A stretch of DNA of 43,354 nucleotides from Candidatus Kapaibacterium sp. (GTDB taxonomy: Bacteria > Bacteroidota > Ignavibacteria > Kapaibacteriales > Kapaibacteriaceae), in the NCBI GenBank assembly GCA_018883125.1, contig VEQR01000020.1:1-43354 (forward strand). Reading direction: 5' to 3'. The translations under genes were made by a program, and so were the position numbers. The notes below the pieces were generated by a model, which saw only the letters and a list, made by a program, of their open reading frames with translations, was not told where the DNA came from and did not search any database. Positions 1-43,354 of the stretch are shown here, in pieces (position 1 is the first letter of the stretch; the number at the start of each line of letters is the position of its first letter).

Positions 1-184
1 CATTCGCGATATGTCCTGCCTTGTATTCCTCGGGAGTGCGGACGTCGAGAATCGTCAGTCCGCCCTTGTCGATCATCGTCTTGGCCGCCTTGACGTCCAC
101 ATCCTTAACCTGCTGGGCATTCATGGTACAGGCCACAGATACAGCCAAAAGAAAGAGTACAGAAATGATCCTGGTCATGTTCAT
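1..184 (-). CDS. Rhodanese-like domain protein, exported (partial, cut by left edge)
   Basis: Only the N-terminal ~60 residues are in the window. A hydrophobic signal segment (about residues 3-16, ending ..VACTMNAQQ) is followed by the first part of a rhodanese fold with the family motif ILDVRTPEEYKAGHIAN. Rhodanese domains carry sulfane sulfur on a cysteine, but the active-site loop lies beyond the edge, so catalytic competence cannot be judged. The ATG at 184 overlaps the stop of the preceding rhodanese gene as ATGA, implying translational coupling. A second in-frame ATG at 178 sits at better distance from an AAGGA sequence and may be the true start. Whether the signal is a lipobox (..SVAC) or a signal peptidase I site is uncertain. 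Confidence 0.75.
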   Translation of the reverse strand, partial: MNMTRIISVLFLLAVSVACTMNAQQVKDVDVKAAKTMIDKGGLTILDVRTPEEYKAGHIAN

Positions 185-507
185 TGTCCTTGTTGTAGTT
201 CAGAAACAGATCTATTCACCGACGTCCACGGGCCACCGTTGACTGCCGTATAGCCTTTTGACTCGGCATACGATGTGGCCTGGCCGCTTCTGCCGCCCGA
301 GGCGCAGCAGAAGACGATTGGCTTCGACGTATCGTAGGTGCCCAGACGATTGGGAACCTCGTTCAAAGGAATGTTCACCGACCCGGCAACGTGTCCGCCG
401 GCAAACTCGGCCGGAGTGCGAACATCGATAACAACCGCCCCCTGACGCAGGACCTCGACGAGTCCGTTGTCGGAGCCACCGAGGAGTGATCTCAGCATGT
501 TGATCAT
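181..507 (-). CDS. Rhodanese-like sulfurtransferase domain protein, cytoplasmic
   Basis: A single rhodanese domain of about 108 residues. It has the CH2A-type motif VVIDVRTPAEFAGGHVAGSV and an active-site loop containing CCASGGRS, where the second Cys of the pair fits the catalytic persulfide cysteine (C-x-x-G-x-R-S). There is no signal peptide if translation starts at the ATG at 507 (MINMLRSLLGG), which I prefer because AGG lies 8 bases upstream and the longer form would add an unlike N-terminus. It is the upstream gene of a coupled pair with the exported rhodanese. Such proteins are used in sulfur transfer or sulfide detoxification; the substrate cannot be read from sequence. Confidence 0.8.
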   Translation of the reverse strand: MINMLRSLLGGSDNGLVEVLRQGAVVIDVRTPAEFAGGHVAGSVNIPLNEVPNRLGTYDTSKPIVFCCASGGRSGQATSYAESKGYTAVNGGPWTSVNRSVSELQQGQ

Positions 508-689
508 TGATTCAACCTGAATGAAATATGGTCTATTTCGTTGCCTGAATTTCATGACAACGGATGCGCAATCTACGAGTGAAGAGCTGTTCGGACGCCT
601 CGAACTGGAGACGCGTCACGTTTTTGCCGGAATGTGCACGAAGAAGGGAATCACCGTTCGGATTTCCTCATCATTCTGTGGAGTTGACC

Positions 690-1169
690 ATGCAACCACT
701 CTGTAGCCTCGGCCTTCATCTCATCCTCATACCACGCCAGGGAACGCTCATCCCCGTGGATCTTCACGAGATCCTTGTTAGCCTCACCATGAGCACCGTA
801 GAGAATCAGCATTTGCGATGCAGCGCGGTACATGCGCGGGAGGACCACATTCATATCCTGATCGGCATGCCACATGAAGCAGACATTCCTGACGTTATCA
901 CTGCTCTTCTGGGTGATCTCAAGCGCGAACTCCGGAGGCAGGGGGCTCATCTGAGCAGCTTCGAATGGGACGATGCCGTGCATGTAACGCTGCTACCTCC
1001 ATGGCATCTGGAGATAATGGCCAGCTTTGTGCGGGACCAGGAACGATTCCATCAGACCCGTACGTTGGAAGAGGAGCTCGATGAAGTGTTTCGGCCGAAT
1101 GGCATTGCCGATCAGCCGCACGAGCAGCCACGGCGTCGCAGCGGCGCGTCAGCCCTTCACATCAACTGA
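690..1169 (+). CDS. REP-associated tyrosine transposase-like (RAYT, HUH/Y1 family) with Phe at the catalytic Tyr position
   Basis: 159 residues from the ATG at 690, which has GGAG 7 bases upstream; the reading frame is open further upstream but unlike the family. The fold signature is the HUH metal-binding motif EDHIHILIGMP (His53, His55) and the helix near the C-terminus that normally reads Y-x-x-x-Q. Here that helix is ASFVRDQERFHQ, so the nucleophilic tyrosine is Phe113 (codon ttt at 1026-1028) while the metal-ligand Gln117 is kept. Family knowledge: IS200/IS605 TnpA and RAYT proteins need this Tyr for single-strand cleavage. No tnpB, no left/right end hairpins and no direct repeats were found around it, so it is a lone gene, either domesticated or catalytically dead. 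The 3' end overlaps the convergent aminotransferase gene by 21 bases. Confidence 0.75.
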   Translation: MQPLCSLGLHLILIPRQGTLIPVDLHEILVSLTMSTVENQHLRCSAVHAREDHIHILIGMPHEADIPDVITALLGDLKRELRRQGAHLSSFEWDDAVHVTLLPPWHLEIMASFVRDQERFHQTRTLEEELDEVFRPNGIADQPHEQPRRRSGASALHIN

Positions 1170-2468
1170 GACGGCCGATCCGGCTTCGCCTCGGGCGATC
1201 ATCAGCATGGCCTTGGCAAAGCGCTCCATCTCGCCTACGGTGGTGTACACGGAGGGGGCTACCCGAAGCCCCTTAAAGTCCTCATGTCCGATGGATACCG
1301 TGAATATGCGATGTTTATCCAGGAGATAGCTGGAGACCTTTCCGGGTTCTGTTCCGTCGATGTGCACCAGCCGCAATCCGCACTGGTTCGCATCATCTGT
1401 GATGTCCGTAAGGAATCGCACGTTCTCCATCTTCTCCAGCTGGTCCGTCCATACACGATGCAGATGTCGAAGACGGGCCGCCTTGCGCTCCGCTCCGATA
1501 GCTCGGTTAAAGGCGATGGATTCGATAAGCGCGTTGTGCATGGCCGCCGGATGCGTGCCGATCTCTTCGAACTTTCGGATGTTGGCATCCATGTCCTTCG
1601 GTGCCGACATCAGCGGCCACACATCGGCGATCTTGTCCTTCTTGACGTAGAGCATGCCGGTGCCGATCGGACCGAGGAACCATTTGTGCAGAGAGGTGCC
1701 GAAGTACTCGCACTCGAGATCCTTCTGCGTGAACGGGAAGTGCTGGAAGGAATGGGCACCATCAACGATGCAACGAATCCCTCGCTTTGCGGCTAATCGA
1801 CAGATATCGCGTACCGGCAGTATCTGACCTGTGAGAAAGACCACGTGGGAAACATGGATCACCTTTGTGCGGTCAGTGATTCCGGCTTCGATGGCATCGA
1901 CGACGTCCTGACGTCGTTTCAGCGGAGTTGGAAAGCCAACCTTCTTCAGCACGACGCCGTCTCTTCGGACCCGCTGATCCCATGTTATCAGCATACGCGG
2001 ATAGTCATGCGTGGTGGTTAGCACCTCATCGCCCCGTTCCATCGTAATGCCGAATTGCAGCGTTTCCAGCGCCTCACTGGCGTTGCGCATAATGGCGATC
2101 TCCTCAGGACTCACTGCAAAGAGATCGGCGAGACCCTCGCGGATAGTCTCTACCTGCGGCTCCTGGTGACGCCACATCTCGTATGCCGGCATATTGTTGG
2201 CCTGTTCGGTATAGCGGCGAAAGGCCTGCTGTACGGTACGGGGCGAGGGAGACACACCACCATTGTTCAAGTTGATGATGGAGCGATCAACGTCAAATGC
2301 CTGCTGCACAGTAGCCCAGTAATCTTCGTCGTTGGCCACCAGTGAGGCAGGAACATTTGGAAGGGCAGTCGGCAGCCAATTGGTAACGGATGCTAGTGCT
2401 TCCGATGCGAAGAGGGCCGTTGGACCGAGCGCCGCTAGCGAGCGCAATACCGTTCGACGTGATGTCAT
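1149..2468 (-). CDS. PLP-dependent class V aminotransferase-family protein, Tat-exported
   Basis: 439 residues. The N-terminus has a twin-arginine signal (SRRTVLRSLAALGPTALFA, cleavage near SEALA), pointing to export as a folded cofactor-bound enzyme. The body is a fold-type I, class V aminotransferase (isopenicillin-N-epimerase/cysteine-desulfurase-like). Visible motifs are HVSHVVFLTGQILPV, the cofactor Asp and following His in IVDGAHSFQHF, and the Schiff-base lysine in GTSLHKWFLGPIGTG. Length fits the family. The exact substrate is not predictable; the Tat signal argues against an IscS-like housekeeping role. It is transcribed alone, divergently from gcvT 59 bases away and convergent with the transposase-like gene. 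Confidence 0.85.
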   Translation of the reverse strand: MTSRRTVLRSLAALGPTALFASEALASVTNWLPTALPNVPASLVANDEDYWATVQQAFDVDRSIINLNNGGVSPSPRTVQQAFRRYTEQANNMPAYEMWRHQEPQVETIREGLADLFAVSPEEIAIMRNASEALETLQFGITMERGDEVLTTTHDYPRMLITWDQRVRRDGVVLKKVGFPTPLKRRQDVVDAIEAGITDRTKVIHVSHVVFLTGQILPVRDICRLAAKRGIRCIVDGAHSFQHFPFTQKDLECEYFGTSLHKWFLGPIGTGMLYVKKDKIADVWPLMSAPKDMDANIRKFEEIGTHPAAMHNALIESIAFNRAIGAERKAARLRHLHRVWTDQLEKMENVRFLTDITDDANQCGLRLVHIDGTEPGKVSSYLLDKHRIFTVSIGHEDFKGLRVAPSVYTTVGEMERFAKAMLMIARGEAGSAVSVDVKG

Positions 2469-2527
2469 GCAGAAACTCCCTGGTGCACTGACTGGTTATA
2501 TTCGCAACTCACTTACGAAGGTACGAC

Positions 2528-3619
2528 ATGAAGACGACGAAGTTCCACGCCCTCCACCTTGCTGCCGGTGCAAAGATGGTATCGTTTGCCGGGTTTGAGA
2601 TGCCAATCCAGTACCCCACGGGCATCATCGCCGAACACAAGATCGTTCGCTCGGGTGTTGGCATTTTCGACGTTTCGCACATGGGCGAGTTCTTCGTATC
2701 GGGCCCTGATGCTCTGGCCCTGATTCAACAGATCACAGTGAACGACGCTTCGAAGCTCACACCGGGCAAGGCTCAATACTCTGCCCTTCCCCGTCCGGAT
2801 GGCGGACTTGTAGATGACCTGCTCGTATACATGCTTGCTGAGAACTCCTACCTGCTTGTCGTGAACGGCGCAAACATCGAAAAAGACTGGGCATGGGTCA
2901 GCCAGCACGCAGCCGCCTATCCGAATCTCGACCTTACCAATCGCAGCGACGAGTTCAGTCTCCTTGCCGTACAGGGCCCAAAGAGTATCGAGACACTTCA
3001 GAAGCTGACCTCAACAGACCTCGAAAGTATCCCGTACTATGGCTTTGCCGAAGGAACGCTGGCAGGGGTGCCGATGATCCTTTCGCGCACAGGCTATACG
3101 GGCGAGATCGGATTCGAGCTCTACTTCACTGGCGATGAAACCGTTGCTGCTACAGTTGTATCGGCTCTCTTCGATGCAGGCAGCGAGCATGGCATTGCGT
3201 GGATTGGTCTTGGTGCACGCGACACGCTGCGTCTTGAGAAGGGATACTGCCTATACGGCAACGACATCACCGACGATACCAACCCAATCGAGGCTGGTCT
3301 CGGATGGATCACCAAGCTGGCCAAGGGTTCATTCAACGGCAGCGACGTGATAGCAGCAGTCAAGGAAGCGGGCCCGACACGGAAACTTGTCGGCTTCAAG
3401 ATGCTCACGGAAAAGCTTATTCCGCGTAGTGGCTATCCAATCATGCACAACGGTGCGGCGGTCGGTTCTGTGACGAGTGGCAACCAATCGCCAACACTTG
3501 GCGTCGGTATCGGCCTTGGGTACGTTCCGACGGATCTGTCTGGCCCGGGCACAACGATCGAGATCTCGGCTCGCGGAACGACATTCCAGGCTGAGGTAAT
3601 CAAGATCCCATTCTGCTGA
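2528..3619 (+). CDS. gcvT: Aminomethyltransferase, glycine cleavage system T protein
   Basis: 363 residues, the usual length. GcvT transfers the methylene group from the aminomethyl-lipoyl H protein to tetrahydrofolate and releases ammonia. Recognisable family blocks are MVSFAGFEMPIQYPTGIIAEH at the N-terminus, GVGIFDVSHMGEF, LSRTGYTGEIGFELYF, and the C-terminal barrel with TSGNQSPTLGVGIGLGYV. The ATG at 2528 has GAAGG six bases upstream. The H and P proteins are not in this window, so gcvT is unlinked from the rest of the system here. A short GC-rich stretch without a clear terminator hairpin separates it from the convergent RlpA-like gene. Confidence 0.95.
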   Translation: MKTTKFHALHLAAGAKMVSFAGFEMPIQYPTGIIAEHKIVRSGVGIFDVSHMGEFFVSGPDALALIQQITVNDASKLTPGKAQYSALPRPDGGLVDDLLVYMLAENSYLLVVNGANIEKDWAWVSQHAAAYPNLDLTNRSDEFSLLAVQGPKSIETLQKLTSTDLESIPYYGFAEGTLAGVPMILSRTGYTGEIGFELYFTGDETVAATVVSALFDAGSEHGIAWIGLGARDTLRLEKGYCLYGNDITDDTNPIEAGLGWITKLAKGSFNGSDVIAAVKEAGPTRKLVGFKMLTEKLIPRSGYPIMHNGAAVGSVTSGNQSPTLGVGIGLGYVPTDLSGPGTTIEISARGTTFQAEVIKIPFC

Positions 3620-3651
3620 GCCCCCTCCGAACTGTTGCCGACGCGTTCAAC

Positions 3652-4476
3652 CTATCGACTGTCAGTCTCGTCGATGTCGTCTGCCTCCTCAACCGCGGAA
3701 TCCACCACGTGAATGCTGATTCGAGCCGTGCCGGCACGGATCATATCGAGGTCGATAGCCGCCTGCTTTGATAGGTCGATCATCCGAGTGCTCTTCCATG
3801 GTCCACGGTCAGTAACGCGTACCACAACCTGCCGACCGTTGGAGAGATTCGTCACAAGCAGCTTGGTGTTGAATGGCAACCAGCGATGTGCGCACGTCCG
3901 GGCATGCATGTTGAATGTCTCACCGCTCGACGTCTTCTTGCCATGGAATGCATCACCATAGTATGATGCGATACCCGTATCGGCCGTTGATCGCAAGACC
4001 ATTGCAGCGATCGTATCACTTAGTGTGCGTCCTGAAGCAACCTTTCCAGATGCGGCAATCCGACGAACGCCAACAACATGCGTGCTATCCTTTGCGGTTT
4101 GAACAACAATAGTCGAATCGGCACGCGCCCTAGCCGGTTCGGATGCGGCACGTTTGCTCGTTGAATCGGGTACCGCCAGCGATTGCAGCAACTCCAGTTC
4201 TCGACGTTCAGCGGCTAGTACTGCTTTGCGAAGAGAGTCACTGCGCATGCGCACCAGCATCGATTCAACACGCAGACTGTCACTGATTTTCCATTGTCGA
4301 TCCCAGACAGCACGGAGACTATCCGAGGCGCGCCGGTCTCGCTCCATCGATCGCCGCACAATCTTCAGTGCCTGCGCTGTAGAATCCGGCAGCGCTGCCG
4401 TCTGTGCAGTAACCGTCATCGTTGTGATGGCAACGAGACCGAATAGGTGGGCAAGGATCTTCAGCGACGCTGTCAC
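3652..4476 (-). CDS. RlpA-like double-psi beta-barrel protein (septal ring lytic transglycosylase family)
   Basis: 274 residues: signal peptide (about 1-25, ..TVTAQ), a long charged, Arg/Ser-rich helical region (about 40-130) likely to form a coiled coil, then a C-terminal double-psi beta-barrel. The barrel carries the RlpA signature GIASYYGDAFHGKKTSSGE with NMHARTCAHR, LPFNTKLLVTNL and RVTDRGPW, followed by a helical end with IDLSKQAA. RlpA proteins bind or cleave denuded glycan at the septum. There is no SPOR domain, so septal targeting, if any, would come from the helical region. It ends 9 bases before the upstream mannose-1-phosphate guanylyltransferase stop, suggesting co-transcription with it. 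Confidence 0.85.
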   Translation of the reverse strand: MTASLKILAHLFGLVAITTMTVTAQTAALPDSTAQALKIVRRSMERDRRASDSLRAVWDRQWKISDSLRVESMLVRMRSDSLRKAVLAAERRELELLQSLAVPDSTSKRAASEPARARADSTIVVQTAKDSTHVVGVRRIAASGKVASGRTLSDTIAAMVLRSTADTGIASYYGDAFHGKKTSSGETFNMHARTCAHRWLPFNTKLLVTNLSNGRQVVVRVTDRGPWKSTRMIDLSKQAAIDLDMIRAGTARISIHVVDSAVEEADDIDETDSR

Positions 4477-4485
4477 AACAAGGGG

Positions 4486-5577
4486 CTAAAAGTGCTTTGA
4501 TATCTGACGTCGTCGGAGCAGATCAACGAGATCACGTACATTCTCGGTCATGCCGCGACGGCAGATCAGAACAGACTGCTCGGTTTCGATGACCATGATG
4601 TTATCCATGTCGATCACGCCAACAAGTCTGCCCGAGCTGGCTGAAACAAGGCTATTGGATGTGCGGATCGCCATAACCGTCCCCTCTATCACGTTGTTCT
4701 TCCCGTCTTTGAGCGACATTCGATAGAGTTCATCCCACGTACCGAGATCGCTCCAGCCAAACGAACCTTCGACCACACCGATCGTGGGGTCGCGCTCCAG
4801 CACCGCTACATCAAACGACACCGATCTCATTTGACGATAGAGTGCCTCGAGTTCCGATCCCTCGTCCGTGTTTCGATTGCGTCTCTGCCACTGATGGATA
4901 AGGGGCGCATGATCAGGCATGTACTCGTCAACCGCCCGAAGGATCGCTCCGGCTGTGGCCACCACAATTCCACTGTTCCAGGCAAAATCTCCAGCGTCAA
5001 GGAATCGCTGTGCAGTAGCGGCATCCGGTTTTTCCGCAAATGTGAGGACGGCCTTTGCATGCCCCTTGACCAGAGGGTTGTCACATGGAATGGGATCGCC
5101 GACTTGGATATAGCCGTAGCCGGTCTCAGGCCGAGTTGGCATCACTGCGATGGTCATAATCCTGTCGAGATCCACGGCTGCCGTGCAGGCTTGGTCAACC
5201 ACAACCTGAAACTCCCGGACATTATGTATGACGTGGTCGCTCGGCAGAACTACCATCACGACATCCGAACCGTGACGCTCGGCAACAACTGCGGCCGACA
5301 GGGCAATTGCCGGTCCGGTATTTCGTCCAAATGGCTCGCTGATGATCCGCTCCGGTGAGACCATGGGTAGCTGATCGACCACATGGTGAGACAGATCGGC
5401 AGTGGTAACAACGTAGACGTCGTCAGGTGTGACCATGGGAAGAAGCCGCGCTACCGTGTTCTGGATCAGCGTCCCTTCACCCAGAGCATGAACGAACTGC
5501 TTGGGCTTCCGTTCGGTGCTTCTCGGCCAAAGGCGGATACCGAGTCCACCGGCCATGACAACGGCGACGATCTTCAT
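4486..5577 (-). CDS. manC: Mannose-1-phosphate guanylyltransferase
   Basis: About 363 residues from the ATG at 5577 (MKIVAVVMAGGLGIRLWPRS). The frame is open upstream but the extra residues do not fit the family. The protein makes GDP-mannose from mannose-1-phosphate and GTP. Evidence is the nucleotidyltransferase loop GGLGIRLWPRS with a following KPKQF, the block SEPFGRNTGPAIALSA, GYGYIQVGDPI, FAEKPDAATAQRFL, FAWNSGIVVATA, and the C-terminal SFGWSDLGTWDEL. It lacks the C-terminal phosphomannose isomerase domain found in the bifunctional ManC/AlgA form. Its product feeds polysaccharide or glycoprotein synthesis. It is divergently arranged with the outer-membrane barrel gene. Confidence 0.9.
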   Translation of the reverse strand: MKIVAVVMAGGLGIRLWPRSTERKPKQFVHALGEGTLIQNTVARLLPMVTPDDVYVVTTADLSHHVVDQLPMVSPERIISEPFGRNTGPAIALSAAVVAERHGSDVVMVVLPSDHVIHNVREFQVVVDQACTAAVDLDRIMTIAVMPTRPETGYGYIQVGDPIPCDNPLVKGHAKAVLTFAEKPDAATAQRFLDAGDFAWNSGIVVATAGAILRAVDEYMPDHAPLIHQWQRRNRNTDEGSELEALYRQMRSVSFDVAVLERDPTIGVVEGSFGWSDLGTWDELYRMSLKDGKNNVIEGTVMAIRTSNSLVSASSGRLVGVIDMDNIMVIETEQSVLICRRGMTENVRDLVDLLRRRQISKHF

Positions 5578-5636
5578 AGCGACGAATCTACGGAGCCCCG
5601 TATCTTCGCACTCAACTTTTCGTGGAGACGACATTT

Positions 5637-6395
5637 ATGCTATCGCATCTGCTGCTCATCGTCATGATGTTCATCACCTTTGGTAGTGCTCTTGCTCAGG
5701 ACGACCGACTTAATGAGCTGAACTTTGATGAAGAGCCACTTCCTGAGGAGACCGTAGCCTATTCTGCCATCGGCATAGGTCCTTCCGTTAATCTCTTCAT
5801 GCCAAAGGTCGATGACATCAACGCTCTCGGCAAATCTCAAGGGCTCGACGAAATGAATTCACCGTTCATTCTCGCCGGCGCTGAGTTCTTCACAGCTATC
5901 GGCGTTATCCCGAACGCTCGCATCGGTTTCTCCTGGCTAACGGGCTCTGTGGGCAACACGAAGACCATTCCTGGACCTGGTGGTGCCGGATCCACAAAGA
6001 GCATCGATTATGCCATTTCGACTCGCGCACTGCATTTCGAATACGCAATCGTTCCTGCGGCAAAGCTTGCCATTATCCCAGGTGTTGGCATCGTATGGGG
6101 CTACTCTACGATCACCACATCGAGTTCGGCCGGCACATACGATTGGAACTCTACAACGAACTCAACAACGCAGCAGGTTCTAGAGCAAAGCTCTATTTGC
6201 GTGATGCCACGCCTGTCGTTTGAGTACGCGGTAACACCGTACCTCGACATTCGTCTGCAGGCTGCGTACGTGGCGCAGATCTCGGCGTCGGACTGGACAG
6301 CCAACGCGCATTCTCCGGCCGTTAACGTCCCAACGTCAATCGGCGTAAACGGTCTCAACGCACAACTTGGCATCTTTGTCGGACTGTTTAACTAA
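5637..6395 (+). CDS. Outer-membrane beta-barrel protein, uncharacterised
   Basis: About 252 residues starting at the ATG at 5637 with GGAG nine bases upstream. A signal peptide (MLSHLLLIVMMFITFGSALA-Q) is followed by an acidic linker rich in Glu/Asp and then alternating strands rich in aromatic and small residues. The C-terminus is aromatic-rich (LGIFVGLFN), typical of an outer-membrane barrel. No specific family was recognised. A Ser/Thr/Asn-rich loop (about residues 162-190) is probably extracellular. It is a single gene followed by a tRNA gene; function is unknown. Confidence 0.65.
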   Translation: MLSHLLLIVMMFITFGSALAQDDRLNELNFDEEPLPEETVAYSAIGIGPSVNLFMPKVDDINALGKSQGLDEMNSPFILAGAEFFTAIGVIPNARIGFSWLTGSVGNTKTIPGPGGAGSTKSIDYAISTRALHFEYAIVPAAKLAIIPGVGIVWGYSTITTSSSAGTYDWNSTTNSTTQQVLEQSSICVMPRLSFEYAVTPYLDIRLQAAYVAQISASDWTANAHSPAVNVPTSIGVNGLNAQLGIFVGLFN

Positions 6396-6412
6396 TCTCA
6401 CAGGTCAACACC

Positions 6413-6488
<76 letters not shown>

Positions 6489-6582
6489 AAATTCCCCTTC
6501 ATTCGCAACGATCACCGCGAATGATGCATTGTCGTCAGAGCGTGCACACGACAATCTCACCATACGCGTCGGTTCATTTCGC

Positions 6583-7383
6583 ATGCTACGCCCCCTGATC
6601 ATCCTTGTCCTGACGCTCTCGGCATCCCTGCTGATGCGCGCCGATGATGACAGGCCTCCGTTGAGACACATCGTCAACGACGCATTTGGCGTGGGCGAAC
6701 GCTTGGAGTACAGCGTCGGCTATAAGTTCATCAAGGCGGGTACCGCGTCCTTTACGATCGGCAAACAGCCGACGATGATCTCTGGGCGCCCTTGTTACGA
6801 CATTCGTTTCGAGGTTGCCTCACTGAAGTCTCTCGACTTCCTCTACCGTGTGCGCGACCGGTACCGTACGCTTGTAGATATCGACGGGATCTTCCCCTGG
6901 AGGTTCGAACAGAGCATTCGCGAAGGGGGCTTCCAGAAGGACTTCTCCGCAACGTTTGATCACGTTACGAAGTCGGCCACAACTACCGAAGGTACGTTCG
7001 CCATTCCGCAGTTCGTTCACGACATTGTTTCTGCCTTCTATTATATCCGTGCGCTGAACCTTTCAACGTATAAACGCGGCGATGTGATCTACCTTCAGAA
7101 CTTCTTTGACCGCGAAACGCACGACCTTGCCGTCAAGATCCTCGGACGTCAGCAGATCGACCTTGAGTCCGGTACATATCGGTGCGTTGTTGTCGAGCCC
7201 GTCATTAAATCAGGAAGCTTGTTCAAGTTCGAGGGCAAGCTACTGCTTTGGCTGAGTGATGATGAGCGACGAATCCCGGTAAAGGTGAGCACCAAGATCC
7301 CTATCGGGTCCATTGACGCCGAACTCACCGGATACTCAGGACTCCGCGGTCCCTTTTCGGCACGCACCGCACCTTCACGATAG
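6583..7383 (+). CDS. DUF3108 domain protein, exported
   Basis: About 266 residues from the ATG at 6583, chosen because it begins a proper signal peptide (MLRPLIILVLTLSASLLMRA); upstream starts add a polar stretch overlapping the region just after the tRNA. The mature part matches the DUF3108 pattern: FGVGERLEYSVGYKFIKAG near the start, LYRVRDRYRTLVD in the middle, PQFVHDIVSAFYYIRALNL, and a C-terminal strand-rich part ending SIDAELTGYSGLR. Family function is not established; the fold resembles periplasmic lipid/lipoprotein-binding sheets. It lies 14 bases upstream of a LolA-like gene, probably in one transcript, which suggests an envelope lipid or lipoprotein role. Confidence 0.8.
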   Translation: MLRPLIILVLTLSASLLMRADDDRPPLRHIVNDAFGVGERLEYSVGYKFIKAGTASFTIGKQPTMISGRPCYDIRFEVASLKSLDFLYRVRDRYRTLVDIDGIFPWRFEQSIREGGFQKDFSATFDHVTKSATTTEGTFAIPQFVHDIVSAFYYIRALNLSTYKRGDVIYLQNFFDRETHDLAVKILGRQQIDLESGTYRCVVVEPVIKSGSLFKFEGKLLLWLSDDERRIPVKVSTKIPIGSIDAELTGYSGLRGPFSARTAPSR

Positions 7384-7397
7384 GAACACATCGAACT

Positions 7398-7991
7398 ATG
7401 AAGAGACTCGTTAACATTATGGCCGGCGGACTCATGGTCATGGGTTCGCTGCATGCTTCCGCAGCGGACATCCTCGAGTCGTTCCACGCACGATATCGGT
7501 CGCTCTCATCAATCAGTATGCGATTTGCGGGTACAGATGGCATCACCGGTTCGATTGTTGCACGAAAAGGGGGCAAGTATCGAATTGAAGCCGGCGGGCG
7601 AACTATAGCATGTGATGGACGCACGGTATGGAATGCTCAAGCCTCCACGAAGTCCGTTATCGTGAACGCCTATAAGCCCCTTTCCAGCGATGTGTCCCTC
7701 GAACGCGTTTTCTTTGAGATCATCTCCGTGTACCGATCCAGCATTGTCGAACAAAACCCATCCGGTACTGTCCTCCGGCTAACGGCACCTCAACCTGCCG
7801 CCATCATTGCCAATGTGACATCTCTCGATCTCACCCTTGATCCATCCGCAACCGTCAGGAAGATCGTCGTCACTTCAGGTCCGTCGAAGATCACCTATTC
7901 GATCTCAAAGCTGCGGACGAATCAGGCTACACCGAGTTCTCTCTTCAGCTACACTATCCCGAAGGGCTGGGAAGTTCTCGACCTGCGCTAA
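7398..7991 (+). CDS. lolA: LolA-like outer-membrane lipoprotein carrier protein
   Basis: 197 residues with a signal peptide (MKRLVNIMAGGLMVMGSLHASA-A). The mature protein has the LolA/LolB half-barrel pattern: an N-terminal helix ILESFHARYRSLSSISMRFAG, strands GSIVARKGGKYRIEAGGRTIACDGRTVWN, and a C-terminal DPSATVRKIVV. LolA carries lipoproteins across the periplasm from LolCDE to the outer membrane. Bacteroidota LolA homologues are typically divergent from the E. coli protein, as here. The gene is followed by a strong convergent terminator at 8019-8051. Confidence 0.8.
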   Translation: MKRLVNIMAGGLMVMGSLHASAADILESFHARYRSLSSISMRFAGTDGITGSIVARKGGKYRIEAGGRTIACDGRTVWNAQASTKSVIVNAYKPLSSDVSLERVFFEIISVYRSSIVEQNPSGTVLRLTAPQPAAIIANVTSLDLTLDPSATVRKIVVTSGPSKITYSISKLRTNQATPSSLFSYTIPKGWEVLDLR

Positions 7992-8018
7992 CCTCTCAGC
8001 TGAACAGTCTGTAAACGA

Positions 8019-8051
8019 AAAGAGGCGGCAGGGTAACCCTGCCGCCTCTTT
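8019..8051. terminator. Bidirectional intrinsic terminator between lolA and the Ig-repeat gene
   Basis: A perfect 15-bp GC-rich stem (left arm AAGAGGCGGCAGGG plus T/A closing pair, three-base centre at 8034-8036) flanked by A's on the left and T's on the right. It lies between two convergent genes, so it can end transcripts from both sides. Confidence 0.9.
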
Positions 8052-8077
8052 GAATTTCTACTTATAGAGATCTGGTC

Positions 8078-9841
8078 TTACCTGACGACCACGACCTGCT
8101 GCGTTGCAACGAATGTACCGGCGTTCAACGTAACGTTATACACGCCAGGGCCAATGTTGAGGCTGCCGGCGCTGAACGAAACGGCATGAGTTCCGGCATC
8201 AACGACCTCGTTGACGAGTGTCGTGAGTTCGCGGCCTGTTACATCGCTCAGAACAACACGGACATTCTGCGCTGCTGGTACCGTATAACCGATCACCGCT
8301 GCATCTACCGTTGGGTTTGGCTTAGCAGTGCTGAGAACATAACCGTTAGCAACAACATCGTCCGTGACACCCATGACAGAAGAAGCTGAAGCAACACGTG
8401 ACTTCACTGAACCGCAGAGGTTCGAAACTTCACAGTAGTACTGACCTTCATCGCTGCGCTTTGCGCTAGCAATAGTGTACGTGGACTGTGTGGCGCCATC
8501 GATGGCGACGCCATTGAGGTACCACTGGTAGTTGTAGATGTTACGACCCTTTGCGAGAACCGTGAAGCTGATCGGGGCACCTTCGTTAAAGGCAATATCC
8601 TTTGGCTGAGCCTCAATACCTGGAAGTGGCTCGACCTTAACTTCGGCAATACGCGAGGTCTTGACTCCGCACTCGTTCGAAACAACAACCGTATAATATC
8701 CGGCATCTTCGAGGGTTGCAAGTTTCGACATTGTCGAAGCCGTTTCGCCCTTGATCGGCTCGGAACCGCGCATCCACTGGAATGACAGACCTTCGCCCGT
8801 AACCACTGAAGAGAGGCTCAGAACTTGACCTTCGCAAGCTGTTGTTGTTTCCGGATTGCGAACGATCGTCGGCTCTGCACCTACCGTTACCGTCACAGGA
8901 TTTGACTTGTAGGTCAGCTCGCGTGTGCCGTATGACACCACGCAATGATATTCTCCAGCAGCGCCACTCGTGACGTTATTGACGGCAAGAACATTGCTCG
9001 TAGCACCAGTGACACCAGCGCCATTCACAAGCGCCTTGGTACCCTTGAACCACTGATATGTTGCTCCACCTTCCGGAAGCGTTGGGATGTTTGTAGCACA
9101 TGAGAGAGACATCGTGCCACCAACGCACAGCTTCGGCGTCATGTTCGAAGCAGCCATCGTTGGCGAAAAGAGACGTGCTGCGCGAGTCGTAACGGCACCC
9201 TTACAGAAGCCCGTGACCATGCATACGTACATTCCGGCTGTATCGGCAGCACCAACGTTTGTGATGGTGAGGATCGAAGACTTCGAACCATACATGCGGC
9301 CATTGTCATCAATTGCCACATCGTTATAGCTGAGCGTCGAAGCATTCCACGTGCGCTTCATCCACTGGTAGGTTGGTTCGTAGTTCTGCGGAGCACCCAC
9401 AACCTCGACCGAAACCATGAGGGTTGCTGTGCTACCCATGGCAACGGCCATCGATGTAGGGTGGCTCGTGATCTGCGACTCACGGACAACCATCACTGAG
9501 GCGCCCTGAGACATAAGAGTCGATGTTCCTGTGAACGTCACCGTGTCAGTGGCGGTAACCATGCAGGTATAAACACCGGCACTACCGTAATCCGAGACCG
9601 TCAGATCCAAAAAGTTTCCGGTTCTGCCGTTAAGCATGACACCGTCGCGAAACCACTGATACACCGTGCGTGACGTCGCTGGCGTGTTTGCGATACACGT
9701 CATGCGGTACAGTGATCCAAAACATGCATAGCCGCTTGTCGGCTGAGAAACGAACGAGATCGCCGGCTGCGCCATCATTGATGACGATCCGAGGATCATT
9801 GCCGCAAGCAACGCGACCAAAGCTGTACTGGAACGAAGCAT
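8078..9841 (-). CDS. Multi-Ig-domain surface protein with T9SS type A C-terminal sorting domain
   Basis: 587 residues from the ATG at 9841, which has a strong AGGAGG four bases upstream (opposite strand at 9846-9851). Signal peptide MLRSSTALVALLAAMILGSSSMMA-Q. Five Ig-like modules follow, each with a W core (YQWFRDG, YQWMKRT, YQWFKGT, FQWMRGS, YQWYLNG) and a terminal Y-x-C or Y-x-V strand (AGVYTCMV, AGMYVCMV, AGEYHCVV, AGYYTVVV, EGQYYCEV). Module four lacks the C-terminal Cys of the pair. The last ~85 residues form a typical type A sorting domain (AKPNPTVDAAVIGYTV, VVLSDVTGRELTTLV, GVYNVTLNAG) with a basic end. This directs secretion and cell-surface anchoring through the type IX system, so it is probably an adhesin or matrix protein. 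Confidence 0.9.
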   Translation of the reverse strand: MLRSSTALVALLAAMILGSSSMMAQPAISFVSQPTSGYACFGSLYRMTCIANTPATSRTVYQWFRDGVMLNGRTGNFLDLTVSDYGSAGVYTCMVTATDTVTFTGTSTLMSQGASVMVVRESQITSHPTSMAVAMGSTATLMVSVEVVGAPQNYEPTYQWMKRTWNASTLSYNDVAIDDNGRMYGSKSSILTITNVGAADTAGMYVCMVTGFCKGAVTTRAARLFSPTMAASNMTPKLCVGGTMSLSCATNIPTLPEGGATYQWFKGTKALVNGAGVTGATSNVLAVNNVTSGAAGEYHCVVSYGTRELTYKSNPVTVTVGAEPTIVRNPETTTACEGQVLSLSSVVTGEGLSFQWMRGSEPIKGETASTMSKLATLEDAGYYTVVVSNECGVKTSRIAEVKVEPLPGIEAQPKDIAFNEGAPISFTVLAKGRNIYNYQWYLNGVAIDGATQSTYTIASAKRSDEGQYYCEVSNLCGSVKSRVASASSVMGVTDDVVANGYVLSTAKPNPTVDAAVIGYTVPAAQNVRVVLSDVTGRELTTLVNEVVDAGTHAVSFSAGSLNIGPGVYNVTLNAGTFVATQQVVVVR

Positions 9842-10038
9842 AGCTCCTCCTGGAGTTAAAAAGATTTTTTCGATTCGTTTTTCACGGTTCAAAGTGTGTC
9901 CACGGTGCCGCCCACCATGGGAACACGGCACACAACTGTCGAAAATAGACAACAGGCGTGTTCGAAACAATCAGAAATCGCTGACAATTTCGGACCTACG
10001 CCTGAGCGCGAAGCAAGAATTGCACCAACTTTTCCACA
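9842..10038 (-). promoter_or_regulatory. Leader and candidate promoter of the Ig-repeat surface gene
   Basis: 197 bases without a gene. Read on the minus strand, TTG followed 20 bases later by TATTTTCG (9940-9970) resembles the Bacteroidota -33/-7 promoter (TTG ... TAnnTTTG), giving a leader of about 100 bases. That leader holds an imperfect stem (GTGCCG at 9905-9910 with CGGCAC at 9927-9932) and an A/T-rich tract just before the strong Shine-Dalgarno. The promoter match is weak. Confidence 0.35.
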
Positions 10039-12495
10039 TTATCGCAGAATTGCACTCAGAAGGTCCTTTTGAGACGACTCAAGTTCTTTCCCTGCAACGG
10101 CTTGGCGGAATGCTGCCTTTAGTCGTGGTTGCTCACACAATGCTCCGACGATTCCACTTGCAACGGCGCTAAGTCGATTATTGGTACTCAAGATCGCGGC
10201 AATCATGTGCGAGGCGGCAAGGGGCGAGATGGTTCCCAATCGGCGGAATGCCCCCATGGCATTCTGACGCGTCATGAACTCCCAACCGGGGCCACAGAGA
10301 TCGGCGAGTTCATCGAGGGCGGCTTGCGAGCCCCCTTCAGCTTCGAGTTCCAGGCGAGTAATACGCACGCGCTCATGCATTCCACGCACTGTTGCCACCC
10401 GGGTGGTGAAACGACGAACGTCTTTGGGGAACGAGCGGGCGAGCTTGGTCAATGCCGTCTGGATGATCTGATACGAGGAGTCCGAAAGCATTTGTTCGAC
10501 CTGGTCACGAAGATCTGCCGGTACCGTGACGATGGCATTGATCGCCGACTTCCGAACGTCGGCACTGCGATCGGACAGCCCCTTGCTCACAACTGACCAG
10601 GCGTCGGATGTGCCATTGAGCGCAAGTTCGGCCGCCTGTTGAACTGCCTCGGACCTCATGGCGTGGAAGCTCTCCTTGGCCATCACGTCATTGAGTAGTG
10701 CCACGCGCTCCTTTGCCCTGTCTGCATCAGAACGCATCGACTCAAGAGCATCATATCGGTCGATCATGTTCGCGGCGCGTGCAAGCTGAGCACGCCGCTC
10801 ATCCCATGTCTTATCAAATGTGACCTTCTTCAACACGTACGAGCCGGGATCGAAGAGAACAAACGATACGGTCTTCATCCCTGGATTTGGAACGTGCACG
10901 CTTGTGATCTGCTTTGACACGTCACTGCGTACGCGGCTCGTTGTTCCGTCAGCGTAATAGACATCAACATCAACGGGCATGCGGAAAAGCCCCGTGAGCG
11001 CATCCGTCTGATGGATCTGCTCAATGGTCACGAGCGTTGTCGGGGTGGATGCACCATTGGTCATTGTGCTGCTTGGCGAGTAGCTCACCTTGTAGTGGGG
11101 CTCGCCGCCCTTATACAGCCACTGGTCAAAGAACCACTCAGGAGCAAGGCCCAGAGTATCCTGGAATGACTGGTAGAGATCGTTCGTTTCGACGTTCCGG
11201 TACATGTGGTTCATCGTGTAGTGCCGGATGACCCTGCGAACGGCTGAATCGCCAAACACATAATGCATCATGTCCAGTACGCAAGCCCCCTTCGGATAAA
11301 TGCGTGCCGAGCCGGATGAAGGATGCACGATCGGCAGTCGATCCTTTTCTCCTGCCGCCAGGGCGCTGCGGTGCATGCCGCGCCGGCTCCACTGGTAGCC
11401 ATCCTCGCCCCCTAGCGCCGAAATCCGACGCGTAAACAAGTGCGGGTAAAATGTGGCGAAGCTCTCCTGCAGCCAAACAGACTTCTGACTACGAGCCGTA
11501 ACGAGGTCCCCGAACCATTGATGCGTTAACTCATGAACGTTTGTTCCCACGTACGAGCGGTCCAACCAACCCCGCCGGTCGGTCTGCGAGAAGTCGCCAA
11601 AGATTGTCGCCGTAGTGTTCTCCATGGCACCAAAGATGTAATCGGCCACCGGCACCTGACTGTATGACTCCCATGGGTATGGCACACCGATCTCGCTCTC
11701 GAGAAAATCCATCGACTCCACGCTGTACATGTATGTCGGGTCGATCCGCTCAGGAAAGTCCGGATACGAGTAGAGGTAGATGGGCACGCCGCTGGCTGAG
11801 CGACGCTCGGTGATCGTGTAGTTTCCGATCGCCAGCATCAGCAGATACGAGGCGTGTGGCTTGGTCATCCGATAATGCCACGTCTTTGTGCCATCAGCGT
11901 TTGATGCAACTCCCTGCCGTGTGCCATTTGAAAGCACCTCATAGGTCCCATCAAAGGTTGTGATTGTCTCGGTGATCATCTTGTCGTTCATCTCGTCGTA
12001 CATCGGGATCCAATGTCGATTGTCGATTCCCTGACCTTGTGTCCAGATCTGCTTGCGCATCCGGTTTGACGGGTCGTTCCAGCCGATGAAGTAGATGCCC
12101 TTTCGAGGAGTGGCCTCGTACACAAAGGTCAGTGAATCATGCGTGTCCCACCGCAAGGCCGGCGAGAAGTAGGCAATGACGGAGGTGTCAGTAGAACGGA
12201 ATCGCACTGACGTTGTCCCAAGCATCGCCTGCGAGACACGAATCTTGATGGCATCGAACTCCACCGAATCCACACGTGGTTGCAGCACATGGAAAACATG
12301 GGTGACGGTTCCGTAGACAATCCCCTTCGGCGGGTCAAATCGCACTCGAAGCGTCAGCCGCTCAACATCCAGTGGGTGCTCCCGAGGTTCTGATCCTGGC
12401 GCATCGACCATGGTGTTGGTATGGACAAAGGGGGCCTGTGCACGCAGCATGGCGGCGCAGATGAGGATCGTAACAAGAGTGACAGGTGTTTTCAT
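10039..12495 (-). CDS. M1 family zinc metallopeptidase (aminopeptidase N-like) with HEAT-like tail, exported
   Basis: 818 residues. Signal peptide MKTPVTLVTILICAAMLRA. The N-terminal saddle domain (about 40-230) is followed by the catalytic domain with the substrate-binding GAMEN motif (289-293) and the zinc site HELTH (321-325), with the third ligand Glu344 in WLQESFATF, i.e. HEXXH-x18-E. Downstream comes a C-terminal region (about 580-818) of helical repeats such as SDRSADVRKSAINAIVTV and LSDSSYQIIQTALTKLA, like HEAT/ARM repeats. It likely trims N-terminal residues from peptides in the periplasm or at the surface. No T9SS sorting domain is present. It is transcribed alone and diverges from crcB across a 38-base gap. 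Confidence 0.9.
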   Translation of the reverse strand: MKTPVTLVTILICAAMLRAQAPFVHTNTMVDAPGSEPREHPLDVERLTLRVRFDPPKGIVYGTVTHVFHVLQPRVDSVEFDAIKIRVSQAMLGTTSVRFRSTDTSVIAYFSPALRWDTHDSLTFVYEATPRKGIYFIGWNDPSNRMRKQIWTQGQGIDNRHWIPMYDEMNDKMITETITTFDGTYEVLSNGTRQGVASNADGTKTWHYRMTKPHASYLLMLAIGNYTITERRSASGVPIYLYSYPDFPERIDPTYMYSVESMDFLESEIGVPYPWESYSQVPVADYIFGAMENTTATIFGDFSQTDRRGWLDRSYVGTNVHELTHQWFGDLVTARSQKSVWLQESFATFYPHLFTRRISALGGEDGYQWSRRGMHRSALAAGEKDRLPIVHPSSGSARIYPKGACVLDMMHYVFGDSAVRRVIRHYTMNHMYRNVETNDLYQSFQDTLGLAPEWFFDQWLYKGGEPHYKVSYSPSSTMTNGASTPTTLVTIEQIHQTDALTGLFRMPVDVDVYYADGTTSRVRSDVSKQITSVHVPNPGMKTVSFVLFDPGSYVLKKVTFDKTWDERRAQLARAANMIDRYDALESMRSDADRAKERVALLNDVMAKESFHAMRSEAVQQAAELALNGTSDAWSVVSKGLSDRSADVRKSAINAIVTVPADLRDQVEQMLSDSSYQIIQTALTKLARSFPKDVRRFTTRVATVRGMHERVRITRLELEAEGGSQAALDELADLCGPGWEFMTRQNAMGAFRRLGTISPLAASHMIAAILSTNNRLSAVASGIVGALCEQPRLKAAFRQAVAGKELESSQKDLLSAILR

Positions 12496-12533
12496 AACGG
12501 CAAAGATATCCGAACAACGGCGTATGTTTCGGA

Positions 12534-12905
12534 ATGGTTAATCTCCTCTTTGTCATGGCAGGCGGCGCTCTCGGAAGCGGGCTTCGCTACTGCGTGGGAT
12601 TTCTTCCATTCGACGCTGGCATCCTGCCCTGGTCCACGCTCATGGTGAATCTTGCCGGTTCTTTTGTACTTGGTGCACTGGCGGCCTACGGACAGGGAAC
12701 CGACTCGACACCCCGACCGCTGATGCTTTTTCTTGGGCCCGGACTGTGCGGCGGCTTCACAACCTATTCGGCGTTCGCAGTTGAAACAACGGCTATGCTA
12801 GAACGTCATGACGTTCTATCGTTTGCGGCCTATTCTTCACTCACGTTTGTTGGTGGCATACTCATGGCATTTCTTGGTTTCAGTATTGCCCGATCGACCA
12901 CATGA
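12534..12905 (+). CDS. crcB: Fluoride channel CrcB/Fluc
   Basis: 123 residues with four predicted membrane helices. Diagnostic motifs are GGALGSGLRY at the start, the pore-lining Asn in MVNLAGSFVLGAL, and GLCGGFTTYSAFAVET with the Phe/Thr/Ser track. Fluc is a dual-topology dimeric channel that lets fluoride leave the cell. The upstream gap is only 38 bases, too short to hold a fluoride riboswitch as well as a promoter, so this copy is probably not riboswitch-controlled. The stop overlaps the msrA start by 4 bases (ATGA), making a crcB-msrA-copA stress-related operon. Confidence 0.92.
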   Translation: MVNLLFVMAGGALGSGLRYCVGFLPFDAGILPWSTLMVNLAGSFVLGALAAYGQGTDSTPRPLMLFLGPGLCGGFTTYSAFAVETTAMLERHDVLSFAAYSSLTFVGGILMAFLGFSIARSTT

Positions 12906-13579
12906 ACATCCTTGCCACATCAAAACTTCTGCTGACGCTCGTTGTCACGACCATCGTGTCCGTTAGCTGTGCAGATGCGAACAATAAGCCCCCTTCCATG
13001 AACCCCTCTCAGCCGAACTCTATGGACTCCACACAACAACGCGAAGTTGCCATTCTTGCCGGCGGATGTTTCTGGTGTATTGAAGCTGTCTACGAACTCG
13101 TCGACGGTGTGATCTCCGTTGAAAGCGGATACATCGGAGGCTCGGTGGAGAATCCTTCGTACAAGGAGGTCTGCGACGGAACCACGGGGCATGCCGAAGC
13201 ATGCCGCATCACCTTCAACCCCTCGGTCATCTCCTTTGCAGATCTACTGCAGGTGTTCTTTGCTTCCCACGACCCGACAACGTTAAACAGACAGGGCAAC
13301 GACGTAGGCACGCAGTATCGGAGTGCAATCTTTACCCTGAACGAAGGACAGGCTGCAACAAGCCGCGAGTACATCAAGCAGCTCGGAGCTTCGAAGACAT
13401 GGGCCGATCCGATCGTTACGGAAGTAGTCCCGGCCGGCGTCTTCTACAAGGCTGAAGACTACCACCAGAACTATTATGAGCGCAATGGTTCACAGCCCTA
13501 CTGTGCCTTTGTTGTGCGTCCAAAAGTGGAGAAGTTTCGTAAGCAGTTCAAGAACCGACTGCGCTCTGACGCTCGCTAG
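12902..13579 (+). CDS. msrA: Peptide methionine (S)-sulfoxide reductase, lipoprotein-type
   Basis: 225 residues. The N-terminus has a lipoprotein signal ending in SVSC (lipobox Cys about residue 23), followed by a Pro/Ser/Asn-rich linker and an MsrA domain with the catalytic GCFWC motif. Further MsrA hallmarks are [51 protein letters not shown] and [13 protein letters not shown]. The enzyme reduces methionine-S-sulfoxide in proteins. The lipid anchor places it in the periplasm, where repair would depend on a periplasmic reductant. It is coupled to crcB upstream and sits 2 bases before copA, consistent with a role in copper/oxidative damage repair. Confidence 0.93.
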
Positions 13580-13581
13580 AC

Positions 13582-15807
13582 ATGGCTACCCGCACGATCG
13601 ACGTTGCCGGCATGCATTGCGCTGCCTGCACAGCGGCTGTTGAAGGCGCTCTGCTCAGCGTCAACGGCGTTCGGTCTGCAACAGCAAACCTTGTGACGAA
13701 TCGCGCTCTGATTGAGCTAGCGGATTCAGTTGATAACGAAGAACTGCGAAGGGCCGTGAATGCGGCCGGCTACACCGTCGAGGCGATCTACACCGAGCGA
13801 CAGCAGACATCGACGGATGACTTCATGCGGCGCATCGAAGCTCCGGCCCATGCCTATCGGCGTGCGCTTGCCATCTCAGCCCCCTTCAGTTTGGCCACGG
13901 TGATCATTGCCATGGCATCGATGGCGGGATGGAATGCGGCCAATGTGAACTCGCTGTTGTTCGTTCTTGCCCTGCCTGTCCTCTGGTCGGGACGCATGTT
14001 CTTCTCTGGAGCAGCCATTGCCCTGCGTCACGGGAAAGCCACCATGGATACTCTGGTGGCACTTGGAACAGGATCGGCGTTCGTCATTAGTTCGCTGATG
14101 ACGTTTTCGCCTCACCTGTTCAACGGACATGTTCATTCCGGAGCATACTACGACTCCGCTACAACGATCATTACTCTCGTTCTGCTCGGGAAATGGCTGG
14201 AATCCAGAGCAAAGAAAAGAACCGCCGATACGTTGTCCTCGCTTCTTCAGCGGCATGCCAGTACCGCTTCGGTGATACGGAGCGGAGAAGAAGTGCGAAT
14301 CTCTGCATCTGAAGTCCTTGTCGGCGATGTATTCGTTGTGCGTCCGGGAGAGCAGATTCCCGTCGATGGCACCATCGTCTCGGGCACATCTGCCGTTGAT
14401 GAGTCAATGCTGACAGGTGAGAGCATTCCCGTTGAACGCGCATCCGGTGATCGCGTGATCGGTGGTTCTCTGAACTCCCTCGGATCGTTCACCGCGCAGG
14501 CTACTGCCGTGGGTGCCGACACTGTACTGGCCGGTATCATTCGGTCGGTCGAGGCCGCTCAGTCGAGCAAAGCACCGGTTCAGAGACTGGCCGATACTAT
14601 TAGCGGGATCTTCGTTCCTGTTGTGGTATTGATCGCTGTCCTCACGTATATCTGCTGGTACTTCCTCGGCACCGATGCCGACCCGTTTGGCCAGGCAATG
14701 ATCTCGGCGATCTCGGTTTTGGTTATAGCCTGTCCTTGCGCTCTCGGTCTGGCAACACCAACAGCAATCATCGTTGGCACTGGCGCTGCGGCCCGACGTG
14801 GCATCCTCTTCGGCAATGCTGCAAGTCTTGAACGTCTGCAGATGGCCGATACATATGTGCTGGACAAGACGGGCACACTCACGCGCGGCATGCCACGGGT
14901 ACAACATGCCGCTATCACCGATCATCCAAAGCTTGATCGCGAATCGATCATCGGCCTCATCGCGAGCATCGAGCAGCGCTCAGAACACCCGCTCGCCCAC
15001 GCCATTGTTGAATGGTGTCATGAGCAAGGGGCTCGCCTGTCGGAACCCGAGACCGTTACCACCCAGCCAGGACGCGGCACAACGGGAACCGTTGATGGAC
15101 TCCGCGTCCGGATTGGCAACGAACAGATGATGTCGGAATCTCTCCTCATCATCCCGGCGTCCATTGTCTCGATTGCTGACGAATACTCTTTGGACGGTTG
15201 CACACTATCCTACGTGAGCATCGGGGGTGCCGTATGCGCGGTCCTGGGAATTGCCGATGACCTCAGACCGGAAGCGGCGACGGTAGTTACGGACCTTCGT
15301 GCGGCGGGCAAGCGCGTGGTGATGCTCACCGGAGATCGTGAAACTGCTGCAACGGCAATGGCACGTCTGGCCGGCATTGACGAAGTTATCCACTCCGTCA
15401 GCCCGGACGGAAAGCTGCAGGCTATCGCTACACTGCAACGCCGTGGGTCAGCAGTGGCCATGATCGGTGACGGTATCAACGATGCCCCCTGCCTTGCCCA
15501 GGCAGATGTCGGCATCGCCTTGGGATCGGCAGCCGACATCGCCAAGACGTCAGCAGATGTAATGCTGATGCGCAACGATCTTCGTTCGATCATCACGGCT
15601 CGTAATGTTTCGAGAAGGACGATGCAGATTATTCGCCAGAACTTTGTGCTGGCTTTTGTCTACAACGTGCTCGGGATACCTATCGCTGCCGGTGTGCTGA
15701 TACCGCTCACCGGCATCCAGCTTACCCCGATGTACGCGGCCTTTGCCATGGCTATGAGCTCGGTGACCGTGGTCACGAATTCGCTCCGTCTGCGCTCTCT
15801 ACAATAA
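13582..15807 (+). CDS. copA: Copper-translocating P1B-type ATPase
   Basis: 741 residues. One N-terminal heavy-metal-associated domain with the Cys pair in GMHCAAC (Cys13, Cys16). Membrane helices carry the transport-site motif [13 protein letters not shown] (Cys384-Pro-Cys386), typical of Cu(I) exporters. The phosphorylation motif DKTGT starts at Asp428, the nucleotide-domain signature is SEHPLAHAI, then [10 protein letters not shown] and [18 protein letters not shown]. The C-terminal helices contain [13 protein letters not shown] and [12 protein letters not shown], the metal-site set of PIB-1 ATPases. It pumps Cu(I) out of the cytoplasm using ATP. It directly follows msrA, and no CopZ or CueR-type gene is next to it. 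Confidence 0.95.
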
Positions 15808-15863
15808 GCGAAACGGTTGGTGTGGATTGTTCCTAGCAAGAATCGTGCTAAATTTTCGACACC

Positions 15864-16436
15864 ATGATTCTGCTCGACCATTTGCTGCTCCAAGAGCAAG
15901 TTCTTTCTACGTCGTTCGCGTGTGACCTTAAGCGATGCAAGGGGGCATGCTGCACGTTGAAAGGGGGCGCCGGGGCCCCACTACTTGAGAACGAAGTTGT
16001 GGAGCTTCGGCGGGAAATGCATGCAGCGCTACCCTATCTGGACTCTGCATCCCGCACGTGGTTGGAGAACAACGATCCTGTTGAGGGTGAGCGTGGAGAC
16101 CGCTCGGTGGCCTGCATTGATGACGCCGACTGCGTGTTTGTGTACTACGAGTCCGATGTTGCCAAGTGTGCCCTCGAGCGTGCCTGGCTCAATGGTGAGT
16201 CAACATTCCGCAAGCCCCTTTCCTGCCATCTGTTCCCGATACGGGTTGCCAACTTTGGCGGGCCCTATTTGCATTACGAGAAGATCGAAGAGTGCGAGCC
16301 GGGCAGAGAAATGGGCGAGAGACTTGGCATACCGCTTGTTGAGTCACTCAAGGATGCACTGACCCGTGCCTACGGTCCGGAGCTGTATCAGCGCATCCTT
16401 AACGCGGCGCATGGCAAGGACGAGGGTGACACATGA
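15864..16436 (+). CDS. DUF3109 family cysteine-rich protein
   Basis: 190 residues matching DUF3109, a family frequent in Bacteroidota. A conserved cluster near the N-terminus (FACDLKRCKGACCTLKGGAG) is followed by SVACIDDADCVFVYYE, KCALERA, and PLSCHLFPIRV, leaving about nine conserved Cys. The Cys pattern is like metal- or Fe-S-binding proteins (related to YkgJ/UPF0153-type zinc/iron-chelate proteins), but the function is unproven. The gene overlaps rpoN by 4 bases (ATGA). A weak stem (TAGCA/TGCTA, 15834-15850) lies just upstream after copA. Confidence 0.85.
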   Translation: MILLDHLLLQEQVLSTSFACDLKRCKGACCTLKGGAGAPLLENEVVELRREMHAALPYLDSASRTWLENNDPVEGERGDRSVACIDDADCVFVYYESDVAKCALERAWLNGESTFRKPLSCHLFPIRVANFGGPYLHYEKIEECEPGREMGERLGIPLVESLKDALTRAYGPELYQRILNAAHGKDEGDT

Positions 16437-18070
16437 AGGTCGGTCTCAATCTTCAGACGGGGCTGAGTCAGTCACTCACTCCGCAGCAGATCCAGTATCT
16501 CAAGATGCTGCAGCTTCCCCTGCTGCAGCTGGAGCAGCACGTCCGCAACGAGCTCGAGAACAATCCGATGCTCGAGGAAGCAAACGAGAATGAGATTTCT
16601 GCCGAGGAAGCCGAACGGGTAACGGGCGACCAGGAGGGCTCTGCCGAGTCTACTGCCTACGCCAGCCCTGCGCCGGAAGTGGCGATGATCCGAGCAGATG
16701 ACCAGGGGCCGCTTGAGACACCGATGTCCACCACGGATACGACAGACTTCGACATGCAGGAGGCTCTTGAGTTTCAGAAGCTCCTGATGGGTGATGATTC
16801 GTCGGGATCAGCCGCAGACTCGGGTGGAGCAGATGACAGCGACGATGACTTCGAGTTTCAGCTCAGTGACGTTGAGACATTGGAGGAAGATCTCCTAGAT
16901 CAGCTCCGCTACTTACCACTATCTGACGAAGAGCGTGAATTCGGACAGTACATCATCGGCAGCATTGATGATGATGGCTACCTGCGGCGGCCAATCGACG
17001 AGCTGGTAAGCGAGGTCAACAACCGGTTCAGCGAACACAATCTGGCCGTGTATCAGATCAGCAACGGAGTTCGAGTAGCGCTTTATCAGCGCGACCTTAT
17101 CGAGGGAATTGAACGATCTCTCACGCCCCTGACCATGGTGCAAGCCGAAGCTGTTCTTCGTCGCGTTCAGTCACTCGATCCGCCTGGCATTGCCTCACGA
17201 AGCATACAAGAATGCCTCGTTGCGCAGCTGAGTGTGATTCCGAAGCCCAATGCGGCCCAGAAGCTCGCCATGCTTGTGCTGACGAAGACCTACGATGCAT
17301 TTTCGATGAAGCATTATCACATCATTGAGAAGCAGCTTGGCGTTACGGAGTCCTACCTCCGGGAAGCGATCGATGTTATCCGCCACTTGACGCCACGTCC
17401 GGGAGGGGGGACCATCAATGCCGACTTCAATACAGTTGTGCCGGACTTTTCGGTAGAGTTGACTGAAGACGGAACAGATTTTCTCATCACCGTCAACGAT
17501 TCTCGTCTTCCTGTGTTGCGCGTCAGCACTGCCTATGAACGACTGAAGAAAGAAGCACGCTTCCTGAAGTTCAACCGCGAAACGCGTGAATTTCTTCGAC
17601 GCAAGTACGAGGACGCCAAGTTCCTGATGCAGGCCTTACGACAACGAAAGAACACCATGCTTCGCATCATGACGTCCATCGTTGGCCTGCAACAGGAGTT
17701 CTTCCGCAGTGGACCAGATCATTTGAAGCCCCTTATCTACAAGGATGTTTCCGAGATCACCGGGCTCGATATTTCCACGGTATGCCGCATCGTGAACGGG
17801 AAATACGTTCTGACCGTATTTGGGACATTCGAGCTGAAGTATTTCTTCAGCGAATCACTCACGACCGACGACGGTGAAGAGGTCTCGACGCGGATCATCA
17901 AACAGAAGATCAAGGAACTGGTAGATGCTGAGTCGAAGTACAAACCTCTCAGTGATGAGAAACTCTGCAAAGACCTAAAGAAGCTTGGATTCAATGTAGC
18001 GCGACGCACCGTTGCCAAATACCGAGAGCAGCTCCGCATACCCGTTGCCCGACTTCGTAAAGAGTTGTGA
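16433..18070 (+). CDS. rpoN: RNA polymerase sigma-54 factor
   Basis: 545 residues. Region I is Gln/Leu-rich (QTGLSQSLTPQQIQYLKMLQLPLLQLEQHVRNELENNPMLEE split over residues 5-47), which binds activators. An acidic, low-complexity region II (about 48-145) is longer than in E. coli. The core-binding region follows (DLLDQLRYLPLSD, GYIIGSIDDDGYLRR-like block, LDPPGIASRS). The DNA-binding end has an HTH (DVSEITGLDISTVCRIVNGKYV) and the RpoN box near the C-terminus, ARRTVAKYREQLRIP. It directs RNA polymerase to -24/-12 promoters with AAA+ activators. No activator gene is in this window, and I saw no convincing -24/-12 site. Confidence 0.95.
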   Translation: MKVGLNLQTGLSQSLTPQQIQYLKMLQLPLLQLEQHVRNELENNPMLEEANENEISAEEAERVTGDQEGSAESTAYASPAPEVAMIRADDQGPLETPMSTTDTTDFDMQEALEFQKLLMGDDSSGSAADSGGADDSDDDFEFQLSDVETLEEDLLDQLRYLPLSDEEREFGQYIIGSIDDDGYLRRPIDELVSEVNNRFSEHNLAVYQISNGVRVALYQRDLIEGIERSLTPLTMVQAEAVLRRVQSLDPPGIASRSIQECLVAQLSVIPKPNAAQKLAMLVLTKTYDAFSMKHYHIIEKQLGVTESYLREAIDVIRHLTPRPGGGTINADFNTVVPDFSVELTEDGTDFLITVNDSRLPVLRVSTAYERLKKEARFLKFNRETREFLRRKYEDAKFLMQALRQRKNTMLRIMTSIVGLQQEFFRSGPDHLKPLIYKDVSEITGLDISTVCRIVNGKYVLTVFGTFELKYFFSESLTTDDGEEVSTRIIKQKIKELVDAESKYKPLSDEKLCKDLKKLGFNVARRTVAKYREQLRIPVARLRKEL

Positions 18071-18172
18071 CGCCTTGAGTCACGCCGGCCAGGCCTGACA
18101 GCACTTTCGCTTCAAAGAAACATCCGTTCCTACAAGCCCAACCATCTGTGAATGGGCCCAATTGCACTAATT

Positions 18173-18197
18173 TTGACAAATTCTGTCATACTATGAC
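18173..18197 (+). promoter_or_regulatory. Candidate promoter and palindromic operator of the HTH regulator
   Basis: TTGACA at 18173-18178 matches a -35 box. Six bases after it is a perfect 13-base palindrome GTCATA-C-TATGAC (18185-18197), which would lie between -35 and -10. That is a classical repressor position, so autoregulation by the HTH protein encoded just downstream is plausible. A clear -10 hexamer is not visible. Confidence 0.45.
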
Positions 18198-18250
18198 GGT
18201 AAATGGCAGAGTGAATATCGTAGCATCGTGCATAGAATTCTTTGTGATCA

Positions 18251-18601
18251 ATGTCTACTATGAAACCCCTCTCACGTCCAATGCTAATCCGTATTAGGAT
18301 TATCCTTCAGCACCTTGCTGATGGCAAGCGCGTGACCGCCGGACAAATGGCGGAATCTCTGGATGTAAGCGCGCGAACTATCGCCAGAGATTTCGACTAC
18401 ATGATGAACGGTCTCGAACTGCCGATCTGCTATGAGTACAAGAGGAAATCGTACGTTCTTGCAGGCCCATTGCCATCGCTCTTTTCACTCGGTGGAGACG
18501 GCGTGGCAACTGATGGGCACCTGAAGAACAAGGTGCTCAGGAGAAAGGAGATGTCTGTTCGACGTCAACGGAAGCCCGTCAGTTCTGACGAGGCACAATG
18601 A
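18251..18601 (+). CDS. Small HTH_11-type DNA-binding protein lacking a WYL effector domain
   Basis: 116 residues. Residues about 12-66 form the winged helix-turn-helix typical of the N-terminus of WYL/DeoR-type regulators (LIRIRIILQHLADGKRVTAGQMAE then SLDVSARTIARDFDYMMNGLELPI and wing YEYKRKSYVLAG). The WYL or sugar-binding domain that normally follows is missing; instead there is a basic 45-residue tail. It may therefore be a stand-alone DNA-binding repressor or a truncated regulator. The palindrome at 18185-18197 in its promoter suggests self-control. The 3' end overlaps the convergent nadC gene by 23 bases. Confidence 0.75.
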   Translation: MSTMKPLSRPMLIRIRIILQHLADGKRVTAGQMAESLDVSARTIARDFDYMMNGLELPICYEYKRKSYVLAGPLPSLFSLGGDGVATDGHLKNKVLRRKEMSVRRQRKPVSSDEAQ

Positions 18602-19463
18602 ACTTCATCGAGATGTCGAGTGCCACGGCGCTGTGCGTGATTGCGCCTACGCTTATGTAATCAACGCCGGCCTGCGCATAGTCCCGAATGTTCGTGTACG
18701 TTATTCCACCGCTAGCCTCGGTTTCGAGTCGATGGGCCACGAGCTGCACACCCTGACGCACAAGTTCCGGAGTGAAATTGTCGAACATCACGCGATGCAC
18801 TCCGGAGCAACGAAGCACCTCGGAAACATCTCCAAGATTCTGGGCTTCTACTTCAATGCGGATGACCTTGTGAGACCGGAGCTCGCTGACAACTCGATCG
18901 ACTGCCTGCTGGATTCCACCGCAGGCAGTGATGTGATTGTCCTTGATCATCACCATGTCGTAGAGCCCGAATCGATGATTTCTCGCCCCGCCTATCAGCG
19001 TAGCGTATTTATCCAAAAGCCGCCAGCCGGGGATGGTCTTTCGCGTGTCGAGAATACTCGCCTGCGTCCCGGCAATGCGCTCCACGTAGCTGCGCGTCTT
19101 ACTTGCCACACCACTCATGCGCTGAATGAAATTCAGTGCTGTTCGCTCGCCCGAGAGCAAGGCGTGTGCCGGACCTTCAACAGTGGCAACGATGGTGCCG
19201 GGCTGACAGTCCGAGCCTTCCTCCACCAGCACATCAACGTTCACGTGATCTGACAGTTGGCGAAACACAATGGGCAGAATCGGCAGTCCACAGATAACGC
19301 CCTGTTCTTTGACGATGAATCGTGCTGACGCGCGAGCCGTGAGCGGAATACAGAGATCGCTCGTGATGTCCCCAGTGCCGATATCCTCGTGCAAGGCAAA
19401 CTGGATAAGCCGAAGCACTGAAGAGTCGACCGGAAACTGGGCCCGTTGATGTGTCATCGTCAT
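18579..19463 (-). CDS. nadC: Nicotinate-nucleotide pyrophosphorylase (carboxylating), quinolinate phosphoribosyltransferase
   Basis: 294 residues. The enzyme converts quinolinate and PRPP to nicotinate mononucleotide in de novo NAD synthesis. Family motifs are EDIGTGDITSDLCIPL at the N-terminus, ALNFIQRMSGVASKT, the PRPP-site stretch DTRKTIPGWRLLDKYA, GGARNHRFGLYDMVMIKDNHI, IEVEAQNLGDV, VMFDNFTPELV, and GVDYISVGAITHSA. It is the last gene of a six-gene operon. nadA and nadB are not in the window. It begins 10 bases after the adenine deaminase stop. Confidence 0.95.
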   Translation of the reverse strand: MTMTHQRAQFPVDSSVLRLIQFALHEDIGTGDITSDLCIPLTARASARFIVKEQGVICGLPILPIVFRQLSDHVNVDVLVEEGSDCQPGTIVATVEGPAHALLSGERTALNFIQRMSGVASKTRSYVERIAGTQASILDTRKTIPGWRLLDKYATLIGGARNHRFGLYDMVMIKDNHITACGGIQQAVDRVVSELRSHKVIRIEVEAQNLGDVSEVLRCSGVHRVMFDNFTPELVRQGVQLVAHRLETEASGGITYTNIRDYAQAGVDYISVGAITHSAVALDISMKFIVPRQN

Positions 19464-19473
19464 GCGGGCAAAT

Positions 19474-21078
19474 CTACGAGGTCACAACACTTGTGAAGCG
19501 AAAGCTCTGGCCGTCAAAGAGCCCCTTATCGCTCATTTTCAGCTGTGGAATCACTAGGAGCGCCATAAATGACAGTGTCATGAAGGGGGCTCGCAGAGCC
19601 GACCCCAGGCGCTTTGCACGGGCGTCGAGTTCTGTGTACCGTCTTGCTACATCATAGCCGTCGGCGGTGCTCATGAGTCCGGCAACGGGAAGCTCCAGCA
19701 AATGCGTTCCATCGTCATCCACGACGCAGATACCGCCCCGAGCGGCGATGACGCCATTAACCGCTTGGACGATCGCCGAATCGGTGCATCCCACGGCCAC
19801 GATATTGTGGGAGTCATGCGCCACCGAACTGGCGATCGCACCACGGTTCAGCCCAAAAGATCGAATGAACCCTGTGGCAACGGGAGCGTTGGCATATCTG
19901 TTTACCACCACGATCTTCAACACATCATCGGCCGGCAGCGCAACGTGTTCCTCGGAGGTTACAAGCTGTCCGTCGTGTGCAACGATTGCGCGCACCTTGG
20001 TCCCATCAGCGAACGAAGCAATGGCAGATTCATCAATTGGCGAACAGTCGAATCTGTTGACCACGCTTTCGTTGTGATGTGTGATAAGCGACTCTCCATC
20101 CTGCGCAACACAATGCCCCTTGATCCACGTCTCTAAAACGTTCAGATCTGTAAGGTTGTCAACAACGATGAAATCCGCGGAATCGCCGGACCGAAGAAGA
20201 CCAACATCCATGCTGTAGTGGGCAACCGGGTGGACGCTTGCGGCGCGAAGCACAGAAAAGAGATCGTAGCCGAGCGCCAGACTGCGTCGTACCAGCAGAT
20301 TGATGTGTCCCGCTACCAACGAGTCTGGATGCATATCATCACTGCAGAACATCACTTGTTCCGGATGCGAAGCGAGCAGCGGATGCAGAGCATCGTAGTT
20401 GCGCGCTGCTGACCCTTCGCGAATCAGGATCTTCATCCCTACGGCGATCTTGTCCAGCGCCTCTTCCAGCGTAAAGCATTCATGATCCGTGCTTATACCA
20501 TGCTCGGCATATCGACGCGCCTCATCGGAGCGCAGGCCGGGAGCGTGACCATCAACGGGCTTCCCGGAAGCATGAGCAATGGCGATCTTCTCCATGACAA
20601 CGGGGTCGCGATTCAGCACACCTGGCCAGTTCATCATCTCGCTCAAGTAGCCGATCCGCGGATCGTTCATGAGCTCGCGAACATCGTCGGGCGTGATCTC
20701 GGCCCCTGCGGTTTCAAACGATGTTGCCGGTACGCAGGAGGGGGCGCCAAAGGCAACAGTAAACGGCACTCGTGCTGCATTCGCCAACATGTATCGCACA
20801 CCATCGACGCCAAGGACGTTTCCGATCTCGTGCGGGTCGCTAACGGTGGCCACGGTTCCGTGAACAACGGCCAGCCGGGCAAACTCGGAGGGAACAAGCA
20901 TCGACGATTCGATGTGCACATGGGCATCGACAAAGCCCGGTAGGATATACCTGTCGGAGGGGGCATCGGGGTTCTCGTCAACGCGAAGGATTCGTCCACG
21001 CTCAACAACAACCGATCCCGGATAGATGCGGCGTTTATGAACGTCAACGATCTGTCCACTGATCATTCGGTGCGTCAT
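19474..21078 (-). CDS. ade: Adenine deaminase
   Basis: 534 residues, amidohydrolase superfamily. It converts adenine to hypoxanthine and ammonia for purine salvage. Evidence: the metal motif GFVDAHVHIESSML, HGTVATVSDPHEIGNV, the substrate region FGAPSCVPATSFETAGAEI, VDGHAPGLRSDEARRYAEHGISTDHEC, REGSAARNYDAL, FCSDDMHPDSLVAGH, and the long C-terminal domain unique to Ade (SFGLNRGAIASSVAHDSHNIVAVG). The ATG overlaps the end of the permease gene by 4 bases. Placed next to an APC-type permease, NAD kinase and nadC, it suggests joint control of adenine/pyridine nucleotide pools. Confidence 0.93.
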   Translation of the reverse strand: MTHRMISGQIVDVHKRRIYPGSVVVERGRILRVDENPDAPSDRYILPGFVDAHVHIESSMLVPSEFARLAVVHGTVATVSDPHEIGNVLGVDGVRYMLANAARVPFTVAFGAPSCVPATSFETAGAEITPDDVRELMNDPRIGYLSEMMNWPGVLNRDPVVMEKIAIAHASGKPVDGHAPGLRSDEARRYAEHGISTDHECFTLEEALDKIAVGMKILIREGSAARNYDALHPLLASHPEQVMFCSDDMHPDSLVAGHINLLVRRSLALGYDLFSVLRAASVHPVAHYSMDVGLLRSGDSADFIVVDNLTDLNVLETWIKGHCVAQDGESLITHHNESVVNRFDCSPIDESAIASFADGTKVRAIVAHDGQLVTSEEHVALPADDVLKIVVVNRYANAPVATGFIRSFGLNRGAIASSVAHDSHNIVAVGCTDSAIVQAVNGVIAARGGICVVDDDGTHLLELPVAGLMSTADGYDVARRYTELDARAKRLGSALRAPFMTLSFMALLVIPQLKMSDKGLFDGQSFRFTSVVTS

Positions 21079-22451
21079 GACGCGCCCCTTTCCACTGAGC
21101 CATTGGATGACATTCCAAACGGCCAGCTCTGGCGGTTATGTGCGATGAGCAGAAACACCGCGGTGCCAACGATCGGAGCTGCCAGGCCCACCTGCTGCTG
21201 AGTTGCACTGGCACCAGAAAACAGCCACAGCCATGCCGCAATGGCGCAAAGTGCGGGAAGTGGATAGAGCCACATTCTCCATGGCATCTGCTCTGAGCCT
21301 ACGCGACGTCGCAGAAGGAGCAGGCCAACGGCTTGGGCGATGAACTGGGTGAAGACGCGCATGGTGATGATTGACTTGATCGCATCGCTGAGCGTAAGCG
21401 TTAGACTGAAGACAATTCCAATTCCAGCCAATACCAGCAGCGCAATGTGTGGGAAATGCTCCGTGGCATGCAGCCTGCCGAATGGTCGGAAGAAATTCCC
21501 GTCGCGGGCCGCCGCATAGGGGATCCGCGAGTAGCCAAGCATTAGGCTGAACAGCGATGATGCGGCAACGATAAGAAGCATCACCGTTACAATGTTGGCC
21601 ACCGAGTGGCCGTAGAGACGCTCAACAAAAAGACTCACAACAAAGTCGGAGGTGGCCACTTCATTTGCCGGCAGAACACCGAAAACAGCCAGCTGGTAGG
21701 ACAGATATAGAAGTCCAATGCCCAGGATCGACAGGTACATACTGCGCGGAATCGTTTTCACGGGGTCGCGCACCTCGGCTCCGAGATGACACACGTTGTA
21801 GTAGCCGAGAAACGAATACATCGTTGGAATGCTGGCAACACCAAGTGCCGTCCACAAGGACACGTCAAGCGACGCAGTGGTTGAGCGTGCCGCAAAGGCC
21901 TGTGATACATCACCGAACACAAATCCGGAGATGATGATCAGGAGAAATGTGCTCATCAGGCAGACCCAAAGCATCACCGAGATCCGTCCAACGTCGGCAA
22001 TGCGGCGATACAGCAGAAAGGTCACCATCACCACCAGAAGTGCCGAACAGCATCGGCTCAGTATTGGGTCCAGCGGACCCGAGAGAAAAGCCGCATACTT
22101 CATGAATCCCAATGAAGCCGAAGCAACAACGAGCGGTGCCTGGAACGATGTTTGCCACACGAACAGGAACGACATCAGACGTCCCCAACGATCCTCGCCA
22201 TACGACTCACGTAGGAAAACATACGAGCCCCCTGCCTGTGGCATCCGAGCCCCAAGTTCGCTCCATATCGTGGCGTCGACAAGACAGATAAGCAGACCAA
22301 CGGACCAGGCAAGCAGGGCCATCGGTGCAGACCCCATGGTGGCGGCAACCAGCGAGGTTGTCACAAACGGTCCAATGCCAACCATGTCGATCATGTTGAT
22401 CGCTGTGGCTTGGAACAGAGAAAGATCGCGCTTCAGCACGGGCAGGCCCAC
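21075..22451 (-). CDS. APC superfamily amino acid/polyamine-type permease
   Basis: 458 residues with about 12 hydrophobic helices. The start is typical of the APC family: LFQATAINMIDMVGIGPFVTTSL with the glycine-rich unwound helix 1, and helix 2-3 motifs WSELGARMPQAGGSYVFLRE. Further conserved is NVCHLGAEVRDPVKTIPRSM. The substrate cannot be told from sequence. Its coupling to adenine deaminase (4-base overlap) and immediate abutment to nadK could mean a nucleobase or amino acid precursor, but this is inference only. Confidence 0.85.
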   Translation of the reverse strand: MGLPVLKRDLSLFQATAINMIDMVGIGPFVTTSLVAATMGSAPMALLAWSVGLLICLVDATIWSELGARMPQAGGSYVFLRESYGEDRWGRLMSFLFVWQTSFQAPLVVASASLGFMKYAAFLSGPLDPILSRCCSALLVVMVTFLLYRRIADVGRISVMLWVCLMSTFLLIIISGFVFGDVSQAFAARSTTASLDVSLWTALGVASIPTMYSFLGYYNVCHLGAEVRDPVKTIPRSMYLSILGIGLLYLSYQLAVFGVLPANEVATSDFVVSLFVERLYGHSVANIVTVMLLIVAASSLFSLMLGYSRIPYAAARDGNFFRPFGRLHATEHFPHIALLVLAGIGIVFSLTLTLSDAIKSIITMRVFTQFIAQAVGLLLLRRRVGSEQMPWRMWLYPLPALCAIAAWLWLFSGASATQQQVGLAAPIVGTAVFLLIAHNRQSWPFGMSSNGSVERGAS

Positions 22452-23318
22452 CTATTTGGATGTAGCGTCAACAGCCCAGAGCAGCTTCTGCCGCAGAAGA
22501 TCGTAGTAGGTGCTGTCGATACGCTTGACAAGCTTCACCAGGTGCGGACTCTTTCGAATCGTGATCGGCTGCGAACTGGTAACCGTTCCGAGGATCATCC
22601 CGTCGGCAACAACCTGACCCTGCGTTGCATCGGAAAGCAGATGCATGCGGATCTCGGACGTGTCGTTGATGATCAGGGGGCGAAGCGTGAGCGTATGGGG
22701 CGCGATCGGCGTTATGCACAAAGAGTTTGTTGACGGCGCAATGATGGGTCCACCTGCAGCCAGCGAGTACGCCGTCGAACCGGTCGGTGTGGCGATGATC
22801 ACCCCGTCCGCACGGTAGTCTGCAACATGATGATCATCAACCCATGCTCGTACCGAGATCATCTTGGCCTTTGAGGAACGCTCAAGGAGAACCTCGTTTA
22901 GCGCCGCACTGCGAACACCGCCCACCTCCACCTCAATGGTTGTGCGGTCCACAATGCGGTAATATCCCGAAATCACGCTGGCAATGGCTTCGTCGAGCTC
23001 GGTCATTGAGAACTCAGCGAGAAAACCCAGCTTTCCAACATTCACACCCATGATGGGCACATCCGTTCCCATTAACATTCGCGCGGCGGCAAGCAACGTG
23101 CCGTCACCACCAAACGTCATCACCATGTCGGCGAGCTTCTGAAACTCCGACGCGTCGCGGATCTTGCAGAGGGCGGAGGTTTCTGCATCAAGATGCTGAG
23201 CCCCCTGCTGACTGATCACCACCTCGATGCCTTCGTCATAGAAGCGTCGCACAGCCTTTTGCACGCCGGCAACTGCTTCCGGACGTGCCATGTAGGCCAT
23301 GATGGCGATACAGCGCAT
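22452..23318 (-). CDS. nadK: NAD kinase
   Basis: 288 residues. It phosphorylates NAD to NADP. Signatures are MTFGGDGTLLAAAR (GGDGT), MGVNVGKLGFLAEFS, the substrate-binding NEVLLERSSKAKM, and the catalytic-core YRADGVIIATPTGSTAYSLAAGGPI, followed by PIAPHTLTLRPLI. Length is standard. The ATG shares one base with the stop of DUF1844 (TAATG), and its stop abuts the permease start, so it is tightly embedded in the operon. Confidence 0.95.
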   Translation of the reverse strand: MRCIAIMAYMARPEAVAGVQKAVRRFYDEGIEVVISQQGAQHLDAETSALCKIRDASEFQKLADMVMTFGGDGTLLAAARMLMGTDVPIMGVNVGKLGFLAEFSMTELDEAIASVISGYYRIVDRTTIEVEVGGVRSAALNEVLLERSSKAKMISVRAWVDDHHVADYRADGVIIATPTGSTAYSLAAGGPIIAPSTNSLCITPIAPHTLTLRPLIINDTSEIRMHLLSDATQGQVVADGMILGTVTSSQPITIRKSPHLVKLVKRIDSTYYDLLRQKLLWAVDATSK

Positions 23319-23596
23319 TACGCCAGTGAGCCGGTAGTGGAGGGGGCGTCGGGGTTGCCCAATTCGTCGACGTAGTTCAGCTTCAGCGAACTGATCGTCT
23401 GATCAAGGAAGCGCGACTCTTCGCTGTCGAGATTTCCCTGCGTCTTTTCTTTGAGCACCTCAAGCACGTCAATGACGTACTTGGCATGTTCAAGACTTTT
23501 TGATAGCTGATTCGTAGCGGGATTGAGCATCTTCCCAAGGGCTACCATGCCCTCGAACTGATACATCTGGATCAATGACAGGAAAGTCAGTTTCAT
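23318..23596 (-). CDS. DUF1844 domain small protein
   Basis: 92 residues, helical. Matches the DUF1844 pattern: F-L-x-L near the start (LTFLSLIQMYQFEGMVALGKML), NQLSKSLEHAKYVIDVLEVLKEKTQGNLDSEE and LNYVDEL toward the end. The family is widespread and of unknown function. Both ends overlap neighbours (4 bases with pfkA, 1 base with nadK), so its synthesis is probably coupled to theirs. Confidence 0.85.
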   Translation of the reverse strand: MKLTFLSLIQMYQFEGMVALGKMLNPATNQLSKSLEHAKYVIDVLEVLKEKTQGNLDSEESRFLDQTISSLKLNYVDELGNPDAPSTTGSLA

Positions 23597-24552
23597 ACAA
23601 GTATCGTTGCAAGTTCCATGAGATATCCCGGTACCGGCTTGCGCGTGGCCCAGGTTTCTTCGAGTGGTACGGTGCGCACACTTCCGGCCACCTCACCAAT
23701 CATCACATCCGAACGTCCGGCCAACAACGCATCCACGGATGCCGCTCCAAGGCGCGATGCGAGAACGCGGTCGCGCACCGTTGGAGAGCCCCCTCGCTGA
23801 ATGTGACCAAGGATCGACACCTTAGATTCAATGCCATATCGGTTCTGAATCTCTTTGCTGATGCCGAGGGCTCCACCAAGTTCGTCGCCCTCGCCTACGA
23901 TCACCACCGTGCGTTTGTCACGGCCTTGCGTGACAATGCGTCGGTAAAGTTCATCGATGTCGGTCATCGTCTCAGGAACGGCGATGTACTCCGCGCCGCA
24001 GGCAATCCCCACGTCCATTGCGATAAAACCGGCATGACGTCCCATGACCTCGATAAAGAAGAGCCGTCCGTGGGAGTCCGCTGTGTCTCGAATCTTGTCG
24101 ATGGCCTGTGCAGCTGTGTTGATGGCTGTATCGTAGCCAATGGTATAGTCCGTGCCAGCAAGATCGTTGTCGATCGTCCCAGGTGTTCCAACGATCGGAA
24201 TGCCATGCTCCGTCCACAGGGCATGCGCCCCATGAAATGTTCCATCGCCACCGCACGCGATAACACCGTCTATTCCATGTTTTCGAAGTTGATCTGCTGC
24301 ACGTGTGCGGCCTTCTTCGTTGAGGAATTCTTCACACCGCGACGTTTTCAGGATGGTGCCGCCACGATCAATAATGTTCGCGGTTCGAATTCGGTCAAGG
24401 GGCTCAAAATGTCCGGCGATCATGCCCGAGTAACCACCGACGATGCCGATGACCTCCAGACCGCGTTTCTCGCCCACGCGCTCTACTGCCCGGATGTGGG
24501 CATTCATGCCGGGAGCGTCGCCTCCACTAGTGAACAATGCAATTCGTTTCAT
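23593..24552 (-). CDS. pfkA: ATP-dependent 6-phosphofructokinase
   Basis: 319 residues. It phosphorylates fructose-6-phosphate in glycolysis. Evidence: TSGGDAPGMNAHIRAV (ATP site), GVIACGGDGTFHGAHAL with GGDGT, the catalytic PGTIDNDLAGTDYTIGYDTAIN, FIEVMGRHAGFIAMD, and GHIQRGGSPTVRDRVLASRLG. GGDG (rather than the GGED form typical of PPi-dependent enzymes) supports ATP use. It is the first gene of the six-gene operon running to nadC. Its 5' end faces the phosphate-regulon promoter region, so the two operons share a divergent control region. Confidence 0.95.
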   Translation of the reverse strand: MKRIALFTSGGDAPGMNAHIRAVERVGEKRGLEVIGIVGGYSGMIAGHFEPLDRIRTANIIDRGGTILKTSRCEEFLNEEGRTRAADQLRKHGIDGVIACGGDGTFHGAHALWTEHGIPIVGTPGTIDNDLAGTDYTIGYDTAINTAAQAIDKIRDTADSHGRLFFIEVMGRHAGFIAMDVGIACGAEYIAVPETMTDIDELYRRIVTQGRDKRTVVIVGEGDELGGALGISKEIQNRYGIESKVSILGHIQRGGSPTVRDRVLASRLGAASVDALLAGRSDVMIGEVAGSVRTVPLEETWATRKPVPGYLMELATILV

Positions 24553-24599
24553 GGACTGCGAAGATACGGGGCTCTCTGAAACTCCCGCTTGGTTAGGGT

Positions 24600-24697
24600 G
24601 TTACGCGCATTACGCAAATGTTACGGAATGGTAACTCGGCGTTACCTGAATGTTACCATACGTTTGCGCCGTAACAATTCACTAACCATTTCGTAAC
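24600..24697. promoter_or_regulatory. Phased GTTAC pentamers, candidate Pho-box array
   Basis: Nine [G/A/C]TTAC-type pentamers in 98 bases between divergent pfkA and the phosphate porin. Top strand: starts at 24600, 24609, 24620, 24641, 24652. Bottom strand (GTAAC/CTAAC on top): 24631, 24671, 24682, 24693. Within each cluster neighbours are mostly exactly 11 bp apart, the spacing of PhoB direct repeats in other bacteria. The word differs from the E. coli consensus (CTGTCAT). Location ahead of porin-pstSCAB-phoU supports a phosphate-response role. Confidence 0.65.
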
Positions 24698-24712
24698 ACT
24701 ACGAAAGACGTC

Positions 24713-25960
24713 ATGAACAGTATTCGACACCTTGCTCTCTGCGCGAGTATTCTCCTCGGTGTTCTGTGCCTTCTGCCCGTTCAATCCTTGTCGCAGGCGT
24801 CAACGCAATCCCATGGAAGCTTCGACTTTAACTCCGATGGCGTTGTGTTTCAGTCGGCCGACACAAACACCCGCGTCACGATGCGCTTTCGGATGCAGAA
24901 CTGGGCCACGTACACGACCAAGAACATGACCGACGAAGACGAGTTCGACCTCTCGGCAGGTTCGACGGATCTGGTCACGCGTCGCCTGCGTCTTCGCTTT
25001 GGAGGAACATTGGTTGACCCCAGACTCACATTCAACTTGCAGCTCTCGTTCTCCCGGTCTGACATGGACTGGAACGACACACAGTTCCCGAACATCATCC
25101 GCGACGCAATGGTATTCTGGAACTTCAGCAAGAACCTCCAGGTCGGTTTTGGACAGACGAAACTTCCGGGTAACCGCCAACGTGTTGTTTCGTCGGCCGA
25201 CCTTGAAGTTCCAGATCGTTCAATTGTTAACGGAGCGTTCAATCTTGACCGCGACTTCGGATTCCAAGGTTTCTGGCGTCCTATCCATGGCGACGTGATC
25301 GTTAACCTGCGTGGTGCTATCTCCTCCGGCGACGGACGCAACCAACCGGTGATTCCGGGCGGAGGTCTTGCCTACACCGGACGTGTTGAGGTCCTTCCAC
25401 TCGGAGCATTCACCGGAGGGGGCGACTATTTCGAAGGCGACATTCTGCGCGAGCAGAAGCCCAAGGTCAGCATCGGCGTTTCCTATCAGCGCAATGATCG
25501 TCAGACGAAGACTCGTGGCACCCTTGGCAAGGCGCTCTTTGCTCAGCGCTCTTCAGACGTTCTCTATGCTGACGCTCTCTTCAAGTACAGTGGGCTTTCG
25601 ATCTACACGGAGTATGCCAAGCGCTCATCGAACGACCCGGTAACGTTTCGCGATACGACGCGGAAAGAAGCCTCGGCAATTTTTGTTGGTACCGGCTACA
25701 TGGCACAGGTTTCTTACGTGTTCCCTTCTATGTGGAACGTCGCTGCCCGGTACGCCGTCGTTGATGCAGGCTCTCAACTTGCGGGACTTTCTGAATACAC
25801 CAAGCAGACGAACATTGCCGGAGTCGTCGGTTACTACTTCAACCGTCACCGTGTAAAGGCAAACTTCGAGCTTGGCACAAACCAGACAACGCTCTACAAC
25901 AAGGCCAACCTTGAGGAGGCGAACTACTACGCACGCTTCAATGTGGAGCTCGGCATCTGA
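24713..25960 (+). CDS. Phosphate-selective porin O/P-type outer-membrane protein
   Basis: 415 residues. A signal peptide (to about ..SLSQ) is followed by the Porin_O_P pattern: FDFNSDGVVFQSADTNTRVTMRFRMQ, GSTDLVTRRLRLRFGGTLVDPRLTFNLQLSFSR, WNFSKNLQVGFGQTKLPGNRQRVVSSADLEVPDRS, and a C-terminal strand YYARFNVELGI. The family forms trimeric anion channels favouring phosphate or polyphosphate. It is the first gene after the Pho-box array and lies just upstream of pstS, consistent with phosphate-starvation induction. A stem at 25966-25993 separates it from pstS. Confidence 0.9.
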   Translation: MNSIRHLALCASILLGVLCLLPVQSLSQASTQSHGSFDFNSDGVVFQSADTNTRVTMRFRMQNWATYTTKNMTDEDEFDLSAGSTDLVTRRLRLRFGGTLVDPRLTFNLQLSFSRSDMDWNDTQFPNIIRDAMVFWNFSKNLQVGFGQTKLPGNRQRVVSSADLEVPDRSIVNGAFNLDRDFGFQGFWRPIHGDVIVNLRGAISSGDGRNQPVIPGGGLAYTGRVEVLPLGAFTGGGDYFEGDILREQKPKVSIGVSYQRNDRQTKTRGTLGKALFAQRSSDVLYADALFKYSGLSIYTEYAKRSSNDPVTFRDTTRKEASAIFVGTGYMAQVSYVFPSMWNVAARYAVVDAGSQLAGLSEYTKQTNIAGVVGYYFNRHRVKANFELGTNQTTLYNKANLEEANYYARFNVELGI

Positions 25961-25965
25961 GCATG

Positions 25966-25993
25966 CAGAGTGTTACGAAACCGTAACACTCTG
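25966..25993 (+). terminator. 12-bp hairpin between porin and pstS
   Basis: CAGAGTGTTACG pairs perfectly with CGTAACACTCTG around an AAAC loop. No T-tract follows, so it is not a canonical intrinsic terminator. It could be an attenuator or RNA-processing stem setting the porin-to-pstS ratio. It is made of the same GTTAC/GTAAC words as the upstream boxes, so it may instead be a protein-binding site. Confidence 0.5.
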
Positions 25994-26064
25994 ACGTGGA
26001 CGATGCACCGACGACGCCAACTCTCGATTTTTGACGGTTCTGTTCACACTCATTCCATTTCATC

Positions 26065-26907
26065 ATGAACATCTTTCGTCGATTTGCCCCCTTCACGGCA
26101 ACATTCCTGATCCTCACGTTCGTCGCATTGGCGCTTCCAAAGGATCGCATCACCATCAAGGGTTCGGACACCATGGTGATCCTCGTCCAGCGCTGGACGG
26201 AGATCTACCCTGATAAGACCAATGTGGAATTCCAGGTAACCGGTGGCGGCTCCGGTACCGGCATCGCAGCCCTCATCAACGGCACCACCAACATCTGCTC
26301 TTCATCACGTCCGATCAAGAAGGACGAAGTTGCCCAGCTGGAAGCGAAGTATGGGTACAAGGGGCTGGAGATCCGCGTCGCCATGGACGGTCTGGCGATC
26401 TACGTCCACAAGAGCAATCCTGTGAAGCAACTGACAATGGAACAGGTAAAGAACATCTTTACGGGCAAGGTCACAAACTGGAAGGATGTAGGCGGACCGA
26501 ACAAGCCAATCCTGCTCTATTCACGGGAAAACAACTCGGGCACCTACGAGTTCTTCAAGGAGCATGTTCTGAACAAACAGGATTTTGCGGCATCGGCACA
26601 ACACATGGCCGGCACAGCAGCCCTGATCAACGCTATTTCGAAGGATCCCAACGGTATCGGCTTTGGTGGATCAGCATACGCCAAGAACGTCAAGGCACTA
26701 CCAATTGCCAAGGATGCCGCTTCGAAGGCCATCGCCGCAAATGTCGCTTCGATCCATTCCGGGGAGTATCCGATCAGCCGGTTCCTCTACTTTTATTTGA
26801 ATCGTAAACCAGATGGTAACGTGAAGAAATTCATCGACTGGGTAATTTCGGCCTCTGGTCAGAAAGTTGTCTCCGAGGTCGGGTACTATCCGATCAAGAA
26901 GAAGTAA
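26065..26907 (+). CDS. pstS: Phosphate ABC transporter, periplasmic substrate-binding protein
   Basis: 280 residues with a signal peptide. PstS binds phosphate in the periplasm and delivers it to PstCA. Evidence: ITIKGSDTMVILVQRWTEIY at the mature start, QVTGGGSGTGIAALINGTTNI, the phosphate-contact regions SSRPIKKDE and YSRENNSGTYEFFKEHVL, and GFGGSAYA. It lies downstream of the porin and nine bases before pstC. The absence of a lipobox suggests a soluble form. Confidence 0.95.
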   Translation: MNIFRRFAPFTATFLILTFVALALPKDRITIKGSDTMVILVQRWTEIYPDKTNVEFQVTGGGSGTGIAALINGTTNICSSSRPIKKDEVAQLEAKYGYKGLEIRVAMDGLAIYVHKSNPVKQLTMEQVKNIFTGKVTNWKDVGGPNKPILLYSRENNSGTYEFFKEHVLNKQDFAASAQHMAGTAALINAISKDPNGIGFGGSAYAKNVKALPIAKDAASKAIAANVASIHSGEYPISRFLYFYLNRKPDGNVKKFIDWVISASGQKVVSEVGYYPIKKK

Positions 26908-26915
26908 AGGATTGA

Positions 26916-28124
26916 GTGCCGAATCCGTTTCAACAAACACGTACACGTCCGGGCGAATGGATCATGGAATGGTCCATTCGCCTCGTTGCATCCGCCTCGA
27001 TCGTTGTCATCTTCCTAATCCTGCTATTTGTGATGCGTGAGGCGGCAACGCTCTTCGTCGGCAAATCTGCCACAACAACACAGGCAACCTCCACCGGAGC
27101 CCCTACTGCAGATCTTGCGCCGGAGTCCTACAATCCTGATGCAGAAGCTGCGCCCGCATCAACGGAGCCGGACGTGTATAATCCGGAAGCGCAGGACCCT
27201 GCGGCAGCCGGGTCGCAAGGTGAGCCGGGTGCTCCGGGTCAGTTTATCTATGCCTCAAAGAACCCCAAGTATCCGGAGATCTACAATCCTGATACGGGGC
27301 TTCTGCCTACGGATATCGACGAGGTTGTTGAAGAGACGGCCTCGGCTGATACGCTGGCAGAGCAAAGCGTGCTCTCGAAGCTTGGCGGCGATGCCTGGCA
27401 GCCTGTTGGCGAGATCCCGAAGTTTGGCGTCAAGCCACTTCTGATCGGCACGTTCAAGACCACTTCCATCGCCATCCTTATCGGGGCGCCCCTTGGCATT
27501 CTCGCGGCTCTGTACGTGGCCTTCTTTGCTCGACGCAGGGTGCGCGAGATCGTCAAGCCAGCCATCGAGCTCCTTGCCGGCTTCCCGTCGGTGGTGATCG
27601 GCTTCTTCTGCCTTGTCACCGTGGCCTCATACATTCAGGATGTGACGGGAGCCCCCTACCGACTCAACGCCATCGTGGGCGGCATTGGCCTTGCTCTTGC
27701 GGTGATTCCGATCGTCTTCTCCATTGCCGAAGATGCGCTCAGTGCCGTGCCGAAAACTCTTCGCGAGGCATCTCTGGCCCTTGGCTCTACGGAATGGCAG
27801 ACCGCCTATCGGGTGATGCTTCCAGCTGCGGCACCGGGCGTTTTTGCGGCCGTGCTGCTTGGCATCGGACGTGCCTTCGGGGAAACCATGATCGCCATCA
27901 TGGCCACTGGGAACGCCCCCCTGTCGAGCTTTTCACCACTCGAGCCGGCACGCACCGTTGCGGCAACCATCGGCAGCGAGATGGGCGAGGTTGTCTGGGG
28001 TTCGGAGCACTACGGCGTGCTCTTCTTCATGGGCGTGATGCTGTTTGTGTTCTCCTTTGGACTTAACGCCATTACGGAATTGTACGTGAAGAAGCGTCTC
28101 ATCAAAAAGTTTCAGGGTCAGTGA
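26916..28124 (+). CDS. pstC: Phosphate ABC transporter permease PstC with a ~100-residue periplasmic insertion
   Basis: 402 residues from a GTG at 26916 (AAAGGA nearby); an in-frame ATG at 26964 is an alternative. The first membrane helix (about 20-40) is followed by an unusual Pro/Ala/Glu/Asp-rich stretch (about 50-155) with three spaced YNP(D/E) repeats at residues 72-75, 88-91 and 123-126. The standard PstC core then resumes (GVKPLLIGTFKTTSIAILIG, PAIELLAGFPSVVIGF, the EAA-like [37 protein letters not shown]). PstC proteins are usually about 300 residues, so the insertion explains the excess length. It forms the membrane channel with PstA. Confidence 0.93.
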   Translation: MPNPFQQTRTRPGEWIMEWSIRLVASASIVVIFLILLFVMREAATLFVGKSATTTQATSTGAPTADLAPESYNPDAEAAPASTEPDVYNPEAQDPAAAGSQGEPGAPGQFIYASKNPKYPEIYNPDTGLLPTDIDEVVEETASADTLAEQSVLSKLGGDAWQPVGEIPKFGVKPLLIGTFKTTSIAILIGAPLGILAALYVAFFARRRVREIVKPAIELLAGFPSVVIGFFCLVTVASYIQDVTGAPYRLNAIVGGIGLALAVIPIVFSIAEDALSAVPKTLREASLALGSTEWQTAYRVMLPAAAPGVFAAVLLGIGRAFGETMIAIMATGNAPLSSFSPLEPARTVAATIGSEMGEVVWGSEHYGVLFFMGVMLFVFSFGLNAITELYVKKRLIKKFQGQ

Positions 28125-29032
28125 TGCAGACGTCCTCGTCATCAATGCCACTTCCCAAGCGTCTGATCGGCTTCTTTGCCGTTATGATCGCGCTGACGGC
28201 TGCCGTAGCGGTGCTTGGCGTGATCCTTGGCATGGTCGGCTCCTTCGTTTCCAACGGAGGGGGCGGTGTTACATGGACATTTCTGACAGAGTTCCCGCGC
28301 AACAACAACACCGAAGGGGGCATCTGGCCCGCCCTTGCCGGCACCACGCTGCTGGTGTTATTGATGACCATCCTCGGCGTGCCGGTAGGCACGGCAACGG
28401 CGATCTACCTGACGGAGTTTGCCAAGCAGGATTCATGGTTTGCCCGTTCGGTGCGCTTCGCCGTCAACACCCTTGCCGGCGTACCGTCGATCGTGTTCGG
28501 GCTCTTTGGAGTTGGCTTCTTCATTCAGTTCATGGGGAACGGACTCGATTCGTGGCTGGGGACGTCATCGTTTGGTGATGGTTCGCTGCTCTGGTCTGCT
28601 GCAACTCTTGCTGTGCTTACGCTTCCCGTGGTGATTGTAGCCGTGGAAGAAGCACTCCGCGCCGTACCGCGTGATCTGCGAGAAGCCTCTCTTGCCCTAG
28701 GTGCAACACGCTGGCAGACGATTACCAAGGTTGTCATCCCGAACGCTGTGACCGGTATTCTCACAGGCTCCATCCTTGCCGTTGGACGCGGTGCCGGCGA
28801 AGTGGCGGCAATCCTCTTTGTGGGTGTTACCTACAGCTCCGAGTCTATTCCAACGGCGGTAACCGAGAAGTTTATGCACCTGGGGTATCACCTTTTCGTG
28901 CTCTCAACCCAGTCCCCCGATGTTGATCTGACGTTGCCGCTGCAGTATGCCACAACGCTTGTTCTTCTCGGACTGACGTTCCTTCTGAATCTTACGGCCA
29001 TTCTCATTCGCTCCCGACTGCGGAAGCGTTAA
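28124..29032 (+). CDS. pstA: Phosphate ABC transporter permease PstA
   Basis: 302 residues. The ATG at 28124 shares one base with the pstC stop (TGATG); a GTG three bases earlier is also in frame. Six membrane helices; PstA motifs include [54 protein letters not shown], the coupling helix [28 protein letters not shown], and [19 protein letters not shown]. It pairs with PstC to form the transmembrane path. It is followed by pstB 13 bases on. Confidence 0.95.
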
Positions 29033-29045
29033 GGAGCCCCTTTCC

Positions 29046-29813
29046 ATGGCAAAAGACCTACCACTTAAGATCGAGACGCACGACTTCAGCTTCTTTTACG
29101 GGGCGAAGCAGGCGTTGCATAATATCACGATCGGCATTCCTGAACGTCGCGTAACGGCGTTCATCGGCCCTTCGGGATGCGGCAAGTCAACATTCCTCCG
29201 TTCCATCAACCGCATGAACGATCTGATCGACGGCACACGGGTTGACGGCCACATGGTGGTTGACGGTGCTGACGTGTACTCGAAGGATGTGGACGTTGTC
29301 ACACTGCGGCGCCGCATCGGCATGGTCTTTCAGAAGTCCATCCCGTTTCCGAAGTCGATCTATGAGAATATCACCTACGGACTCACTCTCAACGAACGTC
29401 GGTCAAAATCAGATCTCGATTCGATCGTCGAATCGTGCCTGCGCAGGGCGGCCCTCTGGGACGAGGTCAAGGACCGACTGCACAACTCGGCACTTGGACT
29501 CTCCGGCGGTCAGCAGCAAAGGCTCTGCATAGCTCGTGCCGTGGCGATCAATCCGGACATTCTGCTGATGGACGAACCGTGTTCAGCGCTCGACCCGATC
29601 TCCACCGGGAAGGTCGAAGAACTGATCACGGAACTGAAGGACACCTACACGATCGTGCTTGTGACACACAACATGCAACAGGCCGCGCGCGTATCGGATT
29701 TCACTGGTTTCTTCCTGATGGGATCGCTGATCGAATTCGATCGCACGCGAACACTCTTTACGAGTCCATCAAAGAAGGAAACGGAAGATTACATTACTGG
29801 TCGATTTGGATAA
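29046..29813 (+). CDS. pstB: Phosphate ABC transporter ATP-binding protein
   Basis: 255 residues, standard length. Walker [11 protein letters not shown]-loop [22 protein letters not shown] signature [14 protein letters not shown], Walker [14 protein letters not shown], and switch His in [23 protein letters not shown], a PstB-typical tail. It hydrolyses ATP to drive phosphate import. Usual PstB Q-loop reads KPNPFP; here it reads QKSIPFP, a minor variant. It sits between pstA and phoU in the operon. Confidence 0.95.
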
Positions 29814-29818
29814 GCCCC

Positions 29819-30526
29819 ATGAATAGAACATTCGAAGAAGATCTCGACAAACTCCGCACACGCCTCATTCGCATGGGGTCACTGGTCGAGGAGCAAGTCG
29901 AATTTGCCCTACGCTCACTACGCGAAGGCAACCAGGAACTTGCCCGCATCGTTGTTGAGCGGGATGATAAGGTTGACAAGCTGGACCTGAAGATCGACAA
30001 GCAGTGCCAGCGCATTTTCGCCCTCAATCAGCCTGTTGCAACTGACCTTCGACTTCTTTTGGCGGCGATCAAGATCAACAACGAGCTCGAGCGCATTGGC
30101 GACATGGCCACGAACATCGCATCGATCGTCATCGACTCACCGGATGCCGTAAAGCTTGCGAATCAGATAGATCTGCACCGAATTGCCAACGCTGCCTACA
30201 CGATGCTGAAGTCGAGCCTGGATGCATTCATCAACAATGACCCAGAGCTGGCCGCTCATATCCTACCGTCAGACTCAAACGTCGACCACCTCTACGACGT
30301 GATACGGGGCGAGTTGATCGACATCATGAAGGAAGACAGCTCGCTTGTACCTGACGGAGCAACTGTCCTTGTGGGCCTGTACAACCTAGAGCGCATGGCT
30401 GACCATGCCACGAACATTGCCGAGAATGTCATCTTCCTCTCCGAGGCCAAGCTGGTGCGTCATCGTGCCGTGAACGAAGATGGTGTGGACGTCATTAAGG
30501 CCATCCACGAGCGGGATAACGACTAG
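29819..30526 (+). CDS. phoU: Phosphate signalling complex regulator PhoU
   Basis: 235 residues, two PhoU helical bundles. The start ATG at 29819 is chosen because the frame upstream lies inside pstB. Evidence: FEEDLDKLRTRLIRMGSLVEEQVEFALRSL, the metal-binding motif ELERIGDMATNIA in the first repeat and LERMADHATNIAENVIFL in the second (E/D-x-x-x-D-H/M-x-x-N). PhoU links Pst transport to the sensor kinase PhoR to repress the Pho regulon when phosphate is ample. phoR/phoB are not in the window. Confidence 0.95.
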   Translation: MNRTFEEDLDKLRTRLIRMGSLVEEQVEFALRSLREGNQELARIVVERDDKVDKLDLKIDKQCQRIFALNQPVATDLRLLLAAIKINNELERIGDMATNIASIVIDSPDAVKLANQIDLHRIANAAYTMLKSSLDAFINNDPELAAHILPSDSNVDHLYDVIRGELIDIMKEDSSLVPDGATVLVGLYNLERMADHATNIAENVIFLSEAKLVRHRAVNEDGVDVIKAIHERDND

Positions 30527-30593
30527 CCCCCTGTCAGCTTCCGGCCTGCCCGCGCAGAATGGGCGAATTGTCGGCGAGCCGTAACTTCGCCGC

Positions 30594-31460
30594 ATGACTA
30601 CACGTGGAATCATCCTTGCCGGAGGCAGTGGCTCACGGCTCTATCCGCTTACGGCGGCCTTTTCCAAGCAGCTTCAGCCGGTGTACGACAAGCCGATGAT
30701 CTTCTATCCGCTGTCGACGCTGATGATGGCGGGAATCCGCGACGTCCTGATCATCTCCACGCCCCACGACACACCAACGTTCGAACGCCTTCTGGGCGAT
30801 GGCTCTCGCTATGGAATATCGTTGCAGTATGTGGTGCAGGATGCCCCAAGGGGGCTTGCCGATGCCTTCCGCGTGGGACGGGACTTTGTGGGACGCGATA
30901 ACGTTTCGCTGATCCTGGGTGACAACATCTTCTACGGCAAACTGGACTTCTATCGTCGCGCCATTGCCAACAACACGGGCGCCACAGTGTTCGGCTACCC
31001 GGTCACCGACCCCGAGCGGTACGGCGTTGTTGAGATGGGGCCCGGCGGCAAGGTCCTTTCGATCGAAGAAAAGCCCACGGCACCCAAATCGAACCTGGCA
31101 ATCCCTGGCCTGTACGTGTATAACAACGATGTTGTGGAGATTGCCGCCAACCTGCAGCCGGGCAAGCGAGGAGAGCTGGAGATCACGGACGTCCACCGCA
31201 TCTACCTCGAGCGTGAACAGCTCAATGTGGAGATGATCGGACGGGGCGTGGCATGGCTCGACACCGGCACTCCGGAGAGTCTCATCGAAGCGAGCACGTT
31301 CATCCATGCCATCGAAAAACGCCAGGGCCTCAAGATCGGATGTCCGGAGGAAGTTGCCCTGCAACAGGGCTTCTTGACGCCCGACGAATACCGGGCGAGC
31401 GTTGCCTTGCTTCCAAACTGCAGTTATCGAACGTACTGCGAATCGCTGCTGCGCTCATGA
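30594..31460 (+). CDS. rmlA: Glucose-1-phosphate thymidylyltransferase
   Basis: 288 residues. It makes dTDP-glucose, the first step to dTDP-rhamnose. Evidence: GIILAGGSGSRLYPLT, SKQLQPVYDKPMIFYPLSTLMMAGI, LILGDNIFYG, FGYPVTDPERYGVVE, IEEKPTAPKSNLAIPGLYVY, GELEITDVHRIYLE and the C-terminal WLDTGTPESLIEASTFI. The rest of the rml set (B, C, D) is not adjacent. Its stop overlaps nhaA by 4 bases, an odd pairing of a sugar-nucleotide enzyme with an ion antiporter. Confidence 0.95.
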   Translation: MTTRGIILAGGSGSRLYPLTAAFSKQLQPVYDKPMIFYPLSTLMMAGIRDVLIISTPHDTPTFERLLGDGSRYGISLQYVVQDAPRGLADAFRVGRDFVGRDNVSLILGDNIFYGKLDFYRRAIANNTGATVFGYPVTDPERYGVVEMGPGGKVLSIEEKPTAPKSNLAIPGLYVYNNDVVEIAANLQPGKRGELEITDVHRIYLEREQLNVEMIGRGVAWLDTGTPESLIEASTFIHAIEKRQGLKIGCPEEVALQQGFLTPDEYRASVALLPNCSYRTYCESLLRS

Positions 31461-32788
31461 GTGCCGCCACGCGATTCCAACGGATCACCACGGCCGTTCA
31501 GAGCTCATTTGCTGAGTTTGTTCAGCGGTCCACCTCCACCGGCATCACGATACTCGTCATCACGGCCATTGCGCTCGTCTGGACGAATTCGCCGTGGCAT
31601 GCCTCGTATGAGGCCTTCCTGCATCAGCCGGTGAAGTTCGTACTGGGTCCGCTGGACCTTTCGTTCTCACTTGAACACTTTGTGAACGACGGACTGATGG
31701 TGCTGTTCTTCCTCGTAGTTGGCCTTGAAATCAAGCGCGAGCTGATCGTTGGAGAACTGTCGTCACGTCAAAAGGCACTTCTCCCGATGATCGCTGCGAT
31801 CTTCGGTATGGTGGGTCCGGCCGTCACATACCTGCTCTTTAACGGCGGCACCGATGCCGCTCGAGGATGGGGCGTACCGGTGGCCACCGACATCGCTTTT
31901 GCCCTTGGCGTTCTTGCGCTGCTTGGTGACCGCGTCCCAAACGGACTGCGAGTTTTCCTTGCAGCTCTTGCCATCGTGGATGACCTGCTTGCCGTGGTGG
32001 TGATTGCGGTGTTCTATACAGCAGCACTGAACGTGCCGATGTTGTTGCTCGCTCTTGCGATCGTGATCGTTCTCTACGGCGGCAACCGACTCGGCGTTCA
32101 CTCGCTGTGGTTCTACGGTGTGCTGGGCTTTCTCCTCTGGCTGGTTGTGCTTGCCAGCGGCGTGCATGCAACCATTGCCGGCGTTGCCCTTGCCATGTGC
32201 ATACCTGCGCACTCGCGGATCGACCGGATCTCGTTCTTTACCCGGTCGCGAGATCTCATCGACCAGATCAGCAAACGCACCGAAACTGACGAAGACGAGG
32301 GCAAGCAGCTTGATGCCGTGCACGCTCTGGAAGAAATGTGCGAGCACGTGCAAACGCCCCTTCATCGCATTGAACACGGACTCAGCACTGTTGTCTCATT
32401 CGGCATCATGCCTCTTTTTGCCCTCGTCAATGCGGGCGTGGTCATCACTCCCGCTATGATCGACGGGCTTGCAAGCCCCGTTGCACTGGGCATCGCCCTT
32501 GGACTTTTCCTTGGCAAACAGATCGGCATCAGTGGATCAGTTTGGTTGTCCGTCCGCTTGGGTCTTACCCGTCTGCCATCGGGAGTAAGCATGGCTCAGA
32601 TGTACGGTGTCTCGCTCCTATGCGGCATTGGTTTCACTATGGCTCTGTTCGTTGCCCATCTGGCCTTCATTAGTCCAGAGCATCTCGAAATGGCCAAGCT
32701 GAGCATCCTGATCGGTTCGACCCTTTCGGCCGTGATAGGCGCCGTTGTGCTCCGCCGACTCCTTCCACCAGCCCCCTTGCCATCATGA
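31457..32788 (+). CDS. nhaA: Na+/H+ antiporter NhaA
   Basis: 443 residues from the ATG at 31457 in an ATGA overlap with rmlA. It exchanges Na+ (or Li+) for protons in the cytoplasmic membrane. Family motifs: LEHFVNDGLMVLFFLVVGLEIKRELIVGELS, VGPAVTYLLFN, GVPVATDIAFALGVLALLG with the TD of the crossed helices, ALAIVDDLLAVVVIAVFYT with the paired Asp of the ion site, and FFGKQIGI-like LFLGKQIGISGS. A hydrophilic loop (about residues 255-310, RSRDLIDQISKRTETDEDEG) is longer than in E. coli, as usual in the long NhaA subgroup. Coupled to a DUF4286 gene downstream. Confidence 0.95.
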   Translation: MSAATRFQRITTAVQSSFAEFVQRSTSTGITILVITAIALVWTNSPWHASYEAFLHQPVKFVLGPLDLSFSLEHFVNDGLMVLFFLVVGLEIKRELIVGELSSRQKALLPMIAAIFGMVGPAVTYLLFNGGTDAARGWGVPVATDIAFALGVLALLGDRVPNGLRVFLAALAIVDDLLAVVVIAVFYTAALNVPMLLLALAIVIVLYGGNRLGVHSLWFYGVLGFLLWLVVLASGVHATIAGVALAMCIPAHSRIDRISFFTRSRDLIDQISKRTETDEDEGKQLDAVHALEEMCEHVQTPLHRIEHGLSTVVSFGIMPLFALVNAGVVITPAMIDGLASPVALGIALGLFLGKQIGISGSVWLSVRLGLTRLPSGVSMAQMYGVSLLCGIGFTMALFVAHLAFISPEHLEMAKLSILIGSTLSAVIGAVVLRRLLPPAPLPS

Positions 32789-33102
32789 TCACCTATCAGG
32801 TTGAAGTAACGGTTCCTAGCGACCTCACTGAGCAATGGCTCGAGTACATGACGTCGCATCACATCGATGACGTGGTCAATACCGGGATGTTCGTCTCATC
32901 GGAGCTTGTGCGTGTTGTGGACCCCTCATCGGATGATCACACGGTGTTCCGCGTGCGCTACACGTGCGAGAGTCATGAGAAGCTTAGCCGATATCGCACC
33001 GAGTTCGCCCCAGCGTTAATGGCCGACCATACCCGCATCTTCGGTGATCGCGTCAGTGCGGTTCGCACCGTAACCGAGCAGATCTGGACAACGGTGCGCT
33101 AA
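32785..33102 (+). CDS. DUF4286 family small protein
   Basis: 105 residues. Matches DUF4286: MITYQVEVTVPSDLTEQWLEYMTSHHIDDVVNTGMF and RVRYTCESHEKLSRYRTEFAPALMADHTRIFGDRVSAVRTV. The fold is predicted as a small alpha-beta (dimeric ferredoxin-like) protein of unknown function, common in Bacteroidota. It overlaps the end of nhaA by 4 bases, so it is likely co-translated with the antiporter. It ends 11 bases before the convergent ferredoxin gene. Confidence 0.85.
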   Translation: MITYQVEVTVPSDLTEQWLEYMTSHHIDDVVNTGMFVSSELVRVVDPSSDDHTVFRVRYTCESHEKLSRYRTEFAPALMADHTRIFGDRVSAVRTVTEQIWTTVR

Positions 33103-33113
33103 CGACCACCGTT

Positions 33114-33491
33114 TCAGTCGATCACGTCAGGGGGCTGGGCATGGTCCAGTCGATACTCTTCCACCGGCACTCCGCCGATGAGGTGCTCTTGGATGATACG
33201 CTCGAGAACCTTTGGCGTGCAGGAGTGATACCACACGTTATCGGGATGCACCACGGCAATCGGACCCTTCAGACACACGCGCAGGCAGTCTGCCTTGGTG
33301 CGATATACGCCCCCTTGCTCATCGAGATCAAGCTCTTTCAATCGACGCTTGAGATAGTCCCAGCTTTCGGCTCCCTTTTCGGGTGCGCAGCACTTGGGTT
33401 TGGTAGGTGTGGCACAGAGAAAGATGTGCCGTGCATGCGTACCTAGGCCACGTTCAACAGCCTTCTTCGCCAGATGTTCCTTTGTTGTCAT
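33114..33491 (-). CDS. Thioredoxin-like [2Fe-2S] ferredoxin
   Basis: 125 residues. Pattern of the (2Fe-2S) ferredoxin family with thioredoxin-like fold: RHIFLCATPTKPKCCAPEKG with Cys26 and Cys34/35, then KADCLRVCLKGPIAVVHPDNVWY with Cys69 and Cys73 as the other cluster ligands, and a C-terminal IIQEHLIGGVPVEEYRL. It probably carries electrons to an unknown partner. It overlaps the MscS gene by 4 bases. Confidence 0.85.
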   Translation of the reverse strand: MTTKEHLAKKAVERGLGTHARHIFLCATPTKPKCCAPEKGAESWDYLKRRLKELDLDEQGGVYRTKADCLRVCLKGPIAVVHPDNVWYHSCTPKVLERIIQEHLIGGVPVEEYRLDHAQPPDVID

Positions 33492-34519
33492 GACGTTGCC
33501 TTGGCAAGGGTGACAGATGCCTCATCTGCCAGAGTGAGCGCCATCAGGTGCAGCTGGTGCAGAATGCCGGCAGCTTCGGGCTGACGTGAGGCACGGATGT
33601 GAAACATGATATTCACGATGATTCCCGCTGGTGATATCTCGCGAATGGTCACGCTCATCGGCTCACCCTGCATCACCTCTGCGCTCTCAGCGAGATACCC
33701 ACGAAGGCGCTCAACGAAGGTTTCTATTCCAGCCTTCGGCGCTGATCCATCAAGCGTGATGGCCGTGCTGAGCTGGTGACGTTTCTTGACGCCGATGTTG
33801 TCGATCGTTGCATCGGCAAGCTTGCCGTTGGAGAGCGTGATAAGACTACCGGTCGACGTCACGATGCGCGTGCTGCGAAATCCGATCTCACGTACAATGC
33901 CCTCCGCACCTGGCGTAGAGATCCAGTCGCCCACCACAAACGGCCTATCCGTGATGATCACCAGCGAGCCGAAGAGATTCTTTACCGTGTCCTGCGATGC
34001 GAGCGCAAGCGCAGCACCCCCGATGGAAAGACCCGTTATGATGGCCGCAACGTTCACGCCGAGGAATCCCAACACGGTCATGATACCCACCACGGCCACA
34101 AGAACCTTGAGCGTGGAGGCAACCAAGGGGGCGAGCGTCTCGGCGATCTCATGTCCGTCTGTCCGTGTACGCATCAGGTGCACAACGGCACGTGCGCAAA
34201 CCAGATCAACGAATCGATACAGGGCGATGGCGAGAAATGCGATGGCAAGCCCATCCAACGTTGTAGCAACCCGGATCGAAACTGCATCAGGAAGCTTCAG
34301 ACTAGGCAACAGAGAACTGTCGATCTCTGCAACGATCATCAAGGCTAGGCTCCGCGCCACCGATCGTACGAGCAGGACGTCGGGCACCTGATGCGCAAGG
34401 CGTTTAACACTGCGCTTAAGGACACTTGCGATGAGCTGCCGCAACAGCCATGCCACCACGATGCTCGCTGCAAGCATCGTCACGAGCATTATCCAATGCA
34501 CCGACGTCAGCGCTGCCAT
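33488..34519 (-). CDS. MscS-family small-conductance mechanosensitive channel
   Basis: 343 residues. Several N-terminal helices precede the MscS core: a Gly/Ala-rich pore helix (VAAIITGLSIGGAALALASQDTVKNLFGSLVIITDRPFVVGDWI), the beta domain (GIVREIGFRSTRIVTSTGSLITLSNGKL) and an alpha/beta C-terminal cage. It relieves osmotic pressure in the cytoplasmic membrane. It begins 8 bases after the thrS stop, so it is likely co-transcribed with thrS. Confidence 0.9.
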   Translation of the reverse strand: MAALTSVHWIMLVTMLAASIVVAWLLRQLIASVLKRSVKRLAHQVPDVLLVRSVARSLALMIVAEIDSSLLPSLKLPDAVSIRVATTLDGLAIAFLAIALYRFVDLVCARAVVHLMRTRTDGHEIAETLAPLVASTLKVLVAVVGIMTVLGFLGVNVAAIITGLSIGGAALALASQDTVKNLFGSLVIITDRPFVVGDWISTPGAEGIVREIGFRSTRIVTSTGSLITLSNGKLADATIDNIGVKKRHQLSTAITLDGSAPKAGIETFVERLRGYLAESAEVMQGEPMSVTIREISPAGIIVNIMFHIRASRQPEAAGILHQLHLMALTLADEASVTLAKATS

Positions 34520-34527
34520 TGAAGGAC

Positions 34528-36444
34528 CTACGGTCTGTTCAACTCGGTAAAGAGAGCTTTGACCTCAGCGATCTTCATCTGCCCCTTATCACCTTCGCCG
34601 TGCACACGCACCGCTGCTGCGTCGTTCTCGATCTCCTTCGATCCGATGACGAGGGCATACGGGATCTTCTTCTGCTCGCTCTCGGCCACCTTGCGGTTGA
34701 TCTTCTCGTTGCGCAGATCGCAATGAACACGCAAGCCCATGGCCTCGAACTCGGCGGCGAGATCGCTGGCAAAGGAGTGATGCGCATCGGCGATTGGCAG
34801 AATGCTCACCTGCGTGGGAGCAATCCAGAAAGGGAAGTTCCCCGCGTAATGTTCGATAAGGATCGAGATGAACCGCTCCATCGATCCAAAGGGGGCTCGG
34901 TGGATGATCACCGGGCGATGCTTTGCATTGTCAGCGCCAACGTATTCCAGGTTAAAGCGGTCCGGCATCACGTAGTCCACCTGCACCGTTCCAAGCTGCC
35001 ACTTCCGTCCGATGGCGTCGCGCACGATGAAGTCGATCTTCGGACCATAGAATGCCGCTTCGCCCTCTCCGATGAAGTACTCAAGCCCCATCTCGTCGGC
35101 CACTTCCTTGATCTCGCGTTGTGCGCGTTCCCAGTACTCGAGATCGCCGCCATACTTCGCTGCGTTATCGTCACGGAAAGACAGACGTGTTGAGACGTCC
35201 ATGCCGAAGGTGCGGAATACGTGCTGCGTAAGCTCCACAACGTTCTTGATCTCGTCCTTGAGCTGATCGTGCGTGCAGTATATGTGAGCATCGTCTTGCG
35301 TAAAGCCACGCACACGGGAGAGTCCGTTGAGCTCACCCGACTGTTCGTAGCGATACACCGTTCCAAACTCCGAGAACCGCAATGGTAAATCCCGGTATGA
35401 ACGGGGCTTATTGGCATAGATCTGGTGGTGATGCGGACAGTTCATCGGCTTAAGCAGGTACTGTTCGTCTTCCACCGTGATGGGGTCGTACTGCGAATCA
35501 GCGTAATACGGGTAGTGTCCGCTGGTCTTGTAGAGTTCAAGATTCCCGATGTGCGGAGTGATCACTTCCTGATATCCGCGGCGCACCTGTTCATCACGGA
35601 GAAACGCCTCAAGTCGACGCCGCAACGTGGTGCCGTTTGGTAGCCATACCGGCAAGCCCCCTCCCACCATCGGCGTGATCATATAAAGCTCGAGTTCCTT
35701 GCCGAGCTTGCGGTGGTCCCGACGTTCGGCTTCCTCGCGCTGGGTGATGTATTCATCCAGCTGAGCCTTCTTCGGGAAGGAGATGCCGTAGATCCGCGTG
35801 AGCTGTTTGCGCTTTTCGTCGCCCCGCCAATAGGCACCGGCAACACTGAGCAACTTCGGATACTTGATATGTCCGGTTGATGGCACGTGAGTACCGCGGC
35901 AGAGGTCTGTGAACTCGCCCTGCTGATAGAACGTGATCTCGGAGTCCTTCAGACCCTCGAGAAGTTCAAGTTTGTACTGATCGCCCTTTTCCGTGAAGTA
36001 CGCCACCGCGTCATCCCACGTCTTCTCGAACCGCTGATACGGCACATCGCGCTTGGAAAGCTCCGTCATCTTGGCTTCGATCTTCGGCAGATCATCAACG
36101 CTCAGCTTCGTATCACCCGGCAGATCCACATCGTAGTAGAAACCAGCTTCAATTGGCGGACCGATACCGAACTTGACGCCCGGATAGAGTGCCTCGAGCG
36201 CCTCAGCCATAAGGTGAGCCGTAGAGTGCCAGAAGATCTCCTTGCCTTCGTCGTTATCAAACGTCACGATGCGGATCTTCGCATCCTGCTCGATCGGACG
36301 CGAGAGATCATAAGGCTTTTCGTTCACGATGATACCGACAGCCACACGGGCCAGGCCGTCAGAGATGCTCTTGGCAATGTCCATCCCCGTCGTCCCGACA
36401 GGGTACTGGCGCACGTCGCCATTGGGTAAGGTGATGTTGATCAT
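34528..36444 (-). CDS. thrS: Threonyl-tRNA synthetase
   Basis: 638 residues, full length. Domain order: TGS (1-60, ITLPNGDVRQYPVGTTGMDIA), the editing domain with HSTAHLMAEALEALYP and the second zinc-type motif YQQGEFTDLCRGTHVPST, class II catalytic core (GGGLPVWLPNGTTLRR; LLKPMNCPHHHQIY; RVRGFTQDDAHIYC; HRPVIIHRAPFGSMERFISILIEHYAGNFPFW), and an anticodon-binding end (ALVIGSKEIEN). It charges tRNA-Thr and edits Ser-tRNA-Thr. It is not next to infC/rpmI/rplT here. A T-box leader was not seen upstream, where REP-like repeats start instead. Confidence 0.97.
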   Translation of the reverse strand: MINITLPNGDVRQYPVGTTGMDIAKSISDGLARVAVGIIVNEKPYDLSRPIEQDAKIRIVTFDNDEGKEIFWHSTAHLMAEALEALYPGVKFGIGPPIEAGFYYDVDLPGDTKLSVDDLPKIEAKMTELSKRDVPYQRFEKTWDDAVAYFTEKGDQYKLELLEGLKDSEITFYQQGEFTDLCRGTHVPSTGHIKYPKLLSVAGAYWRGDEKRKQLTRIYGISFPKKAQLDEYITQREEAERRDHRKLGKELELYMITPMVGGGLPVWLPNGTTLRRRLEAFLRDEQVRRGYQEVITPHIGNLELYKTSGHYPYYADSQYDPITVEDEQYLLKPMNCPHHHQIYANKPRSYRDLPLRFSEFGTVYRYEQSGELNGLSRVRGFTQDDAHIYCTHDQLKDEIKNVVELTQHVFRTFGMDVSTRLSFRDDNAAKYGGDLEYWERAQREIKEVADEMGLEYFIGEGEAAFYGPKIDFIVRDAIGRKWQLGTVQVDYVMPDRFNLEYVGADNAKHRPVIIHRAPFGSMERFISILIEHYAGNFPFWIAPTQVSILPIADAHHSFASDLAAEFEAMGLRVHCDLRNEKINRKVAESEQKKIPYALVIGSKEIENDAAAVRVHGEGDKGQMKIAEVKALFTELNRP

Positions 36445-36465
36445 ACCTCAAAGTTACGGGTTCCT

Positions 36466-36493
36466 CGTCATCCCCGCGAAAGCGGGGATCCAT
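36466..36493. repeat. REP-like palindromic repeat, copy 1
   Basis: 28-bp unit with palindromic core CCCCGCGAAAGCGGGG, preceded by CGTCAT and followed by ATCCAT. A second perfect copy begins 37 bases later. Similar GC-rich palindromes are scattered in many bacterial genomes as REP/dRS3-like elements. It sits just upstream of thrS. Confidence 0.85.
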
Positions 36494-36502
36494 ACGCGAT
36501 TA

Positions 36503-36530
36503 CGTCATCCCCGCGAAAGCGGGGATCCAT
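36503..36530. repeat. REP-like palindromic repeat, copy 2
   Basis: Perfect copy of the 28-bp unit at 36466-36493 in the same orientation, separated by nine bases. The stop codon and last residues of the small minus-strand ORF (36505-36708) are made by this copy. Confidence 0.85.
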
Positions 36531-36708
36531 TTCGTGTAGAGGCGTCAGTGCGCTTGCGGCGAGCCTTCGTGATTGATGCTCTAGCCTGATCGACGCTCAT
36601 CACCTTGCCACGGGCTACGTCCATCTCGCCCATCTGGATGAGTTGAAGCACCTCAGTGACCAGCTGCATCTTGGTGTTCTGAAGATCATTCATGATGCAA
36701 TCGGACAT
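36505..36708 (-). CDS. Small helical protein of unknown function (antitoxin-like?)
   Basis: About 67 residues from the ATG at 36708. The frame is open further upstream but runs into the 5' end of the peptide transporter gene. A plausible promoter (TTGCGA, 18-base gap, TAAATA on the minus strand) lies just before this ATG. The protein is mostly one amphipathic helix followed by EMDVARGKVMSVDQARASI, which resembles the D-x-A-x-G-x-x-x-S-x-x-x-A tail of small antitoxin-type proteins. No toxin gene is next to it. The last nine residues (RNGSPLSRG) and the stop come from REP copy 2, so the original C-terminus may have been replaced. Confidence 0.4.
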   Translation of the reverse strand: MSDCIMNDLQNTKMQLVTEVLQLIQMGEMDVARGKVMSVDQARASITKARRKRTDASTRNGSPLSRG

Positions 36709-36835
36709 AAAACCGTCTGTATTTAGTTCAGCCAAAATAGATGTCGCAACAGTCCCACGCAATCGAATATCTTGCGCCCAATGCCATTTGGGGGCAGCAA
36801 CACTCACATCGGGTATCACATCGTAAGGGGCGAGC

Positions 36836-38188
36836 ATGGCCACGTCAGGCAGACAGCTATTCGGTCATCCAATCGGTTTGTCGTATTTGTTCTTCACCGA
36901 AATGTGGGAGCGCTTCAGCTTCTACGGCATGCGGGCCCTGCTGGTGCTGTACATGACGAAGTACCTGCTGCTGGATCCGCAGATCTCGGGCAGTGTGCTT
37001 GGCTACACGGCGCTGTCGAACTTTCTGACGAGTCTCTTCGGACCCCTATCCGTGATCGGCATCTCTTCGCAGATCTACGGCCTCTACACTGGCTTTGTGT
37101 ACTTCACGCCGTTCATCGGTGGGTGGCTGGCAGACCGTCATCTCGGCAAGACGAATGCCGTGTACCTTGGTTCCATCTTCATGGCCATCGGACATTTCAT
37201 GATGGCGTTTGAGTCGATGTTCCTTCTTGCGCTGCTGTTCCTGATCATGGGCAACGGCATGTTCAAGCCGAACCTTGGCGCACAGGTTGGAACACTGTAT
37301 GAGCCGGGAGATCAGCGCATCGACAGTGCCTACACGATCTACTACATGGGTGTGAACCTCGGTGCATTCTTCTCACCATTGGTCTGCGGTACGCTTGGGC
37401 AGACATGGGGCTGGCACTGGGGATTTGGTGCTGCCGGCGTTGGCATGCTCATTGGCACCGTAGTGTATTGGATGGGCACGAAGTACCTCCCACAGCGGAA
37501 CCAGCGCGTTGTAGCGGCTACAGTTCAAGCAGGTGAGTCGGAGCAGGGATGGGTTCGCCCACTTATGGTGATCGGCTACCTCTGCTTTGTGAATATCCTG
37601 TTCTGGGGCGTTTACGAGCAGCAGGGCAATACTCTGCAGGTATGGGCCGATGAGAAGACAAATTGGTCGATCCTCGGGATCACTGTTCCGTCATCGTGGT
37701 TTCAGTCGCTGAACCCATTCTTCATCGTTCTGCTTGCCCCCTTGCTTAATCGGTTCTGGTCGTGGCAGCGCTCAAGTAAATCTGAGCCATCTACGGTGGT
37801 GAAGATGGCCATCGGCTGCATCTTCATGGCGGTTGCCTATCTGCTGATGATCGCCGTTGCCGGCATGGCGCAGGACGGACAGAAGCTCAACCTCATCTGG
37901 GTTACCAGCGTTGTGTTCCTCTTCACTATCGGTGAGCTCTACCTCTCCCCCATCGGTCAAGCGATGGTCTCAAAGGTCGCCCCCGTGCGCATGGTCAGCA
38001 TGTTCATGGGCATCTGGTATCTCTCGAGCTTCTTCGGCAACTATTTGGCCGGCTACATCGGCTCGTACTACGACCGCATGGGTAACGAGAGTTACTTCAC
38101 CATCATGGTCGGCATGAGCCTCCTTGCCGTTGCCATGTTCCTGCTCCCACGCAAGAAGCTCAGCGCCATGCTGGGTGGAGAGAGGTAA
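36836..38188 (+). CDS. POT/PTR family proton-dependent oligopeptide transporter
   Basis: 450 residues, 12-14 helices. Family hallmarks: the E-x-x-E-R-F motif in FFTEMWERFSFYGMRALLVLYM, GFVYFTPFIGGWLADRHLGKTNAVYLGS, GNGMFKPNLGAQVGTLYE, and a second-half FTIGELYLSPIGQAMVSKVAP. These transporters import di/tripeptides with protons. It is a single gene. The palindrome array at 38206-38511 follows it directly, separating it from the convergent polyferredoxin gene. Confidence 0.93.
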   Translation: MATSGRQLFGHPIGLSYLFFTEMWERFSFYGMRALLVLYMTKYLLLDPQISGSVLGYTALSNFLTSLFGPLSVIGISSQIYGLYTGFVYFTPFIGGWLADRHLGKTNAVYLGSIFMAIGHFMMAFESMFLLALLFLIMGNGMFKPNLGAQVGTLYEPGDQRIDSAYTIYYMGVNLGAFFSPLVCGTLGQTWGWHWGFGAAGVGMLIGTVVYWMGTKYLPQRNQRVVAATVQAGESEQGWVRPLMVIGYLCFVNILFWGVYEQQGNTLQVWADEKTNWSILGITVPSSWFQSLNPFFIVLLAPLLNRFWSWQRSSKSEPSTVVKMAIGCIFMAVAYLLMIAVAGMAQDGQKLNLIWVTSVVFLFTIGELYLSPIGQAMVSKVAPVRMVSMFMGIWYLSSFFGNYLAGYIGSYYDRMGNESYFTIMVGMSLLAVAMFLLPRKKLSAMLGGER

Positions 38189-38205
38189 TCACGAGCGACA
38201 TGTAG

Positions 38206-38511
38206 GGGCGAGACGCAGTCTCGCCCGCAGGGTTTGCATCGTCTACCACCTTTCGTTCAACGGGCGAGACTGCGTCTCGCCCCTACATGCGTCTACCACC
38301 TTTCGTTCAACGGGCGAGACGCAGTCTCGCCCGCAGGGTTTGCATCGTCTACCACTTTTCGTTCAACGGGCGAGACTGCGTCTCGCCCCTACATGCGTCT
38401 ACCACCTTTCGTTCAACGGGCGAGACTGCGTCTCGCCCCTACATGCGTCTACCACCTTTCGTTCAACGGGCGAGACTGCGTCTCGCCCCTACATGCGTCT
38501 CGCCCCTACTC
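38206..38511. repeat. Array of six palindromic repeats with two unit lengths
   Basis: Six 21-bp palindromes start at 38206, 38262, 38312, 38368, 38418 and 38468: arms GGGCGAGAC and GTCTCGCCC with centre GCA (copies 1, 3) or TGC (copies 2, 4, 5, 6). Start-to-start distances are 56, 50, 56, 50, 50. Linkers share GTCTACCACCTTTCGTTCAA (one copy has ACTTTTC). GCA copies are followed by a GCAGGGTTTGCATC insert, TGC copies by CCTACATGC. Copy 1 has a TGTAGG left flank, the reverse complement of that, so it is inverted. A partial unit ends at 38511. The spacers are identical, so it is not CRISPR. Confidence 0.95.
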
Positions 38512-39601
38512 TCAACACTCCTCTTGGGCATACGGTGGAGCATACGCCGCAGCCGACGCAGGAGGCGCGCTTGATGGTTTCGCCGCGTTCGGCGTAGGAG
38601 CGCACGTCGATGCCCATTTCGCAATAGGTGCTGCAGTTGCCGCAGGAGATGCACTGGCCGGGGTTGACCTCGATGCGGAAGCGGGAGGCATACTTCTGAA
38701 GAATGCCGAGAATGGCGGCCATGGGGCATCCGAACCGACACCAGATGCGGGCACCGAAGATCGGGTAGAAGCCAACGCCAATGACGCCGGAGAAGAGTCC
38801 ACCAATGACGAAGCCGTAGATGCGGTTGGTATGGCCGACAACACTCGATAGTTCAGGATTGGGATTTACGTGCTGCTGCCATAGCAGGATCGTAATGATC
38901 GTGATGATGCTCAGCACCGGATAGATGGTCCACCGCTCAAGGGTCCAACTACGCTGCGACGTGCCGCTGAGGTGACGTAGGTCGTCGCCTACTGTTTCGG
39001 CCAGCGCTCCGCAGCCGCACACCCAGGAGCAATACCAGCGCTTGCCATAGAAGTAGGTGAGAAGGGGCGTGGCAAGCACCAGCAGGATGATACTCCACCA
39101 TGCAGCAAAGGTCATCAGCGCGTCGTGACTCTGCATCATCTGCGTCAGGGATGATGGGAACAGGTACTCGGGCTTGAGCGGCCAGAAGTAAGAAAAGTAG
39201 AACTCGCCCCTACCACTGCGCACGAGCATGGCAGGAATGAGATACGCCGCAATGCACTGCACGACAACGAGCACAACGGTTCGGTAGCGGTGGTACCGCT
39301 CGTGACCATTCCTCATGAGCGTGCGCGCGCCAAAGAGGACGACGGCCAGCGTGTAGATAGTACCGTAGAGGAACCACACATCGGCCGGACGTCCGCGCAG
39401 CAGGTGCGATAATCCGTCAAGCAGGCGCGTCAGCACATCAAGTGCCGACGGGAACCAGTACACACAGACGTAGAAGCTGGTCATCACCGCAGCCAGCACG
39501 TAGCGCAGCCACGGACGTCGTTCAAGACTGCCGGTCATCGTGGTGGACCGCCCAGCCCCCTTCGGAAGAATGATCTGCACCGGTTGCTGCATGCCACTCA
39601 T
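38489..39601 (-). CDS. NapH/NosR-like membrane polyferredoxin
   Basis: 370 residues. About six membrane helices with two cysteine pairs at the membrane faces (WYCSWVCGCGAL and WCRFGCPMAA), typical of NapH/RdxA/NosR-type proteins, then two [4Fe-4S] motifs: CISCGNCSTYCEMG and CVGCGVCSTVCPRG. It likely moves electrons across or along the membrane. Its stop codon and the last residues (RVGARRM) lie inside the palindrome array, so the array has reached into the 3' end of this gene. The start overlaps the FAD oxidoreductase stop by 4 bases, so the two form one electron-transfer unit. Confidence 0.88.
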   Translation of the reverse strand: MSGMQQPVQIILPKGAGRSTTMTGSLERRPWLRYVLAAVMTSFYVCVYWFPSALDVLTRLLDGLSHLLRGRPADVWFLYGTIYTLAVVLFGARTLMRNGHERYHRYRTVVLVVVQCIAAYLIPAMLVRSGRGEFYFSYFWPLKPEYLFPSSLTQMMQSHDALMTFAAWWSIILLVLATPLLTYFYGKRWYCSWVCGCGALAETVGDDLRHLSGTSQRSWTLERWTIYPVLSIITIITILLWQQHVNPNPELSSVVGHTNRIYGFVIGGLFSGVIGVGFYPIFGARIWCRFGCPMAAILGILQKYASRFRIEVNPGQCISCGNCSTYCEMGIDVRSYAERGETIKRASCVGCGVCSTVCPRGVLRVGARRM

Positions 39602-40881
39602 TTCGCCACTCCCACAAAGGCCGGCACAAACTCCGCATTGAACATCACGTCACGTAACTCTTCGAGAGCATGGTCAAGGGGCTTGCACTGCGCGATCCAT
39701 TGCTCGCACGTGCTCTGACGCAAGCGAAGGCCAAGAGCATGGATGCCCACGACGCATCGCTTAGCGTCGTGTACAATGCGCAGACATCGAGAGTCGTTGG
39801 TGTCTGTTAGCAGAACGCTGCTGGCGCTGTCTGATTCAGCGGGCACACGTCCATAGGTTGACCATTCGAGATCGAAGAACTTTGCGCTGTTGTACTCTAT
39901 GGGCTCGCAAAACGGCTCGTCGCTTCCGAGAAGAATCTCCGCCAGATGCTCCCCATGCATACGTCCGGCATACCAGGTCTGTTGCACGCCCCATGGAAGC
40001 TGCGCACAATCGCCGATGGCGTAGATGATGGATTTCCGCATTCGCGGGAATGACGTCGCATTGCTCGTCCGGAACCATTCATCAACAACGATACCATCGT
40101 CAACCGTAACGCCTGCATCCTTTGCGAGTTGCGTTCGTGGCACAACCCCTGTTGCCACAACCACAACGTCGGCCGGGATCACCGTTCCGTCACTGAGCGT
40201 CACGTGGTCAACCCGACCATCACCATCATGATCCTCGATAGAGCTGACCGTGGTCGTCACCCGCACACCGATGCCGTGCTGTTGCAGATGCCTCGTGACG
40301 AGTTGCGATTCAAATCGAGGGAGCATGTTTCCATAGAACCCATGCTCTCTGACGACAGATGTAATGCTGCTCCCCTGGCGCGCATGCATGTGCGTGGCCA
40401 TAATCTCGGCTGCTTCCACACCGATTAGTCCACCACCGATCACCACGCCATGGTGAGCCCCCTTCAAGGAGTCATCCAGCGCGGCAACGTCCTGCATCTG
40501 GGTGTAGGTGTGAACGCCATGCAGAGATGTGTTGAGTCCGGTTGGGACATTCGGCCTCGACCCTGTTGCAAGGACAATCACGTCAGCCCCAAGCACAGTA
40601 CCGTTGCTGAGGTGCACCTGCTTGGCCTCTGCATCAATTCGCTCTACATGTCCCGTCACTCGACTGATACCAAGTGCATCCCAGGACTCGTCGGGAAAGG
40701 ACTTCAAATGCTCCATCCTCAGCTGTCCGGTTGAGAGATACATCATCGCCGGACGCGAGAAATGATAAGGGGCTTCATCGGAGATGAGAGTCACCATGAG
40801 CTCTTCGCCGCGCCCACGCTCCTTGAGCCTGCGGGCAAGCGTTGCTCCGGCTATGCCGTTACCGATGATGAGGATGTGCAT
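39598..40881 (-). CDS. FAD-dependent NAD(P)/pyridine nucleotide-disulfide-type oxidoreductase
   Basis: 427 residues. FAD-binding IIGNGIAGATLARRL at the N-terminus, VIVLATGSRPNVP, a second dinucleotide fold HHGVVIGGGLIGVEAAEIM, the ATG-type motif VVVATGVVPRTQLAKDAG, and AIGDCAQLPW (FAD). This matches the rubredoxin/nitrite-reductase-like reductase group without a redox-active Cys pair. It likely passes electrons from NAD(P)H to the adjacent polyferredoxin, or the reverse. The start codon and about 16 coding bases lie within a 28-bp direct repeat (40866-40893) duplicated at 43011-43038. No Shine-Dalgarno is visible before the ATG. Confidence 0.9.
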   Translation of the reverse strand: MHILIIGNGIAGATLARRLKERGRGEELMVTLISDEAPYHFSRPAMMYLSTGQLRMEHLKSFPDESWDALGISRVTGHVERIDAEAKQVHLSNGTVLGADVIVLATGSRPNVPTGLNTSLHGVHTYTQMQDVAALDDSLKGAHHGVVIGGGLIGVEAAEIMATHMHARQGSSITSVVREHGFYGNMLPRFESQLVTRHLQQHGIGVRVTTTVSSIEDHDGDGRVDHVTLSDGTVIPADVVVVATGVVPRTQLAKDAGVTVDDGIVVDEWFRTSNATSFPRMRKSIIYAIGDCAQLPWGVQQTWYAGRMHGEHLAEILLGSDEPFCEPIEYNSAKFFDLEWSTYGRVPAESDSASSVLLTDTNDSRCLRIVHDAKRCVVGIHALGLRLRQSTCEQWIAQCKPLDHALEELRDVMFNAEFVPAFVGVAK

Positions 40882-40893
40882 GGGAGGTGAAAT
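40866..40893. repeat. 28-bp direct repeat, copy A (overlaps start of FAD oxidoreductase)
   Basis: Identical over 28 bases to 43011-43038, same orientation, 2145 bp apart. On the minus strand it contains the 12 bases before the ATG and the first 16 coding bases of the oxidoreductase (Met-His-Ile-Leu-Ile plus one base). Bases just outside the repeat differ between copies. Confidence 0.95.
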
Positions 40894-40948
40894 TATGGCA
40901 GAGGAGAATACTCAGGCTTAATGATAGAATGCCCGTAAGCCGTTACTT

Positions 40949-41362
40949 TCATCCAAGCAATATCAACTGAGCCCGATCAGCAATAGCGAGCGCAGATACT
41001 TTCTGCTTTGCTTTCGTGGATTCATCATCACTGTCATCCCAGAACCAACCTTCAATATTGGCATGACGCAATGGTGGCTCATCACTGAGGACATCTAACT
41101 CCGCATCCCGCACGTCACGTGCGGCGACTGCGGCACCAGCCTTTAAAGGACGTTGCTGCGGCGGAAGCCTGTTCCAAGTTTCACGAATAGCGTCTGCAGA
41201 AGCTACATTTCTGAAAACAGATTTGTTCCGATGCTTTTTGCTCGGAATAAAAGCTGAGTACTTCACTCTACTGTTTTGCAGGGCATAATGGTCGCGTTGA
41301 CATATGAAAGATAACAGCATCTCATCATCACCTACTATTATCGGCAATCCTGAATCAAGCAT
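40949..41362 (-). CDS. Uncharacterised protein with RHANI-GW motif (cassette gene 3)
   Basis: 137 residues from the ATG at 41362; a GTG at 41374 in the same frame gives a 20-base overlap with the previous gene. Visible motifs are CQRDHYALQNSRVKYSAFIP (residues 21-40), SVFR (48-51) and PPLRHANIEGWFWDDSDDE (96-114), then a helical end (KVSALAIADRAQLIL). This order (DHY..VK..AF, then R-H-A-N-I-x-G-W) recalls a small uncharacterised family I have seen described only as hypothetical. No enzyme, nuclease or membrane motif is evident. It overlaps gene 2 of the cassette and is read after it, so the two are probably translated together. Base composition is A+T-richer than the window average (23 G/C of 60 at 41221-41280). 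Confidence 0.65.
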   Translation of the reverse strand: MLDSGLPIIVGDDEMLLSFICQRDHYALQNSRVKYSAFIPSKKHRNKSVFRNVASADAIRETWNRLPPQQRPLKAGAAVAARDVRDAELDVLSDEPPLRHANIEGWFWDDSDDESTKAKQKVSALAIADRAQLILLG

Positions 41363-41834
41363 GTACCGGACCACACACAGATCTGATCAACTGGATCAAC
41401 TCATTCGGCAACGTCTCTCCGTTGAGCACCATTACACAATGGCCACGGTCACTACCATTAATCCATGCAACTGAAAGTCGATTCGAATTGTGGATGCCCA
41501 CACCGATTGCTCGACCGCGTGAAGGCATCCAGTCGAACTCAATTGAACCATCGGTAGTTGTGGAGACGCCGGGCATCGGCATGCCTATGGGCACAGCGTC
41601 GACAAACTTTCGGGCTAGATCATAAGAGAACCTTGTGATCGGCATCGCATCATCCCCATCCCAGTCGGCAATGTGTCGCTCTCGAAACAATGATGTCAAT
41701 TCGCCCATTAAAATCAAACGGTCAGCATCGATCATTGAAGTACTGGTACTAATGCTCTCGTACAACCGCTTTAGCTGGTCATGAGTATCACGAGCTTGTT
41801 GCGAGTCAGCCGTGGTGGCGTAGACGGCTATCAT
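41355..41834 (-). CDS. Uncharacterised protein with DWDG motif (cassette gene 2)
   Basis: 159 residues. A helical N-terminus is followed by HIADWDGDDAMPITRFSYDLA (about 54-74), then PIGMPMPGVSTTTDGSIEFDWMP (82-104) and a strand-rich end SVAWINGSDRGHCVMVLNGETLPNELIQLI. The pattern W-D-G-x-x-A-x-P-I, followed by P-x-V and G-x-I-x-x-x-W, resembles small proteins often annotated as hypothetical. No signal peptide or membrane segment. It starts with a 4-base overlap to the TIGR04255-family gene upstream and overlaps gene 3 downstream. Function unknown. Confidence 0.7.
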   Translation of the reverse strand: MIAVYATTADSQQARDTHDQLKRLYESISTSTSMIDADRLILMGELTSLFRERHIADWDGDDAMPITRFSYDLARKFVDAVPIGMPMPGVSTTTDGSIEFDWMPSRGRAIGVGIHNSNRLSVAWINGSDRGHCVMVLNGETLPNELIQLIRSVCGPVHA

Positions 41835-42586
41835 GACATTCTCTCCAATTCGCTGAACATTTCATCCGTAATCGAGCTAGCAAAGACCCTATTCTTGAAT
41901 CCGCGTAAGAGCTCCAGCGAGAAGTTTATGGTATTGTTATCGTCGAGTTCGCAACGCATTTCAGTTTGTACGGCGATATCGATAATCACCGGTACATGGG
42001 TTGCTGTTGGGGGCTGCGAAACTGACAAGACGACTCCGCTGAGATCACTCTTCGAATCCAACACCGACAGACGGGAGAGGTACCCGCCAGAGCTGACGTC
42101 GTTGTCATTGAGTGCAACTGCACAGTTAAGGTATCGAGACAATTCGACTGCGCCCCTATCAAAGGGAACATTCACCATGTTGATGTAGCGCAAGCGGAGT
42201 GTACGAAGTAAAACTGGTTTAACTAGTTCCACGAACTGTATCCATCGATTCCTTATCTCAGGAGTATAATCGTCAAATGAACGGTAGGGGGATAGTCGAT
42301 TGAACGAAAATCCGGATGCACGATACTGCACGATCTGATCATTGGTAGCATTACGAAACCGTAGAGCATCAAGCGACTTCGTAACACCGCTGGTCGCTTC
42401 GTCAACGTTTAGTGTAACATCAGCTCTGCGTATCTGCTCCACACTAGGATAGTCAGCAGAAAGAGCAACCGCCAAGTCTGATTGAACACGTTCGAGATCG
42501 TAGTCTTGCGGCATGTCGCAGTCGAAATCGACAACAGCCTCCACGATGGGAGGATGTTTGAGCTTCGACAAAGAGGATGCGTCCAT
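41831..42586 (-). CDS. TIGR04255 family protein (cassette gene 1)
   Basis: 251 residues. The N-terminus LKHPPIVEAVVDFDCDMP is the recognition mark of the sporadically distributed TIGR04255 family; further typical is RASGFSFNRLSPYRSFDDY, RNRWIQFVELVKPVLLRTLRLRYINMVNVPF and a C-terminal helical stretch with ITDEMFSELERM. The family has no known function. Members occur patchily across distant bacteria, which suggests horizontal movement. It is the first gene of a three-gene coupled set. No Shine-Dalgarno is seen before the ATG at 42586. There is no obvious nuclease, ATPase or receptor motif. Confidence 0.75.
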   Translation of the reverse strand: MDASSLSKLKHPPIVEAVVDFDCDMPQDYDLERVQSDLAVALSADYPSVEQIRRADVTLNVDEATSGVTKSLDALRFRNATNDQIVQYRASGFSFNRLSPYRSFDDYTPEIRNRWIQFVELVKPVLLRTLRLRYINMVNVPFDRGAVELSRYLNCAVALNDNDVSSGGYLSRLSVLDSKSDLSGVVLSVSQPPTATHVPVIIDIAVQTEMRCELDDNNTINFSLELLRGFKNRVFASSITDEMFSELERMS

Positions 42587-42653
42587 GGTGTGTGCCGACA
42601 GTCGTGATTACCTGCGCGTCGCGCAATTTAACGACGTTGATTCTGCTTCCGAA

Positions 42654-42890
42654 TTACACCCGATATACCTTCATTACCTCGTCACCGTGTCTGTAGACGC
42701 CCTTCACAGCCATAAGACCACGCCACGGTTTATCGAATGGACGCGAGATGTCGCTGTTGAGGGTTGACCAGGCGGCTTCGTTGATCACTGCTTAGAGGGT
42801 TGTCTTGAGAGAACGGTAGGAATCATTCGCTCCAAGGAAGAGCAAAATCTGCTGGTCGACGGAACGATCTTCTACGCTTTGGTGCCTCAC
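42654..42890 (-). pseudogene. Short decayed gene interrupted by an in-frame TAA
   Basis: From a GTG at 42890, immediately after a TAA, the frame reads through SVEDRSVDQQILLFLGAND and SYRSLKTTL, meets TAA at 42792-42794, and continues in the same frame as AVINEAAWSTLNSDISRPF, DKPWRGLMAVKGVYRHGDEV, MKVYRV and a final TAA at 42654. Both halves are protein-like and join naturally if the TAA was once a sense codon (for example CAA). Family not recognised. If a GTG at 42788 is used, a 44-residue product could still be made. Confidence 0.5.
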
Positions 42891-43010
42891 TTAGTCTACC
42901 AGCGCTCTCAGCCGCTCGATGATCTCGTCATGTCAAGGCAAAGGCGCCTGCAGTGCCAGCAGATCCTCGATCGTGTCGATATCGTGAAAGACTGCGGGGT
43001 GACGCTCCTT
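42891..43010 (-). pseudogene. Truncated tail of a nucleotidyltransferase-like gene with in-frame TGA
   Basis: Directly inside repeat copy B the minus strand reads KERHPAVFHDIDTIEDLL, then ALQAPLP, TGA (42933-42935), and then HDEIIERLRALVD and TAA (42891-42893) in the same frame. The D-I-D-T-x-E-D-L element followed by a helix is typical of the C-terminus of MobA/MocA-like nucleotidyltransferases. The N-terminal domain is absent, cut at the repeat junction. Family assignment rests on this short motif only. Confidence 0.45.
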
Positions 43011-43038
43011 TGATGAGGATGTGCATGGGAGGTGAAAT
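43011..43038. repeat. 28-bp direct repeat, copy B
   Basis: Perfect copy of 40866-40893 in the same orientation. It contains an orphan ATG and first codons of the FAD oxidoreductase but is followed on the minus strand by unrelated sequence. It marks the outer end of the 2.1-kb accessory segment. Confidence 0.95.
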
Positions 43039-43354
43039 AACCAACCGTGACGGCAGCCCTCATCATGCTGGACCGGCCATACCTTGGTTCCGTGGGTGCT
43101 GGTCCAGCTGTTTGAAAATGAGATGTGTGAAATCTCATTGCTACTTACATCGAGTTGTCGCTCCGCCTCCTCGGCGGCCGCGCGTGGTGAAACCTCATAG
43201 ATGACCGCCACATCTAGTGTACCGCGGGTGAATGACGCGAAACAGAGCTTCTCGTTGCGCAGGATGCGGCTAAGCGAAACAACTCGCTTCTCATTTGGCT
43301 GGGAGAACATTCTATCGATCTGCCACGAACCACCCTCCTCGCATGTCAGATACT
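43039..43354 (-). CDS. Partial uncharacterised reading frame entering from the right edge
   Basis: The minus-strand frame is open from the edge to the TGA at 42933, crossing repeat copy B. The part nearest the edge (43150-43354) is protein-like: CEEGGSWQIDRMFSQPNEKR, SLSRILRNEKLCFASFTRG and VAVIYEVSPRAAAEEAERQL. After about 43147 it loses that character, and stops occur there in both other frames. Two inverted repeats follow: GCTGGACC at 43067-43074 with GGTCCAGC at 43101-43108, and AATGAGAT at 43117-43124 with ATCTCATT at 43132-43139. The second, followed by TTTTC on the minus strand, may be a terminator, so the real gene may end near 43145 with a frameshift. Family unknown. Confidence 0.4.

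What the first reader, a model, noticed from the sequence alone, without database searches (positions are those of the whole stretch)
40949..42586. Compact three-gene cassette: TIGR04255-family protein plus two small uncharacterised proteins
Seen: three minus-strand genes (251, 159 and 137 residues) joined by 4-base and 8-20-base overlaps, A+T-richer than the surroundings, with no recognisable enzymatic domain. Gene 1 has the HPPIVEAVV start of TIGR04255, a sporadically distributed family. Gene 2 has D-W-D-G..P-I and gene 3 D-H-Y..V-K..A-F plus R-H-A-N-I-x-G-W. Inference: tight coupling and patchy distribution fit a horizontally moved module acting as one complex, possibly defence, toxin-immunity or stress response. 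I recall similar small hypothetical proteins but cannot confirm that the trio recurs.
Basis: partly seen in the sequence, partly recalled or inferred. Interest (0 to 1): 0.8.

Follow-up and report, generated by a model that had tools for sequence, protein, structure and literature searches.

The report
Mobile three-gene toxin–antitoxin-like module
Three small overlapping genes that jumped as a block into this bacterium belong to a widespread, undescribed family of three-part toxin–antitoxin-like modules: the first gene is a shared helper and the third is a swappable toxin, here shaped like an enzyme that tags molecules with ADP-ribose.

Summary
The same gene order recurs in over 30 further loci from Bacteroidota, Nitrospirota, Desulfobacterota, Verrucomicrobiota, Pseudomonadota and viral contigs, usually with 4-base overlaps. 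Pairwise distances of the three proteins are congruent. In the window the trio lies in a 2.1-kb insertion with a 28-bp target duplication; a same-genus genome has the empty site. The insert carries a wreck of the type III DNA methyltransferase that sits beside the trio in relatives. AlphaFold2 gives gene 3 an ADP-ribosyltransferase (ART) fold (pLDDT 96; the 24 best structural matches are all ARTs), with an R–S–H triad on strands 1, 2 and 5 conserved in 41/42, 42/42 and 42/42 sequences. The window copy alone has Ser for the Arg, so it may be inactive. TIGR04255 (gene 1) heads overlapping three-gene operons whose third gene is ART-like, PemK, HEPN, PIN or HicA-like. Best reading: TIGR04255 is the shared accessory (chaperone or sensor) of tripartite toxin–antitoxin-type modules; gene 2 is the antitoxin, gene 3 the toxin. 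This resembles anti-phage CmdTAC, with a different helper. Roles of genes 1 and 2 and any defence activity are inferred; no paper in the library mentions TIGR04255.

The parts
40866..40893 (.). 28-bp perfect direct repeat, downstream copy; contains the start codon of the intact FAD oxidoreductase gene
   Evidence: 100% identical to 43011-43038; single copy at the empty site in genome G136
43011..43038 (.). 28-bp perfect direct repeat, upstream copy; the other end of the insertion
40894..43010 (.). inserted segment (about 2.1 kb; 2145 bp including one repeat copy): trio plus methyltransferase remnant
   Evidence: window reverse strand 1-344 and 2460-4847 align to adjacent, overlapping stretches of L117 (97% and 94% identity) from a same-genus genome
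41831..42586 (-). gene 1: TIGR04255 family protein, 251 aa; predicted duplicated beta-alpha-beta4-alpha saddle resembling TBP and the guanido kinase catalytic domain; proposed chaperone/sensor
   Evidence: E 4.6e-30; model pLDDT 92.7; fold matches
41355..41834 (-). gene 2: 159 aa, WDGxxAxP motif; fold not predicted; proposed antitoxin
   Evidence: no known family; lies between gene 1 and gene 3 wherever the trio is found
40949..41374 (-). gene 3: 141/137 aa, predicted ADP-ribosyltransferase fold; proposed toxin/effector
   Evidence: model pLDDT 96.2; the 24 best VIA rows are all ART-fold enzymes
41309..41311 (-). gene 3 motif I position (strand 1): Ser here, Arg in the other 41 of 42 aligned family members
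41219..41221 (-). gene 3 motif II Ser (strand 2), 42 of 42
41063..41065 (-). gene 3 motif III His (start of strand 5), 42 of 42
42657..42839 (-). pseudogene remnant: C-terminal 61 residues of a type III DNA methyltransferase, with an in-frame stop
   Evidence: 67% identical to the methyltransferase directly upstream of the trio in L038, 64% to that in L071; L071 gene matches PADLOC MTase_III 2.5e-111
39598..40881 (-). target gene of the insertion, kept intact: pyridine nucleotide-disulphide oxidoreductase (not part of the module)
   Evidence: PF07992 2e-49; 93% identical in G136

Best explanation
The trio is a horizontally acquired tripartite toxin–antitoxin-type module. Gene 3 is a small ART-fold effector that would use NAD+ to modify or deplete a cellular target. 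Gene 2 is the cognate antitoxin. Gene 1 (TIGR04255) is a shared accessory subunit, most likely a chaperone or sensor that stabilises the antitoxin–toxin pair and releases it when infection or stress disturbs it, as CmdC does in CmdTAC. Modules of the same layout carry other toxins (PemK, HEPN, PIN, HicA-like) behind TIGR04255 and some lie beside restriction-modification, BREX or prophage genes, so phage defence is the likeliest benefit. SHOWN: conserved operon, horizontal insertion, predicted ART fold, conserved triad, exchange of third genes. INFERRED: catalysis, toxicity, the roles of genes 1 and 2, the trigger. The window copy, lacking the first triad residue, may be a toxin-dead survivor.
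For: (1) Recurrence in the order g1-g2-g3 with overlaps in 30+ loci and congruent distances r 0.70-0.75, 0/2000 permutations. (2) Gene 3: the 24 best VIA rows are all ART-fold enzymes: KptA/Tpt1 Z 7.5, HopF-type 6.2, DUF952 5.1, DarT 4.8, RES 4.1, TreTu 4.0, Arr 3.5, NarE 2.8. (3) Residues on strands 1, 2 and 5 conserved R 41/42, S 42/42, H 42/42; mostly kept in remote third genes. (4) Third-gene exchange behind TIGR04255: PemK 4e-13, 1e-18, 2e-13; PIN 1e-11, HEPN 1.5e-6. (5) Neighbours of some modules: type III methyltransferase, PglZ 2e-82, type I and IIG R-M, UvrD helicase. (6) Viral contigs carry it. (7) CmdTAC is a worked example of an ART toxin, antitoxin and chaperone (PMC11618068).
Against: ART matches are at Z 7.5 or below with Foldseek E above 0.1; predicted folds do not show activity. 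No control was run for defence-gene proximity, and many trios sit among housekeeping genes. Gene 1 shows no detected SecB relation, so the chaperone role is analogy. In six Desulfobacterota loci a different 219-aa protein replaces gene 1, and in L018 genes 2-3 stand without it. The window's gene 3 lacks the motif I Arg. The third genes of 17 of 52 sampled TIGR04255 loci belong to no known toxin family or are unclear.
Confidence: 0.6

Rival explanations
1. Gene 3 is an RNA-repair or RNA-end-processing ART (KptA-like 2'-phosphotransferase) and the trio repairs damage done by other systems rather than poisoning the cell.
For: The closest structural matches are KptA/Tpt1; ARTs of the H-H-h clade act in RNA repair (PMC9503650).
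Against: The triad reads R-S-H, not H-H-h; the same slot holds PemK, HEPN and PIN toxins; no RNA ligase or 2H partner was noticed among the neighbours read.
Confidence: 0.12
2. TIGR04255 itself is the antitoxin, or the DNA/RNA-binding regulator (TBP-like fold), and gene 2 is the accessory subunit.
For: Gene 1 is the component common to different toxins; Foldseek's best match is TBP (E 1.6e-3, prob 0.99).
Against: In the PemK, PIN and HEPN versions the small second gene is the one that changes with the toxin, as a cognate antitoxin would.
Confidence: 0.15
3. A selfish addiction module that persists by post-segregational killing without any defence benefit.
For: Sporadic presence (1-6% of genomes for gene 3), occurrence on mobile elements, next to VapBC-type and Xre-type genes.
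Against: Presence of some modules beside R-M and BREX genes; rare on sequenced plasmids.
Confidence: 0.1
4. Gene 3 is a catalytically dead ART-like binding protein and the module is a structural or regulatory complex.
For: Motif I Arg is missing in the window; some remote members vary at the other positions (Y for H, A for S).
Against: 41 of 42 aligned sequences keep all three residues.
Confidence: 0.08

Closest known systems
CmdTAC (toxin-antitoxin-chaperone anti-phage system, PMC11618068)
   Same: Three small genes; toxin with ART fold; antitoxin; third protein proposed to stabilise the complex and sense infection
   Different: CmdC is SecB-like and CmdT carries an H-Y-[EDQ] triad; here the helper is a TIGR04255 protein of about 250 aa with a TBP/guanido-kinase-like model and the triad is R-S-H; the helper gene comes first and the toxin last; no PADLOC model matched the trio
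TAC modules with SecB-like chaperones (PMC5105189, PMC6377645)
   Same: One accessory protein associated with several different toxin-antitoxin pairs
   Different: Accessory protein not detectably SecB
ART-fold TA toxins: DarT (DarTG) and RES (Xre-RES)
   Same: Structural matches to gene 3 (Z 4.8 and 4.1)
   Different: Gene 3 is shorter and has R-S-H; partners are not DarG or Xre proteins (no such family hit)
KptA/Tpt1 tRNA 2'-phosphotransferase
   Same: Best fold match to its ART lobe (Z 7.5, 92 residues, 2.9 A)
   Different: No N-terminal lobe; different triad
TIGR04255 (NCBIfam 'sporadTIGR04255')
   Same: Gene 1 is a member by score
   Different: The family entry carries no function; its operon context was not found described

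Membership tests
TIGR04255 | score over the curated cut-off across the model | tested here: met
   105.3 bits against cut-off 30, profile 1-251 of 252
ADP-ribosyltransferase superfamily (gene 3) | ART fold | tested here: met
   model pLDDT 96.2; the 24 best VIA rows are ARTs, best Z 7.5; Foldseek E-values above 0.1, so support rests on consistency of the matches
ADP-ribosyltransferase superfamily (gene 3) | active-site residues on strands 1, 2 and 5 matching a known clade (R-S-E, H-Y-[EDQ], H-H-h; PMC9503650) | tested here: not met
   family reads R-S-H, a mixed pattern; the window copy reads S-S-H
ADP-ribosyltransferase superfamily (gene 3) | NAD+-dependent transfer or hydrolysis | not testable with these tools
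   needs an assay
Toxin-antitoxin module | tightly coupled operon of small genes, mobile and sporadic | tested here: met
Toxin-antitoxin module | toxicity of one product neutralised by a partner | not testable with these tools
   needs an expression experiment
SecB-type TAC / CmdTAC | SecB-like chaperone | tested here: inconclusive
   no SecB chain among the rows shown for gene 1, which does not exclude it
SecB-type TAC / CmdTAC | sequence match to a described defence model | tested here: inconclusive
   no PADLOC model at E <= 1 for any of the three proteins; whether CmdTAC is in that release was not checked
Anti-phage defence system | protects against phage | not testable with these tools
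   only genomic context

The most novel reading that the evidence does not exclude
TIGR04255 proteins are the hallmark of a large, unrecognised class of tripartite toxin–antitoxin defence modules: one TBP/guanido-kinase-fold subunit works with interchangeable antitoxin–toxin pairs (ART-like with an R-S-H triad, PemK, HEPN, PIN, HicA-like and several unknown types), as SecB-like chaperones do in TAC systems but through an unrelated fold.
Probability: 0.5. Interest if true: 0.85.

Novelty: new variant of a known kind. Interest (0 to 1): 0.77.

Why it matters
It gives a testable function to a family known only by number and to two protein families that match no Pfam or NCBIfam model, and predicts a new subfamily of small ADP-ribosyltransferases. 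It also suggests that pairing one helper with many toxins arose in bacteria more than once (SecB-like and TIGR04255), and gives annotators a simple rule: the two genes behind a TIGR04255 gene are probably an antitoxin and a toxin.

Tried and rejected
SecB-like fold for gene 1: no SecB among the rows shown, inconclusive. Homology of the replacement 219-aa gene 1 to TIGR04255: not detectable (hhalign 0.25-0.36); only the order of elements looks alike by eye. Known structures for any trio protein by sequence: none convincing (gene 2's hits to designed helical proteins are artefactual). PHROGs not searched. Plasmid and phage collections: no hit for genes 2 or 3. BFVD search with the gene 3 model: nothing named and significant. 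The 621-aa ORF upstream of the methyltransferase in L038 looked like a type III Res subunit but had no PDB sequence match. The 552-aa ORF upstream of the trio in L130 looked like an integrase but had no Pfam hit, so it is not claimed. Idea that gene 3 is an SH3-type MazF relative: dropped after the model.

Full report
OBSERVATION. Gene 1 is a full-length TIGR04255 member (E 4.6e-30). Genes 2 and 3 hit nothing in Pfam, NCBIfam or PADLOC, nor do their relatives in Pfam. G+C is 48.7% in the trio and 55.8% elsewhere in the window. No paper in the library mentions TIGR04255.

HOW IT GOT THERE. A perfect 28-bp direct repeat flanks the segment (40866-40893 and 43011-43038). A same-genus genome (G136) has the empty site: its contig L117 matches both flanks (97% and 94%) with a single copy of the repeat, so about 2.1 kb was inserted. 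The repeat covers the start codon of the oxidoreductase gene, which stays intact. The other same-genus and same-family genomes searched also lack TIGR04255 and gene 3. No transposase or integrase gene was seen in the insert. Its upstream part is a broken C-terminal piece of a type III DNA methyltransferase, 67% identical over 61 residues to the methyltransferase that ends 25 bp before the trio in L038. In L038 a UvrD-like helicase follows the trio. L071 has the same arrangement, with another gene in the place of gene 1. The trio's nearest relatives are L110 and L111 (genomes of the Verrucomicrobiota search), L034 (Kiritimatiellae) and L038 (Pseudomonadota), grouped with the window at support 1.0, so it moved between phyla.

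RECURRENCE. A scan for gene 3 in genome contigs found 21 loci: most hold all three genes in order; six have genes 2-3 behind a different 219-225 aa protein; L018 has genes 2-3 alone; L023 is cut by a contig end. Whole-genome searches found gene 3 in 4/296 genomes of the own phylum, 8/247 of the Desulfobacterota sample, 4/398 Pseudomonadota, 9/148 Nitrospirota and 4/145 Verrucomicrobiota (the phylum names are inferred from the titles of the centre loci). Ten viral contigs carry TIGR04255 relatives: five with the full trio (L125-L128, L130), one with genes 1-2 (L129), three with remote versions (L131, L132, L134), one cut. Pairwise distances of the three proteins over 34 trios correlate at 0.70-0.75, none of 2000 permutations reaching this; shared descent of hosts was not separated out.

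GENE 3. The AlphaFold2 model (25 sequences, pLDDT 96.2) has six strands in ART order. In the VIA comparison the 24 best rows are all ART-fold proteins: KptA/Tpt1, HopF-type effector, DUF952, DarT, RES, TreTu, Arr, NarE (that HopF, DUF952 and TreTu are ART folds is my own knowledge). Individual scores are modest (best Z 7.5; Foldseek E above 0.1); the consistency is what persuades. In ARTs the active-site residues lie on strands 1, 2 and 5 (established knowledge of the fold); here those strands hold R (41/42), S (42/42) and H (42/42). The three known clades are H-H-h, H-Y-[EDQ] and R-S-E (PMC9503650), so R-S-H is a mixed pattern. The only aligned member without the Arg is the window's own (Ser, codon TCT at 41311-41309). 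TCT is two or more base changes from any Arg codon, so a single sequencing error does not explain it.

GENE 1. The model (23 sequences, pLDDT 92.7) is a duplicated beta-alpha-beta4-alpha saddle. Foldseek's best match is TBP (E 1.6e-3, prob 0.99) and VIA's best are guanido kinases and McsB (Z 8-9). By the tool's own calibration such Z values can reflect a common arrangement only; no function follows.

EXCHANGEABLE THIRD GENES. Most TIGR04255 genes without a close gene 2/3 turned out to head three-gene operons too. Of 52 TIGR04255 loci drawn from three phyla, I class the third gene, partly by eye, as ART-like in 23, PemK in 5 (L005, L138 and L158 tested: 4e-13, 1e-18, 2e-13), HEPN-like in 4 (L161 over the Pfam cut-off, 1.5e-6; L083 below it; L154 and L163 without a hit), PIN in 1 (1e-11), HicA-like in 2 (L166 below cut-off, L167 by resemblance), DUF7689 in 3 (L159 tested, 4e-23), an unnamed family with an N/Q-T/D-C-D-like motif in 8, a HEAT-plus-171-aa type in 2, and unclear or truncated in 4. 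Some pairs are near-duplicates (L006/L007, L016/L017). Remote second and third genes are linked to the window's by profile comparison (gene 2: 1.3e-9, 2.2e-5, 1e-15; gene 3: 1.1e-5, 1.7e-9, and 3.6e-6 between the two remote groups, though the direct comparison with the Bacteroidota group is not significant at 0.13); unlike pairs gave 0.09-0.78.

CONTEXT. Selected neighbours include type III methyltransferases (L071, L158), PglZ of BREX (L156, 2e-82), type I and IIG restriction enzymes (L072, L030, L020), HsdM (L074), PIN and Xre-type genes (L023, L076, L077) and a phage integrase 32 bp upstream of the trio in L108. These were chosen because they looked relevant, and no background rate was measured; other trios lie among housekeeping genes.

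MECHANISM. The closest worked example is CmdTAC: an ART toxin, an antitoxin that helps fold it and is then degraded, and a SecB-like chaperone that a phage capsid protein pulls away (PMC11618068). By analogy gene 3 is the toxin, gene 2 the antitoxin (it changes with the toxin type), and TIGR04255 the shared chaperone or sensor. That assignment is inference. The window copy probably no longer has full toxin activity, which fits a module stranded after its methyltransferase neighbour decayed, but this too is untested.

Noticed in passing
window 38180-38600: Array of short imperfect direct repeats (translated as ...STTFRSTGETASRP...) between the end of the transporter gene and the Fe-S protein gene.
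   Followed up: no
window 43354 and L117 position 1: The window's contig and the matching contig of G136 break at the same base (AGTATCTGACATG...), which suggests a repeat just beyond the window's end.
   Followed up: no
window 43005-43045: After the upstream repeat copy the next bases (AAGGAGCGT) recur about 50 bp into the oxidoreductase gene, so the target duplication may have been longer and since partly deleted; the upstream gene's stop codon (TAG in G136) is lost here.
   Followed up: partly
L025, L028-L031, L033 (and a different one in L071): A 208-225 aa protein unrelated by sequence takes the place of TIGR04255 before genes 2 and 3; the order of its elements resembles TIGR04255 by eye.
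   Followed up: partly
L018 5528-6363: Genes 2-3 without gene 1, sitting between a GldG-like gene and a DUF4340-like gene (names by eye).
   Followed up: no
L113 5737-7429: Same order as the window's genome: a weak HEPN-like gene and a 121-aa gene come before diverged genes 2 and 3.
   Followed up: partly
L137, L140, L146, L157, L165, L168, L004: Unnamed third-gene family with a conserved N/Q-T/D-C-D-like motif behind TIGR04255 and a short second gene; the members scanned match no Pfam family above cut-off.
   Followed up: partly
L078/L145 (G677), L079: Gene 3 split or truncated, apparently by frameshifts, another case of probable loss of the effector.
   Followed up: no
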